The notes below the pieces were generated by a model. It was given only the letters and a program-made list of their open reading frames with translations. It searched no databases and was not told the origin of the DNA. Source: Hymenobacter psychrophilus (GTDB taxonomy: Bacteria; Bacteroidota; Bacteroidia; Cytophagales; Hymenobacteraceae). Taken from it: 64,000 bases of DNA. Both the position numbers and the translations under genes were made by a program. This document shows, one piece after another, positions 1 to 64,000 of the stretch; positions within the stretch are counted from its first letter, which is position 1, and each line of letters opens with the position of its first letter. The stretch is from assembly GCF_900107135.1 (NCBI RefSeq), contig NZ_FNOV01000003.1:1-64000 (forward strand). The letters run 5' to 3'.

Positions 1-275
1 ACCAGCACCCAAGCATAATCCGGCTCCTGCACCGCCTGGAACAGGCCCTCCCAGACCCCAGCCAGCGCCCAGCGGCGAAAGCGTCGGGCTACCGTGTTCC
101 AAGGGCCAAACCGTTCGGGCAGGTCGCGCCAGGCGCAGCCCGTGCGCACCCGGTAGACCACGGCGTTGACAAAATGGCGGTTGTTGCGGCCTGTGCCGCC
201 TGCCGTACCGGCCTGCCCAAGTGTGTGCGGCTGAATCAGTTCCCATTCACGCTCAGTAAGTTCGTGGCGTCGCAT
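1..275 (-). CDS. IS5-like transposase, N-terminal part, cut by window edge
   Basis: The reverse strand reads from an ATG at 273-275 into a protein starting MRRHELTEREWELIQPH, followed by GRNNRHFVNAVVYRVRTG, CAWRDLPERFG and PWNTVARRFRRWA. This is the N-terminal DUF4096-type helix-turn-helix region of IS5-family (IS1031/IS427-like) transposases. These enzymes catalyse DDE-type cut-and-paste transposition; the catalytic acidic residues would lie beyond the left edge and cannot be checked. About 91 codons are visible and the frame is still open at position 1. The AT-rich 280-315 stretch just upstream probably contains the element's end, but the partner terminal repeat is outside the window. It lies next to an ordinary metabolic gene, so it may be a simple insertion between host genes. 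Confidence 0.8.
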   Translation of the reverse strand, partial: MRRHELTEREWELIQPHTLGQAGTAGGTGRNNRHFVNAVVYRVRTGCAWRDLPERFGPWNTVARRFRRWALAGVWEGLFQAVQEPDYAWVL

Positions 276-383
276 CCCGCAAATTTAAACATGACTGTCC
301 ACACACTCTAAATGATGAAGCGGTAGGGCGCCGAATGTGCTTATTGGTATCCGCCTACTGCTCGCGGCCACTGGCTCACGGCC

Positions 384-1517
384 TTACTTGGCGTCCAGGG
401 CCTGCTGCAAATCGGCCAGTAGCTCGGCGGCTGGCTCGATGCCCACGCTCAGGCGTACCAGCCCGGCCGTGATGCCCAGTTCCTGCCGCTGCTCCTCGGT
501 GAGGGCCCGGTGCGAGGTACCAGCCGGGTACGAAAGCGACGAATCGACGCCGGCCAGCGAAGGCGCGAACGGGAACCGTTGGCTGGCCCGCATGAAGCGG
601 CTCACGGCCTCCGTCGTGTCGTCGGCGAGCCGGAACGACACCATGCCGCCGAAGCTTCCCGCCCCCTGCACGGCGGCTAGCTGATGCTGCGGATGCCCCG
701 GCAGCCCCGGATAGAACACCTGTCCCACAGCTGGGTGGCGCACCAGTAGCTCGGCCACGGCTTGGGCGTTGCGGCAGTGCGCTTCCATGCGTAGGCGCAG
801 CGTTTTCAGGCCCCGTACGGCCAGCCAGCTTTCCATGGGGCTCAGCGTCAGCCCAAACAGCGTCCCGATTTGCCGGAGCCGGGCCGCGTCCTCGGGCGTG
901 CGGGCCACTACCGCGCCGGCCGTAACGTCGGAGTGGCCGGCCAGGTACTTGGTTACGCTGTGCATCACCAGATCGGCCCCGTGCTCGAAGGGGCGGGTAA
1001 GTACCGGCGTAGCGAAGGTGTTGTCTACCACCAGCTTCAGGCCCAGCGCGTGGGCAGCATTGGCGGCGGCGCGCAGGTCGATGACGCGCAGCAGCGGGTT
1101 GCTGATGGTTTCGCAGAGCAGCAGCCGGGTACGGGGCTGCGCATAGGCCGGCAGGTTGGTGGTCAGGTCGGCGAAGGGCACGTAGCTCACCGTAATGCCC
1201 AGCCGGCTCAGCTCCTGGCTCAGCAGCGCCGACGAGCCGCCGTAGATGTCGGCCGCGCACAGCACATGGTCGCCGGCCTCACAATAGGCCATAACGGCCG
1301 CAAAAATAGCTGCCATGCCCGAGCCGGTGGCCACCGCTCCTGCTCCGCCTTCCAGCTGCGTTACGGCCGCTGCCAGCTCGTCGGAGTTGGGGTTGCCGTT
1401 GCGCGAGTACAGGTAGCGGCTGCCCGGCTCCCCGAAATACAGCTCCAGCTCGTTGAGGTCCTCGAACTTGAAAACTGAGGTCTGGTAAATCGGGGTGATT
1501 TTGGGGTGGATTTTCAT
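384..1517 (-). CDS. Cys/Met metabolism PLP-dependent enzyme (cystathionine gamma-synthase/lyase type)
   Basis: The 377-residue length fits the trans-sulfuration family of fold-type I PLP enzymes. These make or cleave cystathionine or related sulfur amino acids in the cytosol. The N terminus has PIYQTSVFKFED, the substrate/PLP loop has YLYSRNGNPN (residues 36-44), the cofactor phosphate loop has ATGSGMAAI (63-71), and the Schiff-base lysine is K190 in HSVTKYLAGHSDV. VVDNTFATP (163-171) carries the ring-stacking Asp. The start is the ATG at 1515-1517, giving MKIHPKITPIYQTS, a normal start for the family. It is a single gene downstream of, but separated by a hairpin from, the atpD-atpC operon. 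Whether it is a gamma-synthase, gamma-lyase or beta-lyase cannot be decided from the motifs. Confidence 0.9.
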   Translation of the reverse strand: MKIHPKITPIYQTSVFKFEDLNELELYFGEPGSRYLYSRNGNPNSDELAAAVTQLEGGAGAVATGSGMAAIFAAVMAYCEAGDHVLCAADIYGGSSALLSQELSRLGITVSYVPFADLTTNLPAYAQPRTRLLLCETISNPLLRVIDLRAAANAAHALGLKLVVDNTFATPVLTRPFEHGADLVMHSVTKYLAGHSDVTAGAVVARTPEDAARLRQIGTLFGLTLSPMESWLAVRGLKTLRLRMEAHCRNAQAVAELLVRHPAVGQVFYPGLPGHPQHQLAAVQGAGSFGGMVSFRLADDTTEAVSRFMRASQRFPFAPSLAGVDSSLSYPAGTSHRALTEEQRQELGITAGLVRLSVGIEPAAELLADLQQALDAK

Positions 1518-1544
1518 AAACCGTTAATTCAGGCTGAAAAAGCA

Positions 1545-1576
1545 GAAAAGCCTTTCCTGCAAAGGAAAGGCTTTTC
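1545..1576 (-). terminator. Hairpin terminator after atpC
   Basis: Inverted repeat with arms GAAAAGCCTTTCC and GGAAAGGCTTTTC around a six-base loop, just past the atpC stop. On the minus strand it ends in a short T run, so it most likely terminates the atpD-atpC transcript before the PLP enzyme gene. Confidence 0.7.
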
Positions 1577-1597
1577 ACTAGAAGCTGAAACCGCAGG

Positions 1598-1837
1598 TTA
1601 CGCCGAAGCGCCCTCGGCCAGCACGATGACGTTGTTGCGCAGCACTTCCACTACGCCACCTTCCACGTGAAAGCGGCTGGCGCCACCGTTGAGCACGATT
1701 TCACCGGCTTTCAGCGCCGAAATGAGCGGGGCGTGGTCGTTGAGGACTTCGAAAAGGCCATCGGCTCCCGGAAACCGGGCCGACGTAACCTCGCCTTCAA
1801 ACACCTTGCGGTCGGGCGTGATGATTTCCAGATGCAT
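1598..1837 (-). CDS. atpC: ATP synthase F1 epsilon subunit, short form
   Basis: This 79-residue protein starts MHLEIITPDRKVFEGEV and contains GADGLFEVLNDHAPLISAL, the standard N-terminal beta-sandwich of F1 epsilon. It contacts gamma and the c-ring in the rotor of the membrane ATP synthase. The C-terminal two-helix inhibitory domain found in 130-140 residue epsilon subunits is absent; the protein ends soon after VLAEGASA. Short epsilon subunits are usual in Bacteroidetes, so this is not a truncation. It follows atpD on the same strand after a gap of about 90 bases filled by a palindromic repeat, and the two are probably one transcript. The remaining F0F1 genes are not in this window. Confidence 0.95.
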   Translation of the reverse strand: MHLEIITPDRKVFEGEVTSARFPGADGLFEVLNDHAPLISALKAGEIVLNGGASRFHVEGGVVEVLRNNVIVLAEGASA

Positions 1838-1848
1838 AGTTTCTGAAC

Positions 1849-1926
1849 GGTTAGCTGTTGGCTGTTAGCTGATGACCGGAGTCAGCAATGGGCAGCCAAC
1901 AGCTAGCAGCCATCAGCTAACAGCTC
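1849..1926. repeat. Palindromic repeat, AGCTGTTAGCT family, copy 1
   Basis: The gap between atpD and atpC is filled by an imperfect inverted repeat. The left arm has GTTAGCTGTTGGCTGTTAGC and the right arm has the complementary CAACAGCTAGCAGCCATCAG plus CTAACAGC. A second copy of the same motif lies at 49389-49460 between two efflux genes. Both copies sit inside operons, so in mRNA they would form a stem-loop between coding regions. Confidence 0.75.
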
Positions 1927-1930
1927 AAAA

Positions 1931-3442
<1,512 letters not shown>

Positions 3443-3477
3443 TTATAGATTGGGATTGGGTGCAACGATTCAGGCCG

Positions 3478-3509
3478 CAAAACTACGGCTTAATCGTGGC
3501 ATTGCCAAA
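3478..3509 (-). promoter_or_regulatory. Bacteroidetes-type promoter for atpD-atpC
   Basis: Read on the minus strand: TTTG (3506-3509), a 20-base spacer, then TAGTTTTG (3478-3485), matching the TTTG/TAnnTTTG consensus of the Bacteroidetes primary sigma factor. The predicted start of transcription is near 3471, about 35 bases before the atpD ATG. Confidence 0.65.
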
Positions 3510-3630
3510 GCCCACAGCTACGGGCTGCTGTCAACTTTTTTTTCAGGGTCTGAAACCCTGATTTTCAGCTCTGAAAGACCCTTCGATGCCTGTTGGCCCC
3601 CGGAATCAAGTAAAAATTTTTCGCCGGAAA

Positions 3631-3661
3631 TTTGCCTGTAATAAAAGCCACCGTACATTTG
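3631..3661 (+). promoter_or_regulatory. Bacteroidetes-type promoter for tRNA-Gln
   Basis: TTTG at 3631-3634, a 19-base spacer and TACATTTG at 3654-3661 match both halves of the TTTG/TAnnTTTG consensus. Transcription would start near 3668, some 37 bases before the tRNA 5' end. Confidence 0.7.
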
Positions 3662-3704
3662 CACAACCAAACGGCACCGCTCACCCGGAAAGCCGCCCGG
3701 AAAT

Positions 3705-3777
3705 TGTCCGATGGTGTAACTGGCAACACGCTTGATTTTGATTCAAGAAAGTCCAGGTTCGAGCCCTGGTCGGACAA
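3705..3777 (+). tRNA. trnQ: tRNA-Gln (anticodon UUG)
   Basis: The sequence folds into a full cloverleaf. The acceptor arm is TGTCCGA with TCGGACA, the anticodon stem is CTTGA with TCAAG, and the T arm is CCAGG-TTCGAGC-CCTGG. The seven-base anticodon loop TTTTGAT places TTG at positions 34-36, which reads CAA (and CAG by wobble) as glutamine. The discriminator base is A and CCA is not encoded. A consensus promoter lies upstream and a strong terminator hairpin begins 13 bases downstream, so it is a single-gene transcription unit. Confidence 0.93.
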
Positions 3778-3790
3778 CTGACGCAGCCAA

Positions 3791-3840
3791 CGCGAAAGGC
3801 GCTGATTCTTCCTCCCCCGGAAGAGTCGGCGCCTTTCGCG
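3791..3840 (+). terminator. Long hairpin terminator after tRNA-Gln
   Basis: Arms of 22 bases (CGCGAAAGGCGC plus TGATTCTTCC, and their complement with two G-U pairs) around a six-base C-rich loop, followed by CTTTAA. The position directly after the tRNA supports a terminator. Confidence 0.75.
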
Positions 3841-4024
3841 CTTTAATCGCAGCTGTTGCAGATGATTGGATACCGCAGATGCAGACGGCATCCTTGAACG
3901 AAGCAAGGCAACGTGGCACTTCATTTGATTTCTTCACGCCTCCCCGATTCTCCCCTCGCGCCGTACCGTCGGCCGGTGGGAGAATTTTTTATTTCCACCC
4001 CTTAACTTCTTAACACCTTTTCCC

Positions 4025-4954
4025 ATGGCCCAGCAAGTCAAGATTTTCGCCGGTAACGCCTCCCACGAGCTAGGCGAAAAAATTGCCGAAGCTTTCGGTC
4101 AGCCCCTCGGCGACCTGAGCATCCAGCGTTTTGCCGATACCGAACTGGGGCCCAGCTTCAATGAGAGCATCCGGGGCTGCGCCGTATTCCTGATCCAGAG
4201 CACCAACCCACCGGCCGAAAACCTGATGGAGCTCATGCTGATGGTGGACGCCGCCAAGCGCGCCTCGGCCGCCTCGGTAACCGTGGTAATGCCCTACTAC
4301 GGCTACGCCCGCCAAGACCGCAAAGACAAGCCCCGCGTGAGCATCGGGGCCAAAGTGGTGGCCGACTTCGTGCAGAGCGTGGGCACCGACCGCCTGATGA
4401 CCTGCGATTTGCACGCCGGCCAGATTCAGGGCTTCTTCGACATTCCCGTCGACCACCTCGATGGCGCGACCGTTCTGGCGCCCTACATCCAGTCGCTGGG
4501 CCTCGACAACCTGCTTTTTGCCTCGCCCGATGTCGGCGGCGTAGTGCGTACCCGAGGATTTGCCAAGAAGTTTGGGGCCGAAATCGTGGTCTGCGATAAA
4601 ATGCGCCTGCGGGCCAACGAAATTGCCTCCATGCAGGTCATCGGCGACGTGACGGGCATGAACGTGGTACTCGTCGACGACATCGTGGATACGGCCGGCA
4701 CGATCTGTAAGGCCGCCGAGCTGCTGATGGAGCGCGGTGCCAAGTCGGTGCGGGCCGTAATTACGCACGGCGTGCTTTCGGGCCCGGCCCACGAGCGGAT
4801 TCGCAACTCGATGCTGGAGGAGCTGGTGATTACCGATACGATTCCATTGCAGCAGGAAAACCCCAAAATTCGGGTCATCACGCTGGCTCCGCTTTTCGCC
4901 CAAGCCATCCGCAACGTGGTTACCCACGAATCCATCAGCTCGCTGTTTGTTTAG
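4025..4954 (+). CDS. prs: Ribose-phosphate pyrophosphokinase
   Basis: A 309-residue cytosolic enzyme that makes PRPP from ribose 5-phosphate and ATP, feeding purine, pyrimidine, NAD, histidine and tryptophan synthesis. The N terminus KIFAGNASHELGEKIAEAFG, the flexible-loop region YGYARQDRKDKPR, the metal/ribose-5-phosphate site DLHAGQIQGFFDIPVDHL and the PRPP loop VVLVDDIVDTAGT are all present and in order. The length is normal. The start is the ATG at 4025, 10 bases after an AT-rich leader with no strong ribosome binding site, as usual in this phylum. It is followed by rplY in the same direction, a common bacterial neighbourhood, but a 160-base gap with its own promoter signal separates them. 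Confidence 0.97.
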   Translation: MAQQVKIFAGNASHELGEKIAEAFGQPLGDLSIQRFADTELGPSFNESIRGCAVFLIQSTNPPAENLMELMLMVDAAKRASAASVTVVMPYYGYARQDRKDKPRVSIGAKVVADFVQSVGTDRLMTCDLHAGQIQGFFDIPVDHLDGATVLAPYIQSLGLDNLLFASPDVGGVVRTRGFAKKFGAEIVVCDKMRLRANEIASMQVIGDVTGMNVVLVDDIVDTAGTICKAAELLMERGAKSVRAVITHGVLSGPAHERIRNSMLEELVITDTIPLQQENPKIRVITLAPLFAQAIRNVVTHESISSLFV

Positions 4955-4985
4955 AGCTACTGGCAGGGAGTGGTGTAGTACAAGT

Positions 4986-5022
4986 AAAGACTTCGTTGCG
5001 CTCAGCATGACACAGTCTTTTT
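4986..5022. repeat. Partial copy of the GTCATGCTGAGC palindrome family
   Basis: CTTCGTTGCGCTCAGCATGAC matches the right arm of the complete palindrome at 20352-20466 with a shortened interior. Flanking AAAGAC and GTCTTTTT form a weak hairpin with a T tail, so this remnant may also serve as the prs terminator. Confidence 0.5.
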
Positions 5023-5035
5023 CACTCACTTCACT

Positions 5036-5061
5036 ATTGCCAAACAATACGCTTATCTTTG
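5036..5061 (+). promoter_or_regulatory. Probable promoter for rplY
   Basis: TTG at 5036-5038 and a perfect TATCTTTG at 5054-5061. The spacer of 15 bases is shorter than usual, so only the -7 element is convincing. Transcription would begin near 5068, about 46 bases before the rplY ATG. Confidence 0.5.
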
Positions 5062-5113
5062 CGGCCCGTTTGCCTGCTGTGGGTGAGCGGATTTTCCTCC
5101 AAAGCACACTTTT

Positions 5114-5686
5114 ATGAAAAGCCTCGAGATTGTAGGGTTTAAAAGAGCGAATCTCGGTAAGAAGGACGCCAAAGCGGTCCGCCTCGATTCGTACGTACCA
5201 TGCGTACTGTACGGCGGCACCGAGCAGGTTCACTTCTCCGTACCAGCCATCCTGTTCCGCGAATTGCTGTACACCCCCGAGGTGCACATCGTTGACCTCA
5301 ACATTGAGGGCACCATGTACCGCGCCATCGTGCAGGATTCGCAGTTCCACCCCGTGAACGAAATGCTGTTGCACGTTGATTTCCTGGAGCTGCAGGAAGG
5401 CAAAGAAGTGAAAATGGAGGTTCCCGTGAAGTACGTAGGCGTATCGCCGGGCGTACTGGCCGGTGGCAAGCTGGTAAGCAAGCTCCGCAAAATCAAAGTG
5501 AAGGCTACCCCCGAAAACCTGCCCGACTACGTGGAGGTTGATATTTCGGAGCTGGCACTGGGCAAGTCGATCAAAGTAGACAAGGTGGAGGCAAAGGGCT
5601 ACACTATCCTCAGCAGCCCCCAGGCCCCGATTGCTACCGTGGCCATCCCACGTGCACTCAAAGGCCAGCTGGCCGCCGAGAAGTAA
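5114..5686 (+). CDS. rplY: 50S ribosomal protein L25/general stress protein Ctc
   Basis: A 190-residue protein of the long L25 (CTC/TL5) type, which binds 5S rRNA in the large ribosomal subunit. MKSLEIVGFKRANLGKKDAK, VPCVLYGGTEQVHFSVPA and FHPVNEMLLHVDFLEL belong to the N-terminal 5S-binding beta-barrel. KVEVPVKYVGVSPGV-like sequence and the IKVKATPENLPDYVEVDIS segment form the C-terminal TL5 domain. It sits between prs and pth, the classical prs-ctc-pth order, which supports all three calls. Confidence 0.96.
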   Translation: MKSLEIVGFKRANLGKKDAKAVRLDSYVPCVLYGGTEQVHFSVPAILFRELLYTPEVHIVDLNIEGTMYRAIVQDSQFHPVNEMLLHVDFLELQEGKEVKMEVPVKYVGVSPGVLAGGKLVSKLRKIKVKATPENLPDYVEVDISELALGKSIKVDKVEAKGYTILSSPQAPIATVAIPRALKGQLAAEK

Positions 5687-5768
5687 GAACCAAGGAATTA
5701 GCCCGGATTCTAGCAGTTTGCACGAATTACCGTAAACGATTTGCTGAGACTGGGCTATTCCGACCCAA

Positions 5769-5806
5769 GCAAAAGAGCCGCCCCAGTAACGGGGTGGCTC
5801 TTTTGC
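5769..5806. terminator. Bidirectional-looking hairpin after rplY
   Basis: GCAAAAGAGCCGCCCC and GGGGTGGCTCTTTTGC form a 16-base stem with a six-base loop followed by TTTTC, about 80 bases past the rplY stop. Confidence 0.75.
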
Positions 5807-5858
5807 TTTTCGGCTACGAGGCTTTGCGCAACTGCGCCTACTTTTGCACCGGGGGCTT

Positions 5859-5930
5859 ACCACGGATTCCCCGGCTGCAGTCAACTACGAAATCCGTGCA
5901 ATCCGTTAAAATCCGAGCTAATCCGTGGTC
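5859..5930. repeat. AATCCGTG repeat overlapping the pth start
   Basis: An inverted repeat ACCACGGATT (5859-5868) and AATCCGTGGT (5920-5929) encloses further direct copies of AATCCG (AAATCCGTGC, AATCCGTTAA, AAATCCGAGC). The right arm contains the GTG start codon of pth at 5925-5927. Confidence 0.55.
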
Positions 5931-6497
5931 TTTTTGATTTTATGCCTGGGCAACATCGGGCCCGAATATGCCGATACCCGGCACAACGTGGGGTTCATGG
6001 TGGCCGACTTCCTGGCCCGCAAGCACGAGGCCGCGCCCTGGCAGCTGGGCCGCCATGCCTTCACCACCGAGTTCAAGCACAAGGGCCGCCGGTTCGTGCT
6101 CGTGAAGCCAACTACCTACATGAACCTGAGTGGCAAAGCCGCTGCCCATTGGCTCAGCGCCCTCAAAATCGAAAAGGCGCAGTTGCTGGTCGTGACCGAC
6201 GACCTGGCCCTGCCCTTCGGCAAGCTGCGCCTGAAAGCCAAGGGCTCGGCCGGCGGCCAGAACGGCCTTAAGCACATCCAGGAAACGCTGGGTACCGACG
6301 AGTACGCCCGCCTCCGCTTCGGTATCGACGCCAGCTTCGGCAAGGGCCGGCAGGTGGATTACGTACTCAGCCCGTTCTCAGAGGACGAGAAAATCGACCT
6401 CGATGGCCGCCTCGAAAAAGCCGGCGAGGCAGTGCTGGCTTTCGGGATGCAGGGCGTGGAGCGGGCCATGAACGTGGTGAATGTGAAGGATGTGTAA
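5925..6497 (+). CDS. pth: Peptidyl-tRNA hydrolase
   Basis: A 190-residue cytosolic enzyme that releases peptides from peptidyl-tRNA that drops off ribosomes. The sequence MVFLILCLGNIGPEYADTRH is collinear with bacterial Pth: Asn10 in the LGN motif and catalytic His20 in TRHNVGF. Further on are the KPTTYMNLSGKA segment, LVVTDDLALPFGKLRLK and the GSAGGQNGLKHI motif. The GTG at 5925 is chosen because it puts LGN and His20 at their usual positions and no ATG lies nearer. This start codon falls within a repeated AATCCGTG element, which is unusual. It follows rplY on the same strand. Confidence 0.95.
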   Translation: MVFLILCLGNIGPEYADTRHNVGFMVADFLARKHEAAPWQLGRHAFTTEFKHKGRRFVLVKPTTYMNLSGKAAAHWLSALKIEKAQLLVVTDDLALPFGKLRLKAKGSAGGQNGLKHIQETLGTDEYARLRFGIDASFGKGRQVDYVLSPFSEDEKIDLDGRLEKAGEAVLAFGMQGVERAMNVVNVKDV

Positions 6498-6505
6498 TAT
6501 TTCAT

Positions 6506-6805
6506 ATGAAGCAGTCTAACGCAAAAATTACCACTGACGAGTTGAAGTCTCTACTTCAAAGAGCCACCGCTTATTTGGAAGGCATTGGTGAAGGGACTTT
6601 TGATTTGGAAACCGACTACTATGCCATTATTCCAACAGATGATTGGGAAAAGCTTGAGCAACCACAAGTAGTTATCGGGTCCTTGTTTGATGATGTAGCA
6701 GAACTAAAAAGAGCGGCTAAAAATGAAGTACCATTCACATCTGTTGACTTGGACCGTCTAGCCTCCTTGCTTCGGGCAATAAGTCAGCATATAACTCCCC
6801 TATAG
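6506..6805 (+). CDS. Small hypothetical protein
   Basis: A 99-residue acidic protein (MKQSNAKITTDELKSLLQR, then TDYYAIIPTDDWEKLEQP, and VDLDRLASLLRAISQHI near the end). It has no signal peptide or membrane segment. It begins eight bases after the pth stop, so it may be co-transcribed with pth. Its bases are clearly richer in A and T than the flanking genes, suggesting recent arrival. The layout (an aromatic-rich centre around YYAIIPTDDW and a C-terminal helix with DRLASLLRAIS) looks like a small family met next to host genes in other bacteria, but I cannot name it. It ends just before a perfect palindrome that probably terminates it. Confidence 0.75.
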   Translation: MKQSNAKITTDELKSLLQRATAYLEGIGEGTFDLETDYYAIIPTDDWEKLEQPQVVIGSLFDDVAELKRAAKNEVPFTSVDLDRLASLLRAISQHITPL

Positions 6806-6819
6806 CTGCTCGTATATTG

Positions 6820-6877
6820 ACTGGTAAAAGCAAAGCGCCCCACCATATATATGGTGGGGCGCTTTGCTTTTACCAGT
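6820..6877. terminator. Perfect 58-base palindrome, shared terminator
   Basis: The sequence from ACTGGTAAAAGCAAAGCGCC to its exact complement is a perfect palindrome centred on ATATAT, with no unpaired loop beyond the centre. It lies between two convergent genes (the small protein ending at 6805 and metG ending at 6891) and has T or A runs on both sides, fitting a bidirectional terminator. Confidence 0.8.
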
Positions 6878-6890
6878 TTTGACTTTCAGC

Positions 6891-8939
6891 CTACGCTACG
6901 CCTGAACCCGGCCGCACGGCGCTGCTGGGCTGCATCAACGACAGCACGCCGTCGGCATTTTCGGCCATTAGCAGCATGCCCTGGCTCTGGATGCCCTTGA
7001 TTTCGCGGGGGGCCAGGTTGAGCAACACCTGCACCTGCTGGCCCACTAGGGCTTCGGGCAGGAAGTGCTCGGCAATACCGCTGACGATGGTGCGGGGCTC
7101 GTCGAAACCAAGGTCGACGCTTAGTTTGAGCAGCTTTTTAGTTTTGGCAACCTTCTCGGCGGCCACGATGGTGCCGATGCGCAGGTCCATGGTCTGGAAC
7201 TGTTCGAAGCTGATGTCCTCCTTGGCGGGGGCCGAAACGGCAGCGGCTACCTCGTTGGCTTTCTTGGTGTCGAGCAGCTTCTGCACCTGGGTTTCCACGG
7301 TAGCATCTTCGATTTTGGTGAACAGCAGGGCCGCTTCGGCCAGCTGGTGGCCGGCGGGTAGTGCGGTCGGCCGGCCGGCTTCGGGCCAGGGGCCTTTTTC
7401 GGTGTTGAGCATACGGCCCAGGCGGGCGGCGGCTTCGGGCAGGAAGGGCTCGAGCAGCGTGACCAGGGCAGCCGTTAGTTGCAGGGCCACGTGCAGGACG
7501 GTGCCGGTGCGGGCCTCGTCGGTTTTGATGAGCTTCCAGGGCTCCTGGTCAGCCAGGTACTTGTTGCCCAGGCGCGAGAGGTTCATCAGCTCGTTCAGCG
7601 CATCGCGGAAGCGGTAGTTGTCAATCAGCTCCCCAATGCGGGCCGGAAACTCACCGAGCTGGCGCAACACGTCCTCATCTTCGGGGGTGAAACCGGCACT
7701 GGCGGGTACCTGGCCACCGAAAAACTTGTGGGTAAGCACCACGGCCCGGTTCACGAAGTTGCCCAGGTTGGCTACCAGCTCGTTGTTGTTGCGGGCCTGG
7801 AAGTCTTTCCAGGTGAAGTCGTTGTCCTTGGTTTCGGGGGCGTTGGCGCAGAGCACGTAGCGCAGCACGTCGGCCTGGCCAGGGAAATCCTGCAGGTACT
7901 CGTGCAGCCATACGGCCCAGTTGCGGCTCGTGCTGATTTTGTCGCCCTCCAGGTTCAGGAACTCGTTGGCGGGCACGTTGGTGGGCAGGATGAACTCGCC
8001 GTGGGCCTTGAGCATCGCCGGGAAGATGATGCAATGGAACACGATGTTGTCTTTGCCGATGAAGTGCACGAGCTGGGTACCGGCGTCTTTCCAGTAGGGC
8101 TCCCAGGCCCCATCGGGCAGCAGTTCCTTGGTAGCCGAAATGTAGCCGATGGGCGCATCGAACCACACATACAGCACTTTGCCCTCGCCGCCGGGCACCG
8201 GCACGGGCACGCCCCAGTCGAGGTCGCGCGTCACGGCGCGGGGCAGCAGGCCCTGGTCGATCCACGATTTGCACTGGCCGTACACGTTGGCTTTCCAGTC
8301 CTGCTTGTGGCCTTCCACAATCCAGGCGCGCAGCCAGGGCTCGTACTGGTCGAGGGGCAGATACCAGTGCTTGGTTTCGCGCAGCACGGGCTGGTTGCCC
8401 GAGAGCATGGAGCGCGGGTTGATGAGTTCTGTCGGGCTCAGCGACGTACCACACTTCTCGCACTGGTCGCCGTAGGCGTTGTCGTTTCCGCAGTTCGGGC
8501 AGGTGCCCACAATGTAGCGGTCGGCCAGAAACTGGTCGGCCTTTTCATCATAGTACTGCTCCGACACCTGCTCGATGAACTTGCCTTCCTTGTACAGCTT
8601 GAGGAAAAAGGCACTGGCCGTTTCGGCGTGGGTTTTCGAGGACGTGCGCGAGTAAATATCGAACGACACGCCGAAGTCGCGGAACGAGTCGCCGATGAGC
8701 GCGTGGTACTTATCGACGACCTGCTGGGGCGTGACGCCCTCCTTCTGGGCCCGGATGGTGATGGGCACGCCGTGCTCATCGGAGCCGCAGATGAATTTCA
8801 CGTCGCGGCCCTGGGCGCGCAGGTAGCGCGTGTAAATGTCGGCGGGCAGGTACACGCCGGCCAGGTGGCCGATGTGTACGGGGCCGTTGGCGTAGGGCAG
8901 GGCCGCCGTAACGGTGTAGCGTTGGGGTAGAGCGGACAT
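6891..8939 (-). CDS. metG: Methionyl-tRNA synthetase
   Basis: A 682-residue class I synthetase that charges tRNA-Met. The frame is open upstream to 8993, but the ATG at 8937-8939 gives [19 protein letters not shown], the usual start. The HIGH motif is in [10 protein letters not shown], the zinc knuckle has [18 protein letters not shown], and the KMSKS-loop equivalent is [10 protein letters not shown], with its Lys at residue 334. The C-terminal 110 residues ([20 protein letters not shown] to LLMAENADG) form a Trbp111/EMAP-type tRNA-binding domain used for dimerisation. In many Bacteroidetes the loop reads KMSTS; here the Met is replaced by Ile. It is divergent from the histone-like gene and convergent with the small gene at 6506. 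Confidence 0.97.
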
Positions 8940-9151
8940 ATTCGGAGGCAAGAAATCAGCTGAAAAAACGACCGGCTGGCCGCGGGAGTGCAAAGGAACG
9001 AGTAAAACCAGGAACCGCGCAGACTAGCTACCCAAGGGCGGGTGCAGGTCGCCAGATTTTTGCAACCATAATTGCAACGCCCTAAACTGTCGAGGCAGCG
9101 GGCCGTATCTATGCTTACTCCTTTCTTTTTCAACATTTTCCGATTCCCGCC

Positions 9152-9787
9152 ATGAGCAAGTCCTCCAAAGAAAAGTCGGCTAAAAAAGACAAGTCGAAAA
9201 AAGAGAAACCGGCCAAGAAGGCCAAAACAATTAAAGCCGCCAAGGACCCCGCTGAAAAGGCGCAAGCGAAGGCTGCAAAAGCAGCCAAATCGGCCTCAGC
9301 AGCCCTCAATAGCCAGAAAACCGGCAAGAAAGACAGCCAGAAAAAGGCCCTGAAGCAAGCCGCCAAGCAGCTGCAGAAGGAATTGGACGGCCGCATTAAT
9401 GAGGTAGTTAAGCGCATCCGCAAGGACACCAAAACCAAACTGCAGGAAGTAGTGAAAGACGCCACCCGTCGCCTCGACACCGATGTGGAGCAGCTTTTCG
9501 AGCAGGCCCTGCACACGATAGTGCGCGGCCAGGAAATGGGCACACCCGCCGCTTCCGACAGTATTTCGACCACCGCCGACCCGGCCACGCTGCCCGAGAC
9601 CGAAGCTTCTGCGAAGACTCCGGCCGCCACGCACCGCCGCACCGCCGGCACCAAACCAGCGACAATAACAGCTGCTAAACCGGCCGCCAAAGCGACGGGC
9701 ACCACCACGGCAAGCCGCCCGCGCGCAGCGCGCAAGCCGGCAGCGGCAACCCCTGCTGCCAACTCGGCAACTGAAGCGGACTCGTAA
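9152..9787 (+). CDS. Histone-H1-like Lys/Ala-rich protein
   Basis: A 211-residue, highly basic, low-complexity protein. Residues 1-70 are Lys/Ala/Ser-rich (KSSKEKSAKKDKSKKEKPAK). Residues 70-130 look like an amphipathic helical segment (LQKELDGRINEVVKRIRKDT, then EVVKDATRRLDTDVEQLFEQ). The C-terminal 70 residues are Ala/Thr/Pro/Lys-rich with KPAAKAT and RAARKPAAA patterns, as in histone H1 C-terminal tails. There is no signal peptide, so a cytoplasmic nucleic-acid-binding or nucleoid role is inferred from composition only. It is a single gene divergent from metG and ends at a strong terminator. Confidence 0.8.
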   Translation: MSKSSKEKSAKKDKSKKEKPAKKAKTIKAAKDPAEKAQAKAAKAAKSASAALNSQKTGKKDSQKKALKQAAKQLQKELDGRINEVVKRIRKDTKTKLQEVVKDATRRLDTDVEQLFEQALHTIVRGQEMGTPAASDSISTTADPATLPETEASAKTPAATHRRTAGTKPATITAAKPAAKATGTTTASRPRAARKPAAATPAANSATEADS

Positions 9788-9804
9788 GCTAACAGCACAC
9801 TAAA

Positions 9805-9852
9805 AAACGCTCAACGGCCCGTTACTATTCGGTAACGGGCCGTTGAGCGTTT
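9805..9852. terminator. Strong hairpin terminator
   Basis: AAACGCTCAACGGCCCGTTAC and its exact complement form a 21-base stem with a six-base loop (TATTCG). It lies between convergent genes, the H1-like protein and the lipoprotein at 9884. Confidence 0.85.
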
Positions 9853-9883
9853 AAGCGGAAATAGAATGGCGTTTCGGCCCGTT

Positions 9884-10231
9884 TTAGGGCAGGCGCAGGG
9901 TATCGGCCGGGGCACCTTTTACGCGGCGCAGGCGGGTTTCGGGCGTGGCCGTATTGTTGTTGTCGGTGTTGAGGCTTTCGGGGTTTTTCTGCGAGTTGAT
10001 GCCGCTGGCCTGCTCGCCGGGCCTGACCCGGCCGGGCGTGGCATCGGGCGTGGCCCCACCGTAGCCGGCGTTGCTGTTGTAGGCCGCCTGCCGGTCGGCA
10101 TCGGTCAGGATGCGGTTCGGGACGCGCTGCCGCACGCTGGTTTCCTCGCTGCGGGTTTCCTGCGAGGTTGTGCAGCCAGCAAGCAGTAGCGCAGCCGGCA
10201 GTAAGAGGCGGAATAGAACGGCGGTGCTCAT
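9884..10231 (-). CDS. Small lipoprotein
   Basis: Starting from the ATG at 10229-10231 the product is 115 residues. It has a lipoprotein signal peptide, MSTAVLFRLLLPAALLLAGC, with the lipidated Cys at position 20. The mature part is polar and Asn/Thr-rich (NRILTDADRQAAYNSNAGYG) with no recognised domain. The frame is open further upstream to 10423, but that extension would cross the terminator at 10244-10276 and place the signal peptide in mid-protein, so I reject it. It is probably exported and anchored in a membrane. The function is unknown. Confidence 0.75.
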   Translation of the reverse strand: MSTAVLFRLLLPAALLLAGCTTSQETRSEETSVRQRVPNRILTDADRQAAYNSNAGYGGATPDATPGRVRPGEQASGINSQKNPESLNTDNNNTATPETRLRRVKGAPADTLRLP

Positions 10232-10243
10232 GGCGCGACGAAA

Positions 10244-10276
10244 AAAGGAGCCGGCCCAAAACAGGCTGGCTCCTTT
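10244..10276 (-). terminator. Hairpin terminator after the DUF3050 gene
   Basis: AAAGGAGCCGGCC and GGCTGGCTCCTTT pair with one G-U around a seven-base loop; on the minus strand this is followed by TTTTTT-type sequence. It lies between the DUF3050 stop and the lipoprotein start. Confidence 0.65.
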
Positions 10277-10320
10277 GCTAACGATTGGGCGGAAGCGAAG
10301 TTGGCTTCGCCAGCGCCTTT

Positions 10321-11100
10321 TTACAATGCGGCCCGAATTCCGTCCCATAGGGCCACACGGGCACTCATGCAGGTTACGGACGTGGCCTCGGCTTCGGCCC
10401 AACGCCGCTCCGAATCGGCGCACAGGTCGCGTACCATTTGCTGGGCCAGCGGCGTGTGTACTTCCTCATCGAGCTGAATATGGCGGTCGAGGTAGTAAGT
10501 AAATGTGTCGAGCTGGCCGGGAAAGCGCTGGCGCAAGTCGTGCACCAGGTGGCGGAACATGTCGGGTATCACGTCTTCGCGCCCGAACGTGAAGGCGGCG
10601 GCCACGGCGTGGGGCTGGCCCGAATTGATGAGCTGGAATGTGCCGAGCACGAACTCACGCACCGAAGCCGGTGCCCCGGCCGCCGCTAAGGCCTCGGCCA
10701 CCGAAGCGCCCTCGGCCAGCGCGGCCAGGAGCCGCTCCACGGGTGCGGTATCGGCCCCGCACTCGCGCATGGCCCGCAGGTACAGCTCGAAGTGGCTGGT
10801 AGGCCGACCCTCGGGGTCGAGGTCGGTTTCCTCTTCCAGCACAATGTCGTTGATGAGGCGGCGGGTGGCCGGGTTGCCGCGCGGCACCCAGGGTAGCTCC
10901 ACGCAGGTCAGCTCGCGCTGCAACGCCTTCAGCAACGACATAAAATCCCAGACGGCAAAGACGTGGTGCTCCATAAACGTGCGCAAATCGGCCAGCGAAT
11001 GTAACGACTGGTACACGCCATGGGCCACCAGTTGCGCCCGGGCCGGAGCCAGCGCGGCTTGCAGGGTGGTAATCGGGTCGGTTTGAGTTTGAGTGGACAT
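10321..11100 (-). CDS. DUF3050 family protein (haem-oxygenase-like fold)
   Basis: A 259-residue soluble protein from the ATG at 11098-11100. Family features are LADLRTFMEHHVFAVWDFMS near the N terminus, LINDIVLEEETD, HFELYLRAMRECGA in the middle, and YYLDRHIQLDEEVHTPLAQQ near the C terminus. The conserved His and Glu residues (HHVFAVWDFM, EEETD, HFELY, HIQLDEEVH) form the pattern expected of the TenA/haem-oxygenase-like diiron helical bundle. Its reaction is not established. It is a single gene between two terminators, upstream of a lipoprotein gene and downstream of msrB on the same strand. Confidence 0.88.
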   Translation of the reverse strand: MSTQTQTDPITTLQAALAPARAQLVAHGVYQSLHSLADLRTFMEHHVFAVWDFMSLLKALQRELTCVELPWVPRGNPATRRLINDIVLEEETDLDPEGRPTSHFELYLRAMRECGADTAPVERLLAALAEGASVAEALAAAGAPASVREFVLGTFQLINSGQPHAVAAAFTFGREDVIPDMFRHLVHDLRQRFPGQLDTFTYYLDRHIQLDEEVHTPLAQQMVRDLCADSERRWAEAEATSVTCMSARVALWDGIRAAL

Positions 11101-11126
11101 CTGATGCACTGGTTTTTGAGGTGGCA

Positions 11127-11175
11127 AAAACAGACTGGTCATTCCAAGCGGGGCTTGGAATGACCAGTCTGTTTT
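11127..11175 (-). terminator. Hairpin terminator after msrB
   Basis: AAAACAGACTGGTCATTCCA and its complement form a 22-base stem with a GCGGGGC-type loop, just past the msrB stop. Confidence 0.8.
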
Positions 11176-11206
11176 CAATTAAGGACTAACAACGAAGCGC
11201 TGAGCA

Positions 11207-11776
11207 CTACTCCTTCTTGAATGTCATGCCGTACGAATCCATGCAGTAGCGCAGGCCGGTAGGCTTGGGGCCGTCGTTGAAGACGTGGCCCAGATGGCCG
11301 CCGCATTTGGCGCACACCAACTCGTCGCGGCTCATGCCGTAGGTGTTGTCGGTGGTTACTTTAAGGCTGGCATTGGCCGCCGGCGCCCAGAAACTAGGCC
11401 AGCCAGTACCCGACTCAAACTTTGCCTCCGAGGAGAAAAGCAAATTGCCATCGGCGGCACAGTAGTAGTTACCTTTCTCGTGATTGTCGTGGTAAGGATT
11501 ATCGAAGGGCTTTTCGGTACCCTGCTCGCGCAGGATGAAATACTGCTCGGCAGTGAGCTGCTTTTTCCATTCGGCGTTGGTCTTTTGCACCGGGAACTCG
11601 CCGGGCTTGCCCGTTACGGGCTGCGGCTTAGGATAGTCCTTCCCCGCAGGTGCGGCCGCCGTATTCGGGCGGGCCGAGTCGGATGCATCCATCTTACTGT
11701 CGCGGGAACTGGCCTGCGAGCAGGCGGTGTTAAACGTGGCGGCGGAAAGCAACAAAATCAGCAGAGAAGAGCGCAT
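11207..11776 (-). CDS. msrB: Peptide-methionine (R)-S-oxide reductase, lipoprotein form
   Basis: A 189-residue protein with a lipoprotein-like signal peptide (MRSSLLILLLSAATFNTACS, Cys19) and a linker to about residue 60, then an MsrB domain. It would reduce methionine-R-sulfoxide in exported proteins. Conserved segments are ESGTGWPSFW (121-130), CAKCGGHLGHVF (155-166) and RYCMDS with the catalytic Cys178. The structural zinc site normally has two CxxC pairs. Here the second (C155, C158) is intact, but the first reads CAAD (106-109), with Asp in place of the second Cys. It is divergent from typA. Confidence 0.92.
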   Translation of the reverse strand: MRSSLLILLLSAATFNTACSQASSRDSKMDASDSARPNTAAAPAGKDYPKPQPVTGKPGEFPVQKTNAEWKKQLTAEQYFILREQGTEKPFDNPYHDNHEKGNYYCAADGNLLFSSEAKFESGTGWPSFWAPAANASLKVTTDNTYGMSRDELVCAKCGGHLGHVFNDGPKPTGLRYCMDSYGMTFKKE

Positions 11777-11991
11777 AGGACAGTTTTTTTTCTAGGAAGG
11801 AAAGTCGGCCATCAAAGCCGACAGGTGAACAACATACGCGAGCCGGGTACAGTTCGGTTGGGCCCCTGAGGCCGCGCAGAGGCAGGTTTGCACGATTTGG
11901 CAGCGGGTCAACGAATTAGCCGCCGCCGGCGCGAGCTTTTGCCTAGGCGCCGACAATTAACCGGCCGCCTGAGTTTACGCTCAATAATTTG

Positions 11992-11999
11992 TACATTTG
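11992..11999 (+). promoter_or_regulatory. Likely -7 element for typA
   Basis: TACATTTG matches TAnnTTTG exactly and is identical to the -7 element of the tRNA-Gln promoter. No well-spaced TTTG box is seen. Transcription would start near 12006, leaving a leader of only about 13 bases before the typA ATG. Confidence 0.45.
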
Positions 12000-12018
12000 C
12001 ACCCGCAAAAACCCCTGT

Positions 12019-13827
12019 ATGCAGAACATTCGGAATATCGCCATCATTGCGCACGTTGACCACGGCAAAACCACGCTCGTGGACAAGATTATCCACGCTT
12101 CGAAGCTGTTCGACGAGCACCAGCAGTTCGACGACCTCATCCTCGACAACAACGACCTGGAGCGGGAGCGTGGCATTACCATCGTCTCGAAAAACGTATC
12201 GGTTCGGTACAAAGACGTTAAAATCAACATCATCGACACGCCTGGTCACGCCGACTTCGGCGGCGAGGTGGAGCGGGTCCTGAAAATGGCCGACGGCGTG
12301 CTCTTGCTCGTCGATGCCTTCGAAGGTGCCATGCCCCAGACCCGCTTCGTGCTGGGCAAAGCCATCGACCTGGGTTTGAAGCCCATTGTGGTGGTAAACA
12401 AAGTCGATAAGGAAAACTGCCGGCCCGATGAGGTGCACGAGCAGGTTTTCGACCTCATGTTCAACCTCGGCGCCAGCGAAGATCAGCTGGACTTCGTGAC
12501 ACTGTACGGCTCGTCGAAGCAGGGCTGGATGAGCACCGACTGGAAGGTAAAAACCGACAGCATCATTCCGCTGCTCGACGCCGTAGTGGCTTCCATTCCG
12601 CCCGCTCCTACCTTGGACGGTACGCCCCAGATGCAGATTACCTCGCTCGACTACTCGTCGTTCGTGGGCCGTATCGCCATTGGTCGCGTGCACCGCGGTA
12701 CGCTGAAGGAAGGTGCCAACATGAGCCTCGTGAAGCGCGACGGCACTATCAAAAAGGTTAAGATCAAGGAGCTCCAGGTGTTCGAAGGCCTCGGCCGCAC
12801 CAAGGTTTCCGAGGTTAGCTCGGGCGAAATCTGCGCCGTAACGGGCATCGAAGGCTTCGACATCGGCGACACGCTGGCCGACGCCGAAAACCCCGAGGGT
12901 CTGTCGGTTATCAGCATCGACGAGCCAACGATGAACATGCTGTTCACCATCAACAACTCGCCCTTCTTCGGTAAGGAAGGCAAGTTCGTGACCTCGCGTC
13001 ACCTGCGTGACCGTCTGTTCAAGGAAACCGAGAAAAACCTGGCCCTGCGCGTAAAGGAAACCGACCGTGAGGATTCGTTCCTGGTGTACGGCCGCGGTAT
13101 TCTTCACTTGTCGGTACTCATCGAGACCATGCGTCGCGAAGGGTTCGAGCTGCAGGTAGGCCAGCCCCAGGTATTGTTCCAGGAAGACGAGAAGGGCCAC
13201 CGCTTGGAGCCCATCGAGCACCTGGTAGTAGATGTACCCGAGACGACGGCCGGCAAAGTTATCGAGCTGGTGACGATGCGCAAGGGCGAGCTGACCATCA
13301 TGGAGCCTAAGGGCGACCTGCAGCACCTGGAGTTCAACATCCCGGCCCGGGGCCTGATCGGCCTGCGTAACAACGTGCTGACCGCTACCGCCGGTGAGGC
13401 CATCATGAACCACCGCTTCTCGGCCTACGAGCCGCACAAGGGTGTAATTCCGGGCCGTATTGCTGGTTCGCTGATTTCGATGGACACGGGTATGGGCACG
13501 GCCTACACCATCGATAAGATGCAGGACCGCGGCGAGTTCTTCGTTGATCCAGGCGAAGAAGTGTACGCTGGCCAGGTTATCGGCGAGCACACCCGCCCGA
13601 ACGATTTGACCATCAACATCCAGAAGGGCAAGAAGCTCACGAACATGCGCGCGTCGGGTACCGACGACAACGCCAAGATTGTTCCGAAGCGCCAGTTCTC
13701 GCTGGAAGAAGCCATGGAATACATCCAGAAGGATGAGTACCTGGAGGTAACGCCCAAGTCGATCCGGATGCGTAAAATCCTGCTCGACGAAAACGAGCGC
13801 CTGCGCTCGGCCAAGAAAGTCGACTAG
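12019..13827 (+). CDS. typA: Ribosome-associated translational GTPase TypA/BipA
   Basis: A 602-residue translational GTPase that acts on the ribosome during stress and 50S assembly. The ATG at 12019 gives MQNIRNIAIIAHVDHGKTTL, the standard start; an ATG 30 bases earlier is rejected because it adds MYICTRKNPC, absent from the family. G motifs are HVDHGKT, RERGITI, DTPGHADFGGEVER and VVNKVDK. Domain II, the EF-G-like domains III and V (LVVDVPETTAGKVIELV, ARGLIGLRNNVLT) and the BipA C-terminal domain (RASGTDDNAKIVPK) follow in order. The length is normal. It is monocistronic and ends at a perfect palindromic terminator. Confidence 0.97.
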   Translation: MQNIRNIAIIAHVDHGKTTLVDKIIHASKLFDEHQQFDDLILDNNDLERERGITIVSKNVSVRYKDVKINIIDTPGHADFGGEVERVLKMADGVLLLVDAFEGAMPQTRFVLGKAIDLGLKPIVVVNKVDKENCRPDEVHEQVFDLMFNLGASEDQLDFVTLYGSSKQGWMSTDWKVKTDSIIPLLDAVVASIPPAPTLDGTPQMQITSLDYSSFVGRIAIGRVHRGTLKEGANMSLVKRDGTIKKVKIKELQVFEGLGRTKVSEVSSGEICAVTGIEGFDIGDTLADAENPEGLSVISIDEPTMNMLFTINNSPFFGKEGKFVTSRHLRDRLFKETEKNLALRVKETDREDSFLVYGRGILHLSVLIETMRREGFELQVGQPQVLFQEDEKGHRLEPIEHLVVDVPETTAGKVIELVTMRKGELTIMEPKGDLQHLEFNIPARGLIGLRNNVLTATAGEAIMNHRFSAYEPHKGVIPGRIAGSLISMDTGMGTAYTIDKMQDRGEFFVDPGEEVYAGQVIGEHTRPNDLTINIQKGKKLTNMRASGTDDNAKIVPKRQFSLEEAMEYIQKDEYLEVTPKSIRMRKILLDENERLRSAKKVD

Positions 13828-13836
13828 TTCCTAGTC

Positions 13837-13891
13837 GGCAGACACAAAAAAGGGGGGCAGCCATTGGCTGCCCCCCTTTTTTGTGTCTGCC
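13837..13891 (+). terminator. Terminator after typA
   Basis: GGCAGACACAAAAAAGGGGG and the exact complement form a stem of about 26 bases around a very small loop (ATT), followed by CGGCA. It begins 9 bases after the typA stop. Confidence 0.85.
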
Positions 13892-13954
13892 GGCACTTAC
13901 CTACTTTTACACGAAGGCAGCACTTTCCCTTTCTGACCATTTCCACCCACCACT

Positions 13955-14467
13955 ATGCATCCTGAACTCTCGGCTTTTCTTGACCTGTTTACCCTGGGCG
14001 ACGCGGCGGCCACCCAACGGCTAGCTGACCGGCTGAACCTGGTGCTGACGGATGCAACAGGTTATGCGGCGCAGTTTGCGGAGGAACTGGCCGAAAGAGG
14101 GATTGAGAGCGAAATAGCCTCGCAGGAGTTGCGCGACATTGCCCTGATTGATGCGCTGCTGGCCGAAGATTTGGCCGTAGAGTGTGACTGGAAAGAAACT
14201 GCCGGTGAAATAATCGGCAGCCTGAACTACGTGCTGACCCGGCAAAAGCGGCCACCCCTAACCGAAACAACGGATTTAGGCGCCGACGAAGACCTCGGCC
14301 CCGAGCAACTCGACCTTGTGCAGGAGGCGCTGGAACCACGCGAACTAGCCTTGGTGATGTTCAGCCTCGACGGTGACTCCTATCCGCTGAGTGTGGTGGC
14401 ACAGGAAGTAGCCGAAGACTTGGCAGCCAGGGCCCAGCAGCTGGGCTTCAAGCTGCACCAGTGGTAA
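13955..14467 (+). CDS. Hypothetical acidic protein, possibly DUF6630-like
   Basis: A 170-residue, Leu/Ala/Glu-rich soluble protein with no signal peptide. The segments LIDALLAEDLAVECDWKETA and VMFSLDGDSYPLSVV recall a family of uncharacterised proteins that share an ALL-x(4)-VE-x-DWKE segment followed by a C-terminal GD-Y-L-V strand; DUF6630 is my best guess, with low certainty. It follows typA on the same strand but past a terminator, with a TACTTTTAC element at about 13902 that could be its own promoter. Confidence 0.65.
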   Translation: MHPELSAFLDLFTLGDAAATQRLADRLNLVLTDATGYAAQFAEELAERGIESEIASQELRDIALIDALLAEDLAVECDWKETAGEIIGSLNYVLTRQKRPPLTETTDLGADEDLGPEQLDLVQEALEPRELALVMFSLDGDSYPLSVVAQEVAEDLAARAQQLGFKLHQW

Positions 14468-14522
14468 ACCTGAAGTCAGGAGCTGCCCGCTTTATCTGCT
14501 GGCCCTGCGCTGTTTAGCTTGG

Positions 14523-15326
14523 CTACATCTTGCGTAGCAGCCACACGTCCTGGCTGGCGGCCGCGCCCTGCCGCTCGCCCGGGATGTGCTCCAGCACCTC
14601 GCACTGCTGCCCGAATAGCGCCTGCAGATACACCGGGGGCTGAAAGGCGGCAAACACCCGGTGCCCTTCGTCCACGTTGCTGCGAATTACGAGTTGGCCC
14701 GCGTCGAAGGTGGCGCGCTCGGCGTCGGTCATGATGGCGCGGAAGGCCGCGCCGTGGGTGGTAAACAGCAGTACCCCGCCGGCGCGGGTCACGCGCAGCA
14801 GCTCGTCGTACCAGCGCTGGTGGCCGGCGGCCGAGAGGTGGGTGAAAATGGAAATGCCGTACACCGCATCGAACGTGGCGGCGGCGGCCTGCAGGGGCGG
14901 GTTGAGGCCGTTGAGCAGAAATCCGATGCCGGGCAGCTGCTGGCGACACCACTCGATAGAGCGGGCGTTGTAGTCGGTGCCGGTGTAGCGGCAGCCCTGG
15001 CCCACTACCGCGGGCAGGTGGCGGATAACCCGGGCCGGACCGCAGCCCCAGTCGAGGATGTGCTGATTCTGCAGGGCGAGGTGCCGGGCCAGATGGTCGC
15101 GCACCCACTCAGCAGTTTCCCGGCCGCCCTCGTAGTATTTGCGGTAATTGAGCTGGAACGACTCATACATCAGGTAGTCTGGCGGCAGGGCCACGGCCGG
15201 GTGGGCGGCGCGAAAAGCCTGGTTGGGCCGGCGGTTGCGGTAGCGCAGCAGTCCGTAGCGGACTCGGTCGGCGGCGTGCATCAGGCTCGCACGGCGGAGC
15301 AGAGTGGTCAGTAACGCTTTGTTCAT
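14523..15326 (-). CDS. Class I SAM-dependent methyltransferase
   Basis: A 267-residue protein with a class I methyltransferase core. Motif I is ILDWGCGPARV (about 90-100), the acidic residue after beta-2 is in YTGTDYNARSIEWC, and motif IV/post-IV is FDAVYGISIFTHLS followed by WYDELLRVTRAGGVLLFTTH. The N-terminal 80 residues (HAADRVRYGLLRYRNRRPNQ, LNYRKYYEGGRETAEWV) are helical and probably form a lid. Substrate unknown. It is divergent from the DUF2071 gene and faces the small gene at 13955. Confidence 0.85.
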   Translation of the reverse strand: MNKALLTTLLRRASLMHAADRVRYGLLRYRNRRPNQAFRAAHPAVALPPDYLMYESFQLNYRKYYEGGRETAEWVRDHLARHLALQNQHILDWGCGPARVIRHLPAVVGQGCRYTGTDYNARSIEWCRQQLPGIGFLLNGLNPPLQAAAATFDAVYGISIFTHLSAAGHQRWYDELLRVTRAGGVLLFTTHGAAFRAIMTDAERATFDAGQLVIRSNVDEGHRVFAAFQPPVYLQALFGQQCEVLEHIPGERQGAAASQDVWLLRKM

Positions 15327-15544
15327 TGCCGCAATATCTCACTTTAGCGGCAGTGGGCCCAACTTTTTCCCCGGCGGTACCAACGCCTGCTTTTTTGCAC
15401 GCTTCAAACCGCAGCCTGCCAGCCCAAGGTACCGGGCCGGCAGCCCGGGCTTTTATCGGTTTCAGCGCAGCGCATCGGCCGGTTTCTCTGTTGTAAGTGC
15501 CCCGGCCCTTCCGCCGTAGCCGGGCCCGTAACCACCTCCGATTA

Positions 15545-16291
15545 ATGGCTTCCAACTCGTCTTCACCTGCTTTGCGCCGCCTGCCGCTGATGCGGCAGCG
15601 CTGGAGCAACCTGCTGTTTGCCCACTGGCCGGTGGCCCCCGAAACCCTGCGGCCCTACCTGCCGGCCCGGCTGGAGCTGGACTTATTCGACGGGCAGGCC
15701 TGGCTGGGGGTGGTGCCGTTCACGATAAGTCGCATCCGGCCGCTGGGCCTGCCGGCCGTGCCCGGCCTGAGCGCGCTGCACGAGCTGAACGTGCGCACCT
15801 ACGCCCGCCTCGATGGGGTGCCCGGCGTGTGGTTTCTCTCGCTTGATGCCACCCAGCCACTAGGCGTGTGGGCGGCCCGCACGCTGTTCCACCTGCCCTA
15901 CCTGCACGCCCGCATGGCGCTTACGGAAACCAACGGCCAGTTTCGGGCCGAGGCCGAGCGCACCCATAGCGGCACTGCCCCTGCTGCTTTTGCCGCCACC
16001 TGGACGCCGGGCGCGGCCCTGCCGCTGGCCCGGCCGGGCACGCTGGCGCATTTTCTTACCGAACGCTACTGCCTCTATACCGCCGGCCCCGACGTGCGGG
16101 CCGGCCGGCACGGGCCGCACCTCTGGCGTGGGCAGCTCTGGCACGAGCCCTGGCAGCTGCGCGAGGCTACGTTGCAGGAGTGGAACTCGACGCTGCTCGA
16201 AAGCCACGGCCTGCCCACACCCGTTGGCCCGCCCCTGCTCTACGCCGCCGAGCCGCTCGACGTAACCGTGCAGAGCCTGCGGCGGGTGTGA
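15545..16291 (+). CDS. YqjF/DUF2071 family protein
   Basis: A 248-residue protein starting at the ATG at 15545. Family landmarks are MRQRWSNLLFAHWPVAPETL near the N terminus, LPARLELDLFDGQAWLGVVP, LNVRTYARLDGVPGVWFLSL and LYTAGPDVRAGRHGPHLW in the C-terminal half. This is the YqjF/DUF2071 fold, related to acetoacetate-decarboxylase-like barrels; no reaction is established. No signal peptide is present. It ends 12 bases before the convergent acylphosphatase frame. Confidence 0.9.
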   Translation: MASNSSSPALRRLPLMRQRWSNLLFAHWPVAPETLRPYLPARLELDLFDGQAWLGVVPFTISRIRPLGLPAVPGLSALHELNVRTYARLDGVPGVWFLSLDATQPLGVWAARTLFHLPYLHARMALTETNGQFRAEAERTHSGTAPAAFAATWTPGAALPLARPGTLAHFLTERYCLYTAGPDVRAGRHGPHLWRGQLWHEPWQLREATLQEWNSTLLESHGLPTPVGPPLLYAAEPLDVTVQSLRRV

Positions 16292-16303
16292 AACCAGGAC
16301 CGC

Positions 16304-16543
16304 CTAGTGGCGCACCTCAAACTTCGCGTAGCCCTGCACTGCGCCGGCTGCCACGTCTACCTTATCAACGCGGGCGGCAAGGGGGCCACCCTGCCGGCAC
16401 CAGGTTTCCAGCGCGGCCAGGGCTTCGGCGCGCCCTTCAGCTTCGATGCTAACGGTGCCGTCGGGGTTGTTGCGGGTGTAGCCGCCGAGGCCGAGGCGCT
16501 GGGCCTGCTGCCGGGTACTCTGGCGGAAAAACACGCCCTGCAC
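16304..16543 (-). CDS. acyP: Acylphosphatase, natural start blocked by an amber codon
   Basis: The frame encodes an acylphosphatase, which hydrolyses acyl phosphates. GRVQGVFFRQSTRQQA contains the anion-binding Arg, GYTRNNPDGTVSIEAEGR contains the catalytic Asn, and the C terminus ends YAKFEVRH. The normal N-terminal strand is encoded upstream in frame (HRTFLVYG), preceded by the codons ATG GTT ATC TAG at 16571-16582. The natural ATG at 16580-16582 is therefore followed by a TAG at codon four. The only start left is the GTG at 16541-16543, giving 79 residues that lack most of strand one. The gene is either a recent pseudogene, read through, or translated in shortened form. Confidence 0.75.
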   Translation of the reverse strand: MQGVFFRQSTRQQAQRLGLGGYTRNNPDGTVSIEAEGRAEALAALETWCRQGGPLAARVDKVDVAAGAVQGYAKFEVRH

Positions 16544-16720
16544 GCGGCCATAGACGAGGAAAGTTCGGTGCTAGATAACCATATTTTCTTGCAAAGAAGC
16601 GCCTGTTCTATCCACCCAAAACGCCGCCGAACGGCGCGCTGCTGCTGTGGGCGCTACGCTCTGGAGCTGGCGGCTCTGGCGGTAAGCAGTCGGGCTTTGG
16701 GAGCTTGTTACCGAACGGGT

Positions 16721-18238
16721 TTACAGGGCTTTGTAAATATAATAATCGTGGAAGCGGTAGGCGTAGCGGTAGCCCCCGTAGGTGCCGCCCGCCACGGGTC
16801 GGGGCAGGTTTAGGTCTTTGAGCGAATGATCATCCAACACAATGAGTCGGCGCCGGGAGCGGGCGGCTTCCTCGAACAGCATCAGGCCATTGGGGCGCTG
16901 CTGCCTGGTTTCCGCCTGCACCAGGTAGCAGGTTACACCCTGAATGGTAAAGGTCTCAATCTGATTGAAAACCAAATGCATAGGTGCCACTATGCAGGTA
17001 TTTCGGTAGGCCGACAATTGAGTGGCCAGCTGCTGGTTGCGCGCTACTCTATCCTCGTGCTGCCCGATAAGCAGGCCCGTATAAACGCCATTGACGATGA
17101 CGTAGAAGCCCAGCACCACGGCCAGCATCCCCCGCACCCAACCGGGCCGGGCCGGCAGCCGCTCGAACCCCGCCGCTACCAGCAGGCACAGGTGGGGCAG
17201 GTACAGCACCAGGTACTTGGTGGTTTTGCTTTGCGAAAGCGCCGCCAGAGCCACCACCAGCAGCAACAGATACAACGTGGCATCGGTCAGGCGGGGGGTG
17301 CGCCAGCGCGAACGGTAGAGCGCAACGGCCGCCGCCAACACCAACAGCGACAAAGCAGTTTCGAGGGGCGAATGGAAAAAGCGCTTATGCTCAGCCAGCG
17401 CCCGCAGCACCAGCGCAAACCCATGGCCCGATTTGGTGCCGCCAATAGCCGGCGCGAATTGGCGGAGGTAAGTGCCCCAGGCGTCATGCACGAGCACATC
17501 GAGGAAGCAGAGGGCAAACACCGCTCCGCCTACGGTTGCAAATAGCGCGCCCCCGCTCCATTGCCGCCGCCAGGCCAGCAGCCCCGCCCCGGCGGCCAGG
17601 TAGATCAGGCCGTTGAGGTGGGTGGCGGCGGCCAGGCCGGCCAGCGCGGCGGCCAGCACCAGCTGGTACCACTGCGTCTGCCCCGTATGCAGCCACCGCT
17701 GCAGGAGCACCCAGGAGCCGAACCCCAGGCACATAAGCATAATCTCGGGCCGGAATACAAAGCCATACTCAACTACCAGCGCATTCAGCAGCAGTACGGC
17801 CCAGAACAGGCGGCGGGCGGCGGCAGTAGCCAAGTAGTGCCGCAGGTGCGGGCGGCAGATGAGCGCAAATATGCCCAGGTAAGTCAGGCTGATGAGCTTG
17901 AGCACCAGCGCCGACCAGCCAACCAGCCGGATGACGCCCGCCGCCTGCCACACAAACAGCCAGTGGTACACCCATTGCCGGGTGCCGGCCCCCAAAAATC
18001 CGTCGAACAGCTCCGAGCGCACAATGCCTTCCTTGGCGGCCCAGTAGGCCTGCTCCCCGATCCAGGCCTCATCGCCATGCAGTACGCGCTGGTAGAAGCT
18101 GGCCACGAACAACAGTGCGGCCAGCAGCAGCAGCCAGGGAGCGGCCGCCAGCGGCAAAACCGCCCGATGTGGCAGCGAATCGGTTGGCAAAGCGGGTGGT
18201 GCTGGGTGGCGTACCAGCCACAGTCTGGATCGAAACAT
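16721..18238 (-). CDS. Membrane glycosyltransferase, GT-C/GT39-like
   Basis: A 505-residue integral membrane protein with about ten to twelve hydrophobic segments. After the first transmembrane helix comes HGDEAWIGEQAYWAAKEG, where the Asp/Glu pair (D56, E57) matches the catalytic acidic motif in the first periplasmic loop of ArnT/PMT-type transferases. These use polyprenyl-phosphate sugars to modify lipids or proteins on the outer face. RPEIMLMCLGFGSWVLLQRW and ATHLNGLIYLAAGAGL are typical mid-protein segments. The C-terminal 110 residues form a soluble domain (CIVAPMHLVFNQIETFTIQG). It stands alone and its acceptor is unknown. Confidence 0.85.
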   Translation of the reverse strand: MFRSRLWLVRHPAPPALPTDSLPHRAVLPLAAAPWLLLLAALLFVASFYQRVLHGDEAWIGEQAYWAAKEGIVRSELFDGFLGAGTRQWVYHWLFVWQAAGVIRLVGWSALVLKLISLTYLGIFALICRPHLRHYLATAAARRLFWAVLLLNALVVEYGFVFRPEIMLMCLGFGSWVLLQRWLHTGQTQWYQLVLAAALAGLAAATHLNGLIYLAAGAGLLAWRRQWSGGALFATVGGAVFALCFLDVLVHDAWGTYLRQFAPAIGGTKSGHGFALVLRALAEHKRFFHSPLETALSLLVLAAAVALYRSRWRTPRLTDATLYLLLLVVALAALSQSKTTKYLVLYLPHLCLLVAAGFERLPARPGWVRGMLAVVLGFYVIVNGVYTGLLIGQHEDRVARNQQLATQLSAYRNTCIVAPMHLVFNQIETFTIQGVTCYLVQAETRQQRPNGLMLFEEAARSRRRLIVLDDHSLKDLNLPRPVAGGTYGGYRYAYRFHDYYIYKAL

Positions 18239-18404
18239 CTAAAGCTATAGGTACTCAGTAGCGTATAAGCTGGCAAAACCACACTTACACCTGGCAACCC
18301 AGGCATTGTGCAGCCGTTGCAGCGGCCAAAGGTATCAGGAAATTGAATTCTTCGGATGTCGGTAGCGGGCCGGGAACCAACCGTCTGGCGCCGCCGCCGC
18401 CGGC

Positions 18405-19217
18405 TTAGCCCATGCGCTGGCGCACGGCTTCGAAGGTGAGAATGGCAGTGGCAGTGCTCACGTTGAGCGAGTCGATGTAGCCGCCCATCGGGATGATGAT
18501 GGTTTGGTCGCAGGCCTGCATCAGCTCGGGGGTAAGGCCGTCGGCCTCGGTGCCCATTACCAGGGCTGTGGGCCCGCGAAAGTCGCAACCGGTGTAGGGC
18601 ACCGCCTGCTCGGTGAGGGCAGCGGCGTAGGTACGGATGCCGTGGGCGGCGCACCAGGCCAGCAGCTCGGAGCGCGAGGTGGCCACGGTAGGCACCGTAA
18701 ACGAGCAGCCGATGCTGCTGCGGATGGCATTGGGGTTGAACAGGTCGGTGCGCGGGTCGCAGACAATGACGGCCGTGGCCCGGGCCGCGTCGGCGGTGCG
18801 CAGGATGGCGCCCAGGTTGCCGGGCTTCTCTACGGCTTCGAGCACCAGCAGCAGCGGGTTTTCGGGCAGCACGAGGCTTTCGAGGGTGTGGTGGGGCGGG
18901 CGGGCCAGGGCCAGCACGCCGTCGGAGCCTTCGCGGTAGGCCACCTTGCCGAACACGGCCTTCGACACGGCCACCCAATCGGTGCCGGTACCGGCAAACA
19001 TGTTTTGCAGCTCGGCCTCGTGGGCCGGGCCGGCCAGCTCGGGGCACACAAACACGGTGGGCACCTGCACGCCATTGGCCCGGGCAATGGTGAGCTCGCG
19101 CAACCCTTCAATAATGGTGAGGCCCTGGCTGCGGCGCTCGGCCGATTTCTGCTGGAGCCGCAGCAGGTTTTTGATGCGCGGATTCTGGGGCGAGGTAATA
19201 ACTTCGGGAGCGGACAT
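18405..19217 (-). CDS. TrmH/SpoU-family RNA methyltransferase
   Basis: A 270-residue SPOUT methyltransferase starting at the ATG at 19215-19217 (MSAPEVITSPQNPRIKNLLR). The N-terminal substrate-binding domain has KSAERRSQGLTIIEGLRELT. The three SpoU motifs are NLGAILRTADA, TALVMGTEADGLTPEL and IIIPMGGYIDSLNVSTATAI, which form the trefoil-knot SAM site. These enzymes usually 2'-O-methylate ribose in rRNA or tRNA; the target is not determinable here. A 14-residue upstream extension to 19259 is rejected because MSAPEVITSPQNPRIK is the family-like start. Confidence 0.93.
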   Translation of the reverse strand: MSAPEVITSPQNPRIKNLLRLQQKSAERRSQGLTIIEGLRELTIARANGVQVPTVFVCPELAGPAHEAELQNMFAGTGTDWVAVSKAVFGKVAYREGSDGVLALARPPHHTLESLVLPENPLLLVLEAVEKPGNLGAILRTADAARATAVIVCDPRTDLFNPNAIRSSIGCSFTVPTVATSRSELLAWCAAHGIRTYAAALTEQAVPYTGCDFRGPTALVMGTEADGLTPELMQACDQTIIIPMGGYIDSLNVSTATAILTFEAVRQRMG

Positions 19218-19467
19218 AAGCAGAAGGAGCCGGCGACGGAATGGGCCGGGCGGTGCCAAAGATAGGCAGGACCGCCGGGGCCGCGGCCACCGGCTTTCGG
19301 CCGGCTACGTACGCCCGGCAGCCCGGCCCACCCGCGTTGCACACAACCCGGCACGACTATAGCGGGGCTCCGGTTAGGGTCTGACGGCTTATGAACGGCC
19401 CCTTCAGGTCGATGCCTACGGCCGCGTATCCGTCCTATTCTTCGGGCTTTCTGCGTTATTTACGGTT

Positions 19468-20331
19468 ATGCTGCTTCGACTTCTTCCATTGCTGACGCTG
19501 AGCGCCTTTGTGCGGCCGGCCCTGGGCCAGCAAACGCCCCGTGAGCTAAACACCGTACCTGCGCCGGCCCCGCCCGATACCACCCGTGCAGTGGCCCCGG
19601 TAACTTCGCCGGTGCTGGCCCCCGGTACGCCGGCCTCCGACCCGCGCCAGGCCCCGCCGCTGCCGCCGGCCAACACCAGCCGCTACAGCGTGGGCCTGAA
19701 ATCGGGGCAGGTGCTGCGGGGCTACGATGTGCAGGTGCGCAGTCCGGTGTTCGGGCGCACGTTTCTGCTCGTCGATGGCCAGCAAAAGCTCGATTTCAAC
19801 GATGTGCGCTACTACGAAGACGAAACCGGCTTTTATGTGCGCACCACCCTGCCGGGCCGCAGCAAGCGCGAGAGCACCCTGCGCCGCGACCGGGTGGGCC
19901 GCATCAGCCTGTATTCCATCACCACCCAGCAATACAGCAACAACGGTTTCGGGCCCGGCGGCTACAGCCCCTATGGCTACGGCGGCTTCGGAGGCTACCG
20001 CACGGTGCGCAACGAGTACTTCAGCAAAGACAATGGCCCGATTGAAGACCTGAGCATCCGCAACCTGCAGCTGGCTACCACCGACAACGCCGGCTCGCAG
20101 CAGCTGCTGGCCGATGCCCGCCGCTACCAAACCCTAACGACGCTCAGCTACGTGGGCGCCGGGGGCCTGCTGCTGGCGGGGGTGCTGTCGAGCTTTGGGG
20201 GCAGCAACGGCCTTTCGGTGTCGCCGTTGGTATACGCGGCCATTCCGCTGGCCATTGTGCCGCTGGTTATCGGGGGCAAGTCGCAGAACAATGTCAAACA
20301 GGCCGTCCTGCTGTATAATACCGGGCGTTAG
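19468..20331 (+). CDS. Secreted hypothetical protein
   Basis: A 287-residue protein with a signal peptide (MLLRLLPLLTLSAFVRPALG) and then a Pro/Ala-rich linker (residues 25-70). A compact domain follows with SVGLKSGQVLRGYDVQVRSP and KLDFNDVRYYEDETGFYVR. A Gly/Tyr-rich stretch (NNGFGPGGYSPYGYGGFGGY, about 155-175) comes next, and two hydrophobic segments near the C terminus (GAGGLLLAGVLSSFGG, PLVYAAIPLAIVPLVIGG). It is probably an envelope protein. I do not recognise the family. It is followed by a large palindromic repeat. Confidence 0.75.
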   Translation: MLLRLLPLLTLSAFVRPALGQQTPRELNTVPAPAPPDTTRAVAPVTSPVLAPGTPASDPRQAPPLPPANTSRYSVGLKSGQVLRGYDVQVRSPVFGRTFLLVDGQQKLDFNDVRYYEDETGFYVRTTLPGRSKRESTLRRDRVGRISLYSITTQQYSNNGFGPGGYSPYGYGGFGGYRTVRNEYFSKDNGPIEDLSIRNLQLATTDNAGSQQLLADARRYQTLTTLSYVGAGGLLLAGVLSSFGGSNGLSVSPLVYAAIPLAIVPLVIGGKSQNNVKQAVLLYNTGR

Positions 20332-20351
20332 GAGGATTAGGGATTAGGAAT

Positions 20352-20466
20352 GTCATGCTGAGCGAAGCGGAGCGTAGTCGAAGCATCTCTACCACAATAC
20401 TAATTCTGTCTACTACAACGAAGCGGTAGAGATGCTTCGACTGCGCTCCGCTTCGCTCAGCATGAC
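20352..20466. repeat. Long palindrome, GTCATGCTGAGCGAAGC family
   Basis: Two arms of about 41 bases, GTCATGCTGAGCGAAGCGGA onward and its near-exact complement ending in CGCTTCGCTCAGCATGAC, flank an AT-rich centre of about 33 bases. A degraded copy is at 4986-5022. The element lies between two co-directional genes and resembles a mobile palindromic intergenic repeat more than a terminator. Confidence 0.85.
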
Positions 20467-20519
20467 GCGCAGTTACTGAACGTTGGCAACTGCCAACGCA
20501 GGCGCACGTAGGCAAGCGG

Positions 20520-21266
20520 GTGAAATCTTCCCCTGCTTCCGCTACTGACCTTGCTCCGGCCGAGCGCCAGGAGCTGGCCCTGTGGGCCCACGCGAAACTG
20601 TGCGCCGAGTACGGCTGTCCGGTGGCCTTCTTCGCCACCAAGGATCCGCTCAGTGAACTTATCAGCTCGCTGCTCTCCCACCGCACCCGCAACCAGGATT
20701 CGCACCGGGCCTACCAGCAGCTGCGGGCCCGCTTCCCGACCTGGGATGAGGTGCGCGACGCGCCCACGACCGAGGTCGAAGCCGCCATCAGCCCCTGCAC
20801 CTGGCCCGAGCAGAAGGCCCCGCGGCTCCAGCAGATTCTGCGCGAAGTAGGCCAGCGCTGCGAAGGCGGCCCCTGCGACCTGGCGTTTCTGGCCGATTTG
20901 CCCATTCCGGAGGCGCGGGCCTGGCTGGAGCAGCTGCCCGGCGTAGGGCCCAAAACCAGCGCCGCCGTGCTGCTATTCAGCACCCTGCGCCGCCCGGCCA
21001 TGCCCGTCGATAGCCACCACCACCGCGTGGCCCAGCGCCTGGGCCTTATTGGCCCCAAGGTGGGCGAGGCGGCGGCCCACAAGCAGCTGGCGGCCCTGTT
21101 GCCGCCCGACTGGGATGCCCAGCAGGTGTACGACCACCACGAAATCCTGATGTTTCACGGCCAGAAGTGCTGCTACTTCCATACCCCCGCCTGCGGCCGC
21201 TGCACGCTGCTGGAGCGCTGCCCCTTCGGGCAGACCCGGGTACATGTTGGCGGGGCGCAGGCTTGA
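20520..21266 (+). CDS. Endonuclease III-like base-excision DNA glycosylase
   Basis: A 248-residue HhH-GPD glycosylase with an iron-sulfur cluster. The helix-hairpin-helix reads LEQLPGVGPKTSAAVL with the catalytic-Lys position, and the Asp is in MPVDSHHHRVAQRLGL. The C-terminal cluster motif C-x6-C-x2-C-x5-C is present (CYFHTPACGRCTLLERC). The N-terminal half has LSELISSLLSHRTRNQDSHR, equivalent to the LLSAQTTD segment of Nth. Classical EndoIII has VDTHV; here it is VDSHH, and the protein is longer than E. coli Nth, so it may be a divergent Nth paralog. The GTG at 20520 is the start used; an ATG nearby is lacking. Confidence 0.87.
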   Translation: MKSSPASATDLAPAERQELALWAHAKLCAEYGCPVAFFATKDPLSELISSLLSHRTRNQDSHRAYQQLRARFPTWDEVRDAPTTEVEAAISPCTWPEQKAPRLQQILREVGQRCEGGPCDLAFLADLPIPEARAWLEQLPGVGPKTSAAVLLFSTLRRPAMPVDSHHHRVAQRLGLIGPKVGEAAAHKQLAALLPPDWDAQQVYDHHEILMFHGQKCCYFHTPACGRCTLLERCPFGQTRVHVGGAQA

Positions 21267-21348
21267 GCAGATAGTAAGAAAGCCGGCTGATTTCCTGCAT
21301 ATTGCTTTTCCTTTCGTATTCACCCCCTCACATTCTTACCTGATTACT

Positions 21349-21549
21349 ATGAAGCAGACGTACGGCCTGCCCGCCCTGGTTTCCATTTTCGTACCCGGCC
21401 TGGGTCAGCTTATCAAGGGGCAGTTTCTGAAGGCCTTTCTGATCTGGGCCGTTGGCGGCACCATCAGCTTTCTGCTGGTCTGGACCATCATCGTGCCCTT
21501 TCTCATCTGGGCCTGGAACGTGTACGACGCCTACAACTCGCCCGCCTGA
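21349..21549 (+). CDS. Small membrane protein, TM2-like
   Basis: From the ATG at 21349 the product is 66 residues: MKQTYGLPALVSIFVPGLGQ, then LIKGQFLKAFLIWAVGG, then a second hydrophobic segment ending IWAWNVYDAYNSPA. PGLGQLIKGQ is the turn motif of TM2-type two-helix membrane proteins. The frame is open 35 codons further upstream, but that part overlaps the glycosylase gene and contains no typical sequence. It ends four bases before the DUF167 start, so the two are probably co-translated. Function unknown. Confidence 0.8.
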   Translation: MKQTYGLPALVSIFVPGLGQLIKGQFLKAFLIWAVGGTISFLLVWTIIVPFLIWAWNVYDAYNSPA

Positions 21550-21552
21550 GCA

Positions 21553-21825
21553 GTGCCCGTACTGCACCTGAAAGCCAGGCCTAATGCCCGCCACAACCAG
21601 CTGGCTGTAGCACCCGACGGCACCGTAACCGTGCGCCTGCACGCCCCGGCCCAGGATGGCAAGGCCAACGCCTGCCTGCTGGCCTATTTGGCGGAAGTGT
21701 TTAGCGTGAGTAAATCCAGCCTCACGCTGCTCAGCGGCCACGCGGCCCCCTTCAAGAAAGTGGAAATCGGGGGCCTTTCGGAAGCGGAATTCCAGCAGGC
21801 ACTAGGAAAATTCAGAAGCCAGTAA
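21553..21825 (+). CDS. DUF167/YggU family protein
   Basis: A 90-residue protein starting with GTG at 21553: MPVLHLKARPNARHNQLAVA, then VTVRLHAPAQDGKANACLLA, YLAEVFSVSKSSLTLLSGH and KKVEI. This is the DUF167 (YggU) fold, a small alpha/beta protein of unknown function. It starts four bases after the small membrane protein's stop and its own stop codon lies within a long palindrome. Length and motif order are normal for the family. Confidence 0.92.
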   Translation: MPVLHLKARPNARHNQLAVAPDGTVTVRLHAPAQDGKANACLLAYLAEVFSVSKSSLTLLSGHAAPFKKVEIGGLSEAEFQQALGKFRSQ

Positions 21826-21900
21826 CTGCCGTTGCGCAAGGAGCCAGACGCCGCGAAAGCAGCGGTTTACTTCCTTGCGCAACGGCAGTTACTGGCTTCT
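21814..21900. terminator. Palindrome holding the end of the DUF167 gene and abutting the amt stop
   Basis: Left arm AGAAGCCAGTAACTGCCGTT onward and right arm its exact complement (stem about 28 bases, loop about 30 bases, G+C-rich). The TAA stop of the DUF167 gene (21823-21825) is in the left arm, and the convergent amt gene's stop begins at the end of the right arm. It probably acts as a bidirectional terminator for both. Confidence 0.75.
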
Positions 21901-23285
21901 TAGCTGACCAGTTTCCCGGGTGCGGCGCGGCGGTAAGTGCGCTCGAACTCCTCGTCGGTGTGGTAGGTGGATTCCTCGTGCTGGCTCAGGTCGAGGCCCA
22001 GCTCTTCCTCGGGCAGTTGCACACGCAGGCCCACAAGCCGGTCGGTAAGCTTGAGTAGCAGCCAGGAGCCGCCGAACGAGTAGCCCACCACAATAAGCAG
22101 CCCCAGCACATGGTAGCCGAACGTGGTAGCCGAGCCGTGAATCAGGCCCACTTCATCGGCAAAAACACCCGTGAGCAGCATGCCCACAATGCCACCCAGG
22201 CCATGGCAGGGAAACACGTCGAGTGTATCGTCGATGGTGGTGCGGGCATTTTTCCAGTGCACGGCGGCGTGGCTGATGAGGGCGGCCAGCACCCCGAACA
22301 GGATGCTCTGGCCATAATCGACGTAGCCGGCGGCGGGCGTGATGGCCACCAAGCCTACTACGGCCCCGGTGCAGGCCCCCACGGCGGTGGGCTTGCCGCC
22401 GCGCACCACCTCCACCAGCACCCAGGCCAGCAGCGCGGCGGCCGAAGCCAAGTTGGTATTCACGAAGGAAAGGGCGGCCAGCTCGTTGGCCCCCAGCGCC
22501 GAGCCGGCGTTGAACCCAAACCAGCCAAACCACAGCAAACCCGTGCCCAGCAGCACGTAGGGCACATTGGGGGTTGAAAACGACGAATTTCGCAGGCTGG
22601 CCGAGCGCTGGCCCAGCACCAGCGCCCCGGCCAAGGCGGCTACACCGGCCGAAATATGCACCACCGTGCCGCCCGCAAAATCGAGCACGCCCCACTGCCG
22701 CAAAAAGCCCTCCGGGTGCCAGGTCCAGTGCGCCAGCGGGCAGTAAATCAGCAAACTAAACAGCACCATAAAGGCCAGATAGCCCTTGAAGCGCACCCGC
22801 TCAGCAAACGAGCCGGTTATCAGGGCCGGCGTGATGATGGCGAACTTGAGCTGAAAGGCGAAGAAGAGCACGAACGGAATGCCGGCCGCAAAGACCGGAT
22901 TGGGGGCCGTGCCCACGTTACGCAGCAGGACAAACGTGAGCGGGTTGCCAATCAGCCCGTGCCAGGAAGTACCGTAGCACAGCGAAAAGCCCACGAAATA
23001 AAACAGCACCGACACCACACCCAGCGCCACAAAGCTCTGGAGCATGGTGCTAATCACGTTTTTGGGGCGCACCATGCCGCCGTAGAAAAACGACAGCCCC
23101 GGCGTCATCAGCAGTACCAGGGCCGAGGCCGTGAGCATCCAGGCAACATCGGCGCCATTGAGCGAGCCCGGGGCCGCCGCTGGGTGTGGTACCTTTATGA
23201 AGGCCGCCGCAAAAGCCAGCGCTACCAGCACCAACAGAGTAAGCAGAGTCCGGCTAGGCCGGGAAGCGGAGGTCTTGGCAAACAT
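21900..23285 (-). CDS. amt: Ammonium transporter
   Basis: A 461-residue Amt/MEP/Rh channel protein of the inner membrane with about eleven transmembrane helices. Family motifs are GADVAWMLTASALVLLMTPG, GLSFFYGGMVRPKNV, GGTVVHISAGVAALAGALVL with the first pore His, and VFPCHGLGGIVGMLLTGVFA with the second pore His. A hydrophobic leader precedes the first of these (residues 13-31). The cytoplasmic tail EEELGLDLSQHEESTYHTDE is typical. No PII (glnK) gene is adjacent, unlike many bacteria. The 280 bases upstream are distinctly AT-rich and probably hold a regulated promoter. Confidence 0.97.
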   Translation of the reverse strand: MFAKTSASRPSRTLLTLLVLVALAFAAAFIKVPHPAAAPGSLNGADVAWMLTASALVLLMTPGLSFFYGGMVRPKNVISTMLQSFVALGVVSVLFYFVGFSLCYGTSWHGLIGNPLTFVLLRNVGTAPNPVFAAGIPFVLFFAFQLKFAIITPALITGSFAERVRFKGYLAFMVLFSLLIYCPLAHWTWHPEGFLRQWGVLDFAGGTVVHISAGVAALAGALVLGQRSASLRNSSFSTPNVPYVLLGTGLLWFGWFGFNAGSALGANELAALSFVNTNLASAAALLAWVLVEVVRGGKPTAVGACTGAVVGLVAITPAAGYVDYGQSILFGVLAALISHAAVHWKNARTTIDDTLDVFPCHGLGGIVGMLLTGVFADEVGLIHGSATTFGYHVLGLLIVVGYSFGGSWLLLKLTDRLVGLRVQLPEEELGLDLSQHEESTYHTDEEFERTYRRAAPGKLVS

Positions 23286-23509
23286 AAACGTATTTTCAGA
23301 TTATAACCCTTTTATTTAAGGTGTAATAACTAAAATAATATCTATTTATCAGCATACCTCCTTTCTATTTAAGGTCTTTTTAGATAAAATACATATCTAG
23401 ATCAAAAATAGTGTATCATTCAACAAGTGTAGCCAGCAAGTATACATTGACTAACTGTGGTTATCAGCAGAGCAAACCAAGCACTTCTCACAAGGCCTGT
23501 CAAAACGAA

Positions 23510-23542
23510 AAGCGCCCGCTATCTAAAGAATAGCGGGCGCTT
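23510..23542 (-). terminator. Terminator after threonine synthase gene
   Basis: AAGCGCCCGCTAT and ATAGCGGGCGCTT form a 13-base stem with a seven-base loop; the minus strand continues into TTTCGTTTTG. It is followed within 25 bases by the end of the thrC frame. Confidence 0.75.
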
Positions 23543-23566
23543 GCTGAGTTGATGGGGCCAGGCCGT

Positions 23567-24769
23567 CTACTTTTCCCAGCGGCCCTCCACGTTGTCCATG
23601 TACTTCTGGGCCGAGCCGGTGTTGAGCAGCAGGATTTGCTCGCCGGGGGCAATCCAGCCGGAGGCCAGCAGCTTGCGGGCCGCCATCCAGACGGCTCCGC
23701 CTTCGGGCGCTACAAACAGGCCTTCGTGGCGGGCCAGTTCGCGCATGCCTTCCATCATTTCCTCATCGGTGATGCTCAGGGCCGTGCCGTTGGATTCTTC
23801 GAGCACGCGCAGCATCATCTGCTCGCCCATGGGATGGGGTACGGCCAGGCCGTTGGCAATGGAGGGGCGACCGACGTAGGCGTGGCAGTTGGCCTGCCGG
23901 CCCGTGTAGGTGGCTACCAGCGGCTGGCAGGCGTCGGCCTGCACGGCTACCATGCGGGGCAGCTTGGCATCGGGCGCGAGCCAGCCTAGCTGTTGCATTT
24001 CGCGGAACGCCTTCCAGATGCCGATGAGGCCAGTGCCGCCGCCGGCCGGGTACAGCAGCACGTCGGGCAGCTGCCAACCCAGCTGCTCGGCCAGCTCGTA
24101 GCCCATGGTTTTCTTGCCTTCGAGGCGGTAGGGCTCTTTCAGGGTCGATACGTCGAGCAGCTGGCCGTTGGCGTTGTGCTGGCGCACCCAGGCGGCGCAG
24201 TCGTTGATGAGGCCGTCGATGAGCTGCACTTCGGCCCCGTACCAGTAGCACTCTTCTTTGAAAGCCTTAGGCGTGTGGCGGGGCATGGCCACCACGGCCC
24301 GCAGGCCCGCCCGGGCGCAGTAGGCGGCCAGGGCCACGCCCGCGTTGCCGGCCGTTGGGATGATGCAGCCGGTGGCGCCCAGCTCCTTGGCCTTGGAAAC
24401 AGCCATGCTCAGGCCCCGGGCCTTGAACGAGCCGGTAGGGTTCTGGCCTTCGTCCTTGAGCAGCAAACTGGCCAACTCGTAGCGGCCGCCGAGGGTCGGC
24501 AAGTGCAGCAGCGGCGTCAGGCCTTCGCCCAGGCTCACCTTGTTTTTGTCGTCGAGCAGCGGCAGCAGGGCCCGGTAGCGCCACATAGAATGGTCGGCCG
24601 GGTTGATGCCAGCGGCCGGGGTAAGCTGCGGCGACAGGTGGTAGGTGGCCACCAGCGGCATCTGGTGGCACTCAGACACGCGCTGCAGCTGGTGAGCGGA
24701 ATGGGGCTGGCCGCAAACGGAGCATTCGAGCTCGTGCAGGCAGGTAATGGATTCGAGAGTCGGGTTCAT
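23567..24769 (-). CDS. thrC: Threonine synthase
   Basis: A 400-residue fold-type II PLP enzyme matching threonine synthase of the short bacterial/archaeal class, which converts phosphohomoserine to threonine. An N-terminal metal-ribbon-like segment has Cys10, Cys16, Cys19 and Cys34 (CLHELECSVCG, SECHQ). The PLP lysine is K116 in PTGSFKARG, TAGNAGVALAAY is the substrate loop and YPAGGGTGLIG binds the cofactor phosphate. The C terminus has FVAPEGGAVWMAARKL. The enzyme stands alone; homoserine genes are not near. A related decarboxylating or cysteate-synthase-like activity cannot be excluded. A LysR gene lies upstream on the same strand past a palindromic repeat. Confidence 0.9.
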   Translation of the reverse strand: MNPTLESITCLHELECSVCGQPHSAHQLQRVSECHQMPLVATYHLSPQLTPAAGINPADHSMWRYRALLPLLDDKNKVSLGEGLTPLLHLPTLGGRYELASLLLKDEGQNPTGSFKARGLSMAVSKAKELGATGCIIPTAGNAGVALAAYCARAGLRAVVAMPRHTPKAFKEECYWYGAEVQLIDGLINDCAAWVRQHNANGQLLDVSTLKEPYRLEGKKTMGYELAEQLGWQLPDVLLYPAGGGTGLIGIWKAFREMQQLGWLAPDAKLPRMVAVQADACQPLVATYTGRQANCHAYVGRPSIANGLAVPHPMGEQMMLRVLEESNGTALSITDEEMMEGMRELARHEGLFVAPEGGAVWMAARKLLASGWIAPGEQILLLNTGSAQKYMDNVEGRWEK

Positions 24770-24884
24770 AGGCAGGGGATGGAACGCAAAATTCCCCGCT
24801 GTCTATGCCGAAAACAAATGGCCACTTGGAATAGGCTATGCCGGTTTGGAATGGTTTTGTTGGCTGATGGGTGTTAGCCAAGCA

Positions 24885-24958
24885 TCCCAGAGCTAAAGCC
24901 CTGGGCTATGTAGCGCACCATACAAACCGCTGACTAGCCCAGGGCTTCAGCCCTGGGA
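24885..24958. repeat. Palindromic repeat, GCCCAGGGCTTCAGCCC family, copy 1
   Basis: Contains AGCCCTGGGCTA and the complementary TAGCCCAGGGCTTCAGCCCT, both flanked by related sequence. About 33 bases (starting ACCGCTGACTAGCCC) recur in reverse complement at 63108-63143. The element lies between the LysR gene and threonine synthase gene. Confidence 0.8.
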
Positions 24959-24987
24959 CTCCCGGCTGGCAACCGGACACTGACAAC

Positions 24988-25884
24988 TCAACTGTAGTAC
25001 CGCCGTGCGAACTGTACGAAGGTTTTGTAAGGCTGATTGTTTTCGGTGCCTTTGCGCTGCACGAACTCGAAGTGGCGCACCAAGTTCAGATCCAGAATGG
25101 GCACTTCGACCAGCTCGCCGGCGGCCAGCTCCTTGGTCACGGCCTGGCGGGGCAGGAAGGCCAGGCAGGTATCCACGCGGACGAAGTTTTTGAGGGCCTC
25201 GGTACCGCCCAAGCGCACTTTTACCGGCAAATCGGTGAGCCGAATGCCCTTGGCGGCCAACGCTTCTTCGAGCACGGCCAGGGTGCCCGAGCCGGTTTCA
25301 CGCAGGGCTACGGGCGTGCGCAGCAGGTCGGCGGCCAGCAGGGGCTGGCGCAGCTGCGGGTTGCGGCCTGAGCACACGGCCACCACCGCATCGGTGAGCA
25401 GGGGCATGTAGGTGACGTTGCTGACTCGGTGGATGCCTTCGATGATGCCCAGGTCGATTTCGTGGGCCAGCAGGGCGCGGAGGATATTTTCGGAGTTGCG
25501 GTTTTTGAGCGTGAGCCGGGTGTTGGGGTACTGGCTCAGGTAGGCCGAAAGCACCGGCGGAATCACGTAGAGCGAAATGGTGGTGCTGGCTCCAATCACC
25601 ATGTCGAGCGGGGGCGAAAAGGCAGGGCTGAGGGCCGCGAACTCGAGGTGCAGCTCGTGCTGGAGCTGGCGGGCCAGCAGCAGCTTCTGGTACAGCAGCT
25701 CGCCGGCCGGCGTGAGCTGCACGCTGTTGCCCAGCCGCTCGAACAAACCCGTTTTATAGTGCTCCTCCAGCGCCCGCACCCGCTTGCTCACCGCCGACTG
25801 GCTCAGAAACAGCGTCTGCCCCGCCTTGGTAAAGCTGAGCTGGCGGGCAACTTCGAGGAAAACTTCGTGGGCCTGGGAAAGCAT
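24988..25884 (-). CDS. LysR-family transcriptional regulator
   Basis: From the ATG at 25882-25884 the product is 298 residues. The N-terminal winged HTH reads VFLEVARQLSFTKAGQTLFL followed by SQSAVSKRVRALEEHY. The effector domain (residues 90-290) has the LysR substrate-binding pattern, with IGASTTISLYVIPPVLSAYL at its start and LGGTEALKNFVRVDTCLAFL further on. The frame is open 26 residues upstream but that extension (MYKLFWIRRKLL...) is not part of the family. It probably controls a nearby gene, but neither the divergent DUF2339 gene nor threonine synthase is an obvious target. Confidence 0.9.
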   Translation of the reverse strand: MLSQAHEVFLEVARQLSFTKAGQTLFLSQSAVSKRVRALEEHYKTGLFERLGNSVQLTPAGELLYQKLLLARQLQHELHLEFAALSPAFSPPLDMVIGASTTISLYVIPPVLSAYLSQYPNTRLTLKNRNSENILRALLAHEIDLGIIEGIHRVSNVTYMPLLTDAVVAVCSGRNPQLRQPLLAADLLRTPVALRETGSGTLAVLEEALAAKGIRLTDLPVKVRLGGTEALKNFVRVDTCLAFLPRQAVTKELAAGELVEVPILDLNLVRHFEFVQRKGTENNQPYKTFVQFARRYYS

Positions 25885-26128
25885 AACGGCTGCTAAAATC
25901 AAGAACGAACAGCAAGGTACGTTGGAGAGCAGTTTTCGCCGGATCCAAAATAATTTGTACAAAATTTTGTCATTTAATTAGATATTATCTGAGGAATATC
26001 TGGTATGTTTAGGTCCTCTAGCTATAGCAGAAACCTGGTGGCAGCCTTCTCATTACGCGCCCCAATCTGCCTCGTTATCGGCTGCCTGACAGCGGCTGCT
26101 TCGTGCTTTATTTCCCCTTAGTTACCGG

Positions 26129-29100
26129 ATGGACAATTTTCTGCTGTTGCTCGTTGTCGTGGGTGCAGGCCTGCTGTATCAGAAGCTGCAAAAGCTGATT
26201 CGGGCCCTCACCGACCGATTAGCCGAGCGCGAACGGGCCCATGCCAGCTTGGTGGCCACCGTGGAAATTCTGCGCCGGGAGGTCCAGCAGTTGTCCAGTG
26301 CCGCTACCACGGCCCCGGCAACCTTAGTGGCAACTGTGCCGGCTCCCAGCGTTGCCACTGCGGCTTCAGTGGCTGCTGCCGTCAGCAAGGCTGTTTCTGC
26401 CAACGTGCCGGCACCCCAGCCCGCTGGTCTGCCAGTTCCGGCTGCGCCAATTGCGCCGCTAAGCGTGGCTCCGGTAGTGGCCGCTACTCCAACTCCGGCC
26501 CCGGCAACTCCAACCGATGCCGGACTCTCACCTGCGCTGGTAGTTCCGGTGAGTCCGCTAGCGGCGGCGGCCCCTGCGGCTCCGGCCGCCGCTCCCACCC
26601 GGCCGCCACTCCCGGCGCCGCGTGCTGCCCCGCCCCGCCCGCCGGTGGCGGCAGTGCCCGCCGCGCCAGCGGAGCCAACCTGGTGGGACCGGGCGGAGAA
26701 AGTGCTGCTCGATAACTGGACGGGCATTCTGGGGGCCGTGGTGCTCGTAACGGGCGTCGGGTTTCTGGGCGTTTACACGGCGTTGCGGGTGAGTGCGCCG
26801 TTGCGCTTCGGCATGATTACGGCCTTTGCGGCGGCGTTGCTGGGCCTGCACTACTACCTGCGGCCCAAGCCCTTCGCGGCCAAGCTGAACGTGTGGCTGC
26901 AAAGCAGTGCGGCGGCTATTTTCCTGTTTGCCTGCGTGGGTGCCGTGAGCGTACCGGGGCTGCAATGGGCCGGGCCACCACTAAGCTATCTGCTGCTGCT
27001 GGCCGGCGTGGCCGTCAACCTCTGGCTGGCCTGGGACGCGGGCCGCGAAGATGTGGCCACCCTGCACGGCGTGCTGAGCCTAGTGGCCCTGGCCGTGCTG
27101 CCCCGCGAGCTGCTAACGCTGGGCGCCGCCGCGGGCGTCACCGTGTTCAGCATCGTTATCACCTATCGCCAGCGCTGGAAATACCAGCTGCTGCTCACCA
27201 TTCTCAGCTTCTTCATCTTTCACCAATACTGGCACTACACCCGCGAAGCGGCCGCACTACTGGCCCCGGCGCGCCTCATGGCTATGGCCCTGCTACTGCT
27301 GGTGGGCGCGGCGGCGGCCGTGGTGCAGTACCGCCGGGTGTATGCCCAACAGCGGTTCGATGCGCTGCTGTTCGCGGCCCACGTGCTCAACTGGACCTGC
27401 CTGGGCATCAACCTGTACCAGTACAGCACCGGCTCGCCCTGGAAAACGGTACCGCTGGCGCTGGGGGCCCTGCTTACGTTTGGGGTGGCGCGGCAGGCCC
27501 GGCAACTGGGCATTGGCTGGCTGTTCCGCACCGACAGTATTATTTCGCTGATGTTGGCCTTGTTCGCGGCTTTTTCGCTCCAGGGCTGGCACGCCTCGGG
27601 CACGCTCATCCTGCTCTTTATGCTGCTCGAAACCCTACTCGTAGCCTTTATTATGGCGCGCGAAGGCGAGCGGCTGGTGTTTCAGGTGGCCTCTGTTGGG
27701 GCCGTGGCCGCCGGGCTGGGGCTGGTTGTACTGAACCTGCTCTACCTGAACTCCTACCCGGCCACCGAAGTAACCCGCCACGCGCTGCTCCTGCTGCTGG
27801 CGGGCCTGCTGGGGGCCGGTTACTACCAACTGCTGCAACAGCAGCCACTGCTGACCGCAGAAGATGCCGGCCACAACCAGGAATCTACCCGCGTGTTTGG
27901 GGGCGTGGTGGGGCTGCTGTACCTGGGGGCGGCGGGGCTGCTGGCCCGGGCCATTTTCGGGTTTGCCCATCCGCCGCTGCTGGCCCTGCTGGGCGGCACA
28001 CTGGCGGCGGCCGGAGCCGTTTTTGGTGGCGCCTGGTACCTGCGCAATTCCGGTGGCTGGTTCCGCACCCTGCACCTGCTGAGCGGGCAGGCGCTGCTCC
28101 TCGTGTTTATGCTGGGCCTGCACGAAACCGGGCTCAGCTGGCCGGCTACTTTCGCACTGCTCTATTTTGAAACCCTGCTTTTGGCCGGTGCCTGCGGCCG
28201 GGCTACCGAGCAGTTGGCCTATAAAGTACTGGCGGGCCTCACCCTGGCCAGCGGCGGCGCCCTGCTACTGGCGGCCGTGGGCTCGGTGCGCGAGCTGGCC
28301 GCGCCGGTGCTGCACCAGCGGCTGGCACTGCTGCTGCTAACCAGCCTGGGCAGCGCGGGGCTGCTGCTGTTGCCGCCCCGGTGGCCGGCCCTGCGCCCCC
28401 TGCTCCAGAGCCCCGGCAACCAACTGCCCCTGCGGGCCCTACGCGGTTTGACGGCACTTTTTTACCTGAACGGAATCGGGCTGCTGGTGCAGGCGCTATT
28501 CGGATTACCCCACCCGCCCGTAGCGGGGTTGCTGGGCGCGGCGGCGGCCACCGCCGGCCTCACGTTTGGGCTGGCCCACTGGGCCCGCCAGCAGCCCGAC
28601 TGGTTCCGGACCGGGCTGGTACTGTTGGGGCAGGCCTTGCTAGCCGTGTTTATCCTGGGGCTGCACGAGGCGGGCCTGAGCTGGCCGGCAGCCAACACGC
28701 TGCTCTACCTCGAAATGCTGGCGTTTATGCTGCTACTGGTTTGGCGGGCAGAATGGCTGCTCTACCGCGTGCTACTGCTGGCCAGCCTGGCGCTGGCCGT
28801 GGTGCTACCGCTGCTGGTAAATGCCCCCGCCGGCCTGACTGACAACCAGCGGGCCGCGCTGTTGCTGGCCGCCGCGCTAAGCACCGTGGCCGCGCAGGCG
28901 ACGCTGCACCGGCGTGGGGCCCCGATATTCGATGCCGTGCCGCTGCTGGCGAACCCGCTGTACCGGCCGCGGCTGCTGGGACTGGCGGCGGCCGGCCTGC
29001 TACTGGCGGCGGCCAGCCTGGTGTACGAGCACATGTGGGCCGGCTGGGTACTGGCGGGCCTGAGTGGGGCGCTGCTGCTACTGCGCCGTCGGATGCCGGT

Positions 29101-30451
29101 GCCCGGCTTATGGCTGGGTCTGCTGCTGGCTGCTGTAGTTTACCAGCTGCTGCAATGGCAGCACTTGCACCCCGCAGGCACCGTTTTTCGGCCCCTACCG
29201 GTGCTCGCCTACCTGCTACCGCTCATGCTGCTTTCGATGATGGGATTAGCCGGCTCGTGGTGGGCGGCGGCCGAACGGCACGTGCGCTGGCCCTGGCTGT
29301 ACCTGCTGGGCTTGCAGGCAGCCGTCGCTAGCTGGCTGGCCTTTGCCCCCCGCACCCAGGCGTTGCCGGTGCTGCTCTGGACACTGCTGGCAGCGGGTGC
29401 GGCGTGGGCGGCCCACCGGGCCCGGCTCCGCTGGACCACTCCAGCAGCGCGGGCGCGGGCCGGTTCTCCCAACCGCTACCTGCTGCAGCTAACTTACGGA
29501 CTGCTCGCACTGGCCCTCGTGGGCCACTTTGCGGGTGTATTCGGCCACTCGGCAGGCAGGCTGCTTGGGGTACCGGCGCGGTGGCTCACGGCCGGCGCGC
29601 TGCTGCTGCTATTAACCGGACTGGCAGCCCAACGGCCGGCGGCCGGAGTTGCGGAGTTTAAATCGGAGCGTTTCGTGCAGCCCTTGTTGCCCGAGCTGGC
29701 GTTGCTGTTTGGTTGCTTCACATTGGGCTACGAGCTGCGGACGGAATGGCTGGCACTGGTCTGGCTGGGATTCGCTTTCGGACTCACTCGCTTAGCGGCC
29801 CGACTACCCCAGCGGCTTCGCCGCGTGCGGGCCTACGGGCTGCTGTTCTTCTGGGCGGCGGTAGCGGCCAGCACCTACGTCTCGTTCCATTACCTCGCCC
29901 CCGGCCAACTCCTGACGCTGCCCTGGGCCGCAACGGCGGCAGCGGTGGCGCTGCTGTTCGGCTACGCGGCGCTGCGGCTGCACCAGCCCCCAGCCAAACC
30001 GGCCGACTGGCCCCCGCTGCTTTCTGCCCTGGCCGGCCTCGACCGCCTGCCGCTACCGGGGCTGGTGGGCCTCCTGCTCTACCCGGCTTTTCTGGCCCTC
30101 ACCGCCCTGCTCACCCAATCCTACGACCGCTCGGTGCTCACCGTGTTGCTGATGCTGGAAGTGGTGGCGCTTTTCGTGGCCAGCCTGCTGCTACGCCGGC
30201 AGGATTTCCGCTATGCAGCCCTGCTGGGCATGGGCGCGGCCATGGTACGCCTGCTGTTCTTCGACCTGCGCCAAACCGGGACCATTACGCGGGCCGTGGT
30301 ATTTATTCTGATGGGGCTGCTACTGCTGGGAATGAATGCGCTTTACGCCCGCTTTAAAGACCGTTTCGCCCCGGCCGCATCTCCCAGCGAGCCGCCAGGG
30401 CCAACCTCCCTTGGCGAACCGACCGCCGAGGAATCGGGTCCGATTCTTTAA
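26129..30451 (+). CDS. Large DUF2339 polytopic membrane protein
   Basis: A 1440-residue protein. Residues 1-20 form a first hydrophobic segment (LLLLVVVGAGLLYQKLQKLI), followed by a coiled-coil-like helix. Residues 70-185 are an Ala/Pro/Val-rich linker. TWWDRAEKVLLDNWTGILGA then begins the DUF2339 region, with some thirty or more hydrophobic helices to the end. Two halves look internally repeated: the LYLGAAGLLARAIFGFAHPP segment is echoed by LFYLNGIGLLVQALFGLPHP about 190 residues on. DUF2339 proteins are envelope proteins of unknown function. It has no co-transcribed partner except possibly the hydroxylase 145 bases downstream. Confidence 0.9.
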   Translation: MDNFLLLLVVVGAGLLYQKLQKLIRALTDRLAERERAHASLVATVEILRREVQQLSSAATTAPATLVATVPAPSVATAASVAAAVSKAVSANVPAPQPAGLPVPAAPIAPLSVAPVVAATPTPAPATPTDAGLSPALVVPVSPLAAAAPAAPAAAPTRPPLPAPRAAPPRPPVAAVPAAPAEPTWWDRAEKVLLDNWTGILGAVVLVTGVGFLGVYTALRVSAPLRFGMITAFAAALLGLHYYLRPKPFAAKLNVWLQSSAAAIFLFACVGAVSVPGLQWAGPPLSYLLLLAGVAVNLWLAWDAGREDVATLHGVLSLVALAVLPRELLTLGAAAGVTVFSIVITYRQRWKYQLLLTILSFFIFHQYWHYTREAAALLAPARLMAMALLLLVGAAAAVVQYRRVYAQQRFDALLFAAHVLNWTCLGINLYQYSTGSPWKTVPLALGALLTFGVARQARQLGIGWLFRTDSIISLMLALFAAFSLQGWHASGTLILLFMLLETLLVAFIMAREGERLVFQVASVGAVAAGLGLVVLNLLYLNSYPATEVTRHALLLLLAGLLGAGYYQLLQQQPLLTAEDAGHNQESTRVFGGVVGLLYLGAAGLLARAIFGFAHPPLLALLGGTLAAAGAVFGGAWYLRNSGGWFRTLHLLSGQALLLVFMLGLHETGLSWPATFALLYFETLLLAGACGRATEQLAYKVLAGLTLASGGALLLAAVGSVRELAAPVLHQRLALLLLTSLGSAGLLLLPPRWPALRPLLQSPGNQLPLRALRGLTALFYLNGIGLLVQALFGLPHPPVAGLLGAAAATAGLTFGLAHWARQQPDWFRTGLVLLGQALLAVFILGLHEAGLSWPAANTLLYLEMLAFMLLLVWRAEWLLYRVLLLASLALAVVLPLLVNAPAGLTDNQRAALLLAAALSTVAAQATLHRRGAPIFDAVPLLANPLYRPRLLGLAAAGLLLAAASLVYEHMWAGWVLAGLSGALLLLRRRMPVPGLWLGLLLAAVVYQLLQWQHLHPAGTVFRPLPVLAYLLPLMLLSMMGLAGSWWAAAERHVRWPWLYLLGLQAAVASWLAFAPRTQALPVLLWTLLAAGAAWAAHRARLRWTTPAARARAGSPNRYLLQLTYGLLALALVGHFAGVFGHSAGRLLGVPARWLTAGALLLLLTGLAAQRPAAGVAEFKSERFVQPLLPELALLFGCFTLGYELRTEWLALVWLGFAFGLTRLAARLPQRLRRVRAYGLLFFWAAVAASTYVSFHYLAPGQLLTLPWAATAAAVALLFGYAALRLHQPPAKPADWPPLLSALAGLDRLPLPGLVGLLLYPAFLALTALLTQSYDRSVLTVLLMLEVVALFVASLLLRRQDFRYAALLGMGAAMVRLLFFDLRQTGTITRAVVFILMGLLLLGMNALYARFKDRFAPAASPSEPPGPTSLGEPTAEESGPIL

Positions 30452-30596
30452 AAGAGTTACGGGTACTTGCCCCATCTGAAGCCGGCGGGTTTGCTTCTGC
30501 TGTTTCACGCACGAGAAGCCGGGGAAGCGGATAATTTGGTGTAAAGACAACAAGCCGGATTTCTGCTTACCTTCTGCTCCCCAAACACTTCCGCTT

Positions 30597-31643
30597 ATGC
30601 GCCCCACCGACCTGCGTTACCTGAGTGCCTACCTCGTGCCGGCCTGCGTGGCGGCCGGGCTGATCTGGCGCGGCCCCTGGGCTTGGCTCACGCCGCTGTT
30701 CGTGTTCGGGCTGGTGCCGCTGCTGGAGCTGGCATGGCCACCGCGCAACATCGTCAGCAACGCGCCCGCTACGGCTGGGGTCCCGCACCATCCGTTTTTC
30801 GATTGGCTGCTGTACCTGTGCGTGCCGCTGCACGTGGGCCTGCTGGTCTGGTACCTGGCCGTAGTTACGGGGGTACCACTGACGGGCGCCGAAACACTGG
30901 GGCTTGTCTTGAGCATGGGCATTTGCGGCGGCTCGTTGGGCATTAATGTGGCCCACGAGCTGGGGCACCGCAGCCGCAGCTACGAGCAGCGGCTGGCGCA
31001 GGTGCTGCTGGGCAGCGCGTTATATCTGCACTTTTTCATTGAGCACAACCGGGGCCACCACCGCCATGTAGCCACGCCCCTCGACCCAGCCACTTCGCGC
31101 TTCAACGAACCGTTCTGGCTGTTTCTCCCGCGGGCTTTGGGTGGGGAGTTCCGCTCGGCCTGGCACCTGGAGGCCGAGCGGCTGCGGCGGCTGGAGGTGC
31201 CAGCCTGGAGCATGCAGAACCAACTGCTGCGGTTTATGGCGGTGCAGCTGGCGGCCGTGGCTGTAGCAGGATTGATTTTCGGCCCGCTGGGGCTGCTGGC
31301 CTGGGCGGGCGCGGCGCTGGTGGGTGCGGTGCTGTTTCAGCTGGTGAACTACGTGGAACACTATGGCCTGCTGCGCCAGCGCACGGCCGGCGGCGGCTAC
31401 GAGCGGGTGCAGCCGCACCACTCCTGGAACTCGGAGCACGCCGTGGGCCGCATCCTGCTCTACGAGCTCACCCGCCACTCCGACCACCACTACTTGGCCT
31501 CGCGGCCCTACCACACCCTGCGCCATCAGCCGGCCTCGCCCCAGATGCCCACCGGCTACCCCGGCATGATGCTGCTGGCCGCCGTGCCCCCGCTCTGGTT
31601 TAAGGTGATGAACCGGCGGGTGCCGGCTGCTGCTGATCAGTAG
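30597..31643 (+). CDS. AlkB-type membrane alkane hydroxylase/fatty-acid-desaturase-fold enzyme
   Basis: A 348-residue integral membrane diiron enzyme. The histidine boxes are HELGHR (120-125), EHNRGHHRHVAT (149-160), NYVEHYG (251-257, including the AlkB-specific NYxEHYG) and LTRHSDHHY (291-299). The order and spacing match alkane 1-monooxygenase, which omega-hydroxylates alkanes with rubredoxin as electron donor. About six transmembrane helices are visible. AlkB usually reads LQRHSDHH; here LTRHSDHH. No rubredoxin gene is adjacent, so the physiological substrate may be a lipid rather than an alkane. The gene follows the DUF2339 gene on the same strand. Confidence 0.93.
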   Translation: MRPTDLRYLSAYLVPACVAAGLIWRGPWAWLTPLFVFGLVPLLELAWPPRNIVSNAPATAGVPHHPFFDWLLYLCVPLHVGLLVWYLAVVTGVPLTGAETLGLVLSMGICGGSLGINVAHELGHRSRSYEQRLAQVLLGSALYLHFFIEHNRGHHRHVATPLDPATSRFNEPFWLFLPRALGGEFRSAWHLEAERLRRLEVPAWSMQNQLLRFMAVQLAAVAVAGLIFGPLGLLAWAGAALVGAVLFQLVNYVEHYGLLRQRTAGGGYERVQPHHSWNSEHAVGRILLYELTRHSDHHYLASRPYHTLRHQPASPQMPTGYPGMMLLAAVPPLWFKVMNRRVPAAADQ

Positions 31644-31730
31644 CGTTTTCTTGCGCAGGTGCCTGCAGAACGGTTTCAACCTATCGGCAAAGCTTAGCTA
31701 ACGGGAAATAATCGGTTAACAGATTGTGTA

Positions 31731-31765
31731 TTTGTTGCATCCAGGGCAATTTCGGGTTATTTTTG
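31731..31765 (+). promoter_or_regulatory. Bacteroidetes-type promoter for the secreted nuclease
   Basis: TTTGTTG at 31731-31737 supplies the -33 box and TATTTTTG at 31758-31765 matches TAnnTTTG. The spacing is 20-23 bases depending on which TTG is used. Transcription would begin near 31772, some 66 bases before the ATG. Confidence 0.6.
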
Positions 31766-31837
31766 ACAGCTGTTTCGCCGGACGCAAACGACTCAATATG
31801 AACTGCTTGCTCTGTTCGCCTTTCAAAGTTCTCTTCT

Positions 31838-34800
31838 ATGATGAAACGTTTTCTCCTGCTAAGCTGGGCCAGCCTGCTAGCCGTAGCCTCTTTGGAAGCG
31901 CGGGCCCAGGTTGCGCTTACGAGCAGCCCCTACGTTGAAACCTTCGACGGACTAGCCAGCGGCCTGCCCGCCGGCTTCGGCATTTATACCAATGCCGGCC
32001 CCAACCAGGTTGGCACGCCGGCTACGCTCACTACGGCCCCCACCACCTGGGGCAACAGCAGCGGCGCGTTCAAGAACCTTGCCTCGGCCACCGGCCTCAA
32101 AAGCACCACTTCGTCGGCCGACCAGGCGGCCAGCCCCAACCGGGCCCTGGGCCTGCGCCAGACCGGCAGCTTCGGCGACGGTACCAGCACGGCCACCCCG
32201 CCTACCGGCGTTGGGCCGGCCTTCGTATTTCAGGTGGCCAACACGCTGGGCAAAACCGATTTCGAGCTGAACTTCCGGCTGCAGTCGCTCGACAGCACGA
32301 TTGGGCGCACCGCTACCTGGCAGGTCGAGTACGGCTTTGGAGCCACGCCCGCAGCCTTTACGGCGGTGGGCACGACGGCCACCACCGGCCCGTTCTTCGC
32401 CAACTCCGCCCTTAAAGTCGGCTTCGGCGGGGCGCTCGACAACAAAGCCGGGCCCGTCTGGATTCGGATTGTGGCCCCCACGCCTACTACGGGCCCCGGC
32501 AGCCGCCCCAGCTCGGCCATCGACGACTTTGCCCTCAGCTGGAACGCCAACCCCAACGCGCCGGTGCTGGCCGTAGCCCCCGCCACGCTCGATTTCGGCC
32601 AGCAAACCGTTAATGTTCCTTCAGCCCCGCGCACATTCACGCTTACCGGCACCCGGCTGACGGCCGCTGCTACCGTCCGCACGGCGGCCCCGTTCGCTGT
32701 TTCCAAGGACGGAACGACGTTCGACACCACCGCGGTGTACACGGTGGCCGAGCTGGCCCAGCCCCGGCTGGTGTACGTGCGCTTTACGCCCACCACTTTG
32801 GGCCAGGCCAGCGGCGCCGTAAGCGGCGTGGCCAACGTCCGGAGCCCCGGCGCAACCAGTCGCGATGTGGCGCTTAGCGGCAGCGGCAACGACCTCACGC
32901 AGACTGTATTTAATTTCAATGCCTGCACCAGCTCCACGGCCCTTGCCGATGGCTGGGCGCAGTTCAGCGTAACGGGCGCCCAGACCTGGGCCTGCACCAG
33001 CTTTGGGCGCAACCCCACCGACCCGACCGACTCGGCCCCCAACCCCAGTGCCGTGCAGATGAACGGCTTTGCCAACGGGGGCAACGTGGCCAACGAGGAC
33101 TGGTTCATTTCGCCCGCCCTCAACCTGACCAGTACCAGCTTCCCGCTGCTGTCTTACTGGACCCGCACGGCCTTCAATGGCCCGGGCCTGCGCCTGCTGG
33201 TTTCTACCACCTACTCCGGCACCGGCAACCCCAACGCCAGCGGCGTAACCTGGACCGATCTGAGCGCCAACTTCCCCGCCCAGAACTCGAATGTGTGGCA
33301 GAACAATAGCCTCGACCTGAGCGGCTATAAGCGGAGCGGCGTATACGTGGCCTTCGTGTACACCTCGACCACCAACGGGGCCGCCCGCTGGAGCCTCGAC
33401 GATGTGGTGCTCACCAACTCGGCCACGCCCTCGGCGCCCACCGTGCGCCTGAGTATCCAGAACCTGGCTTTCGGCTACCAGCCGGTGAACACGCCGGCCT
33501 ACCGGAACATCGTGCTGACGACCACCAACCTGACCGGCCCGCTAACGGTAACATCGCCCGACGTTGCATTTCAGCTCTCGAAAGACAGCCTCGTATTCAG
33601 CTCCAGCCTCACCTACAGCCAGGCCGAGGCCAGCAACCGCCAACTACCGATTCGGGTGCGGTTCCTGCCCACGCGGGCCGCGGCCGATTATGCCGCTACG
33701 CTGAGCGTGGCCACGGCCAACGTGCCGACGCTGACCCCGAACCTGCGCGGCAACACCTACGACGCGGCGAAAACCCTGGAGGTGGTGAACTGGAACGTGG
33801 AGTGGTTTGGCTCGACCACCGCAGGCCAGGGGCCGACTGATGTGGACCTGCAGCAAACCAACGTAACGGCCATGCTCAGGGCCCTGGCCGCCGATGTGTA
33901 CGCGCTGCAGGAAGTGGTGGACACGGTGCGTCTGCGCAACCTCACGGCCACGCTCTCGGCACAGTCGGGCCTGCCCTACGGCTACAAAATTGCCGATTTT
34001 GGCTCCTATAGCGACAATACGGCTGACCCCGATTACGCTTCGACCCAGAAACTGACCTTTATCTACCGCAAAGACGTGGTGCGGCCCGTGAAGTTTGAGG
34101 GGCTGCTGCGCTGCACGGAGGCGCAGAACTGCCCCGCCTTCAACGCCTGGGCCTCGGGCCGCTTCCCGTTCCTGATGGCCGCCGACGTCACGCTCGACGG
34201 CAAAACGCAGCGCGTCAACTTCGTAAGCATCCATGCCAAGGCGAATTTTGCGGCCAGCTCGGCCAACGACTACGCCCGCCGCAAGCTCGGCGCCGAGCAG
34301 CTGAAAGCCCTGCTCGACACCAGCTACCCCAACGCCAGCACCCTGATCCTGGGCGACTTCAACGACGTGCTCGAAGGCACCATTGCCACCGGCGTAACGC
34401 CGGCCGTGTCGTCGTACAACACCTTCGTGGCCGACCCCAACTACGTGGGCCTCACCCTGCCGCTGGCCCGCGCCGGCGCCCAGAGCACGGTAGGCTTCGG
34501 AACGGTGATTGACAACGTGCTAGCCACCAAGCCGATGGCCTCGTACTACATCAACGGCTCGGCCGCCATCCGCACCGACCTGGCGGCCGGCATTGCCAGC
34601 TACGCCAGCACCACCACCGACCATTACCCGGTGTTCACGCGCTTTTCGCTGAGCCAGACGCCCACGGCCACTACCGCCGCCACAACTACCGGCCCGCTGC
34701 ACCTGTACCCCAACCCGGCCAGCAGCAGCCTGCGGTTTGAGGTGCCAGAAACCGGCCGGAACCTGCGCTTGAGCGTGTACACCACCACCGGCCGTCTGGT

Positions 34801-34936
34801 ACTGGAAGCCACCGGCTCGGCCGAGCAGCTGAATCAGCAGCTCAGCCAGCGTGTGGCTGGCCTGAGCGGCGGCCTGTACGTGGTGCGCGTAACGGGCGCG
34901 AAGCAGGCCTACGTGAGTCGCTTTCAGAAGCTATAG
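31838..34936 (+). CDS. T9SS-exported endonuclease/exonuclease/phosphatase-family protein
   Basis: A 1032-residue secreted protein. The signal peptide is MMKRFLLLSWASLLAVASLEARAQ-like (cleavage after about 23). Beta-sandwich modules follow: a jelly-roll-like region (30-230), two Ig-like repeats with VLAVAPATLDFGQQTVNV and LSIQNLAFGYQPVNTPAY, and a MAM-like module between them (358-530, ending SLDDVVLTN). The catalytic domain starts at about residue 645 with VVNWNVEWFGS and contains ALQEVVDTVR, LILGDFNDV and TTDHYPVFTRF, the exonuclease/endonuclease/phosphatase signature seen in ExeM-like extracellular DNases. The last 78 residues (LHLYPNPASSSLRFEVPETG to the C terminus) are a type A T9SS sorting domain. 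It probably digests extracellular DNA for nutrients or biofilm turnover. Confidence 0.93.
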   Translation: MMKRFLLLSWASLLAVASLEARAQVALTSSPYVETFDGLASGLPAGFGIYTNAGPNQVGTPATLTTAPTTWGNSSGAFKNLASATGLKSTTSSADQAASPNRALGLRQTGSFGDGTSTATPPTGVGPAFVFQVANTLGKTDFELNFRLQSLDSTIGRTATWQVEYGFGATPAAFTAVGTTATTGPFFANSALKVGFGGALDNKAGPVWIRIVAPTPTTGPGSRPSSAIDDFALSWNANPNAPVLAVAPATLDFGQQTVNVPSAPRTFTLTGTRLTAAATVRTAAPFAVSKDGTTFDTTAVYTVAELAQPRLVYVRFTPTTLGQASGAVSGVANVRSPGATSRDVALSGSGNDLTQTVFNFNACTSSTALADGWAQFSVTGAQTWACTSFGRNPTDPTDSAPNPSAVQMNGFANGGNVANEDWFISPALNLTSTSFPLLSYWTRTAFNGPGLRLLVSTTYSGTGNPNASGVTWTDLSANFPAQNSNVWQNNSLDLSGYKRSGVYVAFVYTSTTNGAARWSLDDVVLTNSATPSAPTVRLSIQNLAFGYQPVNTPAYRNIVLTTTNLTGPLTVTSPDVAFQLSKDSLVFSSSLTYSQAEASNRQLPIRVRFLPTRAAADYAATLSVATANVPTLTPNLRGNTYDAAKTLEVVNWNVEWFGSTTAGQGPTDVDLQQTNVTAMLRALAADVYALQEVVDTVRLRNLTATLSAQSGLPYGYKIADFGSYSDNTADPDYASTQKLTFIYRKDVVRPVKFEGLLRCTEAQNCPAFNAWASGRFPFLMAADVTLDGKTQRVNFVSIHAKANFAASSANDYARRKLGAEQLKALLDTSYPNASTLILGDFNDVLEGTIATGVTPAVSSYNTFVADPNYVGLTLPLARAGAQSTVGFGTVIDNVLATKPMASYYINGSAAIRTDLAAGIASYASTTTDHYPVFTRFSLSQTPTATTAATTTGPLHLYPNPASSSLRFEVPETGRNLRLSVYTTTGRLVLEATGSAEQLNQQLSQRVAGLSGGLYVVRVTGAKQAYVSRFQKL

Positions 34937-34953
34937 CCACTTCAGTAGTTCGC

Positions 34954-34999
34954 CAACACACAAGCGCCCCGGCCGGTTGGTCGGGGCGCTTGTGTGTTG
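34954..34999. terminator. Bidirectional terminator
   Basis: CAACACACAAGCGCCCCG and its exact complement form an 18-base stem with a 10-base loop between the convergent nuclease gene and hydrolase gene. Confidence 0.8.
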
Positions 35000-35015
35000 A
35001 TGGGCAGTTGCGTTT

Positions 35016-35570
35016 TTAGCCGACCCCGGTGGTAGCGAAGCCAGCGGCAAGCTCCTGCACCAGTGCCCACCCCTGTGGCCACAGCCCCAGCTCCGATTCG
35101 GAATTGAGGTGGCCCAGTGCCCCTACGTTCACCAAGCGGCTGCCCCAGGCGGCGGCAAACTCCGTGGCGCGGGCCAAGCTCACGTACTCGTCGTTTTCGC
35201 TGGCTACCACGATGCTCGGGAAAGGCAACCGCGCCAGCGGCATGGGCGCAAACCCGCGCACTTCGGGCAGCTGCGCGCGCCGGTCTACGTCGGCCGGGCC
35301 CACGAGCAGGGCCCCGGCCAGCGGGCGGGTGGCCGTGGCGGCCCAGTGCGCCACCGTGGCGCAGGCCAGGCTGTGGGCCACCAGCACCACCGGCCCCGGC
35401 GCTGCAGAAACGGCCGCATCGAGGGCGGCTAACCAGTCGGCGCATACGGGGTGCTGCCAGTCGCGCTGCTCCACGCGCCGGCAGCCGTAGTGCTGCTCCC
35501 AGCGGGTTTGCCAGTGCGCCGGGCCGGAGCTGCCCAGGCCGGGAACGGTGAGGATAGTAACGGCTTGCAT
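35016..35570 (-). CDS. RBBP9/YdeN-type serine hydrolase
   Basis: A 184-residue alpha/beta hydrolase starting at the ATG at 35568-35570 (MQAVTILTVPGLGSSGPAHW, then QTRWEQHYGCRRVEQRDW). The nucleophile elbow is VLVAHSLACATVAHW, the acid is in IVVASENDEYV, and the His is in GALGHLNSES. All match the RBBP9/YdeN family, whose physiological substrates are unknown. An upstream extension of the frame through the Uma2 gene to 35810 is rejected: it is the complement of another gene and contains no family sequence. The start is 33 bases from the divergent Uma2 ATG. Confidence 0.92.
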   Translation of the reverse strand: MQAVTILTVPGLGSSGPAHWQTRWEQHYGCRRVEQRDWQHPVCADWLAALDAAVSAAPGPVVLVAHSLACATVAHWAATATRPLAGALLVGPADVDRRAQLPEVRGFAPMPLARLPFPSIVVASENDEYVSLARATEFAAAWGSRLVNVGALGHLNSESELGLWPQGWALVQELAAGFATTGVG

Positions 35571-35603
35571 GGCCCGAATGTACGGGCGAAACGTATCTTT
35601 ACT

Positions 35604-36221
35604 ATGGACCACACCGCCGCCGCCATGCCCGTCATCACCGACATCTCCCAGCTCGACCTGACCAAAACCTATACCTACGCCGACTACCTGACGTGGCGGC
35701 TGGACGAGTTCGTGGAGCTGGTAAAGGGCAAGGTGCGCCTGATGAGCCCCGCGCCCCGCCGGATTCATCAGCAACTGGCCCGCAATGTATTCCGGCACAT
35801 CGACCAGCATGTACTAAATGGCCCCTGTGAGGCCTACTTCGCGCCCTTCGACGTACGCCTGCTCACGGATGGACCCGATGGCAACTCCCCCATCACTACC
35901 GTTGTGCAGCCCGACCTCTGCGTCATCTGCGACCCAAATAAGCTGGATGAAAAAGGCTGCCTGGGTTCCCCCGACTGGGTTATCGAAATCCTGAGCCCCA
36001 AAACGGCGGCCTACGACACCCGCGAGAAGTTCAGCCTCTACGAAGAAGCCGGTGTGGCGGAATACTGGATTGTGTTTCCGGGCGAGCAGACGGTGGCAAC
36101 CTACGTGCTCGAAGCCGGCCGCTACGAGCTACGCGGCACCTACTACGAGCCGGGCCTGATTCCGTGCGCGACATTGCTGGGGTTTGCGGTGGAGTGGGCG
36201 GAGGTGTTTGCGGGAGTGTGA
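35604..36221 (+). CDS. Uma2 family (DUF820) putative endonuclease, paralog 1
   Basis: A 205-residue protein. The Uma2 fold is a PD-(D/E)xK-like nuclease domain. Visible landmarks are YADYLTWRLDEFVELVKGKV, MSPAPRRIHQQL, VVQPDLCVICDPNKLDEKGC, SPDWVIEILSPKTAAYDTRE and KFSLYEEAGVAEYWIVFPG; the VQPDL, EILSP and K-x(5)-Y-x(3)-G-V-EYW residues are the family's conserved core. Two ATGs are possible, 35604 and 35625; the first is used here. A close paralog is at 44640-45236. Uma2 proteins are abundant in cyanobacteria and Bacteroidetes and their role is unknown. Confidence 0.88.
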   Translation: MDHTAAAMPVITDISQLDLTKTYTYADYLTWRLDEFVELVKGKVRLMSPAPRRIHQQLARNVFRHIDQHVLNGPCEAYFAPFDVRLLTDGPDGNSPITTVVQPDLCVICDPNKLDEKGCLGSPDWVIEILSPKTAAYDTREKFSLYEEAGVAEYWIVFPGEQTVATYVLEAGRYELRGTYYEPGLIPCATLLGFAVEWAEVFAGV

Positions 36222-36228
36222 GGGAATT

Positions 36229-36762
36229 CTATGCTCCTGCCGGAACACACGTAGCTTTAGATATTTCGGCCCCATCTTGAAGCCACTCAATACAGGCCGG
36301 CACATGCGTTACCGGATGCACCCAGGCCACTTGGCGCGGGATGCGCAGGGCGCTGGCATAAAAAGTAAAGAGGTTGAGCACGTTGGTTTCCTGTGAGAGA
36401 ACCATGTCATCCGTGGCCAAGGCATTTTCCAACAGGTGTATATCCTTCAACATTTCTGCTCGCGCCTTATCGGTGCAGTCTAGGGAATACACCGAGTCAG
36501 CTAACCCGCTATCTGGTTCTGGATTCAACGGTATACACAGCTTCCTGCTGAACATTTGAACCAGCCAGTTCTTAGAAAAACCGGATTGATGCTTTTGCCA
36601 CTCCCGGAGTTGCGTGGCGGAAAGCACGATGCGGTGTTGCTCATCTTGCAGAGTTTCTAACGCCTGACGGCAAGCATCAGAAATCGGGTGCTGGCTTGTG
36701 CTGGCCGAGCGGGCTACATTGGTATCGACTACGATGCGGCGTGAGGTTGCTGGCAGCTTCAT
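36229..36762 (-). CDS. PIN-domain nuclease coupled to the ABC-type ATPase
   Basis: A 177-residue protein with a PIN fold: RRIVVDTNVARSAS gives the first acidic residue (D13), LSATQLREWQKH the second (E54), MLKDIHLLENALATDDMVLS the third and fourth (D107 and D118/D119). All four metal-binding positions of a Mg2+-dependent RNase are present. The start ATG (36760-36762) directly follows the ATPase stop TAG (36763-36765) in the same frame, so translation must be coupled or could read through. The C terminus (residues 145-177) has no known domain. A toxin, effector or RNA-processing role is inferred from the fold and partner. No antitoxin-like gene is adjacent. Confidence 0.82.
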   Translation of the reverse strand: MKLPATSRRIVVDTNVARSASTSQHPISDACRQALETLQDEQHRIVLSATQLREWQKHQSGFSKNWLVQMFSRKLCIPLNPEPDSGLADSVYSLDCTDKARAEMLKDIHLLENALATDDMVLSQETNVLNLFTFYASALRIPRQVAWVHPVTHVPACIEWLQDGAEISKATCVPAGA

Positions 36763-38136
36763 CTATTCAGCCGCTTTGCCGGAGTGCCGCATTCCTACCG
36801 CAGTCAGGTAGGCGTCCTGAGCTTTTAGCTCCACGTCGCCGAAGTCCTCGGGCCATTCGCCGTAAGCACCGTCCTCGTCGGGCTGCACGTAGGTTACCTG
36901 GGTCGCGCCTTTCGCGTCGCGGGCAAACCAGTGCAGGGCCACGTCGGTGTTCTTGATTTTCTCCTGGGCAATCAGGGTTTGGATGGTCAGCAGAATCAGG
37001 CTGCTGTGCGTTTCCACGATTACGCGCACACCCCGGTTAGCTGCTTCGGCCAGCAGCTCCGCCATGACAACCTGGGCCCGTGGATGTAGGTGCAATTCAG
37101 GCTGTTCTACATATACAATCTGGCCTTCCTGCGCGGCAATAAGCGCCACCAGAATCGGCAGAACCTGCGAGACGCCGATACCCACATCGGCGATATTAAC
37201 CATATCGGATTTTTTGGGTTTGGCTTTCGTGCCGGCGGGTAGACGGTTTATGCTTAGCTCTACTTCGTTTGCATTCTTCACATTAGCTTCAATGGAGTTA
37301 GTCAAACCTAAGCGAACTAAATACTCATTAAGTTGAGTGAGTGCGTCGCTATTCTTTTGTTGCTGCCATTGGCTAATAGTACCAGCAGAATAAAAATCGA
37401 ATGTCCCTTTGATTTGCTTTTGAAGGAAAGTTGCAGGATAGCTTCGCTTTGGATTGGTTCGTAGACCCGGAATATGGGATATCGATAAAACTAAATCTGA
37501 TAAATCATAAGAAAAAACAATTTCATCTAAGAGCACATTGTCTATTATTCCTTTTTCATCAAAAACTTGTATTTTGAGAAAAGGGGCTTCCATAACAACT
37601 TTTGCACTGTGTGCTGCAACACCAAAGAATTTTAGATGAATTTTGTCAAATTGTGGTTCTATTTCATGCCAACTCATTGCTGGACTTAAATTTATTTCTT
37701 TATTGAACAACATTGATTTCTGATACAATATTGCGAATCCTAACTTATCAAGCCTAAAGGACACTTCTATATCCTCTTTAAACAATTTATCTACTTTCTG
37801 CTCAACTATTTTTATTGAAAAAACATCATTGTACTTATCTATTTTGCTAATTAACTCTCCAGCCGTTTCCGCCTGTACATGCGCCCCATCCAACACGAGT
37901 GCTCCCGCCGGCTGGTACGGTGCTTCCATTGTCTGTTTTATCAACAGCAACGGTTGCATGATGCTCGACTTCCCGGAACTGTTCGTCCCGGCGAGCAGCG
38001 TCAGCGGCTTCACGTGCAGCGTGGCGTCAACCAGTGATTTGTAGCCTTTTACCTGAATCTGCTCGATGAGCATGAAGGGCGGCCGGGAGGGCGCGGCGGC
38101 GGTTGACGAGGGTTTTGGAGCGCGTTTGGTAGCCAT
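36763..38136 (-). CDS. ABC/SMC-type AAA ATPase (DUF3696-like), partner of the PIN protein
   Basis: A 457-residue ATPase. Walker A is AGTNSSGKSSIMQP (G50-S57), with IEQIQVKGYKSLVDATL before it. The signature-like helix is IADVGIGVSQVLPILVAL (about 315-332), Walker B is IVYVEQPELHLHPRAQ (340-354) and the switch His is in VIVETHSSLILL (H377). The C-terminal region (GEWPEDFGDVELKAQDAYLT) resembles DUF3696 proteins. Residues 90-290 are variable and encoded by DNA that is visibly AT-rich, unlike the rest of the gene. The first in-frame ATG at 38134-38136 is used; residue 22 (FMLIEQIQV) is an alternative start. Likely function: a nucleotide- or DNA-end-sensing ATPase that controls the PIN nuclease. 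Confidence 0.85.
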   Translation of the reverse strand: MATKRAPKPSSTAAAPSRPPFMLIEQIQVKGYKSLVDATLHVKPLTLLAGTNSSGKSSIMQPLLLIKQTMEAPYQPAGALVLDGAHVQAETAGELISKIDKYNDVFSIKIVEQKVDKLFKEDIEVSFRLDKLGFAILYQKSMLFNKEINLSPAMSWHEIEPQFDKIHLKFFGVAAHSAKVVMEAPFLKIQVFDEKGIIDNVLLDEIVFSYDLSDLVLSISHIPGLRTNPKRSYPATFLQKQIKGTFDFYSAGTISQWQQQKNSDALTQLNEYLVRLGLTNSIEANVKNANEVELSINRLPAGTKAKPKKSDMVNIADVGIGVSQVLPILVALIAAQEGQIVYVEQPELHLHPRAQVVMAELLAEAANRGVRVIVETHSSLILLTIQTLIAQEKIKNTDVALHWFARDAKGATQVTYVQPDEDGAYGEWPEDFGDVELKAQDAYLTAVGMRHSGKAAE

Positions 38137-38233
38137 AGAAGCAAAGTACGGGAGGAAGTCGGAGAAACAATCCGTGATGCCGCTTCCATCTCCCTTTTTC
38201 TATACCTTCGGGCGCCTATCCTTCCCTCCTGCT

Positions 38234-41200
38234 ATGCTACTCTCCCGACTTGCCCGCCAGCCGTTGCTGGTGTTGCTGGCGCTACTTGGTTTTGCCTGCT
38301 CGCGCTCCGATGAGGGTGCGCCCGACCCCAACGGCGCGGAAATCGACCCCTACCAGAACATCGTGTTCCAGTTTGCCGATGCCGTGGTGGGGCCTGAGCA
38401 GCTGGACCGCTGGGATACTACGCGGGTCGTGGCGTTCGAGCCGGCCATGCGCGGTAAGTTCAAGTGGACCACCGACCGGGAGCTGGTGTTTTCGCCCAAC
38501 GTGCCGCTGCGGCCCAGCACGGCCTTCACGGCCAAGCTGGTGAGCGAGGCCCTGCCCGAAGGCACGCGCCGGGGCACCGAGCTACCCGAAGACCGCCAGA
38601 AATTCCATACGCCCTACCTGGCGTTGCAGGCACCCCAGGCCTTCTGGGGCCGCTCGGAGCGGGCCGCGGGCACGGCCGAGCTGCGGGTGGAACTGCCCTT
38701 CAACTACGCCGTGAAGCCCACCGACGTGAAGCCGCTGCTACGCCTGACCCAGGACGGCGAGCCGGTAGCTTTTGAGGTGGTGGGGGCCGAGGCGGGCCAG
38801 CAGGTGCGCCTGAACCTGAAGCAGCAGTTGCGGCCTGGTTCGCCCTTGCTACTAGCACTGGCCCCCGGCCTGAACGCGGTGGGCAGCGACCTGGCCACCG
38901 ACCAGACCACCGAAGCCGAGCTAACCATGCCCGACCCTCAGGCGCTGGAGGTAACGGCCATCAACGGCACGCTGCAGGGCGCCGACCCGGTTATCACCAT
39001 TCAGACCAACCAGCCGGTGAGCGGGATGGATATGCGGAGCGCCGTGGCCGTGTCGCCGCAGGTAGCCTTTGAGGTGGAGGAGCTGGAAAGCGGCGTGCGC
39101 CTCAAAGGTGGTTTCGAGGTGGGCAAAAGCTACCAGGTACGCCTGAGTAGCGGCTTACGCGGCAGTTTGGGTGGCGAGTTGAACGACGACGTGACCGAGA
39201 CGGTAAGCTTCTCCAACGAGCGGCCCACCATCAGCTTCGCCAGCGCCGACAAGGCCCTGTACCTCGACGCGCTGGGCGCCCGCAACCTGGGCATCCGCAT
39301 CAACGAGGTGGACAAAGTGCAAGTGACCATTGCCAAAGTGTACGCCAACAACATCCAGCAGCTGTTGCGCGGCGGCAGCCAGTACGGCTACCCCGACTAC
39401 GACGGTGAGGATGGGGAAAGCAACCAGGACGAAAACGGCGAATACGTGGACCGTTCCTTCCAGTATTACGACGTGGAGAACCTGGGCAACGTGCTGTCCA
39501 ACCGCACCTACACGGTGGCCGGCATGCCCAAAGAGCAGGGTTTGCGGCTGCTGAACTTGAGTTTGAAAGACCTGGAGTTTTCGGCGGGCCTCAAGGGGCT
39601 CTACGTGATAAAAGTGCAGGATACCGAGCGGCAGTGGCTGCAGGTGAGCAAGCTGGTGGCCGTGTCGGATATCGGCCTGATTGTGAAGCAGGGCGCGGCC
39701 GGCAGCACCATGGTGTTTGCCAACTCGATCCGGGAGGCCAAGGCCCTGGGCGGGGTCGAAATCAGCTACCTGAGCTCCAACAACCAGGTAATGGGCACGG
39801 GCGTCACCAACGGCGCGGGCGTGGCCAAGTTCGATAGCACGGCCCAGAATGCGCGGTTCCGGCTGGGCATGGTGGTGGCCCGGCGCGGCGACGACTTCAC
39901 GTTTCTGGATTTGAGCCGCAGCCGGGTGGAAACCTCGCGCTTCGAGGTGGGCGGGCTGCAAAACAACGCTGCCCGCTACCAGGCCTTCCTCTACGGCGAC
40001 CGGGACCTGTACCGCCCCGGCGACACCATCCAGACCAACACCGTGGTGCGCACCGAAACCTGGCAGGCCCCGCCCAAAGGCCTGCCGCTGAAGGTGCGCC
40101 TGCTGCTGCCCACCGGCAAGGAGTACGCCAGCCTGCAGAAAACCCTGAGCCCCGAGGGCAGCACCGAGGCCCGCTTTATTCTGCCCCCCAGCGTGATGAC
40201 CGGCCTTTACACGCTCGAAATCCTGACCGCCAACGACGTGCTGCTCACCTCGCGCCAGCTCTCGGTGGAGGAGTTTATTCCGGACCGCATGAAGGTGACG
40301 GTGAAAGCCAGCCGGGCCGTAGTAAAGCCCGACCAGACCGTGCAGGCCCTGATTACGGCCCAGAACCTGTTCGGCCCGCCCGCTTCCGACCGCAAGTTTG
40401 AGGTGGAGTTTTCGCTCAAGGAAAAGCGCTTCCAGCCCAAGGAGTACTCCGATTTCGACTTCGCCATCAACAGCGGCAACCGGCGCCGGGGCAACTACGG
40501 CAGCCTGGAGTCAAGCCCGATTTCCGACCGTTTCGAGAAGACCGTGCGCGAAGGCACCACCGACGCCGCCGGCCGCGGCACCGCCACCTACCAGGTGCCC
40601 GACTACCCCGATTTGGGCACCCTGGAAGGCGCGGCCTTTACCACGGTGTTCGACGAAACCGGCCGCCCCGTAAACCGCTATGCCACCTTCGAGGTGCAGA
40701 CCCAGGCGGTCATGTTTGGGGTGAGAAACCTGGGCGAGCTGGCGAAAACCCGCGACGAGGTGCCCGTGGAGCTCGTGGCCCTCACGCCGGCCGGCAAGCC
40801 CACCAGCGCCACCGCCCGCGTGGAGGTAATCCGGATGCTGTGGGAAACCGTGATTGAGCGCCGCGGCGGCCGTTACGTGTACAACTCGCAGAAACGCGAG
40901 GAAACGATTATCCGCCGCAACGTGGAGGTTTCGGGCTCTGGCACCGATGCCAACCTGGGCTTCGCGCCGCAGTATTCGGGCGAGTACGAAATCCGGGTTT
41001 CGCGGCCCGGCGCGGCCACCTACGTATCCCAGCGCGTGTACGCCTACGGCTACGGCGACACCCAGAGCAACTCCTTCGAGGTAAACAACGAGGGCGAAGT
41101 GACCATCGAGGCCGACCAGGAGAAATACGAGCCCGGCCAAATCGCCCACCTACTGCTCAAAACGCCCTTCCCCGGCCGCGTGCTGGTAACGGTAGAGCGG

Positions 41201-43732
41201 GACCGGGTGCTCGACCATTTCTACGTGGATACCGACGAGAAATCGGCCAAAGTCGACATCCCGATTCGCGGCGGCCACGTGCCCAACATCTACGTCACGG
41301 CCACCGCCATCCGCCCCATCAAAGACAACCGCCTGCCCCTGACCGTGGCCCGCGGCTTCGTGCCGCTGACGGTGGAAAAGCCCGGCTCGCGGCTGTCGGT
41401 GGCCATTAAAGCGCCGGAGTTGAGCCGCTCGCAGACCAGCCAGACCATTGAAGTAACCACCGCCCCCGGTGCCCAGGTGACGCTGGCGATGGTAGACGAG
41501 GGGATTTTGCAGATGAAGGATTTCCGCACGCCCGACCCCCACGGCTACTTCTACCAGAAACGCGCCCTCGAAGTGGCGGCCCACGACGTGTACCCCTTCC
41601 TGCTGCCCGAGCTGGGCACCAGCTCCACCGGCGGCGACGGCTACGACCTGGCCCGCCGCACCACGCCCGTACCCTCGCGCCGCGTGAAGTTGCTGGCCAA
41701 GTGGAGCGGCGTGCTCACGGCCGACGGCAGCGGCAAAGTCCGCTACCAGCTCCAGGTGCCCCAGTTCAGCGGGGCCATCCGCATCATGGCCGTGGCCTAC
41801 AAGGGCGACGCCTTCGGCTCGGCCGAGCACACCATGCGCGTCGCCGACCCGGTGGTTATCAGCACCGCCCTGCCCCGCTTCGCCAGCCCCGGCGACACCA
41901 TTGACGTGCCCGTAACGCTGACCAATACGACCAAAACCCCCGGTACCGGCGCGGCCAGCTTGGCCGTAACCGGACCCTTGCGGGTGCTGGGAGCCGCCTC
42001 GCAAACCGTGCGGTTACCGGCCGGCGCCGAGCAGCGGGTGAAGTTCCGGGTGCTGGCCCCCGCCAGCATTGGCAGCGCCACCCTCACCACAACGGTGAAG
42101 GCGCTCAACGAAACCTTCACCGAAACCATCGAGCTACCCGTCCGGCCCGCTTCGCCCTTGCAAAAGCGTACCGGTAGCGGGGTGCTGGCGGGCGGCGGCA
42201 AGGTGCAGCAGCTGAATCTGAAGACCGATTTCATGGCGGCCTCGTTGCGGAGCCAGTTGGTGGTGAGCCGCTCACCGATGGCCGAGTTTGCCAAGGACTT
42301 GCGCTACCTGCTGCAGTACCCCTACGGCTGCCTGGAGCAAACCGTGTCGGCCGCCTTCCCGCAGCTGTATTATGGTGATTTGGTGGCGACGCTGGGGCAG
42401 AAAACCGGTGTCAAGGGCAAGGCGGGGCAGTTCAACCCCAACTACCACGTGCAGGAGGCCATCCGCAAGGTGGAGGCCCAGCAGATGTACAACGGCTCGC
42501 TGAGCTACTGGCCCGGCGGCGACTACGACAACTGGTGGGCCACGGCCTACGCTGCCCATTTCCTGCTCGAAGCCAAGCAGGCAGGCTTTGCGGTGAACAA
42601 GAACGTGCTCGACCGGGTGCTCGGCTACCTCGAAGCCCGCACCCGCCAGCGCGAAACCGAGACCTACAACATCATCCAGACCGGCGGCGTGATTCGGCCC
42701 GTGACGCTGGCCAAAAAGGAAATTCCGTACTCGCTCTACGTGCTGGCCCTGGCCGGGCGACCCACCCCCGTGGCCCTCAACTACTACAAAGCCAACCGCC
42801 CCCTGCTGGCCGACGACTCGCGCTACCTGCTGGCGGCGGCCTTCGCCCTGAGCGGCAATCAGCGCGCCTTCCGGCAGACGGTGCCCACCCGTTTCGGCGC
42901 GGCCCCGAGCATTGCCCGCCGCGAGTTGGGCGGCTCCTTCGCCTCGCCCATCCGCGATATGGCCCTGGTGCTCAACGCCCTGCTCGACGCCGACCCCGGC
43001 AACCCGCAGGTACTTAGCCTGAGCCGCCAGCTGAGCCGCCGCGTGCAGCAGGCCGGCTGGCTGAGCACCCAGGAACGCGCCTTCTCGCTGCTGGCCCTGG
43101 GCAAGCTGGCCAAGAGCAACGCCAACAGCACCGCCACTGCCCAGTTGCTGGCCGACGGCAAGAACATCGGCGCCTTCACCGGCAAAGACCTCACGGTAAG
43201 CAACGTGGCCAACCGCCAAATCACGCTGAAGCCGGCCGACAAGGGCAGCCTCTACTACTTCTGGGAGATGGAAGGCGTTTCGGCCTCGGGCCGCGTGCCC
43301 GAGGAAGACGCCTACCTGATGGTGCGCCGCCAGTTTATGGACCGCAACGGCAACCCGCTAGGCTCGGCCACCTTCCGCCAGAACGATTTGGTGGTAGTCC
43401 GCCTCACGCTGCAATCGGCCGAAAGCGCCGGCGAGGTGCCCAACGTGGCCATCACCGACCTGCTGCCCGCCGGCCTCGAAATCGAGAACCCCCGCATCGG
43501 GGCCGTGCGCGAGCTGGCCTGGGCCAAAGACGCCGCCCAGCCCGACTACCTCGACGTGCGCGACGACCGCCTAAACATCTTCACCACCGCCACGCCCAAA
43601 CCCAAGGCGTTCTACTACTTGGCCCGCGCCGTGTCCAAAGGCACCTTCAAGCTAGGCCCGGTAAGCGCCGACGCCATGTACAACGCCGAGTACCACAGCT
43701 ACTCCGGCGCCGGTGTGGTGCGGGTGCGGTAG
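38234..43732 (+). CDS. Bacterial alpha-2-macroglobulin-like lipoprotein
   Basis: An 1832-residue protein starting at the ATG at 38234, with a lipobox (LLALLGFACSRS, Cys22), so it is anchored in an envelope membrane. It has the domain plan of bacterial A2Ms (YfhM type): several MG beta-sandwich domains (NERPTISFASADKALYLDAL, DRDLYRPGDTIQTNTVVRTE), then the A2M/TED region. The thioester motif is YPYGCLEQTVSAAFPQLYYG with C1366-L-E-Q1369. The complement-type TED helices follow (QMYNGSLSYWPGGDYDNWWA). These proteins trap exogenous proteases in the periplasm or at the surface. In many bacteria it is paired with penicillin-binding protein 1C; here pbpC is 1.5 kb downstream with two genes between. 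Confidence 0.95.
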   Translation: MLLSRLARQPLLVLLALLGFACSRSDEGAPDPNGAEIDPYQNIVFQFADAVVGPEQLDRWDTTRVVAFEPAMRGKFKWTTDRELVFSPNVPLRPSTAFTAKLVSEALPEGTRRGTELPEDRQKFHTPYLALQAPQAFWGRSERAAGTAELRVELPFNYAVKPTDVKPLLRLTQDGEPVAFEVVGAEAGQQVRLNLKQQLRPGSPLLLALAPGLNAVGSDLATDQTTEAELTMPDPQALEVTAINGTLQGADPVITIQTNQPVSGMDMRSAVAVSPQVAFEVEELESGVRLKGGFEVGKSYQVRLSSGLRGSLGGELNDDVTETVSFSNERPTISFASADKALYLDALGARNLGIRINEVDKVQVTIAKVYANNIQQLLRGGSQYGYPDYDGEDGESNQDENGEYVDRSFQYYDVENLGNVLSNRTYTVAGMPKEQGLRLLNLSLKDLEFSAGLKGLYVIKVQDTERQWLQVSKLVAVSDIGLIVKQGAAGSTMVFANSIREAKALGGVEISYLSSNNQVMGTGVTNGAGVAKFDSTAQNARFRLGMVVARRGDDFTFLDLSRSRVETSRFEVGGLQNNAARYQAFLYGDRDLYRPGDTIQTNTVVRTETWQAPPKGLPLKVRLLLPTGKEYASLQKTLSPEGSTEARFILPPSVMTGLYTLEILTANDVLLTSRQLSVEEFIPDRMKVTVKASRAVVKPDQTVQALITAQNLFGPPASDRKFEVEFSLKEKRFQPKEYSDFDFAINSGNRRRGNYGSLESSPISDRFEKTVREGTTDAAGRGTATYQVPDYPDLGTLEGAAFTTVFDETGRPVNRYATFEVQTQAVMFGVRNLGELAKTRDEVPVELVALTPAGKPTSATARVEVIRMLWETVIERRGGRYVYNSQKREETIIRRNVEVSGSGTDANLGFAPQYSGEYEIRVSRPGAATYVSQRVYAYGYGDTQSNSFEVNNEGEVTIEADQEKYEPGQIAHLLLKTPFPGRVLVTVERDRVLDHFYVDTDEKSAKVDIPIRGGHVPNIYVTATAIRPIKDNRLPLTVARGFVPLTVEKPGSRLSVAIKAPELSRSQTSQTIEVTTAPGAQVTLAMVDEGILQMKDFRTPDPHGYFYQKRALEVAAHDVYPFLLPELGTSSTGGDGYDLARRTTPVPSRRVKLLAKWSGVLTADGSGKVRYQLQVPQFSGAIRIMAVAYKGDAFGSAEHTMRVADPVVISTALPRFASPGDTIDVPVTLTNTTKTPGTGAASLAVTGPLRVLGAASQTVRLPAGAEQRVKFRVLAPASIGSATLTTTVKALNETFTETIELPVRPASPLQKRTGSGVLAGGGKVQQLNLKTDFMAASLRSQLVVSRSPMAEFAKDLRYLLQYPYGCLEQTVSAAFPQLYYGDLVATLGQKTGVKGKAGQFNPNYHVQEAIRKVEAQQMYNGSLSYWPGGDYDNWWATAYAAHFLLEAKQAGFAVNKNVLDRVLGYLEARTRQRETETYNIIQTGGVIRPVTLAKKEIPYSLYVLALAGRPTPVALNYYKANRPLLADDSRYLLAAAFALSGNQRAFRQTVPTRFGAAPSIARRELGGSFASPIRDMALVLNALLDADPGNPQVLSLSRQLSRRVQQAGWLSTQERAFSLLALGKLAKSNANSTATAQLLADGKNIGAFTGKDLTVSNVANRQITLKPADKGSLYYFWEMEGVSASGRVPEEDAYLMVRRQFMDRNGNPLGSATFRQNDLVVVRLTLQSAESAGEVPNVAITDLLPAGLEIENPRIGAVRELAWAKDAAQPDYLDVRDDRLNIFTTATPKPKAFYYLARAVSKGTFKLGPVSADAMYNAEYHSYSGAGVVRVR

Positions 43733-43751
43733 AATTCTTCAACTTCCCAGA

Positions 43752-44621
43752 ATGCACCTGCTTTATCTCGTTTTCGGCAACGCGGCTCCCAACCATTTCC
43801 AGGCGGTTTTCTCCATGCTCTCGTTTCTGCGGCAGCCGGAGCAACTCGATAGTATTACGGTAGTGACGGATGCGCCCGAATTCTACCGCCACATGGCCGA
43901 CCATGTAACTGTGCTGCCCATTGAAGCGGCGACCATCCAGGAGTGGCGGGGCGAATTCGACTTTTTCTGGCGCATCAAAATCAAGGCCCTCGAATACGTA
44001 CACCAGCGGCAGCCCGAGTCTGCCATTCTCTACCTCGACACCGATACCTTCCTGCATGGCTCCCTGGCCGAGCTACGGGCGCGACTGGCGTCGGGCACGG
44101 CACTGATGCACGAGCCGGAAGGCGCGTTAAGCCAGCTGGCCAGTAAAACTGAGCAGCGCATGTGGCAGCAGGTACAACAGCATACGTTTGGGGGCGTGGC
44201 CATGCGCGAAGACCACCAAATGTGGAACGCCGGGGTAGTGGGCATTCCGGCGGGCCGGGCCGCTGAGGCCATTGCGCTGGCCCTGCGCATCTGCGACGAT
44301 TTGAGCCGGCAAGGCGTAACGCCCCGGCTCATCGAGCAATTTGCCCTATCGGTTGCGCTGGAGGAAACTGGGCCGCTGGGTGCCGCCGCGGCTCACATAG
44401 GACACTATTGGAGCACCAAAACTGAGTGGAACTCCGCCATTAGCGCCTTCCTGCTCGAATCGCACTTACAAGAGCGCACAGTGGTCGAAGAAGTAGCTGC
44501 ACTAGCTGATTTCGACTATCGCGCCCTGCCCGTGAAGCACCGCGTACGCAGCACCCAGGGCCGGCTAGAGAAGCTGGTGCGCCGCATGTTTCCGCCCCGT
44601 CAGGTAACGTATATTGAGTAG
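43752..44621 (+). CDS. GT-A-type glycosyltransferase-like protein
   Basis: A 289-residue soluble protein starting at the ATG at 43752, 19 bases after the A2M stop. MHLLYLVFGNAAPNHFQAVF and VTDAPEFYRHMADHV form the Rossmann-like N-terminal half. The metal-binding D-x-D is in SAILYLDTDTFLHGSLAEL (about residues 91-101), and NAGVVGIPAGRA follows, as in GT8-like transferases. These features fit a retaining nucleotide-sugar transferase, but the acceptor cannot be inferred. It separates the A2M and pbpC genes and is convergent with the Uma2 paralog. Confidence 0.72.
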   Translation: MHLLYLVFGNAAPNHFQAVFSMLSFLRQPEQLDSITVVTDAPEFYRHMADHVTVLPIEAATIQEWRGEFDFFWRIKIKALEYVHQRQPESAILYLDTDTFLHGSLAELRARLASGTALMHEPEGALSQLASKTEQRMWQQVQQHTFGGVAMREDHQMWNAGVVGIPAGRAAEAIALALRICDDLSRQGVTPRLIEQFALSVALEETGPLGAAAAHIGHYWSTKTEWNSAISAFLLESHLQERTVVEEVAALADFDYRALPVKHRVRSTQGRLEKLVRRMFPPRQVTYIE

Positions 44622-44639
44622 GTGTCAGAAATCGAGCAG

Positions 44640-45236
44640 CTATATTCCTTCGAACACCTCTGCCCACTCCAGCGCCGTGCCGGGCAGCGTAGCCACCGGA
44701 ATCGGGCCGGGCTGGTAGAACTCGCCCCGCAACTGATACTGTTCGCTTTCGAGAACGTACACCATTACATTCTTGAGGCCGGGGTCCACCATCCAGTATT
44801 CGCCCACCCCGTTTTCCTCGTAGAGGTCGAACTTGGTTTTGCTGTCGTGGGCCACGTTGCCGGGGCTCAGGATTTCGATAATCCAGTCGGGTGCGCCCAC
44901 GCAACCAAACTCATCGAGCTTGGCCGGGTCACAGATAACGCACAGGTCGGGCTGCACTACCGTGCTAATTCGCGTATCGCCGTCGGGAGTACTTTTCAGC
45001 AGCCTTACATCAAAAGGTGCAGCGAAGCCCTGGTAGGCACCTCCGCGCGTTTTGTTGCGGATAATTCCTCCCAGATTAAAGGAAACCGCTTGGTGCCGCA
45101 CTCGCGGAGCGGGGCTCATTTGTCGCACCTTGCCCCGAATCAGCTCTACAAACTCATCCAGCCGCCAGGTCAGGTAGTCGGCGTAGGTGTAGGTTTTGGT
45201 TAGGTCGAGCTGGGAAATATCGGTGATGACGGACAT
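44640..45236 (-). CDS. Uma2 family (DUF820) putative endonuclease, paralog 2
   Basis: A 198-residue protein from the ATG at 45234-45236. It begins MSVITDISQLDLTKTYTYAD, which is nearly the same as the start of paralog 1 (35604-36221). Family motifs YLTWRLDEFVELIRGKVRQM, VVQPDLCVICDPAKLDEFGC, APDWIIEILSPGNVAHDSKT and KFDLYEENGVGEYWMVDPG follow. The open frame runs far upstream to 46190 on the minus strand, but only as the shadow of pbpC. Because it lies between the A2M-side gene and pbpC on the opposite strand, it is likely a later insertion into an ancestral A2M-pbpC pair. Confidence 0.87.
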   Translation of the reverse strand: MSVITDISQLDLTKTYTYADYLTWRLDEFVELIRGKVRQMSPAPRVRHQAVSFNLGGIIRNKTRGGAYQGFAAPFDVRLLKSTPDGDTRISTVVQPDLCVICDPAKLDEFGCVGAPDWIIEILSPGNVAHDSKTKFDLYEENGVGEYWMVDPGLKNVMVYVLESEQYQLRGEFYQPGPIPVATLPGTALEWAEVFEGI

Positions 45237-45314
45237 AGCAGCGGGGGTTGCTTGGCTGACGAATATACGAAAGGCCGGCGGCAAGAAGGCCCGGGCAACC
45301 CGTATCTTGCCCCT

Positions 45315-47717
45315 ATGAAACGGCGCACCGCCATTCGCACTTTGGAAATCCTGGCCGGGCTGGCGCTGCTGCTGCTGCTGGCCCTCGACCGGCTGTTTCC
45401 GCTGCCGGCGGCCCCGCGCTACTCGCCCATTGTGCTGGCCGCCGATGGTACCGTGCTGCACGCCTCCCTCAACCCCACCCAAAAGTGGCGAATGAAAACC
45501 GAGCTCAGCGAGATTACGCCGGTACTGCGCCAGACCATCATCGAGAAGGAGGACCGTTGGTTTCGTTGGCATTTCGGGGTGAACCCGCTGGCGCTGGTGC
45601 AGGCCGCCGGGCGCAACCTGTTTGGCCAGGGTCGCACCACCGGGGCCAGTACGATTACCATGCAGGTGGCGCGGCTGCTGGAGCCCAAGCCGCGCACGCT
45701 GGGCAACAAGCTGCTCGAAATGGCCCGCGCCACCCAGCTCGAAGCGCACTACAGCAAGGACGAGATTCTGCAGCTCTACCTGAACCTGGTGCCCTACGGC
45801 GGCAACATCGAGGGCGTGAAATCGGCCGCCCTGCTCTACTTCCAGCAGCCGCCCAACTTCCTCTCGCTGGCCCAGACTGTCACGCTGGCCATCATCCCCA
45901 ACCGCCCGCGCGGCCTGGTGTTGGGCCAGAACAACGAAGCCGTGCGCCGCGAGCGAAACCGCTGGCTCCAGCGGTTTGGGGCCGCCGGACTGTTCGCAAA
46001 GCAGGATATTGAAGATGCCCTGCGCGAGCCGCTGAACGTGCGCCGCCACGCCGCGCCCACGCTGGCTCCGCACCTGTCGCGGCGGCTGGTAAGGCAGTTT
46101 CCGCACGCGGCCATTATCCGTAGCAGCCTGCAGCGCGCCAAGCAGAGCCGGGCCGAGGAGCTGACCGGCAATTATGTGCGCCGCCTGCACGAGCTGGGCA
46201 TTTCGCAGGCTTCGGTGCTGGTGGTGAATAACCGCACCCGGCAGGTGGAGGCCTACGTGGGCTCGGCCGATTTCCGCGACTTCCGGGGCCAGGGCCAGAA
46301 CGACGGCGTGGTGGCCGTCCGCTCGCCGGGCAGCACCCTTAAGCCCTTCCTGTACGCGCTGGCCCTCGACCGGGGCCTGGTAACGCCCAAGCTACAGCTG
46401 CCCGACGTGCCCACCAACTTTCAGGGTTACCGCCCCGAGAACTTCGACAAGCACTGCCAGGGCGAAGTAGCGCTGGAGCGCGCTTTGGCCTTTTCGCTCA
46501 ACATTCCCGCCGTACGCGTGCTCCAGGATTACGGCGTACCCGCCTTCACCGAAAAGCTGCAGCAGGCCGGTTTCCAAAGCATAGCCCGCAACCGCACCCG
46601 CCTGGGCCTTAGCAGCATTCTGGGCGGCTGCGGGGCTACCCTGGAAGAACTAACGGGGTTGTACACGGCGCTGGCGAACGGGGGGCGGTATGAGAAGTTG
46701 GGGCTTCGTTCACCCCACCCCCCGGCCCCCTCCCCTCCGGGAGAGGGGGTGCGTTCAACGACTTCACGTCTGGCTCCCCCTCTCCCGGAGGATGTCGCGG
46801 CTAAAGCGAGTGTGGGGTCGGGGGGTGGGGTTTCGTTGGTCTCCCCCGCCGCCGCCTTTCTCGTCACCGACATCCTGAGCCAGCTGACGCGGCCCGACTT
46901 GCCGCTGGGGGCCGCCCGCAGCACCCGGCTGCCCAAAATTGCCTGGAAAACCGGCACCAGCTACGGCCGCCGCGACGCCTGGAGCATCGGCTACAACCGC
47001 GACTACACGATTGGCGTGTGGGTGGGCAACTTCAGCGGCCAGGGCAGCCCGGCCCTCACCGGCTCCGATGTGGCCACGCCCCTGCTCTTCGACCTGTTCA
47101 ACGCCCTGGCCTACAACTCGCCCAACGACTGGTTTGTGCCGCCCGCCAGCCTCGATTTCCGGCTCGTGTGCACCGAAACCGGTCTTGTGCCCGGCGAAAC
47201 CTGCCCCGACCAGGTAATCGACTACTTTCTGCCCAACCAAAGCTCGGGGCGGCGCTGCCAGCACCAGCGCGAGGTGCTGGTGTCGGCCGATAACACCTTT
47301 ACCTACTGCCGGGCCTGCGCGCCGGCGGCCGGGTTCCGGCGCGAGCTGTACCCCAACCTGCTGCCCGAAGTGGCCGCCTACCGGGTGGCCCAGGGTCTGC
47401 CCTACCGCCGCCTGCCGCCCCACAACCCCCAGTGCCAGCGGGCCAGCGGCGGCCCCGAGCGGGCGCCCACCATCACCTCGCCCACCTCCAATACCGAGTA
47501 CGTGCTCAGTGCCCGCGAGCAGCAGCAGCTCTTGCTCAGCTGCACCACTGATGGCGAGGTGCGCCAGGTGTACTGGTACGTGAACGACCAGTTTCTACGA
47601 GCGGCGTCGGCCACCGAGCGGGTATTTTTTCGCCCCCCGCCCGGGCCGATCAAAATCTCCTGCGCCGACGACCACGGCCGTAACACCGACGTGCTGGTAA
47701 CGATAGCCGAAATGTAG
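45315..47717 (+). CDS. pbpC: Penicillin-binding protein 1C
   Basis: An 800-residue bifunctional peptidoglycan enzyme from the ATG at 45315. One transmembrane anchor (residues 12-28) is followed by the GT51 glycosyltransferase domain with EKEDRWFRWHFGVNPLAL and GASTITMQVARLLEPK. The transpeptidase domain has SPGSTLKPFLYALALDRG (SxxK, S339-K342), FSLNIPAVRV (SxN) and KTGTSYGRRDAW (K545). A C-terminal BiPBP_C domain ends the protein. Residues 467-505 are unusual, beginning PHPPAPSPPGEGVRSTTS and ending GSGGG: they are the translation of a dispersed palindromic repeat and have no counterpart expected in the family. Flanks YEKLGLR and VSLVSPAAAFLVTDIL are normal. Confidence 0.93.
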   Translation: MKRRTAIRTLEILAGLALLLLLALDRLFPLPAAPRYSPIVLAADGTVLHASLNPTQKWRMKTELSEITPVLRQTIIEKEDRWFRWHFGVNPLALVQAAGRNLFGQGRTTGASTITMQVARLLEPKPRTLGNKLLEMARATQLEAHYSKDEILQLYLNLVPYGGNIEGVKSAALLYFQQPPNFLSLAQTVTLAIIPNRPRGLVLGQNNEAVRRERNRWLQRFGAAGLFAKQDIEDALREPLNVRRHAAPTLAPHLSRRLVRQFPHAAIIRSSLQRAKQSRAEELTGNYVRRLHELGISQASVLVVNNRTRQVEAYVGSADFRDFRGQGQNDGVVAVRSPGSTLKPFLYALALDRGLVTPKLQLPDVPTNFQGYRPENFDKHCQGEVALERALAFSLNIPAVRVLQDYGVPAFTEKLQQAGFQSIARNRTRLGLSSILGGCGATLEELTGLYTALANGGRYEKLGLRSPHPPAPSPPGEGVRSTTSRLAPPLPEDVAAKASVGSGGGVSLVSPAAAFLVTDILSQLTRPDLPLGAARSTRLPKIAWKTGTSYGRRDAWSIGYNRDYTIGVWVGNFSGQGSPALTGSDVATPLLFDLFNALAYNSPNDWFVPPASLDFRLVCTETGLVPGETCPDQVIDYFLPNQSSGRRCQHQREVLVSADNTFTYCRACAPAAGFRRELYPNLLPEVAAYRVAQGLPYRRLPPHNPQCQRASGGPERAPTITSPTSNTEYVLSAREQQQLLLSCTTDGEVRQVYWYVNDQFLRAASATERVFFRPPPGPIKISCADDHGRNTDVLVTIAEM
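46713..46830. repeat. Dispersed palindromic repeat (CCCCTCCGGGAGAGGGG family) inside pbpC
   Basis: An in-frame copy of the element found at 50615-50721. The left arm, GGGAGAGGGGGTGCGTTCAA, the CGTCTGGC loop remnant and CCCCTCTCCCGGAGG of the right arm are shared with the other copy. The outer right arm is interrupted by unrelated sequence (ATGTCGCGGCTAAAGCGAGT) before GGGGGGTGGGG. It encodes 39 codons without a stop. Confidence 0.85.
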
Positions 47718-47938
47718 CCCTACGGGTTCTTCCAGCCTGATTTGATAACCCTGCCGTCGGGCCGGGTAGCTTGGCCGGACGCCAGCAGCTTCGCCGGTAT
47801 TGTGCCAGGCCTTCAGGCCAGATGCCGCCGCCCGGACCGGGCGACACGCCAACAATTTTGCCCGCCGCGGGTTATGGCGGCTTGGATTTCGATGCCGGGC
47901 ACTGCTGGCACCAACCCGCCGGTAGTGCCGCAAGGCTG

Positions 47939-47971
47939 TTGGTGTCGGGCTTTCTGCCCGCTTTACTTTTG
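47939..47971 (+). promoter_or_regulatory. Probable promoter for the RND efflux operon
   Basis: TTGG at 47939-47942, a spacer of about 22 bases and TACTTTTG at 47964-47971. Transcription would begin near 47978, 28 bases before the TolC-like gene's ATG. Confidence 0.6.
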
Positions 47972-48005
47972 TTCGCGTAAGCAGGTAGCTGTTTATGCCT
48001 GTCGT

Positions 48006-49382
48006 ATGAATCAACTGCTTCGCGCTTTCGGGCTGCCGGGTTTATCACTCCTGCTGCTGCTGTTGCCCCTCCTAAGCCGGGCCCAGGTGGCTGCCCCCGC
48101 CCCGCCGTTGCCTGGCCAGCCGCTTTCCCTGGCCGAGTGCCTGCAGTACGCTCTGCAGAACCAGCCCCTGGTGCGTCAGGCCCGGCTCGATGAGGCCATT
48201 GGCGAGCGGCAGATTCGGGTGGGCCTTTCGGCTTGGCTGCCCCAGGTGCAGGGAACGGGCACCTACACCCGCAACTTTCAGCTGCCGGTGGCGGTGCTGC
48301 CCAACTTCACCGACCCTTCGGCCCCGGCCCAGATTCGGCGCATTGGCCTGCAGAACGTGTCGAACCTGGGTTTGCAGGGCAACCAGGTGCTCTACAACGC
48401 CGATGTACTACGCACGGCCCGCTCGGCCCGCTATGTGCGCCAGCAGAACGGCCAAAACACCGTCAGCTACCAGATTGACGTGGTGCGCGACGTGAGCAAG
48501 GCCTTCTACGACATCCTGCTGACCAACGAGCAGCTGCGGGTGCTCGACGAGGCCATTACGCGCCAGCAGAAGCAGCTCAAAGACGCCTTCGCGCAGTACG
48601 AGGTCGGCCTCAAGGATAAGATTGACTACAAGCGGGCCGAAATTGCGGTTAAAAATGCCGTTACCGACCGCAAGAGCACGGCCGAAAACCTCAAGGGCAA
48701 GTACGCTGCCCTGCGCCAGCTGATGGGCGCCCCGCCCGAGGCCGCCCCTGTAACGCTGACTTACGACACGCTCCAGCTGGCCCGCGAAACCATGCTCGAC
48801 ACGCTGGAGCCGCTGGCCTTCGAGCGCCGCATCGAGATTCAGCAGCTCCTGACCCAGCAGCAACTCCAGCGCCTCGACGTTGACTACTACCGGTTGGGCT
48901 TTCTGCCCACGCTTTCGGCCTTTGGCAACTACGTGAAGGTGTACCAGAACAACGATTTCGCGGAGCTCTACAAGCAGGCCTTCCCCACTTCGCAGGCCGG
49001 CCTGCAGCTAGGCCTCCCGATTTTCACCGGCACCCGCCGCCTGCAGAACCTCAAGATTGCCAACCTGCGCCAAGACCGCCTGAGCCTACAGGTGCTCGAC
49101 ACCAAGAACCAGATTTCCACCGAGTATGAGCAGGCCCTGGCCCGCTACAAGGGCAACTTCCTCGACCTGCAGGCCCAGCGCCAGAACCGCGACGATGCCC
49201 GCGAAATCTACAAGATCATCAAGCTGCAATACGACGAAGGCATCAAGACTTACCTTGAAGTGATAGTAGCCGAAAACGACCTGCGCACCTCCCAGCTCAA
49301 CTACTACAACGCCCTCTACGCCGTGCTGGCTGCCAAACTCGATGTGCAGCGCGCCCTGGGCACGCTGCCGGTGGCGTATTAA
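48006..49382 (+). CDS. TolC-like outer-membrane efflux channel
   Basis: A 458-residue protein starting at the ATG at 48006. A signal peptide (LLRAFGLPGLSLLLLLLPLL, cleaved near SRAQ) precedes two outer-membrane-efflux repeats. SLAECLQYALQNQPLVRQAR begins the first helical repeat, and IEIQQLLTQQQLQRLDVDYY to QISTEYEQALARYKGNFLDL covers the second. RRLQNLKIANLRQDRLSL is the expected connecting region. It forms the trimeric outer membrane exit duct of an efflux pump. An open frame continues upstream to 47742 but is not coding. It is the first gene of a three-gene operon with an AcrA-like and an AcrB-like protein. Confidence 0.94.
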   Translation: MNQLLRAFGLPGLSLLLLLLPLLSRAQVAAPAPPLPGQPLSLAECLQYALQNQPLVRQARLDEAIGERQIRVGLSAWLPQVQGTGTYTRNFQLPVAVLPNFTDPSAPAQIRRIGLQNVSNLGLQGNQVLYNADVLRTARSARYVRQQNGQNTVSYQIDVVRDVSKAFYDILLTNEQLRVLDEAITRQQKQLKDAFAQYEVGLKDKIDYKRAEIAVKNAVTDRKSTAENLKGKYAALRQLMGAPPEAAPVTLTYDTLQLARETMLDTLEPLAFERRIEIQQLLTQQQLQRLDVDYYRLGFLPTLSAFGNYVKVYQNNDFAELYKQAFPTSQAGLQLGLPIFTGTRRLQNLKIANLRQDRLSLQVLDTKNQISTEYEQALARYKGNFLDLQAQRQNRDDAREIYKIIKLQYDEGIKTYLEVIVAENDLRTSQLNYYNALYAVLAAKLDVQRALGTLPVAY

Positions 49383-49388
49383 CGAAGT

Positions 49389-49460
49389 AAGCTATTAGCT
49401 GTTGGCTGTTAGCTCTTTTCCCAATGAAAGCTGTCAGCTAAAAGCTATTAGCTAACAGCT
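49389..49460. repeat. Palindromic repeat, AGCTGTTAGCT family, copy 2
   Basis: The gap between the TolC-like and AcrA-like genes contains GCTATTAGCTGTTGGCTGTT and the complementary CTATTAGCTAACAGCTC, with a short spacer holding CTTTTCCC. It shares the AGCTGTTGGCTGTTAGCT core with the atpD-atpC copy (1849-1926). Confidence 0.75.
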
Positions 49461-49474
49461 CAATACAACCAATC

Positions 49475-50614
49475 ATGAAGCACCATTTTCTCTCTCTTCT
49501 GGCCCTGCTGCTGCTGGCAGGGTGCGGCGCTAAGGATGCCGATAAGCCGGCCGGGCCGCCGCCGCCCACGCCCGTAACGCTGGTAGCCGCCCGCACCACC
49601 AACGCCGTGTATTATGATGAGTATCCGGCCACGGCCGTGGCGCTCAACAGCGTGGAGCTACGCAGCCAGGTGGGCGGCTTCATCACGGGGCTGTTTTTTC
49701 AGGAGGGCGAAGTGGTGTCCAAGGGCCAGAAGCTCTACGAAATCGACCGGCGCACTTTTGAGGCCGCCTACCAGCAGGCGCTGGCGGGGCTGCGCAGCAC
49801 TCAGGCCACGGTGCAGAATGCCAAGCTCAACCTCGACCGCTACCAGCGACTGGCCCAGCAGGATGCCATTGCGGGCCAGATTGTGGACAACGCCGCCACG
49901 GCCTACGCCACCGCCCAGGCCCAGGTAGCTCAGGCCCGCGCCGCCGTTACGCTGGCCCGCACCGATTTAAGCTACTCCACTATTACGGCCCCGTTCAGCG
50001 GGCGCATCGGCATCTCGCAGGTGCGGCTGGGCTCCCAAATCAGCCCCGGCAGCACGCTGCTCAACACCATCAGCGCCGAAGACCCCATGGGCGTCGACTT
50101 CGTCATCAACGAAACCGACCTGCCCCGCTTCATGGCTTTGCAGGCCGCCGGCCGGGCCAACCCCGATTCGCTGTTTCGCCTGGAGCTGTCGGATGGCACC
50201 ATGTACAAGCAGTCGGGCCGCATTAAGGCCATTGCGCGGGGCGTGGAGCAGCAGACGGCCACCGTACAGGTGCGGGTGGAGTTTGCCAACCCCGAGCGCC
50301 GCCTCAAGGATGGCATGAGCGCAGTGCTGCACGTGCTCAACCGGCAGTCGGGCCAGCGCATCATCATCCCCTACAAAGCCATTACCGACCAGATGGGCGA
50401 GAGTTTCGTGTTCGTGGCCGGCGACAGCAGCAAGGCCCGCCAGCGCAAAGTGCAGCTCGGCCCCCAACTGCGCGACCAGGTAGTAATCCTCGAAGGCCTG
50501 CAAGAAGGCGACCAGGTAATCACCGAAGGCTTCCAGCGCCTGCGCGACGGCAGCCTGGTACAGGCCGGCAGCCCAGCCGCGACGGGTGCGGCGGCCAAAA
50601 CGGGCAGCCGTTAA
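49475..50614 (+). CDS. RND efflux periplasmic adaptor lipoprotein (AcrA-like)
   Basis: A 379-residue membrane-fusion protein with a lipoprotein signal peptide (MKHHFLSLLALLLLAGCGAK, Cys17). The N-terminal beta-barrel/lipoyl half starts near VELRSQVGGFITGLFFQEGE, and the coiled-coil hairpin is rich in Ala/Gln (QQALAGLRSTQATVQNAKLN to AQARAAVTLARTD). The second lipoyl half (APFSGRIGISQVRLGSQISP) and the beta-barrel (VEFANPERRLKDGMSAVLHV) follow, ending with the membrane-proximal part. It bridges the AcrB-like pump and the TolC-like channel. It is 92 bases downstream of the channel gene and ends at 50614, where the next repeat begins one base later. Confidence 0.95.
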   Translation: MKHHFLSLLALLLLAGCGAKDADKPAGPPPPTPVTLVAARTTNAVYYDEYPATAVALNSVELRSQVGGFITGLFFQEGEVVSKGQKLYEIDRRTFEAAYQQALAGLRSTQATVQNAKLNLDRYQRLAQQDAIAGQIVDNAATAYATAQAQVAQARAAVTLARTDLSYSTITAPFSGRIGISQVRLGSQISPGSTLLNTISAEDPMGVDFVINETDLPRFMALQAAGRANPDSLFRLELSDGTMYKQSGRIKAIARGVEQQTATVQVRVEFANPERRLKDGMSAVLHVLNRQSGQRIIIPYKAITDQMGESFVFVAGDSSKARQRKVQLGPQLRDQVVILEGLQEGDQVITEGFQRLRDGSLVQAGSPAATGAAAKTGSR

Positions 50615-50721
50615 CCCCACCCCCGGCCCCTCCCCTCCGGGAGAGGGGTGCGTTCAACGAACAGAATTAGCAAACTCGCGTCTGGCACCCCTCTCCCGGA
50701 GGGGAGGGGCCGGGGGTGGGG
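50615..50721. repeat. Palindromic repeat (CCCCTCCGGGAGAGGGG family) between adaptor and pump genes
   Basis: Perfect 36-base arms: CCCCACCCCCGGCCCCTCCC onward and its exact complement ending GGGGGTGGGG, around a loop of about 35 bases (containing AACAGAATTAGCAAACTCG). It begins one base after the adaptor's stop codon and ends 25 bases before the pump's ATG. A degenerate copy is translated in pbpC. Confidence 0.9.
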
Positions 50722-50746
50722 TAAGCGCCAGAACAGCTCCAACACC

Positions 50747-53700
50747 ATGATTGCAGAAACCTTTATCCGCCGGCCGGTTACGGCTATTGTTACCTCGCTG
50801 GTGCTGCTGCTGCTGGGCGTGCTGGCCATCCTGAACCTGCCGGTGGGGCAGTACCCCGAAATTACGCCCCCCACTGTGTCGGTGAACGGCACCTATACCG
50901 GCGCCGACGCCCAGACCGTGGAGCAAACCGTAGCCACGCCCGTGGAGGTGCAGGTGAACGGCACGCCGGGCATGACTTACCTGCAAAGCAACAGCACCAG
51001 CAACGGGCAGATGAGCATGACGGTGAACTTCGAACTGGGCACCGACGTGAACATTGCCGCCCTCGACGTGCAGAACCGCGTGGGCATTGCCCTGCCCACT
51101 TTGCCCCAGGAGGTGCAGCGCCTGGGCCTGACGGTGCGCAAGCGCAACCCGAGCATTCTGATGCTGGTGGCCCTGTACGCCCCCAAAGGCAGCCACAACA
51201 ACACCTTTCTCGACAACTACGCCAACCTGTTTGTGAAAGACGCGCTGCTGCGCACCAAGGGTGTGGGCGACATCGTGAGCCGGGCCGACGACTTTGCGAT
51301 GCGCGTCTGGCTCAACCCCGATAAACTCTCGCAGCTCGGCGTAACGGCCCAGGAGGTAACGGCCGCCATTCAGGAGCAGAACGCCCAGATTGCGGCCGGC
51401 TCGATTGGGGCCCCGCCCGCCAACGCGGGCCAGACCTTCGAGTACATTGTGTTCGTGAAGGGCCGCCTGAGCACGGCCGAGGAGTTCGGCGACGTCATCA
51501 TCAAAACCCGCCCCGAAACCGGGGCCGTGGTCTACCTCAAAGACGTGGCCCGGCTGGAGCTGGGCAAGTTCAACTACGCCAACAACTCGTACGTCGATGG
51601 CAAGCGCGCCGCCTACCTGCTCGTGTATCAGGCCCCCGGCGCCAACGCCCTCGAAACCTACGACAACGTGCGCGCCACCATGGAGCGGCTCAAGCAGCAG
51701 TTCCCCACCGACCTCACCTACATCATTCCGTTCGAGGCGGCCACCGTGGTAAAGGTGTCGATTGAGGAGGTGCTGCACACGCTGGTTGAGGCGCTGGTGC
51801 TCGTGATTATCGTGGTATTCCTGTTCCTGCAGAGCTGGCGCTCCACGCTTATTCCGGTGCTGGCCATTCCGGTGTCGATTGTGGGCACGTTCATTTTCTT
51901 TATTCCGCTGGGCTTCACCATCAACACGCTCACCATGTTCGGTTTCGTGCTGGCCATTGGCATTGTGGTCGATGATGCCATTGTGGTGGTGGAGGCCGTG
52001 GAGCACAACATGAACGCGCGCAAAATGCCGGTGCTGGAGGCCACGCTGGAGGCTATGCGCGAAATTTCGGCGCCCGTTATTGCCATTGCCCTCATTCTGG
52101 CGGCCGTGTTCGTGCCGGTGGGCTTTATTCCGGGCATCACCGGGCGGCTCTATCAGCAGTTTGCCATTACCATCGCCATTTCGGTCGTGATTTCGGCCTT
52201 TGTGGCCCTTTCGCTCACGCCGGCCCTATGCGTGCTGCTGCTCAAGCCCCACGAGCGCACCCAGGAGTCGAAGGGCCTGGACAAGTTCTTTTTCAAGTTC
52301 AACCGCTGGTTTGAGCGCGTAACCGGCAAGTACGGCAAGGGTGTGCAGCGCGGCATCAAGCACGCGCGGCTGGTGGTTATTCTGCTCGTATGCCTGATTG
52401 CGGGCACCGGCCTGCTCTACGCCAACAAGCCCACGGCCTTCATCCCGACCGAAGACGAGGGCCGGATTTTCATCACCTACAACCTGCCCGAAGCCTCCTC
52501 CACCGACCGCTCGGTGGCCATGCTCAAAAACATCATGCACGAGCTCGATTCCATCCCGGGCATTGCGCACTACGCCGGTCTGGGGGGCCTGAACGTGATT
52601 AACTTCTCGTCGAAATCGAACAGCGGCACCATTTTCTGCCAGCTTAAGCCCTGGGCCGAGCGCGAAGACGAGGCCCTGCAGCTGCAGGGCCTGATGGCCA
52701 CCGTGCAGCAGCGCCTGAGCAAGTTCAAGGAAGCCAACATCGTCGTGATTTCGCCGCCGCCCATCCCGGGCCTGGGCAACAGCGGGGGATTCTCGTTTAT
52801 TTTCCAGGAGCGCGACGGCGACGGCAAAATTCAAACTTTCGACCGCAACCTGAAAGCGTTTCAGGCAGCGCTGGCCAAGCGGCCCGAAATCGTGCGGCCC
52901 TTCTCGTTCTTCACCGCCAGCACGCCCGGTTACCGGCTCACCATCGACCGCGAAAAGGCCAAGAAACTAGGCGTGTCGATTGCCGATATCGGCACGGCCC
53001 TGCGCACCTACCTGGGCTCGTCCTACGTCAACGACTTCACGCTCTACGGCCGCAACTTCCGGGTGGTAGCCCAGGCCGATTCGGGCTACCGGGGCAGCAT
53101 CAGTAACCTGAGCCAGTACTACGTGCGCAACAGCAGCGGCGGCATGGTGCCGCTGAGCACCATTACGAGCTACGAGCGGGCCGAGTCGGCCCCGCTGATT
53201 TCGCACTACAACCTGTTCCGCTCGGCCGAAATCAACGGCAGCGCCGCCCCCGGCTACTTTTCGGGCGATGCCCTGAAGGCGCTGCAGGAAGTGGCCAAAG
53301 AGTCGTTGCCGCAGGGCTACGGCTACGAGTTTTCGGGCCTGACCCGCGAGGAGCAGCTGGCCGGCGGGCAGACGGTGTACATTTTTGGCCTCTCGCTGCT
53401 GTTCGTGTTCCTGCTGCTGGCCGCGTTGTACGAGAGCTGGTCGGTGCCGTTTTCGGTGTTGCTGGCCGTGCCGCTGGGCGCGTTCGGGGCCATCCTGGCC
53501 CTCACGTTCCTGCCCAAGCTCACCAACAACGTCTACGCCCAAATCGGCCTGATTACGCTCATCGGCCTCTCGGCCAAAAACGCCATCCTTATCATCGAAT
53601 TCGCCAAGGAGCGGGTCGATAAAGGCATGCCGCTGCTGGAGGCCACCCTCGAAGCCGTCCGTCTGCGCCTGCGCCCCATCGTCATGACCTCGCTGGCCTT

Positions 53701-53929
53701 TATTCTGGGCGTGACGCCGCTGGTATTCGCCTCCGGCGCTGGCGCCATCAGCCGCCAAACAATAGGCTGGACGGTGCTCGGCGGTATGCTTTCGGCCACG
53801 CTGCTGGCCATTTTCATCGTGCCGGTGCTCTACGTGCTCATCACCCGCTTCGCCTACGGCAAAACCAAGCTGGCCGAACTGGAAGCGAATTACAAGCCCG
53901 ATGAAGAGCACGGCGGCCCTGTAAACTAG
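50747..53929 (+). CDS. RND efflux inner-membrane pump (AcrB/HAE1-type)
   Basis: A 1060-residue proton-driven transporter starting at the ATG at 50747 (MIAETFIRRPVTAIVTSLVL). TM4 carries GIVVDDAIVVVEAVEHN with the proton-relay Asp pair, and TM10 has LIGLSAKNAILIIEFAKE with the relay Lys. NLPVGQYPEITPPTVSVN, FVKDALLRTKGVGDIVSRAD and SLTPALCVLLLKPHERTQE are all family landmarks. The open frame continues upstream to 50648 through the palindromic repeat, which I reject as coding. It forms a tripartite pump with the preceding two gene products and probably exports hydrophobic compounds. Confidence 0.96.
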   Translation: MIAETFIRRPVTAIVTSLVLLLLGVLAILNLPVGQYPEITPPTVSVNGTYTGADAQTVEQTVATPVEVQVNGTPGMTYLQSNSTSNGQMSMTVNFELGTDVNIAALDVQNRVGIALPTLPQEVQRLGLTVRKRNPSILMLVALYAPKGSHNNTFLDNYANLFVKDALLRTKGVGDIVSRADDFAMRVWLNPDKLSQLGVTAQEVTAAIQEQNAQIAAGSIGAPPANAGQTFEYIVFVKGRLSTAEEFGDVIIKTRPETGAVVYLKDVARLELGKFNYANNSYVDGKRAAYLLVYQAPGANALETYDNVRATMERLKQQFPTDLTYIIPFEAATVVKVSIEEVLHTLVEALVLVIIVVFLFLQSWRSTLIPVLAIPVSIVGTFIFFIPLGFTINTLTMFGFVLAIGIVVDDAIVVVEAVEHNMNARKMPVLEATLEAMREISAPVIAIALILAAVFVPVGFIPGITGRLYQQFAITIAISVVISAFVALSLTPALCVLLLKPHERTQESKGLDKFFFKFNRWFERVTGKYGKGVQRGIKHARLVVILLVCLIAGTGLLYANKPTAFIPTEDEGRIFITYNLPEASSTDRSVAMLKNIMHELDSIPGIAHYAGLGGLNVINFSSKSNSGTIFCQLKPWAEREDEALQLQGLMATVQQRLSKFKEANIVVISPPPIPGLGNSGGFSFIFQERDGDGKIQTFDRNLKAFQAALAKRPEIVRPFSFFTASTPGYRLTIDREKAKKLGVSIADIGTALRTYLGSSYVNDFTLYGRNFRVVAQADSGYRGSISNLSQYYVRNSSGGMVPLSTITSYERAESAPLISHYNLFRSAEINGSAAPGYFSGDALKALQEVAKESLPQGYGYEFSGLTREEQLAGGQTVYIFGLSLLFVFLLLAALYESWSVPFSVLLAVPLGAFGAILALTFLPKLTNNVYAQIGLITLIGLSAKNAILIIEFAKERVDKGMPLLEATLEAVRLRLRPIVMTSLAFILGVTPLVFASGAGAISRQTIGWTVLGGMLSATLLAIFIVPVLYVLITRFAYGKTKLAELEANYKPDEEHGGPVN

Positions 53930-53944
53930 CTGTGTCGTTCTAGC

Positions 53945-54096
53945 GTTGCGCCTCACCCCCTAGCCCCCTCTCCGAAAAAGGAGAGGGGGAACTAGCCACT
54001 AGTTTTCTAGTTTAATTTGGCTGCTCTAGTTTTAGAAACTACAAGCTAGTCCCCCCTCTCCTTTTTCGAAGAGGGGGCTAGGGGGTGAGGCGCAAC
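53945..54096. repeat. Long palindrome related to the CCCCTCC family, at convergent ends
   Basis: GTTGCGCCTCACCCCCTAGC onward (with CCCCCTCTCCGAAAAAGGAG) and, 70 bases on, its near-complement CCCCCCTCTCCTTTTTCGAA ending GGGTGAGGCGCAAC. The arms pair over about 40 bases with small mismatches. It separates the pump gene from the convergent gene at 54112 and could act as a terminator. Confidence 0.75.
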
Positions 54097-54111
54097 GTGA
54101 GGGCGACGCAG

Positions 54112-54390
54112 CTACCCTACCGCCCACACCGCCGTTCCAACGGGCACGGCCGTAGCGCCTTCCTGCGTCAGCAGCAGCACGCGCATGGCGGGCTCCCCGG
54201 TGCGGGTGATTTCCTCGACGCTGGCCGTAGCGGAAATTTCCTGTTTGTCGGGCTGAATGAGTCGGACCGGCAGGCTTGTGTGCAGGGCTAGGGAGGCCAG
54301 GGTGTGGGCTGGCGCGGCGGGCAGTAGCAGCACTCCCAGGCCCGTCAGTACCCGGCTTTCTGCGACCTGAAAAAGAAAAGCAGTCTTCAT
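54112..54390 (-). CDS. Small hypothetical protein
   Basis: A 92-residue protein from the ATG at 54388-54390: MKTAFLFQVAESRVLTGLGV, LLPAAPAHTLASLALHTSLP, VRLIQPDKQEISATASVEEI and a VPVGTAVWAVG end. There is no clear signal peptide or membrane helix. The last segment with VLLLTQEGATAVPVGTAVW looks like beta strands. The frame is open 24 residues upstream but no sequence of interest is there. It sits alone between the efflux operon and a Gly-zipper gene. I do not recognise a family; the codon use is consistent with a real gene. Confidence 0.55.
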   Translation of the reverse strand: MKTAFLFQVAESRVLTGLGVLLLPAAPAHTLASLALHTSLPVRLIQPDKQEISATASVEEITRTGEPAMRVLLLTQEGATAVPVGTAVWAVG

Positions 54391-54575
54391 GGGCTGAGAT
54401 ACGGAAAAGGCCTTACATTTGACTGTCAGGCACGCTTTTGGGTAGCTTGGCGGCAGCACCAAACCAGTACGGCCGCGCTTAACCCCGGCGGCGGAAGTTG
54501 CGTATTGGCATGGTGCTTGTAAACCGCTCTGTCAACCCGGGGCATCACCGCCCTTTCACTTTAGAATCATCCGCC

Positions 54576-55094
54576 ATGAAAAAGGTTAGTCTGCTTCTCG
54601 CATTTGTCCTGTTCCTCACCACCGCCTTCCACGGCTTCGCCCAAGACCGTAAGGTTAGTTCCAGCGCCAAAGGTGCCGTGCTCGGTGGCCTGGGTGGTGC
54701 CGCCGCCGGAGCCATCATCAACAAGAAAAACCGCGTGGTGGGCGGGGCCGTAGGCGGCGCTGCCGGCGCCGGCCTCGGTTACAGCATCGGCCGCACCGCC
54801 GACAATAAGCGCCGCGCCGAAGCCGCCCGCGTGGCCGCCGCCCGCCGGGCCGAGGCTAACCGCCAGGCTTCTTACCGCTCGGGCATTGCCCAGGGTAAGG
54901 CTTCGGCCGCCCGTGCCAACGCCGCTACCATGGCCGCTGCCCCCGCTGCTGCCCCGGCCATGATGAGCAGCTTCGCCGCTCCTAACGCTGCCCCCGCCGC
55001 TTACGCCATGAGCTCGGGCTACCTGCCCAACGAGGCCTACGGCAAGCGCGAAGCCGCTTACCCCACCTCCGAAGTTCGTCGCAAGAGCTGGTAG
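54576..55094 (+). CDS. Secreted YMGG-like glycine-zipper protein
   Basis: A 172-residue protein from the ATG at 54576, with a signal peptide (LLLAFVLFLTTAFHGFAQ). A Gly-zipper region follows: AKGAVLGGLGGAAAGAIINK and NRVVGGAVGGAAGAGLGYSI, like YMGG/17-kDa antigen-type envelope proteins. The C-terminal part is Ala-rich with NAATMAAAPAAAPA and ends in an Arg/Lys-rich tail (PTSEVRRKSW). Probably periplasmic or outer-membrane associated. It starts about 190 bases from the divergent hypothetical gene and ends near its own hairpin terminator. Confidence 0.83.
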   Translation: MKKVSLLLAFVLFLTTAFHGFAQDRKVSSSAKGAVLGGLGGAAAGAIINKKNRVVGGAVGGAAGAGLGYSIGRTADNKRRAEAARVAAARRAEANRQASYRSGIAQGKASAARANAATMAAAPAAAPAMMSSFAAPNAAPAAYAMSSGYLPNEAYGKREAAYPTSEVRRKSW

Positions 55095-55116
55095 TCCGGC
55101 CCGTTTGCGTAGTTTC

Positions 55117-55146
55117 AAAGCCCAGGTCTGCGGACCTGGGCTTTTC
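55117..55146 (+). terminator. Terminator after the Gly-zipper gene
   Basis: AAAGCCCAGGTC and GACCTGGGCTTT with a TGCG loop followed by TT, 22 bases past the stop codon. Confidence 0.75.
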
Positions 55147-55202
55147 GTGCCTTAGGGCCCTTGCCTGCTTCACTTCTGATTTTTCTACCTAATCCTGTTC
55201 CC

Positions 55203-55670
55203 ATGAAACGCATTTTTGGCCTCCTGCTCGGAGGTGCCCTGCTTGCCGGCTGCTCCCAAACCAAAACGGATGCCACCGCCGACGCCGTGAATGTGCAAAG
55301 CCTCAACCAACAGTTCATCGGGGCCTGGAACGCTAAAAACACCGTGCAGCTCGATTCGCTGCTGGCCGACGATGTGCAGTACGCCCAGGGCGCCACGCGC
55401 TTCAGCGGCAAAGCGGAGGTATCCGACAAATGGGTGCGCGCCACCATGGGCACTATTGCCGACCTGAAGCTCTACGGCACCAACTCGGGCAGCGGCCCGG
55501 CCATCGCCTACGAGGCCGGCACCTTCTCGACCGACGTACTACCCGAAATGGCCGACCAGCCCCGCGGCGAGGGCGAAGGCAACTTCATCCTGGTCTGGAA
55601 AAAGAACGCCAAAAACGCCTGGAAGCTCAGCTACGTGCAGCTCGAAGGCCTGCCGGTAAAGGTGAAATAA
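55203..55670 (+). CDS. SnoaL/NTF2-like lipoprotein
   Basis: A 155-residue protein from the ATG at 55203 (MKRIFGLLLGGALLAGCSQT), a lipoprotein with Cys17. The mature domain has SLNQQFIGAWNAKNTVQLDS, LLADDVQYAQGATRFSGKAE and WKLSYVQLEGLPVKVK, the layout of a SnoaL/DUF4440 NTF2-like domain. These small alpha+beta cones bind hydrophobic ligands or act as accessory factors; no substrate is evident. It is a single gene bounded by terminators (55117-55146 and 55690-55727). Confidence 0.78.
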   Translation: MKRIFGLLLGGALLAGCSQTKTDATADAVNVQSLNQQFIGAWNAKNTVQLDSLLADDVQYAQGATRFSGKAEVSDKWVRATMGTIADLKLYGTNSGSGPAIAYEAGTFSTDVLPEMADQPRGEGEGNFILVWKKNAKNAWKLSYVQLEGLPVKVK

Positions 55671-55689
55671 ATCCCGATTTTCACAGCAC

Positions 55690-55727
55690 CAAAACGCCCC
55701 GCCAGCTACTGCTGACGGGGCGTTTTG
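55690..55727. terminator. Terminator after the NTF2-like lipoprotein
   Basis: CAAAACGCCCCG and CGGGGCGTTTTG with a 14-base loop, in the gap between convergent genes (NTF2-like ending 55670, DUF779 ending 55752). Confidence 0.75.
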
Positions 55728-55751
55728 CGTTTCGGCAGACGTACTACTACA

Positions 55752-56168
55752 CTACTGCGCCAGCTCCGGGCGGGTCAGGTATTCCTCCCCGTCGTAGACC
55801 GGGGCCATCTGCCTGGATTCTTCCTCAGTAAAAATCCGGGAGCGAATCAGGAACCGGACGCCGAGTGGGATTTCCAGCGAGAAGCTGGCTCCGCGGCCCT
55901 TCACCACATCTACCGTGAGCTGGGTGTGCTGCCAGTACTCGAACTGGGAGGCGCTCATGAAGAAGTCGCAGCCGTAAATCTGGCCCAGCCACACGTCGTT
56001 GGCTCCCACCCGGAATTCGCCCTTGGTAAAGCACATAGGCGAGGAGCCGTCGCAGCAGCCGCCACTTTGATGGAACATCAGGGGGCCGTTTTCATCGCGG
56101 AGCAGGTCGATGGTGGCTTCGGCGGCAGGCGTAACGAGGACGCGGGGAGTTAGGGCAGTTTCGGGCAT
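55752..56168 (-). CDS. DUF779 family protein, associated with aldehyde dehydrogenase
   Basis: A 138-residue protein from the ATG at 56166-56168. The core is LLRDENGPLMFHQSGGCCDG, SSPMCFTKGEFRVGANDVWL and CDFFMSASQFEYWQHTQLTV, which is DUF779. Its Cys/His cluster (HQSGGCCDGSSPMC) suggests metal binding. DUF779 genes are often next to NAD-dependent aldehyde dehydrogenases; here the ALDH gene is 0.5 kb upstream on the same strand, with one small secreted-protein gene between. The frame upstream to 56315 is rejected. The role is unknown. Confidence 0.88.
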   Translation of the reverse strand: MPETALTPRVLVTPAAEATIDLLRDENGPLMFHQSGGCCDGSSPMCFTKGEFRVGANDVWLGQIYGCDFFMSASQFEYWQHTQLTVDVVKGRGASFSLEIPLGVRFLIRSRIFTEEESRQMAPVYDGEEYLTRPELAQ

Positions 56169-56202
56169 AGGAGGGGAACAGGCCGGCCGGGACCGGGCGG
56201 TA

Positions 56203-56574
56203 TCAGAGGAATTTAATGCTGGGTTGCGGCTGGGGTTGCGCGCCGCGGCGGTGGAAGCGGTAGTATTTGTTGGTGGTCCGGTCATGCAGAATACCGTGTC
56301 GCAGGTCGTAGGCAATTGCGGTGCGGGGGTCGTAAAAGCTCACTAGCGCCCCGGTTTCTCCGTCGTACACTCCGCCGCGCACAGCATCTTCAGTAGAGGC
56401 ATTCCGGTCGGGTACCGACCAGACTTGCATACTAGGCATACCCGTGGGGGATTCGATTTTCTGCAATACCCAGTCGGGATTTTTAGCTTCCGGAACCGGG
56501 AACTGCTGGGCTGTAGCGGCGGCCGCGCTGCCTACCAGGCAGGCGGTCAGCAAGGGAGCGAAGAGGAAGCGCAT
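56203..56574 (-). CDS. Small secreted hypothetical protein
   Basis: A 123-residue protein from the ATG at 56572-56574, with a signal peptide (MRFLFAPLLTACLVGSAAAA). The mature part has VPEAKNPDWVLQKIESPTGM, GVYDGETGALVSFYDPRTAI and RTTNKYYRFHRRGA. I do not recognise the family. It lies between the ALDH and DUF779 genes on the same strand, with gaps of 139 and 34 bases, so it probably shares at least the DUF779 transcript. Its presence splits a conserved gene pair. Confidence 0.65.
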   Translation of the reverse strand: MRFLFAPLLTACLVGSAAAATAQQFPVPEAKNPDWVLQKIESPTGMPSMQVWSVPDRNASTEDAVRGGVYDGETGALVSFYDPRTAIAYDLRHGILHDRTTNKYYRFHRRGAQPQPQPSIKFL

Positions 56575-56713
56575 AACGGTAACGGGTTGGTTAACAGCTA
56601 TCAGAGAGACGCACCCCATGCGTAACTGGTTGCGCTGCAAACCAGAATGGTGAGCCGACACCCCGCCCAACGGCAGAACATCGGCTCACCATAGTTTCAG
56701 GCTACTTTATGGC

Positions 56714-58240
56714 CTAGAAGAAGCCGAGCTTCTGCTGGCTGTAAGAAATCAGCATGTTCTTGGTCTGGCGGTAGTGGCCGAGCATCATCTTGTGGTTTTC
56801 GCGACCGAAACCCGAGTTTTTATAGCCACCGAACGGCGCACCGGCCGGGTAGTCGTGGTAGCAGTTCACCCACACGCGGCCGGCCTGGATGGCGCGGGGC
56901 ACCTGGTAGAGCTCGTGGGCGTCGCGGGTCCAGACGCCGGCGCCGAGGCCGTAGAGCGTGTCATTGGCTAGTTCGATGGCCTCGTCCATGTCCTTGAACG
57001 TGGTGACCGACACCACCGGGCCGAAGATTTCTTCCTGGAAGATGCGCATTTTGTTGTGGCCCCGGAACACGGTGGGCTTGATGTAGTAGCCCTCGGCCAG
57101 CGCCCCGTCTTCCTGGGTAAACGCCTCGCCGCCGCACAGCACTTCGGCCCCCTCGTCCTTGCCGATTTCGAGGTAGCTTAGGATTTTCTCGAACTGGTCG
57201 TTGCTGGCCTGGGCGCCCATCATGGTTTCCATATCGAGCGGGTTGCCCAGCTTGATGGCCTTCACACGCTCGACTACCCGGGCCATAAACTCGTCGTAGA
57301 TGTCTTCCTGCACCAGAATCCGCGAGGGACAGGTGCAGATTTCGCCCTGGTTGAGCGCAAACATCACCGCGCCCTCAATGGCCTTGTCGAGGAAGTCGTC
57401 GTCGGCGTCCATCACGCTCTTGAAGAACACGTTCGGCGACTTGCCGCCCAGCTCCATCGTGACGGGAATCAGGTTTTCGGCGGCGTACTGCATGATGAGG
57501 CGGCCGGTGGTGGTTTCGCCCGTGAACGATACCTTGTTAATGCGCGGCGAAGAGGCCAGCGGCTTACCGGCTTCCAGCCCGAAGCCGTTAACCACGTTCA
57601 GCACGCCCGGCGGCAGCACATCCTGGAGCAACTCCATGAGCACCATAATGCTGGAGGGCGTTTGCTCGGCGGGCTTCATCACCACGCAGCAGCCGGCGGC
57701 CAGGGCCGGGGCCAGCTTCCAGGTGGCCATCAGCAGCGGGAAGTTCCACGGGATAATCTGGCCCACCACGCCCAGGGGCTCCTCAATAATAAGCGAGAGG
57801 GTGCTGCTGTTGAGCTCCGTAGCCGAGCCTTCTTCGGCCCGGATGACGCTGGCGAAGTAGCGGAAGTGGTCTACCACCAGCGGCAGGTCGGCCAGGGTGG
57901 TTTCGCGGATGGGTTTGCCGTTTTCCACGCACTCGACGGCGGCCAGGTGATGCAGGTTTTCCTCGATGATGTTGGCGACCTTGTTGAGGATGTTGCTGCG
58001 CTCGGTGGCCGAGGTTTTACCCCAGGTCAGGAACGCCTCGTGGGCCGCGTCGAGGGCCAGGTTGATGTCTTCCTTGGTGCTGCGGGCCACTTTGGTAAAC
58101 ACCTTGCCATCAATGGGCGAGATGTTGTCGAAGTACTGCCCTTTCACCGGCGCCACCCATTTGCCCCCGATAAAGTTGTCGTAATGGTCTTTGAATTTGG
58201 GGCGGTCGACGAGGGTAGAGGGCTTTTCGAGGGTTTCCAT
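56714..58240 (-). CDS. NAD(P)-dependent aldehyde dehydrogenase
   Basis: A 508-residue enzyme oxidising aldehydes to acids (AldB/ExaC-like). The N-terminal [20 protein letters not shown] and the [20 protein letters not shown] segment are canonical. The general base is in [13 protein letters not shown], the catalytic Cys is in GEICTCPSR, and the [20 protein letters not shown] and [13 protein letters not shown] segments follow. Close to acetaldehyde dehydrogenase-type (ExaC/AldB) sequences. The divergent AraC-family gene 200 bases away is a likely regulator, and a DUF779 gene is downstream. Confidence 0.95.
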
Positions 58241-58313
58241 GAATAGGTGGGGTTAAAGATTTGATGATGAGTCAAATTACGGAGCATTTATCCCTAATTT
58301 GGTATAATATCCT

Positions 58314-58358
58314 CTCACAAACCCCGCATATTATCGCAATTTGTGAGTACTTACTCAC
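58314..58358. promoter_or_regulatory. Candidate operator between ALDH and AraC genes
   Basis: CTCACAAA (58314-58321) is repeated inverted as TTTGTGAG (58340-58347). The latter overlaps a perfect 7-2-7 palindrome GTGAGTACTTACTCAC (58343-58358). These three half-sites sit in the AT-rich divergent gap near a TAATTTGGTATAATAT stretch that could hold the promoter. Confidence 0.5.
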
Positions 58359-58448
58359 CTAAATAACTGTTCGGGTTACACCATTGTTCCCTGATGTCCG
58401 GCTCTGGCCGGGTGCTCACTGCTCCATCCCGCTTTCCGCTTTTGCCTT

Positions 58449-59378
58449 ATGGCCCACCTGCCCGCCCCCATTGCACTGCTCGCCCCCCACCAGCTCGGTA
58501 CGCTGGTAGAAAACCGCACCGTGTACTCGCTGGATGCGTTTGAGCTGAGCGTGTTTGAGACCCACCAGCAGGCTTTGCAGGTGCCCCTGAGCCTGGGCCA
58601 GGTGGTGCTCACGACCATGCTGCGGGGCAAAAAGGTGATGCACCTGGCCGGCCGCGCCGCCTTCGAGTATTTGCCCGGTGAGTCGGTGGTGGTGGGTGAA
58701 AACGAAACCATGCACATCGACTTCCCGGAAGCCGACGCCGCCACGCCCACCCAGTGCCTGGCCGTGGCCATTCCCACCGACACCATTCGCCAGACGGTAG
58801 ACCTGCTCAATGAGGAGTATCCGCGGGCCGAGGCCCACCAGCCCTGGCAGCTTGACACGCGCACGCCCGAGCACGCCCACTTCCACAACCCGCCCGAGCT
58901 GACCAGCACCCTGGAGCGCCTCGTGCAGCTTTCGCGCAGCACCGGCCGCATCAAGGACGTGCTGGCCAATTTCACTATTCAGGAGATGCTCGTGCGCCTG
59001 ATGCAGACCCAGGCCCGGCAGCTGCTGTTCCACAACTACCGCCAGCACGCCACCTCCCACCGGTTCGCGGCCGTGGTGCAGTACGTCAAGCAGCACCTCA
59101 CCGAGCCCATCACGGTGGAAAAGCTGGCCGGGCTGGCCTGCATGAGCAAGGCTACCTTCTTCCGGGTCTTCAAGCGCGAGCTGGGCCTGACGCCGGTCGA
59201 ATTCGTGATTCAGGAGCGCCTCGCCGAAGCCAAGCGCCTGCTGTGCCTGCCCGCCGCTACCGTGGCCGATGTCTGCTTCCGGGCTGGGTTCAACAACACG
59301 GCTTACTTCCAGAAGCTGTTTAAGCAGTCGGAGGGCATTACGCCGGGCCTGTATAAGCGCCAGCGGGCGACCGGGTAA
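58449..59378 (+). CDS. AraC-family transcriptional regulator
   Basis: A 309-residue regulator. The N-terminal part (residues 1-180) is an AraC_N-like cupin-type sensor (AFEYLPGESVVVGENETMHI). The C-terminal domain has two HTH units: FAAVVQYVKQHLTEPITVEK, LAGLACMSKATFFRVFKREL and VADVCFRAGFNNTAYFQKLF, ending with GITPGLYKRQ. The gene is divergent from the aldehyde dehydrogenase and the pair share a gap with candidate operator repeats. This architecture (AraC_N plus ALDH plus DUF779) is frequent in bacteria and suggests aldehyde-induced control. Confidence 0.92.
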   Translation: MAHLPAPIALLAPHQLGTLVENRTVYSLDAFELSVFETHQQALQVPLSLGQVVLTTMLRGKKVMHLAGRAAFEYLPGESVVVGENETMHIDFPEADAATPTQCLAVAIPTDTIRQTVDLLNEEYPRAEAHQPWQLDTRTPEHAHFHNPPELTSTLERLVQLSRSTGRIKDVLANFTIQEMLVRLMQTQARQLLFHNYRQHATSHRFAAVVQYVKQHLTEPITVEKLAGLACMSKATFFRVFKRELGLTPVEFVIQERLAEAKRLLCLPAATVADVCFRAGFNNTAYFQKLFKQSEGITPGLYKRQRATG

Positions 59379-59414
59379 CGGACCGGAAATAGGGGCATAA
59401 ACCGGTGGCAACCT

Positions 59415-59451
59415 TTTGCGTCGCGAATAGGTTGGGTACGCCGTACCTTTG
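59415..59451 (+). promoter_or_regulatory. Probable promoter for the MFS transporter
   Basis: TTTG (59415-59418) and TACCTTTG (59444-59451) with a 25-base spacer, longer than ideal. The -7 element matches TAnnTTTG exactly. Transcription would begin near 59458, 30 bases before the ATG. Confidence 0.5.
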
Positions 59452-59487
59452 CCGGTCTGCCCCGCCCGGGGTGGCTTATTTTGTTAC

Positions 59488-60726
59488 ATGAGTGAATCTC
59501 TGACTGCCCCGGCCCCTATCCGGCCAACTTCCACTGCCCCGGCTACTGCCCCGCTGGCACCCTCCCAGGTCTGGCTGATGGCCATTACCTGCGGCTTCGT
59601 GGTGGCCAACCTCTACTACAATCAGCCGCTGCTGGCCGAAATCGGGCGCACCTTCGGGCTGGCCGAAAATCGCGTGAGCTGGGTGGCCACCGTTACGCAG
59701 GTGGGCTACACGCTGGGCCTGTTGCTGCTGGTGCCGCTGGGCGACAAGTGGGAGCGGAAGCGCCTGATTATGGGCCTGATTGTGCTGGCGGCCGGCTGCC
59801 TGGCAGTGGCGGCCTACGCGCCCACGTTCGGGGTACTGGTGGGGGCCTCGCTGCTGCTGGGCTTCTTTTCGGCCGTGCCGCAGCTGCTGGTGCCCATGGC
59901 TGCCTCGCTGGCTTCGGATGAGCAGCGGGGCCGGGTGGTGGGCAAGGTGATGAGCGGGCTGCTGATTGGCATTCTGCTCTCGCGCACCATCAGCGGCTAC
60001 GTGGGGCTGCACTTTGGCTGGCGCACCATGTTTGCGGTGGGCACCGGCCTGATGCTGCTGCTGGTAGTGGTGCTGGGCCGGATGCTGCCCCGCAACCAGC
60101 CTTACTACGCGGGCAGCTACGGCAGTCTGCTTCGCTCGCTGGGCACGCTGGCCCGCGAGCTGCCGGTGTTGCGCCGCTCGGCGCTGGTGGGCGCCTGCCT
60201 GTTCGGCGGCTTCAGCGCTTTCTGGACCACGCTGGTGTTCTTTCTGGAAAGCGAGGCCTACGGCTACGGCGCCGACGTGGCCGGGCTGTTCGGCCTCATC
60301 GGGGCCACCGGGGCCTTCGCGGCCTCCTACGCCGGCAAGTCGGCCGACCAGCGGGGGCCGGGCTTTGCGCTGCGGATTGGGCTGGCGCTGTTCCTGGGCG
60401 GCTACCTGCTGTTGGGCTTCGGCGGCTACCACCTAGCGGGCCTGATTGCGGGCGTGGTCATTCTGGACGTGGGCCAGCAGATGGCGCACATCGCCAACCA
60501 GACCCGCGTATTCAGCCTGCGCCCCGAGGCCCGCAGCCGCCTCAACACCGTGTACATGACGGCCTGCTTCATCGGGGCCGCGTCTGGCTCGCTGCTCGGC
60601 GGCCTGGCCTGGCATCATTACCAGTGGCCCGGCGTGTGCGCCGTGGGCTTGGGGCTGGTAGCGCTGGCGTACGTGGCCAACCGGTTTTATGGGCGGCCGG
60701 CCGGCAATGAAACTGTAGTAAACTGA
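59488..60726 (+). CDS. Major facilitator superfamily transporter
   Basis: A 412-residue inner-membrane protein starting at the ATG at 59488. After a Pro/Ala-rich N terminus come twelve hydrophobic helices. VVANLYYNQPLLAEIGRTFG begins the fold, and the loop 2-3 motif is GDKWERKRLIMGLIVLAAG, as in drug/H+ antiporters. SADQRGPGFALRIGLALFL is the repeated motif in the second half. It resembles the YgaY/NepI-like efflux MFS group, but the substrate is unknown. Confidence 0.9.
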   Translation: MSESLTAPAPIRPTSTAPATAPLAPSQVWLMAITCGFVVANLYYNQPLLAEIGRTFGLAENRVSWVATVTQVGYTLGLLLLVPLGDKWERKRLIMGLIVLAAGCLAVAAYAPTFGVLVGASLLLGFFSAVPQLLVPMAASLASDEQRGRVVGKVMSGLLIGILLSRTISGYVGLHFGWRTMFAVGTGLMLLLVVVLGRMLPRNQPYYAGSYGSLLRSLGTLARELPVLRRSALVGACLFGGFSAFWTTLVFFLESEAYGYGADVAGLFGLIGATGAFAASYAGKSADQRGPGFALRIGLALFLGGYLLLGFGGYHLAGLIAGVVILDVGQQMAHIANQTRVFSLRPEARSRLNTVYMTACFIGAASGSLLGGLAWHHYQWPGVCAVGLGLVALAYVANRFYGRPAGNETVVN

Positions 60727-60815
60727 GTGAAATATGAGAGGTATTTCACTGGCAATTTCATTCGTCGTTATTACAATACATTTATAATGAAGAACATCGA
60801 ATAGAATGAATAAGT

Positions 60816-61208
60816 ATGCGTATTCTGATAGGGTTAGGACTTGTAGTAATTTCCGTATTAGTGGGTCTATTCCTTGGCTTTCAATTGGGCAATCGTACTC
60901 GGTGGTTTAAATCTTATTTCGAGGAGAGAGAGAACCGAGGGCAACGGAATATAGAATATGAGGCTGCTTATACTAATGCTATCCTGTTTAAAAACGAATT
61001 ACGGAAGCAACCTCAACCTGATTCCATCTTCGCCCAAGAGCCTTTCTATCGGCAATTCATCCGAGTACTCAGACAAGATAGCGCTGGCGTTGAAGCGCTT
61101 TCCTTACCACGTCCGGGAGGAGTGGGCAACTATTACCTGATACGAGGAGATTCTATTATCCAATTACAGACGGGCAGCAGAAAGCTGCAAAAAAACTCAT
61201 TCAGATAG
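60816..61208 (+). CDS. Small membrane-anchored hypothetical protein
   Basis: A 130-residue protein with an N-terminal transmembrane segment (MRILIGLGLVVISVLVGLFL) and a polar remainder: WFKSYFEERENRGQRNIEYE, then LRKQPQPDSIFAQEPFYRQF and YYLIRGDSIIQLQTG. It has no recognised domain. It is AT-richer than its neighbours, like the small gene at 6506-6805. It is followed by the convergent RmlD-like gene. Confidence 0.65.
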   Translation: MRILIGLGLVVISVLVGLFLGFQLGNRTRWFKSYFEERENRGQRNIEYEAAYTNAILFKNELRKQPQPDSIFAQEPFYRQFIRVLRQDSAGVEALSLPRPGGVGNYYLIRGDSIIQLQTGSRKLQKNSFR

Positions 61209-61217
61209 ATAGGCCGA

Positions 61218-62084
61218 TTAAATAGAATCTTCCCCCAACCGCCCCATGCACTCCACCAGGCTCGCGCGCCAATGCGGAATGGCTAGGCCCAGCGCGGTTT
61301 TGGCTTTGGTCTTGTCCATCACCGAGAAGGCGGGGCGGGTAGCTTTGGTAGGATACTCGGCGGTGCGGATGGGCACGGTGCGGGTGGGCAGGCCGCCCAG
61401 CTCGAAAATGGCCACCGCGAAATCGTACCACGACGTGACGCCCTCGTTGCTGTAGTGGTACAAGCCGTAGGCGGTGCTGCCCGACTCAATAATGTGCAGC
61501 AGCGCGCCGGCCAAATCAACGGCGTAGGTGGGCGTGCCCAGCTGGTCCCAGATGACGCGCATTTCCTCGCGCTCCTGGCCGAAGCGCAGCATCGTTTTCA
61601 CGAAGTTGCCGGCGTATTCGGAGTAGAGCCAACTGGTGCGCAGGATGAAATACTGCGCGGTGTGAGTCGGAATCACCTGCTCGCCTTCGAGCTTGGTGAG
61701 GCCGTACACGCTGATGGGCGCGGTTTCATCGGTTTCCAGCAGCGGCTCGTTGCCGGTGCCGGCAAACACGAAATCGGTGGAAATGTGAAGCATCGTGGTC
61801 CCGAACTCGCCGCAGAGGCGGGCCAGGTTTTCGGCCCCGTCGCGGTTCACCTTCCGGACCAGGTCCACCTCGTCCTCGGCCTTATCGACGGCCGTGTAGG
61901 CGGCGCAGTTGATGATGTAGGCCGGGCGGTGCTGCTCAAAGGTGGCCCGCAGCGTCTCCTGGTTCAGGATGTTCGCCTGCTCTTCGGGCAGGAACACGAT
62001 ATCGATGAAGCTGCGCTCCTGGGCAACGTACTGCAGGCACTGGCCCAATTGGCCGGAGCCGCCGAAAACGAGGGTTTTGTTCAT
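61218..62084 (-). CDS. rfbD: dTDP-4-dehydrorhamnose reductase
   Basis: A 288-residue short-chain dehydrogenase of the RmlD type from the ATG at 62082-62084. NADPH-binding MNKTLVFGGSGQLGQCLQYV, IINCAAYTAVDKAEDEVDLV, the active-site ISTDFVFAGTGNEPLLETDE and YGLTKLEGEQV (YxxxK) are all seen. It reduces the last step of dTDP-L-rhamnose synthesis. No rfbA, B or C gene is adjacent, so the rest of the pathway must lie elsewhere, or this is a related reductase. Confidence 0.93.
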   Translation of the reverse strand: MNKTLVFGGSGQLGQCLQYVAQERSFIDIVFLPEEQANILNQETLRATFEQHRPAYIINCAAYTAVDKAEDEVDLVRKVNRDGAENLARLCGEFGTTMLHISTDFVFAGTGNEPLLETDETAPISVYGLTKLEGEQVIPTHTAQYFILRTSWLYSEYAGNFVKTMLRFGQEREEMRVIWDQLGTPTYAVDLAGALLHIIESGSTAYGLYHYSNEGVTSWYDFAVAIFELGGLPTRTVPIRTAEYPTKATRPAFSVMDKTKAKTALGLAIPHWRASLVECMGRLGEDSI

Positions 62085-62131
62085 AAGAGCTAAAGGGAGT
62101 GGCCGCAAATTACGGCTTTCCCGCTTCCCTC

Positions 62132-63079
62132 CTATCCTTGCGGCTCGCCGCCCGCGCCCAACGCCGGGCCGCCGGGCTGCACGGGGCGCTTGTTGTTGAT
62201 GGGCTGGAAGGGCCGGGCGCGGGGCTGCTTTTCGCTCAGGTACTTCCAGTAGCGCAGGGGCATGTGGCGGCGGTGCAGCTTCATGTTCTTGCGCTCCGGG
62301 ATGTTCACATGGTCGAAATACGCCTGCCAGAGCACCTGAAACAGCGGCTCCCGCTCGTCGAGCACGGTGGCCGATACAGCGGCGCGGCGCTGGGGCGCGG
62401 TGTCGGCGTCGAACTGCACGATGTCGGTGCGGTGCAGGTCGTAGTAGAGGCCGTAGGAGCGGCGGCGGTCGAAAATCAGCCAGCGCTGGTCGGCGTAGCG
62501 GGTGGTGAAGTGGGGGGCGATGAGCGGCAACACGTCGAAATCGGGCTCAACGGTGGCGTGGAACAGCCCGTCGCTCGTCTTCTCGAAGCGCACGAAGGCC
62601 TCCATGCGGTGCTTTTCGCGGTACATCTGCTGGGCCAGGCGCTGCACCCGGCGCACGTTGTCGTCGGTGTAGTTCTCAGCAATGTCGCGGCCGGCGCGCA
62701 TGGCAGCGTCGGCGTAGCGGAACACCAGCAGCTCCCGGTTGGCATCCTCGCTCAGAAACACATGAAACAGCCGCGTACGGGCCTCTTTGTCCATATATTT
62801 CAGCAGCCCGTCCCAGACGCGGGCGGCAGCCGTTTCGTCGGTGTCCACTTCTACCGGTTGGGCAAACAGGCCGCCCTGCACCGCGCCCAGCGGCTGAATG
62901 CTGTTGGGCGCCGCCTTGCGGTCGTACACTTGGAAAACCACCGACAGCAGCCCCTCGAATGAGCCGTCGTAGGCATAGTCGAGGGGCAGTTGCGTGAGCT
63001 CGGGGGCGGCGCGGCGACGGGTAGTGGCGGTGGCTACTGCTTCGGAGGTCGAACGGCGCGGAACAAGGGATCGGGACAT
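62132..63079 (-). CDS. TIGR03915-type putative DNA repair protein
   Basis: A 315-residue protein of the TIGR03915/DUF4130 family. LPLDYAYDGSFEGLLSVVFQ and VYDRKAAPNSIQP begin the core. RLFHVFLSEDANRELLVFRY, RFEKTSDGLFHATVEPDFDV and FTTRYADQRWLIFDRRRSYG follow, with the C-terminal HRRHMPLRYWKYLSEKQ. This family is regularly linked to the radical SAM protein TIGR03916, which is encoded upstream here (63522-64000). The pair is thought to repair or modify DNA, but the reaction is unproved. Confidence 0.92.
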   Translation of the reverse strand: MSRSLVPRRSTSEAVATATTRRRAAPELTQLPLDYAYDGSFEGLLSVVFQVYDRKAAPNSIQPLGAVQGGLFAQPVEVDTDETAAARVWDGLLKYMDKEARTRLFHVFLSEDANRELLVFRYADAAMRAGRDIAENYTDDNVRRVQRLAQQMYREKHRMEAFVRFEKTSDGLFHATVEPDFDVLPLIAPHFTTRYADQRWLIFDRRRSYGLYYDLHRTDIVQFDADTAPQRRAAVSATVLDEREPLFQVLWQAYFDHVNIPERKNMKLHRRHMPLRYWKYLSEKQPRARPFQPINNKRPVQPGGPALGAGGEPQG

Positions 63080-63107
63080 GGGCAGAAACGGTCGACCACG
63101 CGCCCCG

Positions 63108-63206
63108 GGAACCCAGGGCTGAAGCCCTGGGCTAGTCAGCGGTAAAGTATAAGGAGAAAACCCGCGGTGGCAGTTTCGCTGCGTAGCCCAGGGCTTCAGC
63201 CCTGGG
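63108..63206. repeat. Palindromic repeat, GCCCAGGGCTTCAGCCC family, copy 2
   Basis: CCCAGGGCTGAAGCCCTGGG then CTAGTCAGCGGT, followed about 40 bases on by GCCCAGGGCTTCAGCCCTGG. The left part is the reverse complement of about 33 bases of the copy at 24885-24958. It lies between the TIGR03915 and TIGR03916 genes. Confidence 0.85.
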
Positions 63207-63226
63207 CACCTGGGGCCAGGCGCTGC

Positions 63227-63418
63227 CTATGCGGCCCGCCGGGGCTGCCGGAACTTGCCGTTGTTGCGGGCCGCCTCCTGATGCATGCGCAGCACCACCG
63301 GCAGCAAATCGGCGAGCTTACAGCAGCAGGCCACCCGGGCTACTTTCAGCGGGGTGGAAGTCGGCGAAGAGGCAACGGCAAAATCTTCAGCGGCGGCGGT
63401 GCGGTGCGAAACAGTCAT
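63227..63418 (-). CDS. Possible small protein in the TIGR03915-TIGR03916 gap
   Basis: A 63-residue frame from the ATG at 63416-63418: MTVSHRTAAAEDFAVASSPT, STPLKVARVACCCKLADLLP and VVLRMHQEAARNNGKFRQPR. It has three adjacent Cys residues and lies in the right place and direction to be part of the repair gene cluster. It is bracketed by two palindromes. It might be only a random frame; no domain is recognised. Confidence 0.35.
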   Translation of the reverse strand: MTVSHRTAAAEDFAVASSPTSTPLKVARVACCCKLADLLPVVLRMHQEAARNNGKFRQPRRAA

Positions 63419-63420
63419 CG

Positions 63421-63511
63421 TTAGAGCTTAGTAGTTGGTGCGTAGTGCTTAGATGGTAGTACACAGTATGCCGGCAGCTTCGAACTAGCTAAGCACCACG
63501 CACTAATTACT
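63421..63511. repeat. Long inverted repeat with TTAGAGCTTAG arms
   Basis: TTAGAGCTTAGTAGTTGGTG with CGTAGTGCTTAG and the approximate complement CTAAGCACCACGCACTAATT with ACTAAGCTCTAA, arms about 32 bases with several mismatches and a central loop of about 27 bases. It abuts the 3' end of the TIGR03916-type gene. Confidence 0.7.
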
Positions 63512-63521
63512 AAGCTCTAAA

Positions 63522-64000
63522 TCAAGAGGCTTGGGCAAATAAATCGAGTTGCTGGGTGACGAGGGCGGAGCGCACGGAGCCGGCCCCGAACAGAATCTGG
63601 CGGCGGATGGTCTGCTCGTCGTAGTCGCGGCGCTCCAGGGCCTGGCCGCGGCAGGTGAGAAAGAACTTGGCCCGCTTGAGCACCACGCCGAACTTGTGCA
63701 GGTGGTCGAGGCCCAGCGGCGTGAAGCGGCGGGCCGCCACAATACGCTTGGCCGAACGGGCGCCCACACCCGGAATCCGCAGAATCATCTCGTAGTCGGC
63801 CGTATTCACATCGACCGGGAACACGTGGCGGTTGCGCAGGGCCCAGGCCAGCTTGGGGTCCACTTCAAGGTCGAGGAAGGGATGCGCCGGGTCCAGGATT
63901 TCATCGGCCTGGAAGCCGTAGAAGCGCATGAGCCAGTCGGATTGGTAGAGGCGGTGCTCGCGGATGAGTGGCGGCTGCGTAACCTGGGGCAGGCGGGCGT
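63522..64000 (-). CDS. TIGR03916-type radical SAM DNA repair/modification protein, C-terminal part
   Basis: The reverse strand is open from the stop at 63522 to the window edge. The visible C-terminal 159 residues contain QSDWLMRFYGFQADEILDPA, HPFLDLEVDPKLAWALRNRH, the helix-hairpin-helix IPGVGARSAKRIVAARRFTP and LGLDHLHKFGVVLKRAKFFL. This matches the end of the TIGR03916 radical SAM protein, which is the standard partner of TIGR03915. The radical SAM Cys motif would lie upstream, outside the window. The gene is cut at the right edge. Confidence 0.87.
   Translation of the reverse strand, partial: ARLPQVTQPPLIREHRLYQSDWLMRFYGFQADEILDPAHPFLDLEVDPKLAWALRNRHVFPVDVNTADYEMILRIPGVGARSAKRIVAARRFTPLGLDHLHKFGVVLKRAKFFLTCRGQALERRDYDEQTIRRQILFGAGSVRSALVTQQLDLFAQAS

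What the first reader, a model, noticed from the sequence alone, without database searches (positions are those of the whole stretch)
36229..38136. Candidate two-gene ATPase-PIN system with stop and start codons touching
An ABC-type ATPase (Walker A AGTNSSGKSS, Walker B YVEQPELHLHP, switch VETHSS) ends TAG at 36763-36765, and the next codon in the same frame is the ATG of a PIN-domain nuclease with all four acidic residues present. Readthrough of one amber codon would fuse the two proteins. ATPase-plus-nuclease pairs (Septu, Gabija, PARIS and others) are known anti-phage systems, but I do not recognise this exact pair as a named one. The pair lies in an accessory stretch with Uma2 paralogs on both sides.
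Basis: partly seen in the sequence, partly recalled or inferred. Interest (0 to 1): 0.7.

Follow-up and report, generated by a model that had tools for sequence, protein, structure and literature searches.

The report
Mix-and-match ATPase–PIN phage-defence gene pair
In this Hymenobacter genome, a gene for an ABC-type ATPase with an extremely variable middle part directly abuts a gene for a predicted PIN-type nuclease; the same pair recurs in distant bacteria and in viral contigs, parts of it are exchanged between species, and it likely acts as a phage-defence switch in which the ATPase would sense an invader and let the nuclease cut RNA.

Summary
An AAA_15-type ATPase (36763-38136, -) is followed, with no base between, by a PIN-fold gene (36229-36762). 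The pair is a real module: the PIN follows in 8 of 8 orthologous Hymenobacter loci (8 of 120 genomes), in 50 of 50 fetched family loci from five phyla (two only as fragments), and in 11 of 12 viral contigs (the twelfth is cut). Readthrough is not conserved (in frame in 4 of 60 pairs). Six sister species hold unrelated sequence at this site.

In Poribacteria this segment, and the ATPase C-terminal tail plus PIN, reassort independently.

Best reading: a phage-carried conflict system, sensor ATPase plus RNA-cutting PIN, working like PARIS or Septu but with a PIN effector. It is a separate clade from PADLOC's HEC-03 candidate and Menshen NsnB. Against it: no excess of defence genes nearby, and 14 of 56 PINs lack the first catalytic Asp. 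Function is untested.

The parts
36763..38136 (-). AAA_15/AAA_21 ABC-type ATPase, 457 aa
37963..37992 (-). Walker A, AGTNSSGKSS (residues 49-58)
   Evidence: sequence; G55, K56 and S57 in 56 of 56 pairs
37471..37854 (-). hypervariable AT-rich segment, residues 95-222; proposed sensor domain
   Evidence: 28.6% GC, below each of 1988 sampled 384-nt segments of the window, the lowest of which (28.9%) overlaps it; 19% mean identity (residues 95-215) among 9 Hymenobacter copies against 88% in residues 26-90 and 305-440
37081..37113 (-). Walker B region, YVEQPELHLHP (residues 342-352)
   Evidence: sequence; E344, P346 and E347 in 56 of 56, Q345 in 52 of 56
37000..37017 (-). VETHSS switch (residues 374-379)
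   Evidence: sequence; E375, T376, H377 and S378 in 56 of 56
36766..36810 (-). ATPase C-terminal tail (last 15 residues); position of the segment that travels with the PIN gene in Poribacteria
   Evidence: shown in Poribacteria; transferred to the window by position
36760..36765 (-). TAG stop touching the ATG of the PIN gene
36229..36762 (-). PIN-fold nuclease, 177 aa; acidic residues D13 (36724-36726), E54 (36601-36603), D107 (36442-36444), E125 (36388-36390)
35604..36221 (+). Uma2 gene, 3' flank, tail to tail with the PIN gene; whole beside the site in 3 of 6 sister species, shortened in 2, absent in 1
38234..43732 (+). alpha-2-macroglobulin-like lipoprotein gene, divergent flank; its first 500 residues match in 116 of 120 genus genomes (E 1e-60). 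The family name is recalled; Pfam gave only Big_5 for those residues

Best explanation
This is a two-gene conflict module, likely an anti-phage system, in which an ABC-type ATPase with a hypervariable middle domain would act as the sensor and a predicted PIN-type nuclease as the RNA-cutting effector. Shown by my calls: the two genes occur together in the family loci examined; both keep their catalytic motifs (except D13 of the PIN in one Poribacteria class); the middle of the ATPase is hypervariable; that middle and the tail-plus-PIN unit have reassorted separately between Poribacteria species; the pair rides on viral contigs, some of them beside terminase or integrase genes. Inferred: ATPase units form a scaffold that holds the PIN protein, probably through the ATPase C-terminal tail; binding of a phage product to the hypervariable domain, with ATP turnover, frees or activates the PIN; the PIN then cuts RNA, most likely tRNA or mRNA, and stops translation, so that infection fails. 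This is how PARIS is described to work, with a TOPRIM nuclease in place of the PIN (partly recalled).
Against: No excess of defence-model hits among neighbours against control stretches. In Poribacteria the pair is in 49 of 84 genomes and 15 of 18 stretches read share recurring flank genes, unlike a purely mobile system. 14 of 32 full poribacterial PINs have Asn for the first catalytic Asp, yet are under purifying selection (median dN/dS 0.17). dN/dS of the variable segment is raised but below 1 (0.37 against 0.12). No complex, ATPase activity or RNA cleavage was tested; the ATPase model is middling (pLDDT 74). Much of the exchange evidence rests on MAG contigs. No phage record (50,697) held a close relative: the ATPases of the window and of two viral loci gave only remote or no matches.
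Confidence: 0.6

Rival explanations
1. A stress or addiction module of toxin-antitoxin type: the ATPase only restrains the PIN toxin, as VapB restrains VapC, and phages are not the trigger.
For: PIN fold close to VapC and FitB toxins; overlapping genes in 37 of 60 pairs; recurring single site in Poribacteria; copies in prophage-like contigs could serve maintenance.
Against: An addiction antitoxin needs no hypervariable, exchanged middle domain. Three copies keep an open ATPase with a truncated PIN (L117, L122, L140) and one has a broken ATPase frame with a whole PIN (L022), which does not suit strict addiction, though sequencing error is possible.
Confidence: 0.2
2. The PIN acts on DNA: a Rad50-like ATPase loads a structure-specific nuclease onto foreign or damaged DNA.
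Against: The nearest PIN structures are mostly RNases or RNase toxins (VapC, HARP, SMG6, Nob1); the sister system carries an RNA ligase.
Confidence: 0.12
3. The amber codon is read through and the two proteins are made as one fusion.
For: In the window the stop and start share a frame with no base between; L127 has the same arrangement.
Against: In frame in 4 of 60 pairs; spacings -14 to +21 nt; stops TGA 25, TAG 18, TAA 17; each of these 60 pairs has a stop between the two genes.
Confidence: 0.02

Closest known systems
HEC-03 (PADLOC candidate; HEC = 'Hma-embedded candidate'; proteins HEC-03A and HEC-03B)
   Same: ABC ATPase of the same superfamily followed by a small PIN-like gene; the same hypervariable AT-rich segment in 9 Hymenobacter copies of that type
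   Different: Separate ATPase clade; window ATPase scores 140 bits on HEC-03B against 445 for the Aeromonas copy; window PIN does not hit HEC-03A, 2 of 18 family PINs do, best E 0.0068; PIN profiles match only weakly; RNA ligase as third gene seen only in HEC-03-type loci
Menshen (NsnABC)
   Same: NsnB is the best PADLOC model for the ATPase (E 2.7e-60)
   Different: PIN is not NsnC and the flanks are no NsnA; separate clade
PARIS (AriA-AriB)
   Same: ATPase hits the AriA models (107 bits); proposed to work alike: ATPase scaffold holding back an RNA-cutting nuclease (AriB tRNA cleavage from the abstract of PMC12409363; the scaffold role is recalled)
   Different: Effector is a PIN fold, not TOPRIM
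Septu and retron Eco7/Ec78 (PtuA-PtuB)
   Same: Head fold: PtuA among the nearest solved structures; ATPase-nuclease pair
   Different: PtuB is an HNH nuclease (recalled); no HNH and no retron found here
VapBC and other PIN toxins
   Different: Partner is an ABC ATPase, not a small DNA-binding antitoxin; the family carries its own conserved W, H and M positions
RecN-like ATPase plus VapC-like PIN noted in UBA1952 (PMC10924106, passages seen); composite ATPase-PIN proteins of huge phages (PMC8297831, passages seen)
   Same: ATPase joined with a PIN domain, in a bacterial MAG or in phage genomes
   Different: Presented as CARD-system-like, or as single composite proteins; their sequences were not compared here

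Membership tests
HEC-03 | HEC-03B-type ATPase | tested here: not met
   Hits the model at 140 bits but falls outside the HEC-03B clade, which is held by a starred branch
HEC-03 | HEC-03A small PIN gene downstream | tested here: not met
   A PIN gene is downstream, but it has 0 PADLOC hits at E<=0.1; profile match probability 20%
Menshen | NsnA and NsnC genes next to NsnB | tested here: not met
   PIN is not NsnC; flanks are Uma2 and an alpha-2-macroglobulin-like gene
Menshen | NsnB ATPase | tested here: inconclusive
   Best PADLOC model, E 2.7e-60; separate clade, joined to the Menshen rows only at weak support 75
PARIS | TOPRIM nuclease AriB | tested here: not met
   Effector is PIN fold
Septu | HNH nuclease PtuB | tested here: not met
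VapBC | PIN-fold toxin | tested here: met
   fold only; PIN_3 E 1e-3, below cut-off; toxicity untested
VapBC | small antitoxin gene upstream | tested here: not met
   The upstream gene is the ATPase in each of the 50 family loci
Anti-phage system (function) | protects cells from phage | not testable with these tools
   needs plaque assays
Anti-phage system (function) | carried on mobile elements or phages | tested here: met
   12 IMG/VR contigs; accessory in the genus; but no plasmid match for the PIN
Anti-phage system (function) | clusters with other defence genes | tested here: not met
   no excess against control stretches in a coarse test; single clear case L162

The most novel reading that the evidence does not exclude
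A two-gene bacterial immune receptor that evolves by mixing parts: an exchangeable hypervariable sensor cassette inside an ABC ATPase and an independently exchangeable docking-tail-plus-PIN effector cassette, shuffled between species at a recurring chromosomal site and dispersed by temperate phages, so that each lineage pairs its own phage detector with its own RNA-cutting weapon.
Probability: 0.45. Interest if true: 0.8.

Novelty: new variant of a known kind. Interest (0 to 1): 0.62.

Why it matters
ATPase-nuclease pairs are a large class of phage defences whose triggers are mostly unknown. Here natural variation itself marks which ATPase segment is probably the sensor and which short tail goes with the effector, so swap experiments can be designed directly: exchange residues ~95-222 and ask whether phage specificity follows; exchange tail plus PIN and ask whether the RNA target follows. 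It also gives the HEC-03 candidate a proposed mechanism (RNA cutting with an RNA ligase beside it) and links the superfamily to prophage-like cargo.

Tried and rejected
Readthrough fusion: rejected on frame counts. Defence-island enrichment: tested on 136 neighbour ORFs from 23 of the 43 loci in hand (all 18 poribacterial loci left out as one recurring site, L173 and L175 for short contigs) against 68 ORFs from 21 of 38 control stretches; no excess seen. That test is coarse: the PADLOC table in alignment mode lists families, not proteins, and shows 25 of 94 (neighbours) and 25 of 105 (controls) matched families. First thought that paralogous ATPases (E ~1e-20 to 1e-42) lack a PIN: wrong; on reading the ORFs several are followed by a diverged PIN-like gene (HEC-03A type in L051-L055, L107, L108, L114; a third type in L112, L113, which Pfam did not name for L113). 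Plasmid search with the PIN: no match; with the ATPase: 39 records, all remote DUF3696-type relatives. Phage records: 16, all remote; none for the ATPases of two viral loci. A search with residues 92-225 alone found only the protein itself, so no donor of the sensor segment is known; the search is word-limited and would miss diverged relatives. The middle domain was not folded or searched alone. Rfam: only a tRNA in the window. Papers: the searches listed no description of this pair that I recognised; I saw passages of PMC9252829, PMC8297831, PMC10853773, PMC7824862, PMC13356809, PMC12988326 and PMC10924106 and the abstract of PMC12409363. PMC13356809 names HEC-03 once, as a subtype. The 2020 ABC-ATPase classification and the 2022 paper sought as the source of Menshen are not held, so an earlier mention there is possible. 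The cause of the low GC (import from AT-rich phages, or loss of GC-biased recombination) was considered and left open; viral copies have 33-44% GC in the heads too.

Rows dropped before counts: one search returned 21 loci, 2 not counted as pairs (L023, a fragment whose genome has a whole copy, L102; L024, a 25% match to part of the ATPase). One search read 66 loci; 6 with a PIN identical to another were dropped, leaving 60. One search dropped 4 of 60 with short PIN (L018 contig end; L117, L122, L140 truncated); 16 of 24 loci per flank gene; 116 of 496 pairs; 9 of 12 paralogue loci; 10 of 12 viral loci (L244 cut; L246 left out as near-identical to L245).

Full report

IS THE PAIR REAL? Yes. In 120 genomes of the genus, 8 have the PIN and the same 8 have the orthologous ATPase (E<=1e-166), always adjacent. 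The genus is Hymenobacter: contigs of two of these genomes have the lengths of the Hymenobacter records L006 and L007. Of 21 loci, the 19 counted (L004-L022) have the PIN directly downstream, L018 being cut by its contig end and L022 having a broken ATPase frame. With a family alignment, matches at E<=1e-60 were found in 2 of 345 Bacteroidota, the window's genome being one of the two (which listed 3 at E<=1e-40), in 10 of 292 genomes of the phylum of the Oscillatoria locus, 6 of 301 of the phylum of the Dehalococcoidia locus and 49 of 84 of the poribacterial phylum. The 50 distinct family loci fetched in these searches, window included, all have PIN sequence next to the ATPase, in L117 and L140 only a fragment; 31 of 51 poribacterial matches were fetched. 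Of 60 distinct pairs the PIN start lies -14 to +21 nt from the ATPase stop and overlaps it in 37; it is in the ATPase frame in 4 (window, L127, L128, L129). So the touching codons look like ordinary translational coupling, not a readthrough signal.

WHERE IT SITS. In the window the pair fills the gap between a Uma2 gene and an alpha-2-macroglobulin-like gene whose start is found in 116 of 120 genus genomes. In the six closest species (90-95% identity in that start) the corresponding gap holds six mutually unrelated stretches of 127-721 bp at 39-46% GC, five with an ORF of over 100 codons; the only trace of the pair is a chance-level match (E 0.22). Uma2 is whole beside the gap in three of the six (L065, L069, L070), shortened in two (L066, L068) and absent in one (L067). 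The pair is thus an occupant of a cargo site. Neighbours in other genomes are mostly ordinary genes. The PADLOC comparison of neighbours with control stretches showed no excess: for example mad2 in 4 of 136 and PD-T4-6 in 3 of 136 neighbours, mad3 in 3 of 68 and AriA in 3 of 68 controls. One copy (L162) lies between type III Mod and Res genes. In Poribacteria 15 of 18 stretches read have one or both of two recurring genes, dioxygenase-like by eye, downstream.

PHAGE CARRIAGE. A scan of IMG/VR with the ATPase alignment gave 18 contigs, 12 with family ATPases (36-40% identity, E<=6e-73; L245 and L246 are near-identical); the PIN follows in 11, and L244 ends at the ATPase. In four contigs (L241, L245, L246, L249) likely terminase genes follow, the small-subunit gene 0.7-1.0 kb and the large-subunit gene 1.2-1.5 kb past the PIN; the large subunit of L246 was confirmed by sequence (6z6d, E 9e-18), the others by likeness. 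In L248 the ATPase starts directly after an HP1-type integrase (E 2e-76), and in L243 a similar integrase, by likeness, follows the PIN. These are positions where temperate phages carry cargo (recalled). This is the best evidence for a role in phage-bacteria conflict. The ATPases of two of these loci had no match in 50,697 phage records.

A HYPERVARIABLE, AT-RICH MIDDLE. Mean pairwise identity of nine Hymenobacter ATPases is 0.88 in residues 26-90 and 305-440 but 0.19 in 95-215; the figures for 95-215 are 0.31 in 8 cyanobacterial, 0.46 in 32 poribacterial and 0.20 in 10 viral copies. In the window this segment (37471-37854) has 28.6% GC, below each of 1988 sampled 384-nt segments of the 64-kb window (mean 62.4%, sd 5.9; the lowest, 28.9%, overlaps it). 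All 9 Hymenobacter copies have the dip (0.29-0.41 against 0.48-0.65 in the heads), and third-position GC falls in 31 of 32 poribacterial, 6 of 8 cyanobacterial and 4 of 5 Chloroflexota copies; the viral copies are AT-rich throughout. The segment is predicted to be mostly ordered and rich in strands, so it is not a loose linker. Nine HEC-03-type ATPases of Hymenobacter, including a second ATPase-PIN pair in this very genome (G000 contig 23, L051), show the same pattern. Median dN/dS in Poribacteria is 0.37 in the segment against 0.12 elsewhere (116 of 496 pairs usable).

TWO EXCHANGEABLE CASSETTES. Poribacterial PINs fall into two classes, Asp13 (18) and Asn13 (14), which form one clean split on the PIN tree (1 change). 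On the tree of the ATPase body (alignment columns 1-520) the same labels need 11 changes, as many as shuffled labels (mean 10.6-10.7; 353-366 of 500 as low), at least 5 forced by well-supported branches, and one clade is rejected (AU p 3e-5). No ATPase column before the last 15 predicts the PIN class perfectly, but 10 of the last 15 do. DNA identities correlate tail with PIN at 0.89 and sensor segment with the next part of the gene at 0.70, while the tail correlates with the ATPase body at 0.08 or less. L130 and L152 share an identical 354-nt run over most of the sensor segment, while adjacent windows of the gene are 65-90% identical; genes outside the locus are mostly 80-100% identical, so these are near relatives and the mosaic may equally mean that the other parts were replaced around a shared sensor. 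L133 and L146 share a 442-nt identical run in tail plus PIN while their sensors are 60% identical. On trees of two flanking genes the PIN class is also scattered (4 and 5 changes in 16 loci each, no better than shuffled; few supported branches). One Hymenobacter copy (L057) has an ordinary ATPase (58-63% to the others) with a foreign PIN (34-40%). Caveats: most poribacterial loci are MAG contigs; recombination in conserved stretches would by itself keep the tail with the PIN, so docking by the tail is a hypothesis, not a result.

CATALYTIC RESIDUES. In 56 full pairs the Walker A, Walker B and switch residues checked are invariant except Q345 (52 of 56); in the PIN E54 and D107 are 56 of 56, D or E at 125 is 56 of 56, D118 is 53 of 56 and D13 is 42 of 56, the other 14 being Asn, all poribacterial. 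The Asn class is as constrained as the Asp class (median dN/dS 0.17 and 0.19). Whether it is active is unknown, and it speaks against a uniform nuclease model.

WHAT IT IS CLOSEST TO. PADLOC ranks NsnB first and HEC-03B second for the ATPase. NsnB was tied to Menshen by the notes of a Vibrio phage record, and HEC to 'Hma-embedded candidates' by PMC12988326 (passages seen), which says that several HECs are active and names HEC-06, not HEC-03, in the passage seen. A plasmid of Aeromonas veronii carries an HEC-03 pair followed by an RNA ligase gene, and viral contigs L250 and L252 carry a related ATPase, a PIN-like gene read by eye, and an RNA ligase (39% and 53% identity to the first). The tree of 39 ATPases puts the window family in its own clade (99*), apart from HEC-03B and Menshen; their order is unresolved. 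The PIN families match only weakly as profiles (probability 20%).

HOW IT MOST LIKELY WORKS. Shown: pairing, motifs, hypervariable middle, reassortment of parts, phage carriage. Inferred: the middle domain binds a phage product; the ATPase scaffold holds the PIN and lets it go or switches it on; the PIN cuts RNA; translation stops. The analogy is PARIS, whose AriB nuclease cleaves tRNA (abstract of PMC12409363; the rest recalled). I give this 0.6, mainly because no function has been tested and the neighbourhood test failed.

Noticed in passing
G000 contig 23, locus L051 (ATPase and PIN-like gene, minus strand, PIN-like gene at 3136-3618): The same genome holds a second, HEC-03-type ATPase-PIN pair with its own hypervariable AT-rich middle.
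   Followed up: partly
L157:3998-6626, L250:1222-3813, L252:2909-5501: HEC-03-type ATPase and PIN-like gene are followed by an RNA ligase gene in an Aeromonas plasmid and two viral contigs; suggests an RNA cut-and-repair system.
   Followed up: partly
L162:6729-13334: In a Bacteroidota genome the pair lies between type III restriction Mod and Res genes.
   Followed up: yes
L065-L070 (381, 688, 127, 379, 710, 721 bp between the flanks): The site beside the alpha-2-macroglobulin-like gene holds a different unrelated AT-rich stretch in each of six sister species; a small-gene cargo site.
   Followed up: partly
L008, L009, L011, L015, L016, L020, L021, L131, L132, L139, L153-L156: A poribacterial PIN class with Asn for the first catalytic Asp, retained under purifying selection.
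   Followed up: partly
L106, L109, L110: Related ATPases followed by a ~330-aa gene (weak MIT_C hit in L110, E 0.025); a possible further effector type on the same kind of ATPase.
   Followed up: no
L164:12094-16391 and L166: Cyanobacterial copies near leuS sit with another AAA_15 ATPase gene, a macro-domain gene next to a DarT-like gene, or a DUF262-like gene; looks like a variable defence site (leuS, DarT and DUF262 named by eye).
   Followed up: partly
window 3705-3778: tRNA-Gln (TTG), the only RNA family hit in the window.
   Followed up: no
window 31838-34936: 1032-aa protein with an endonuclease/exonuclease/phosphatase domain and a Por secretion tail.
   Followed up: no
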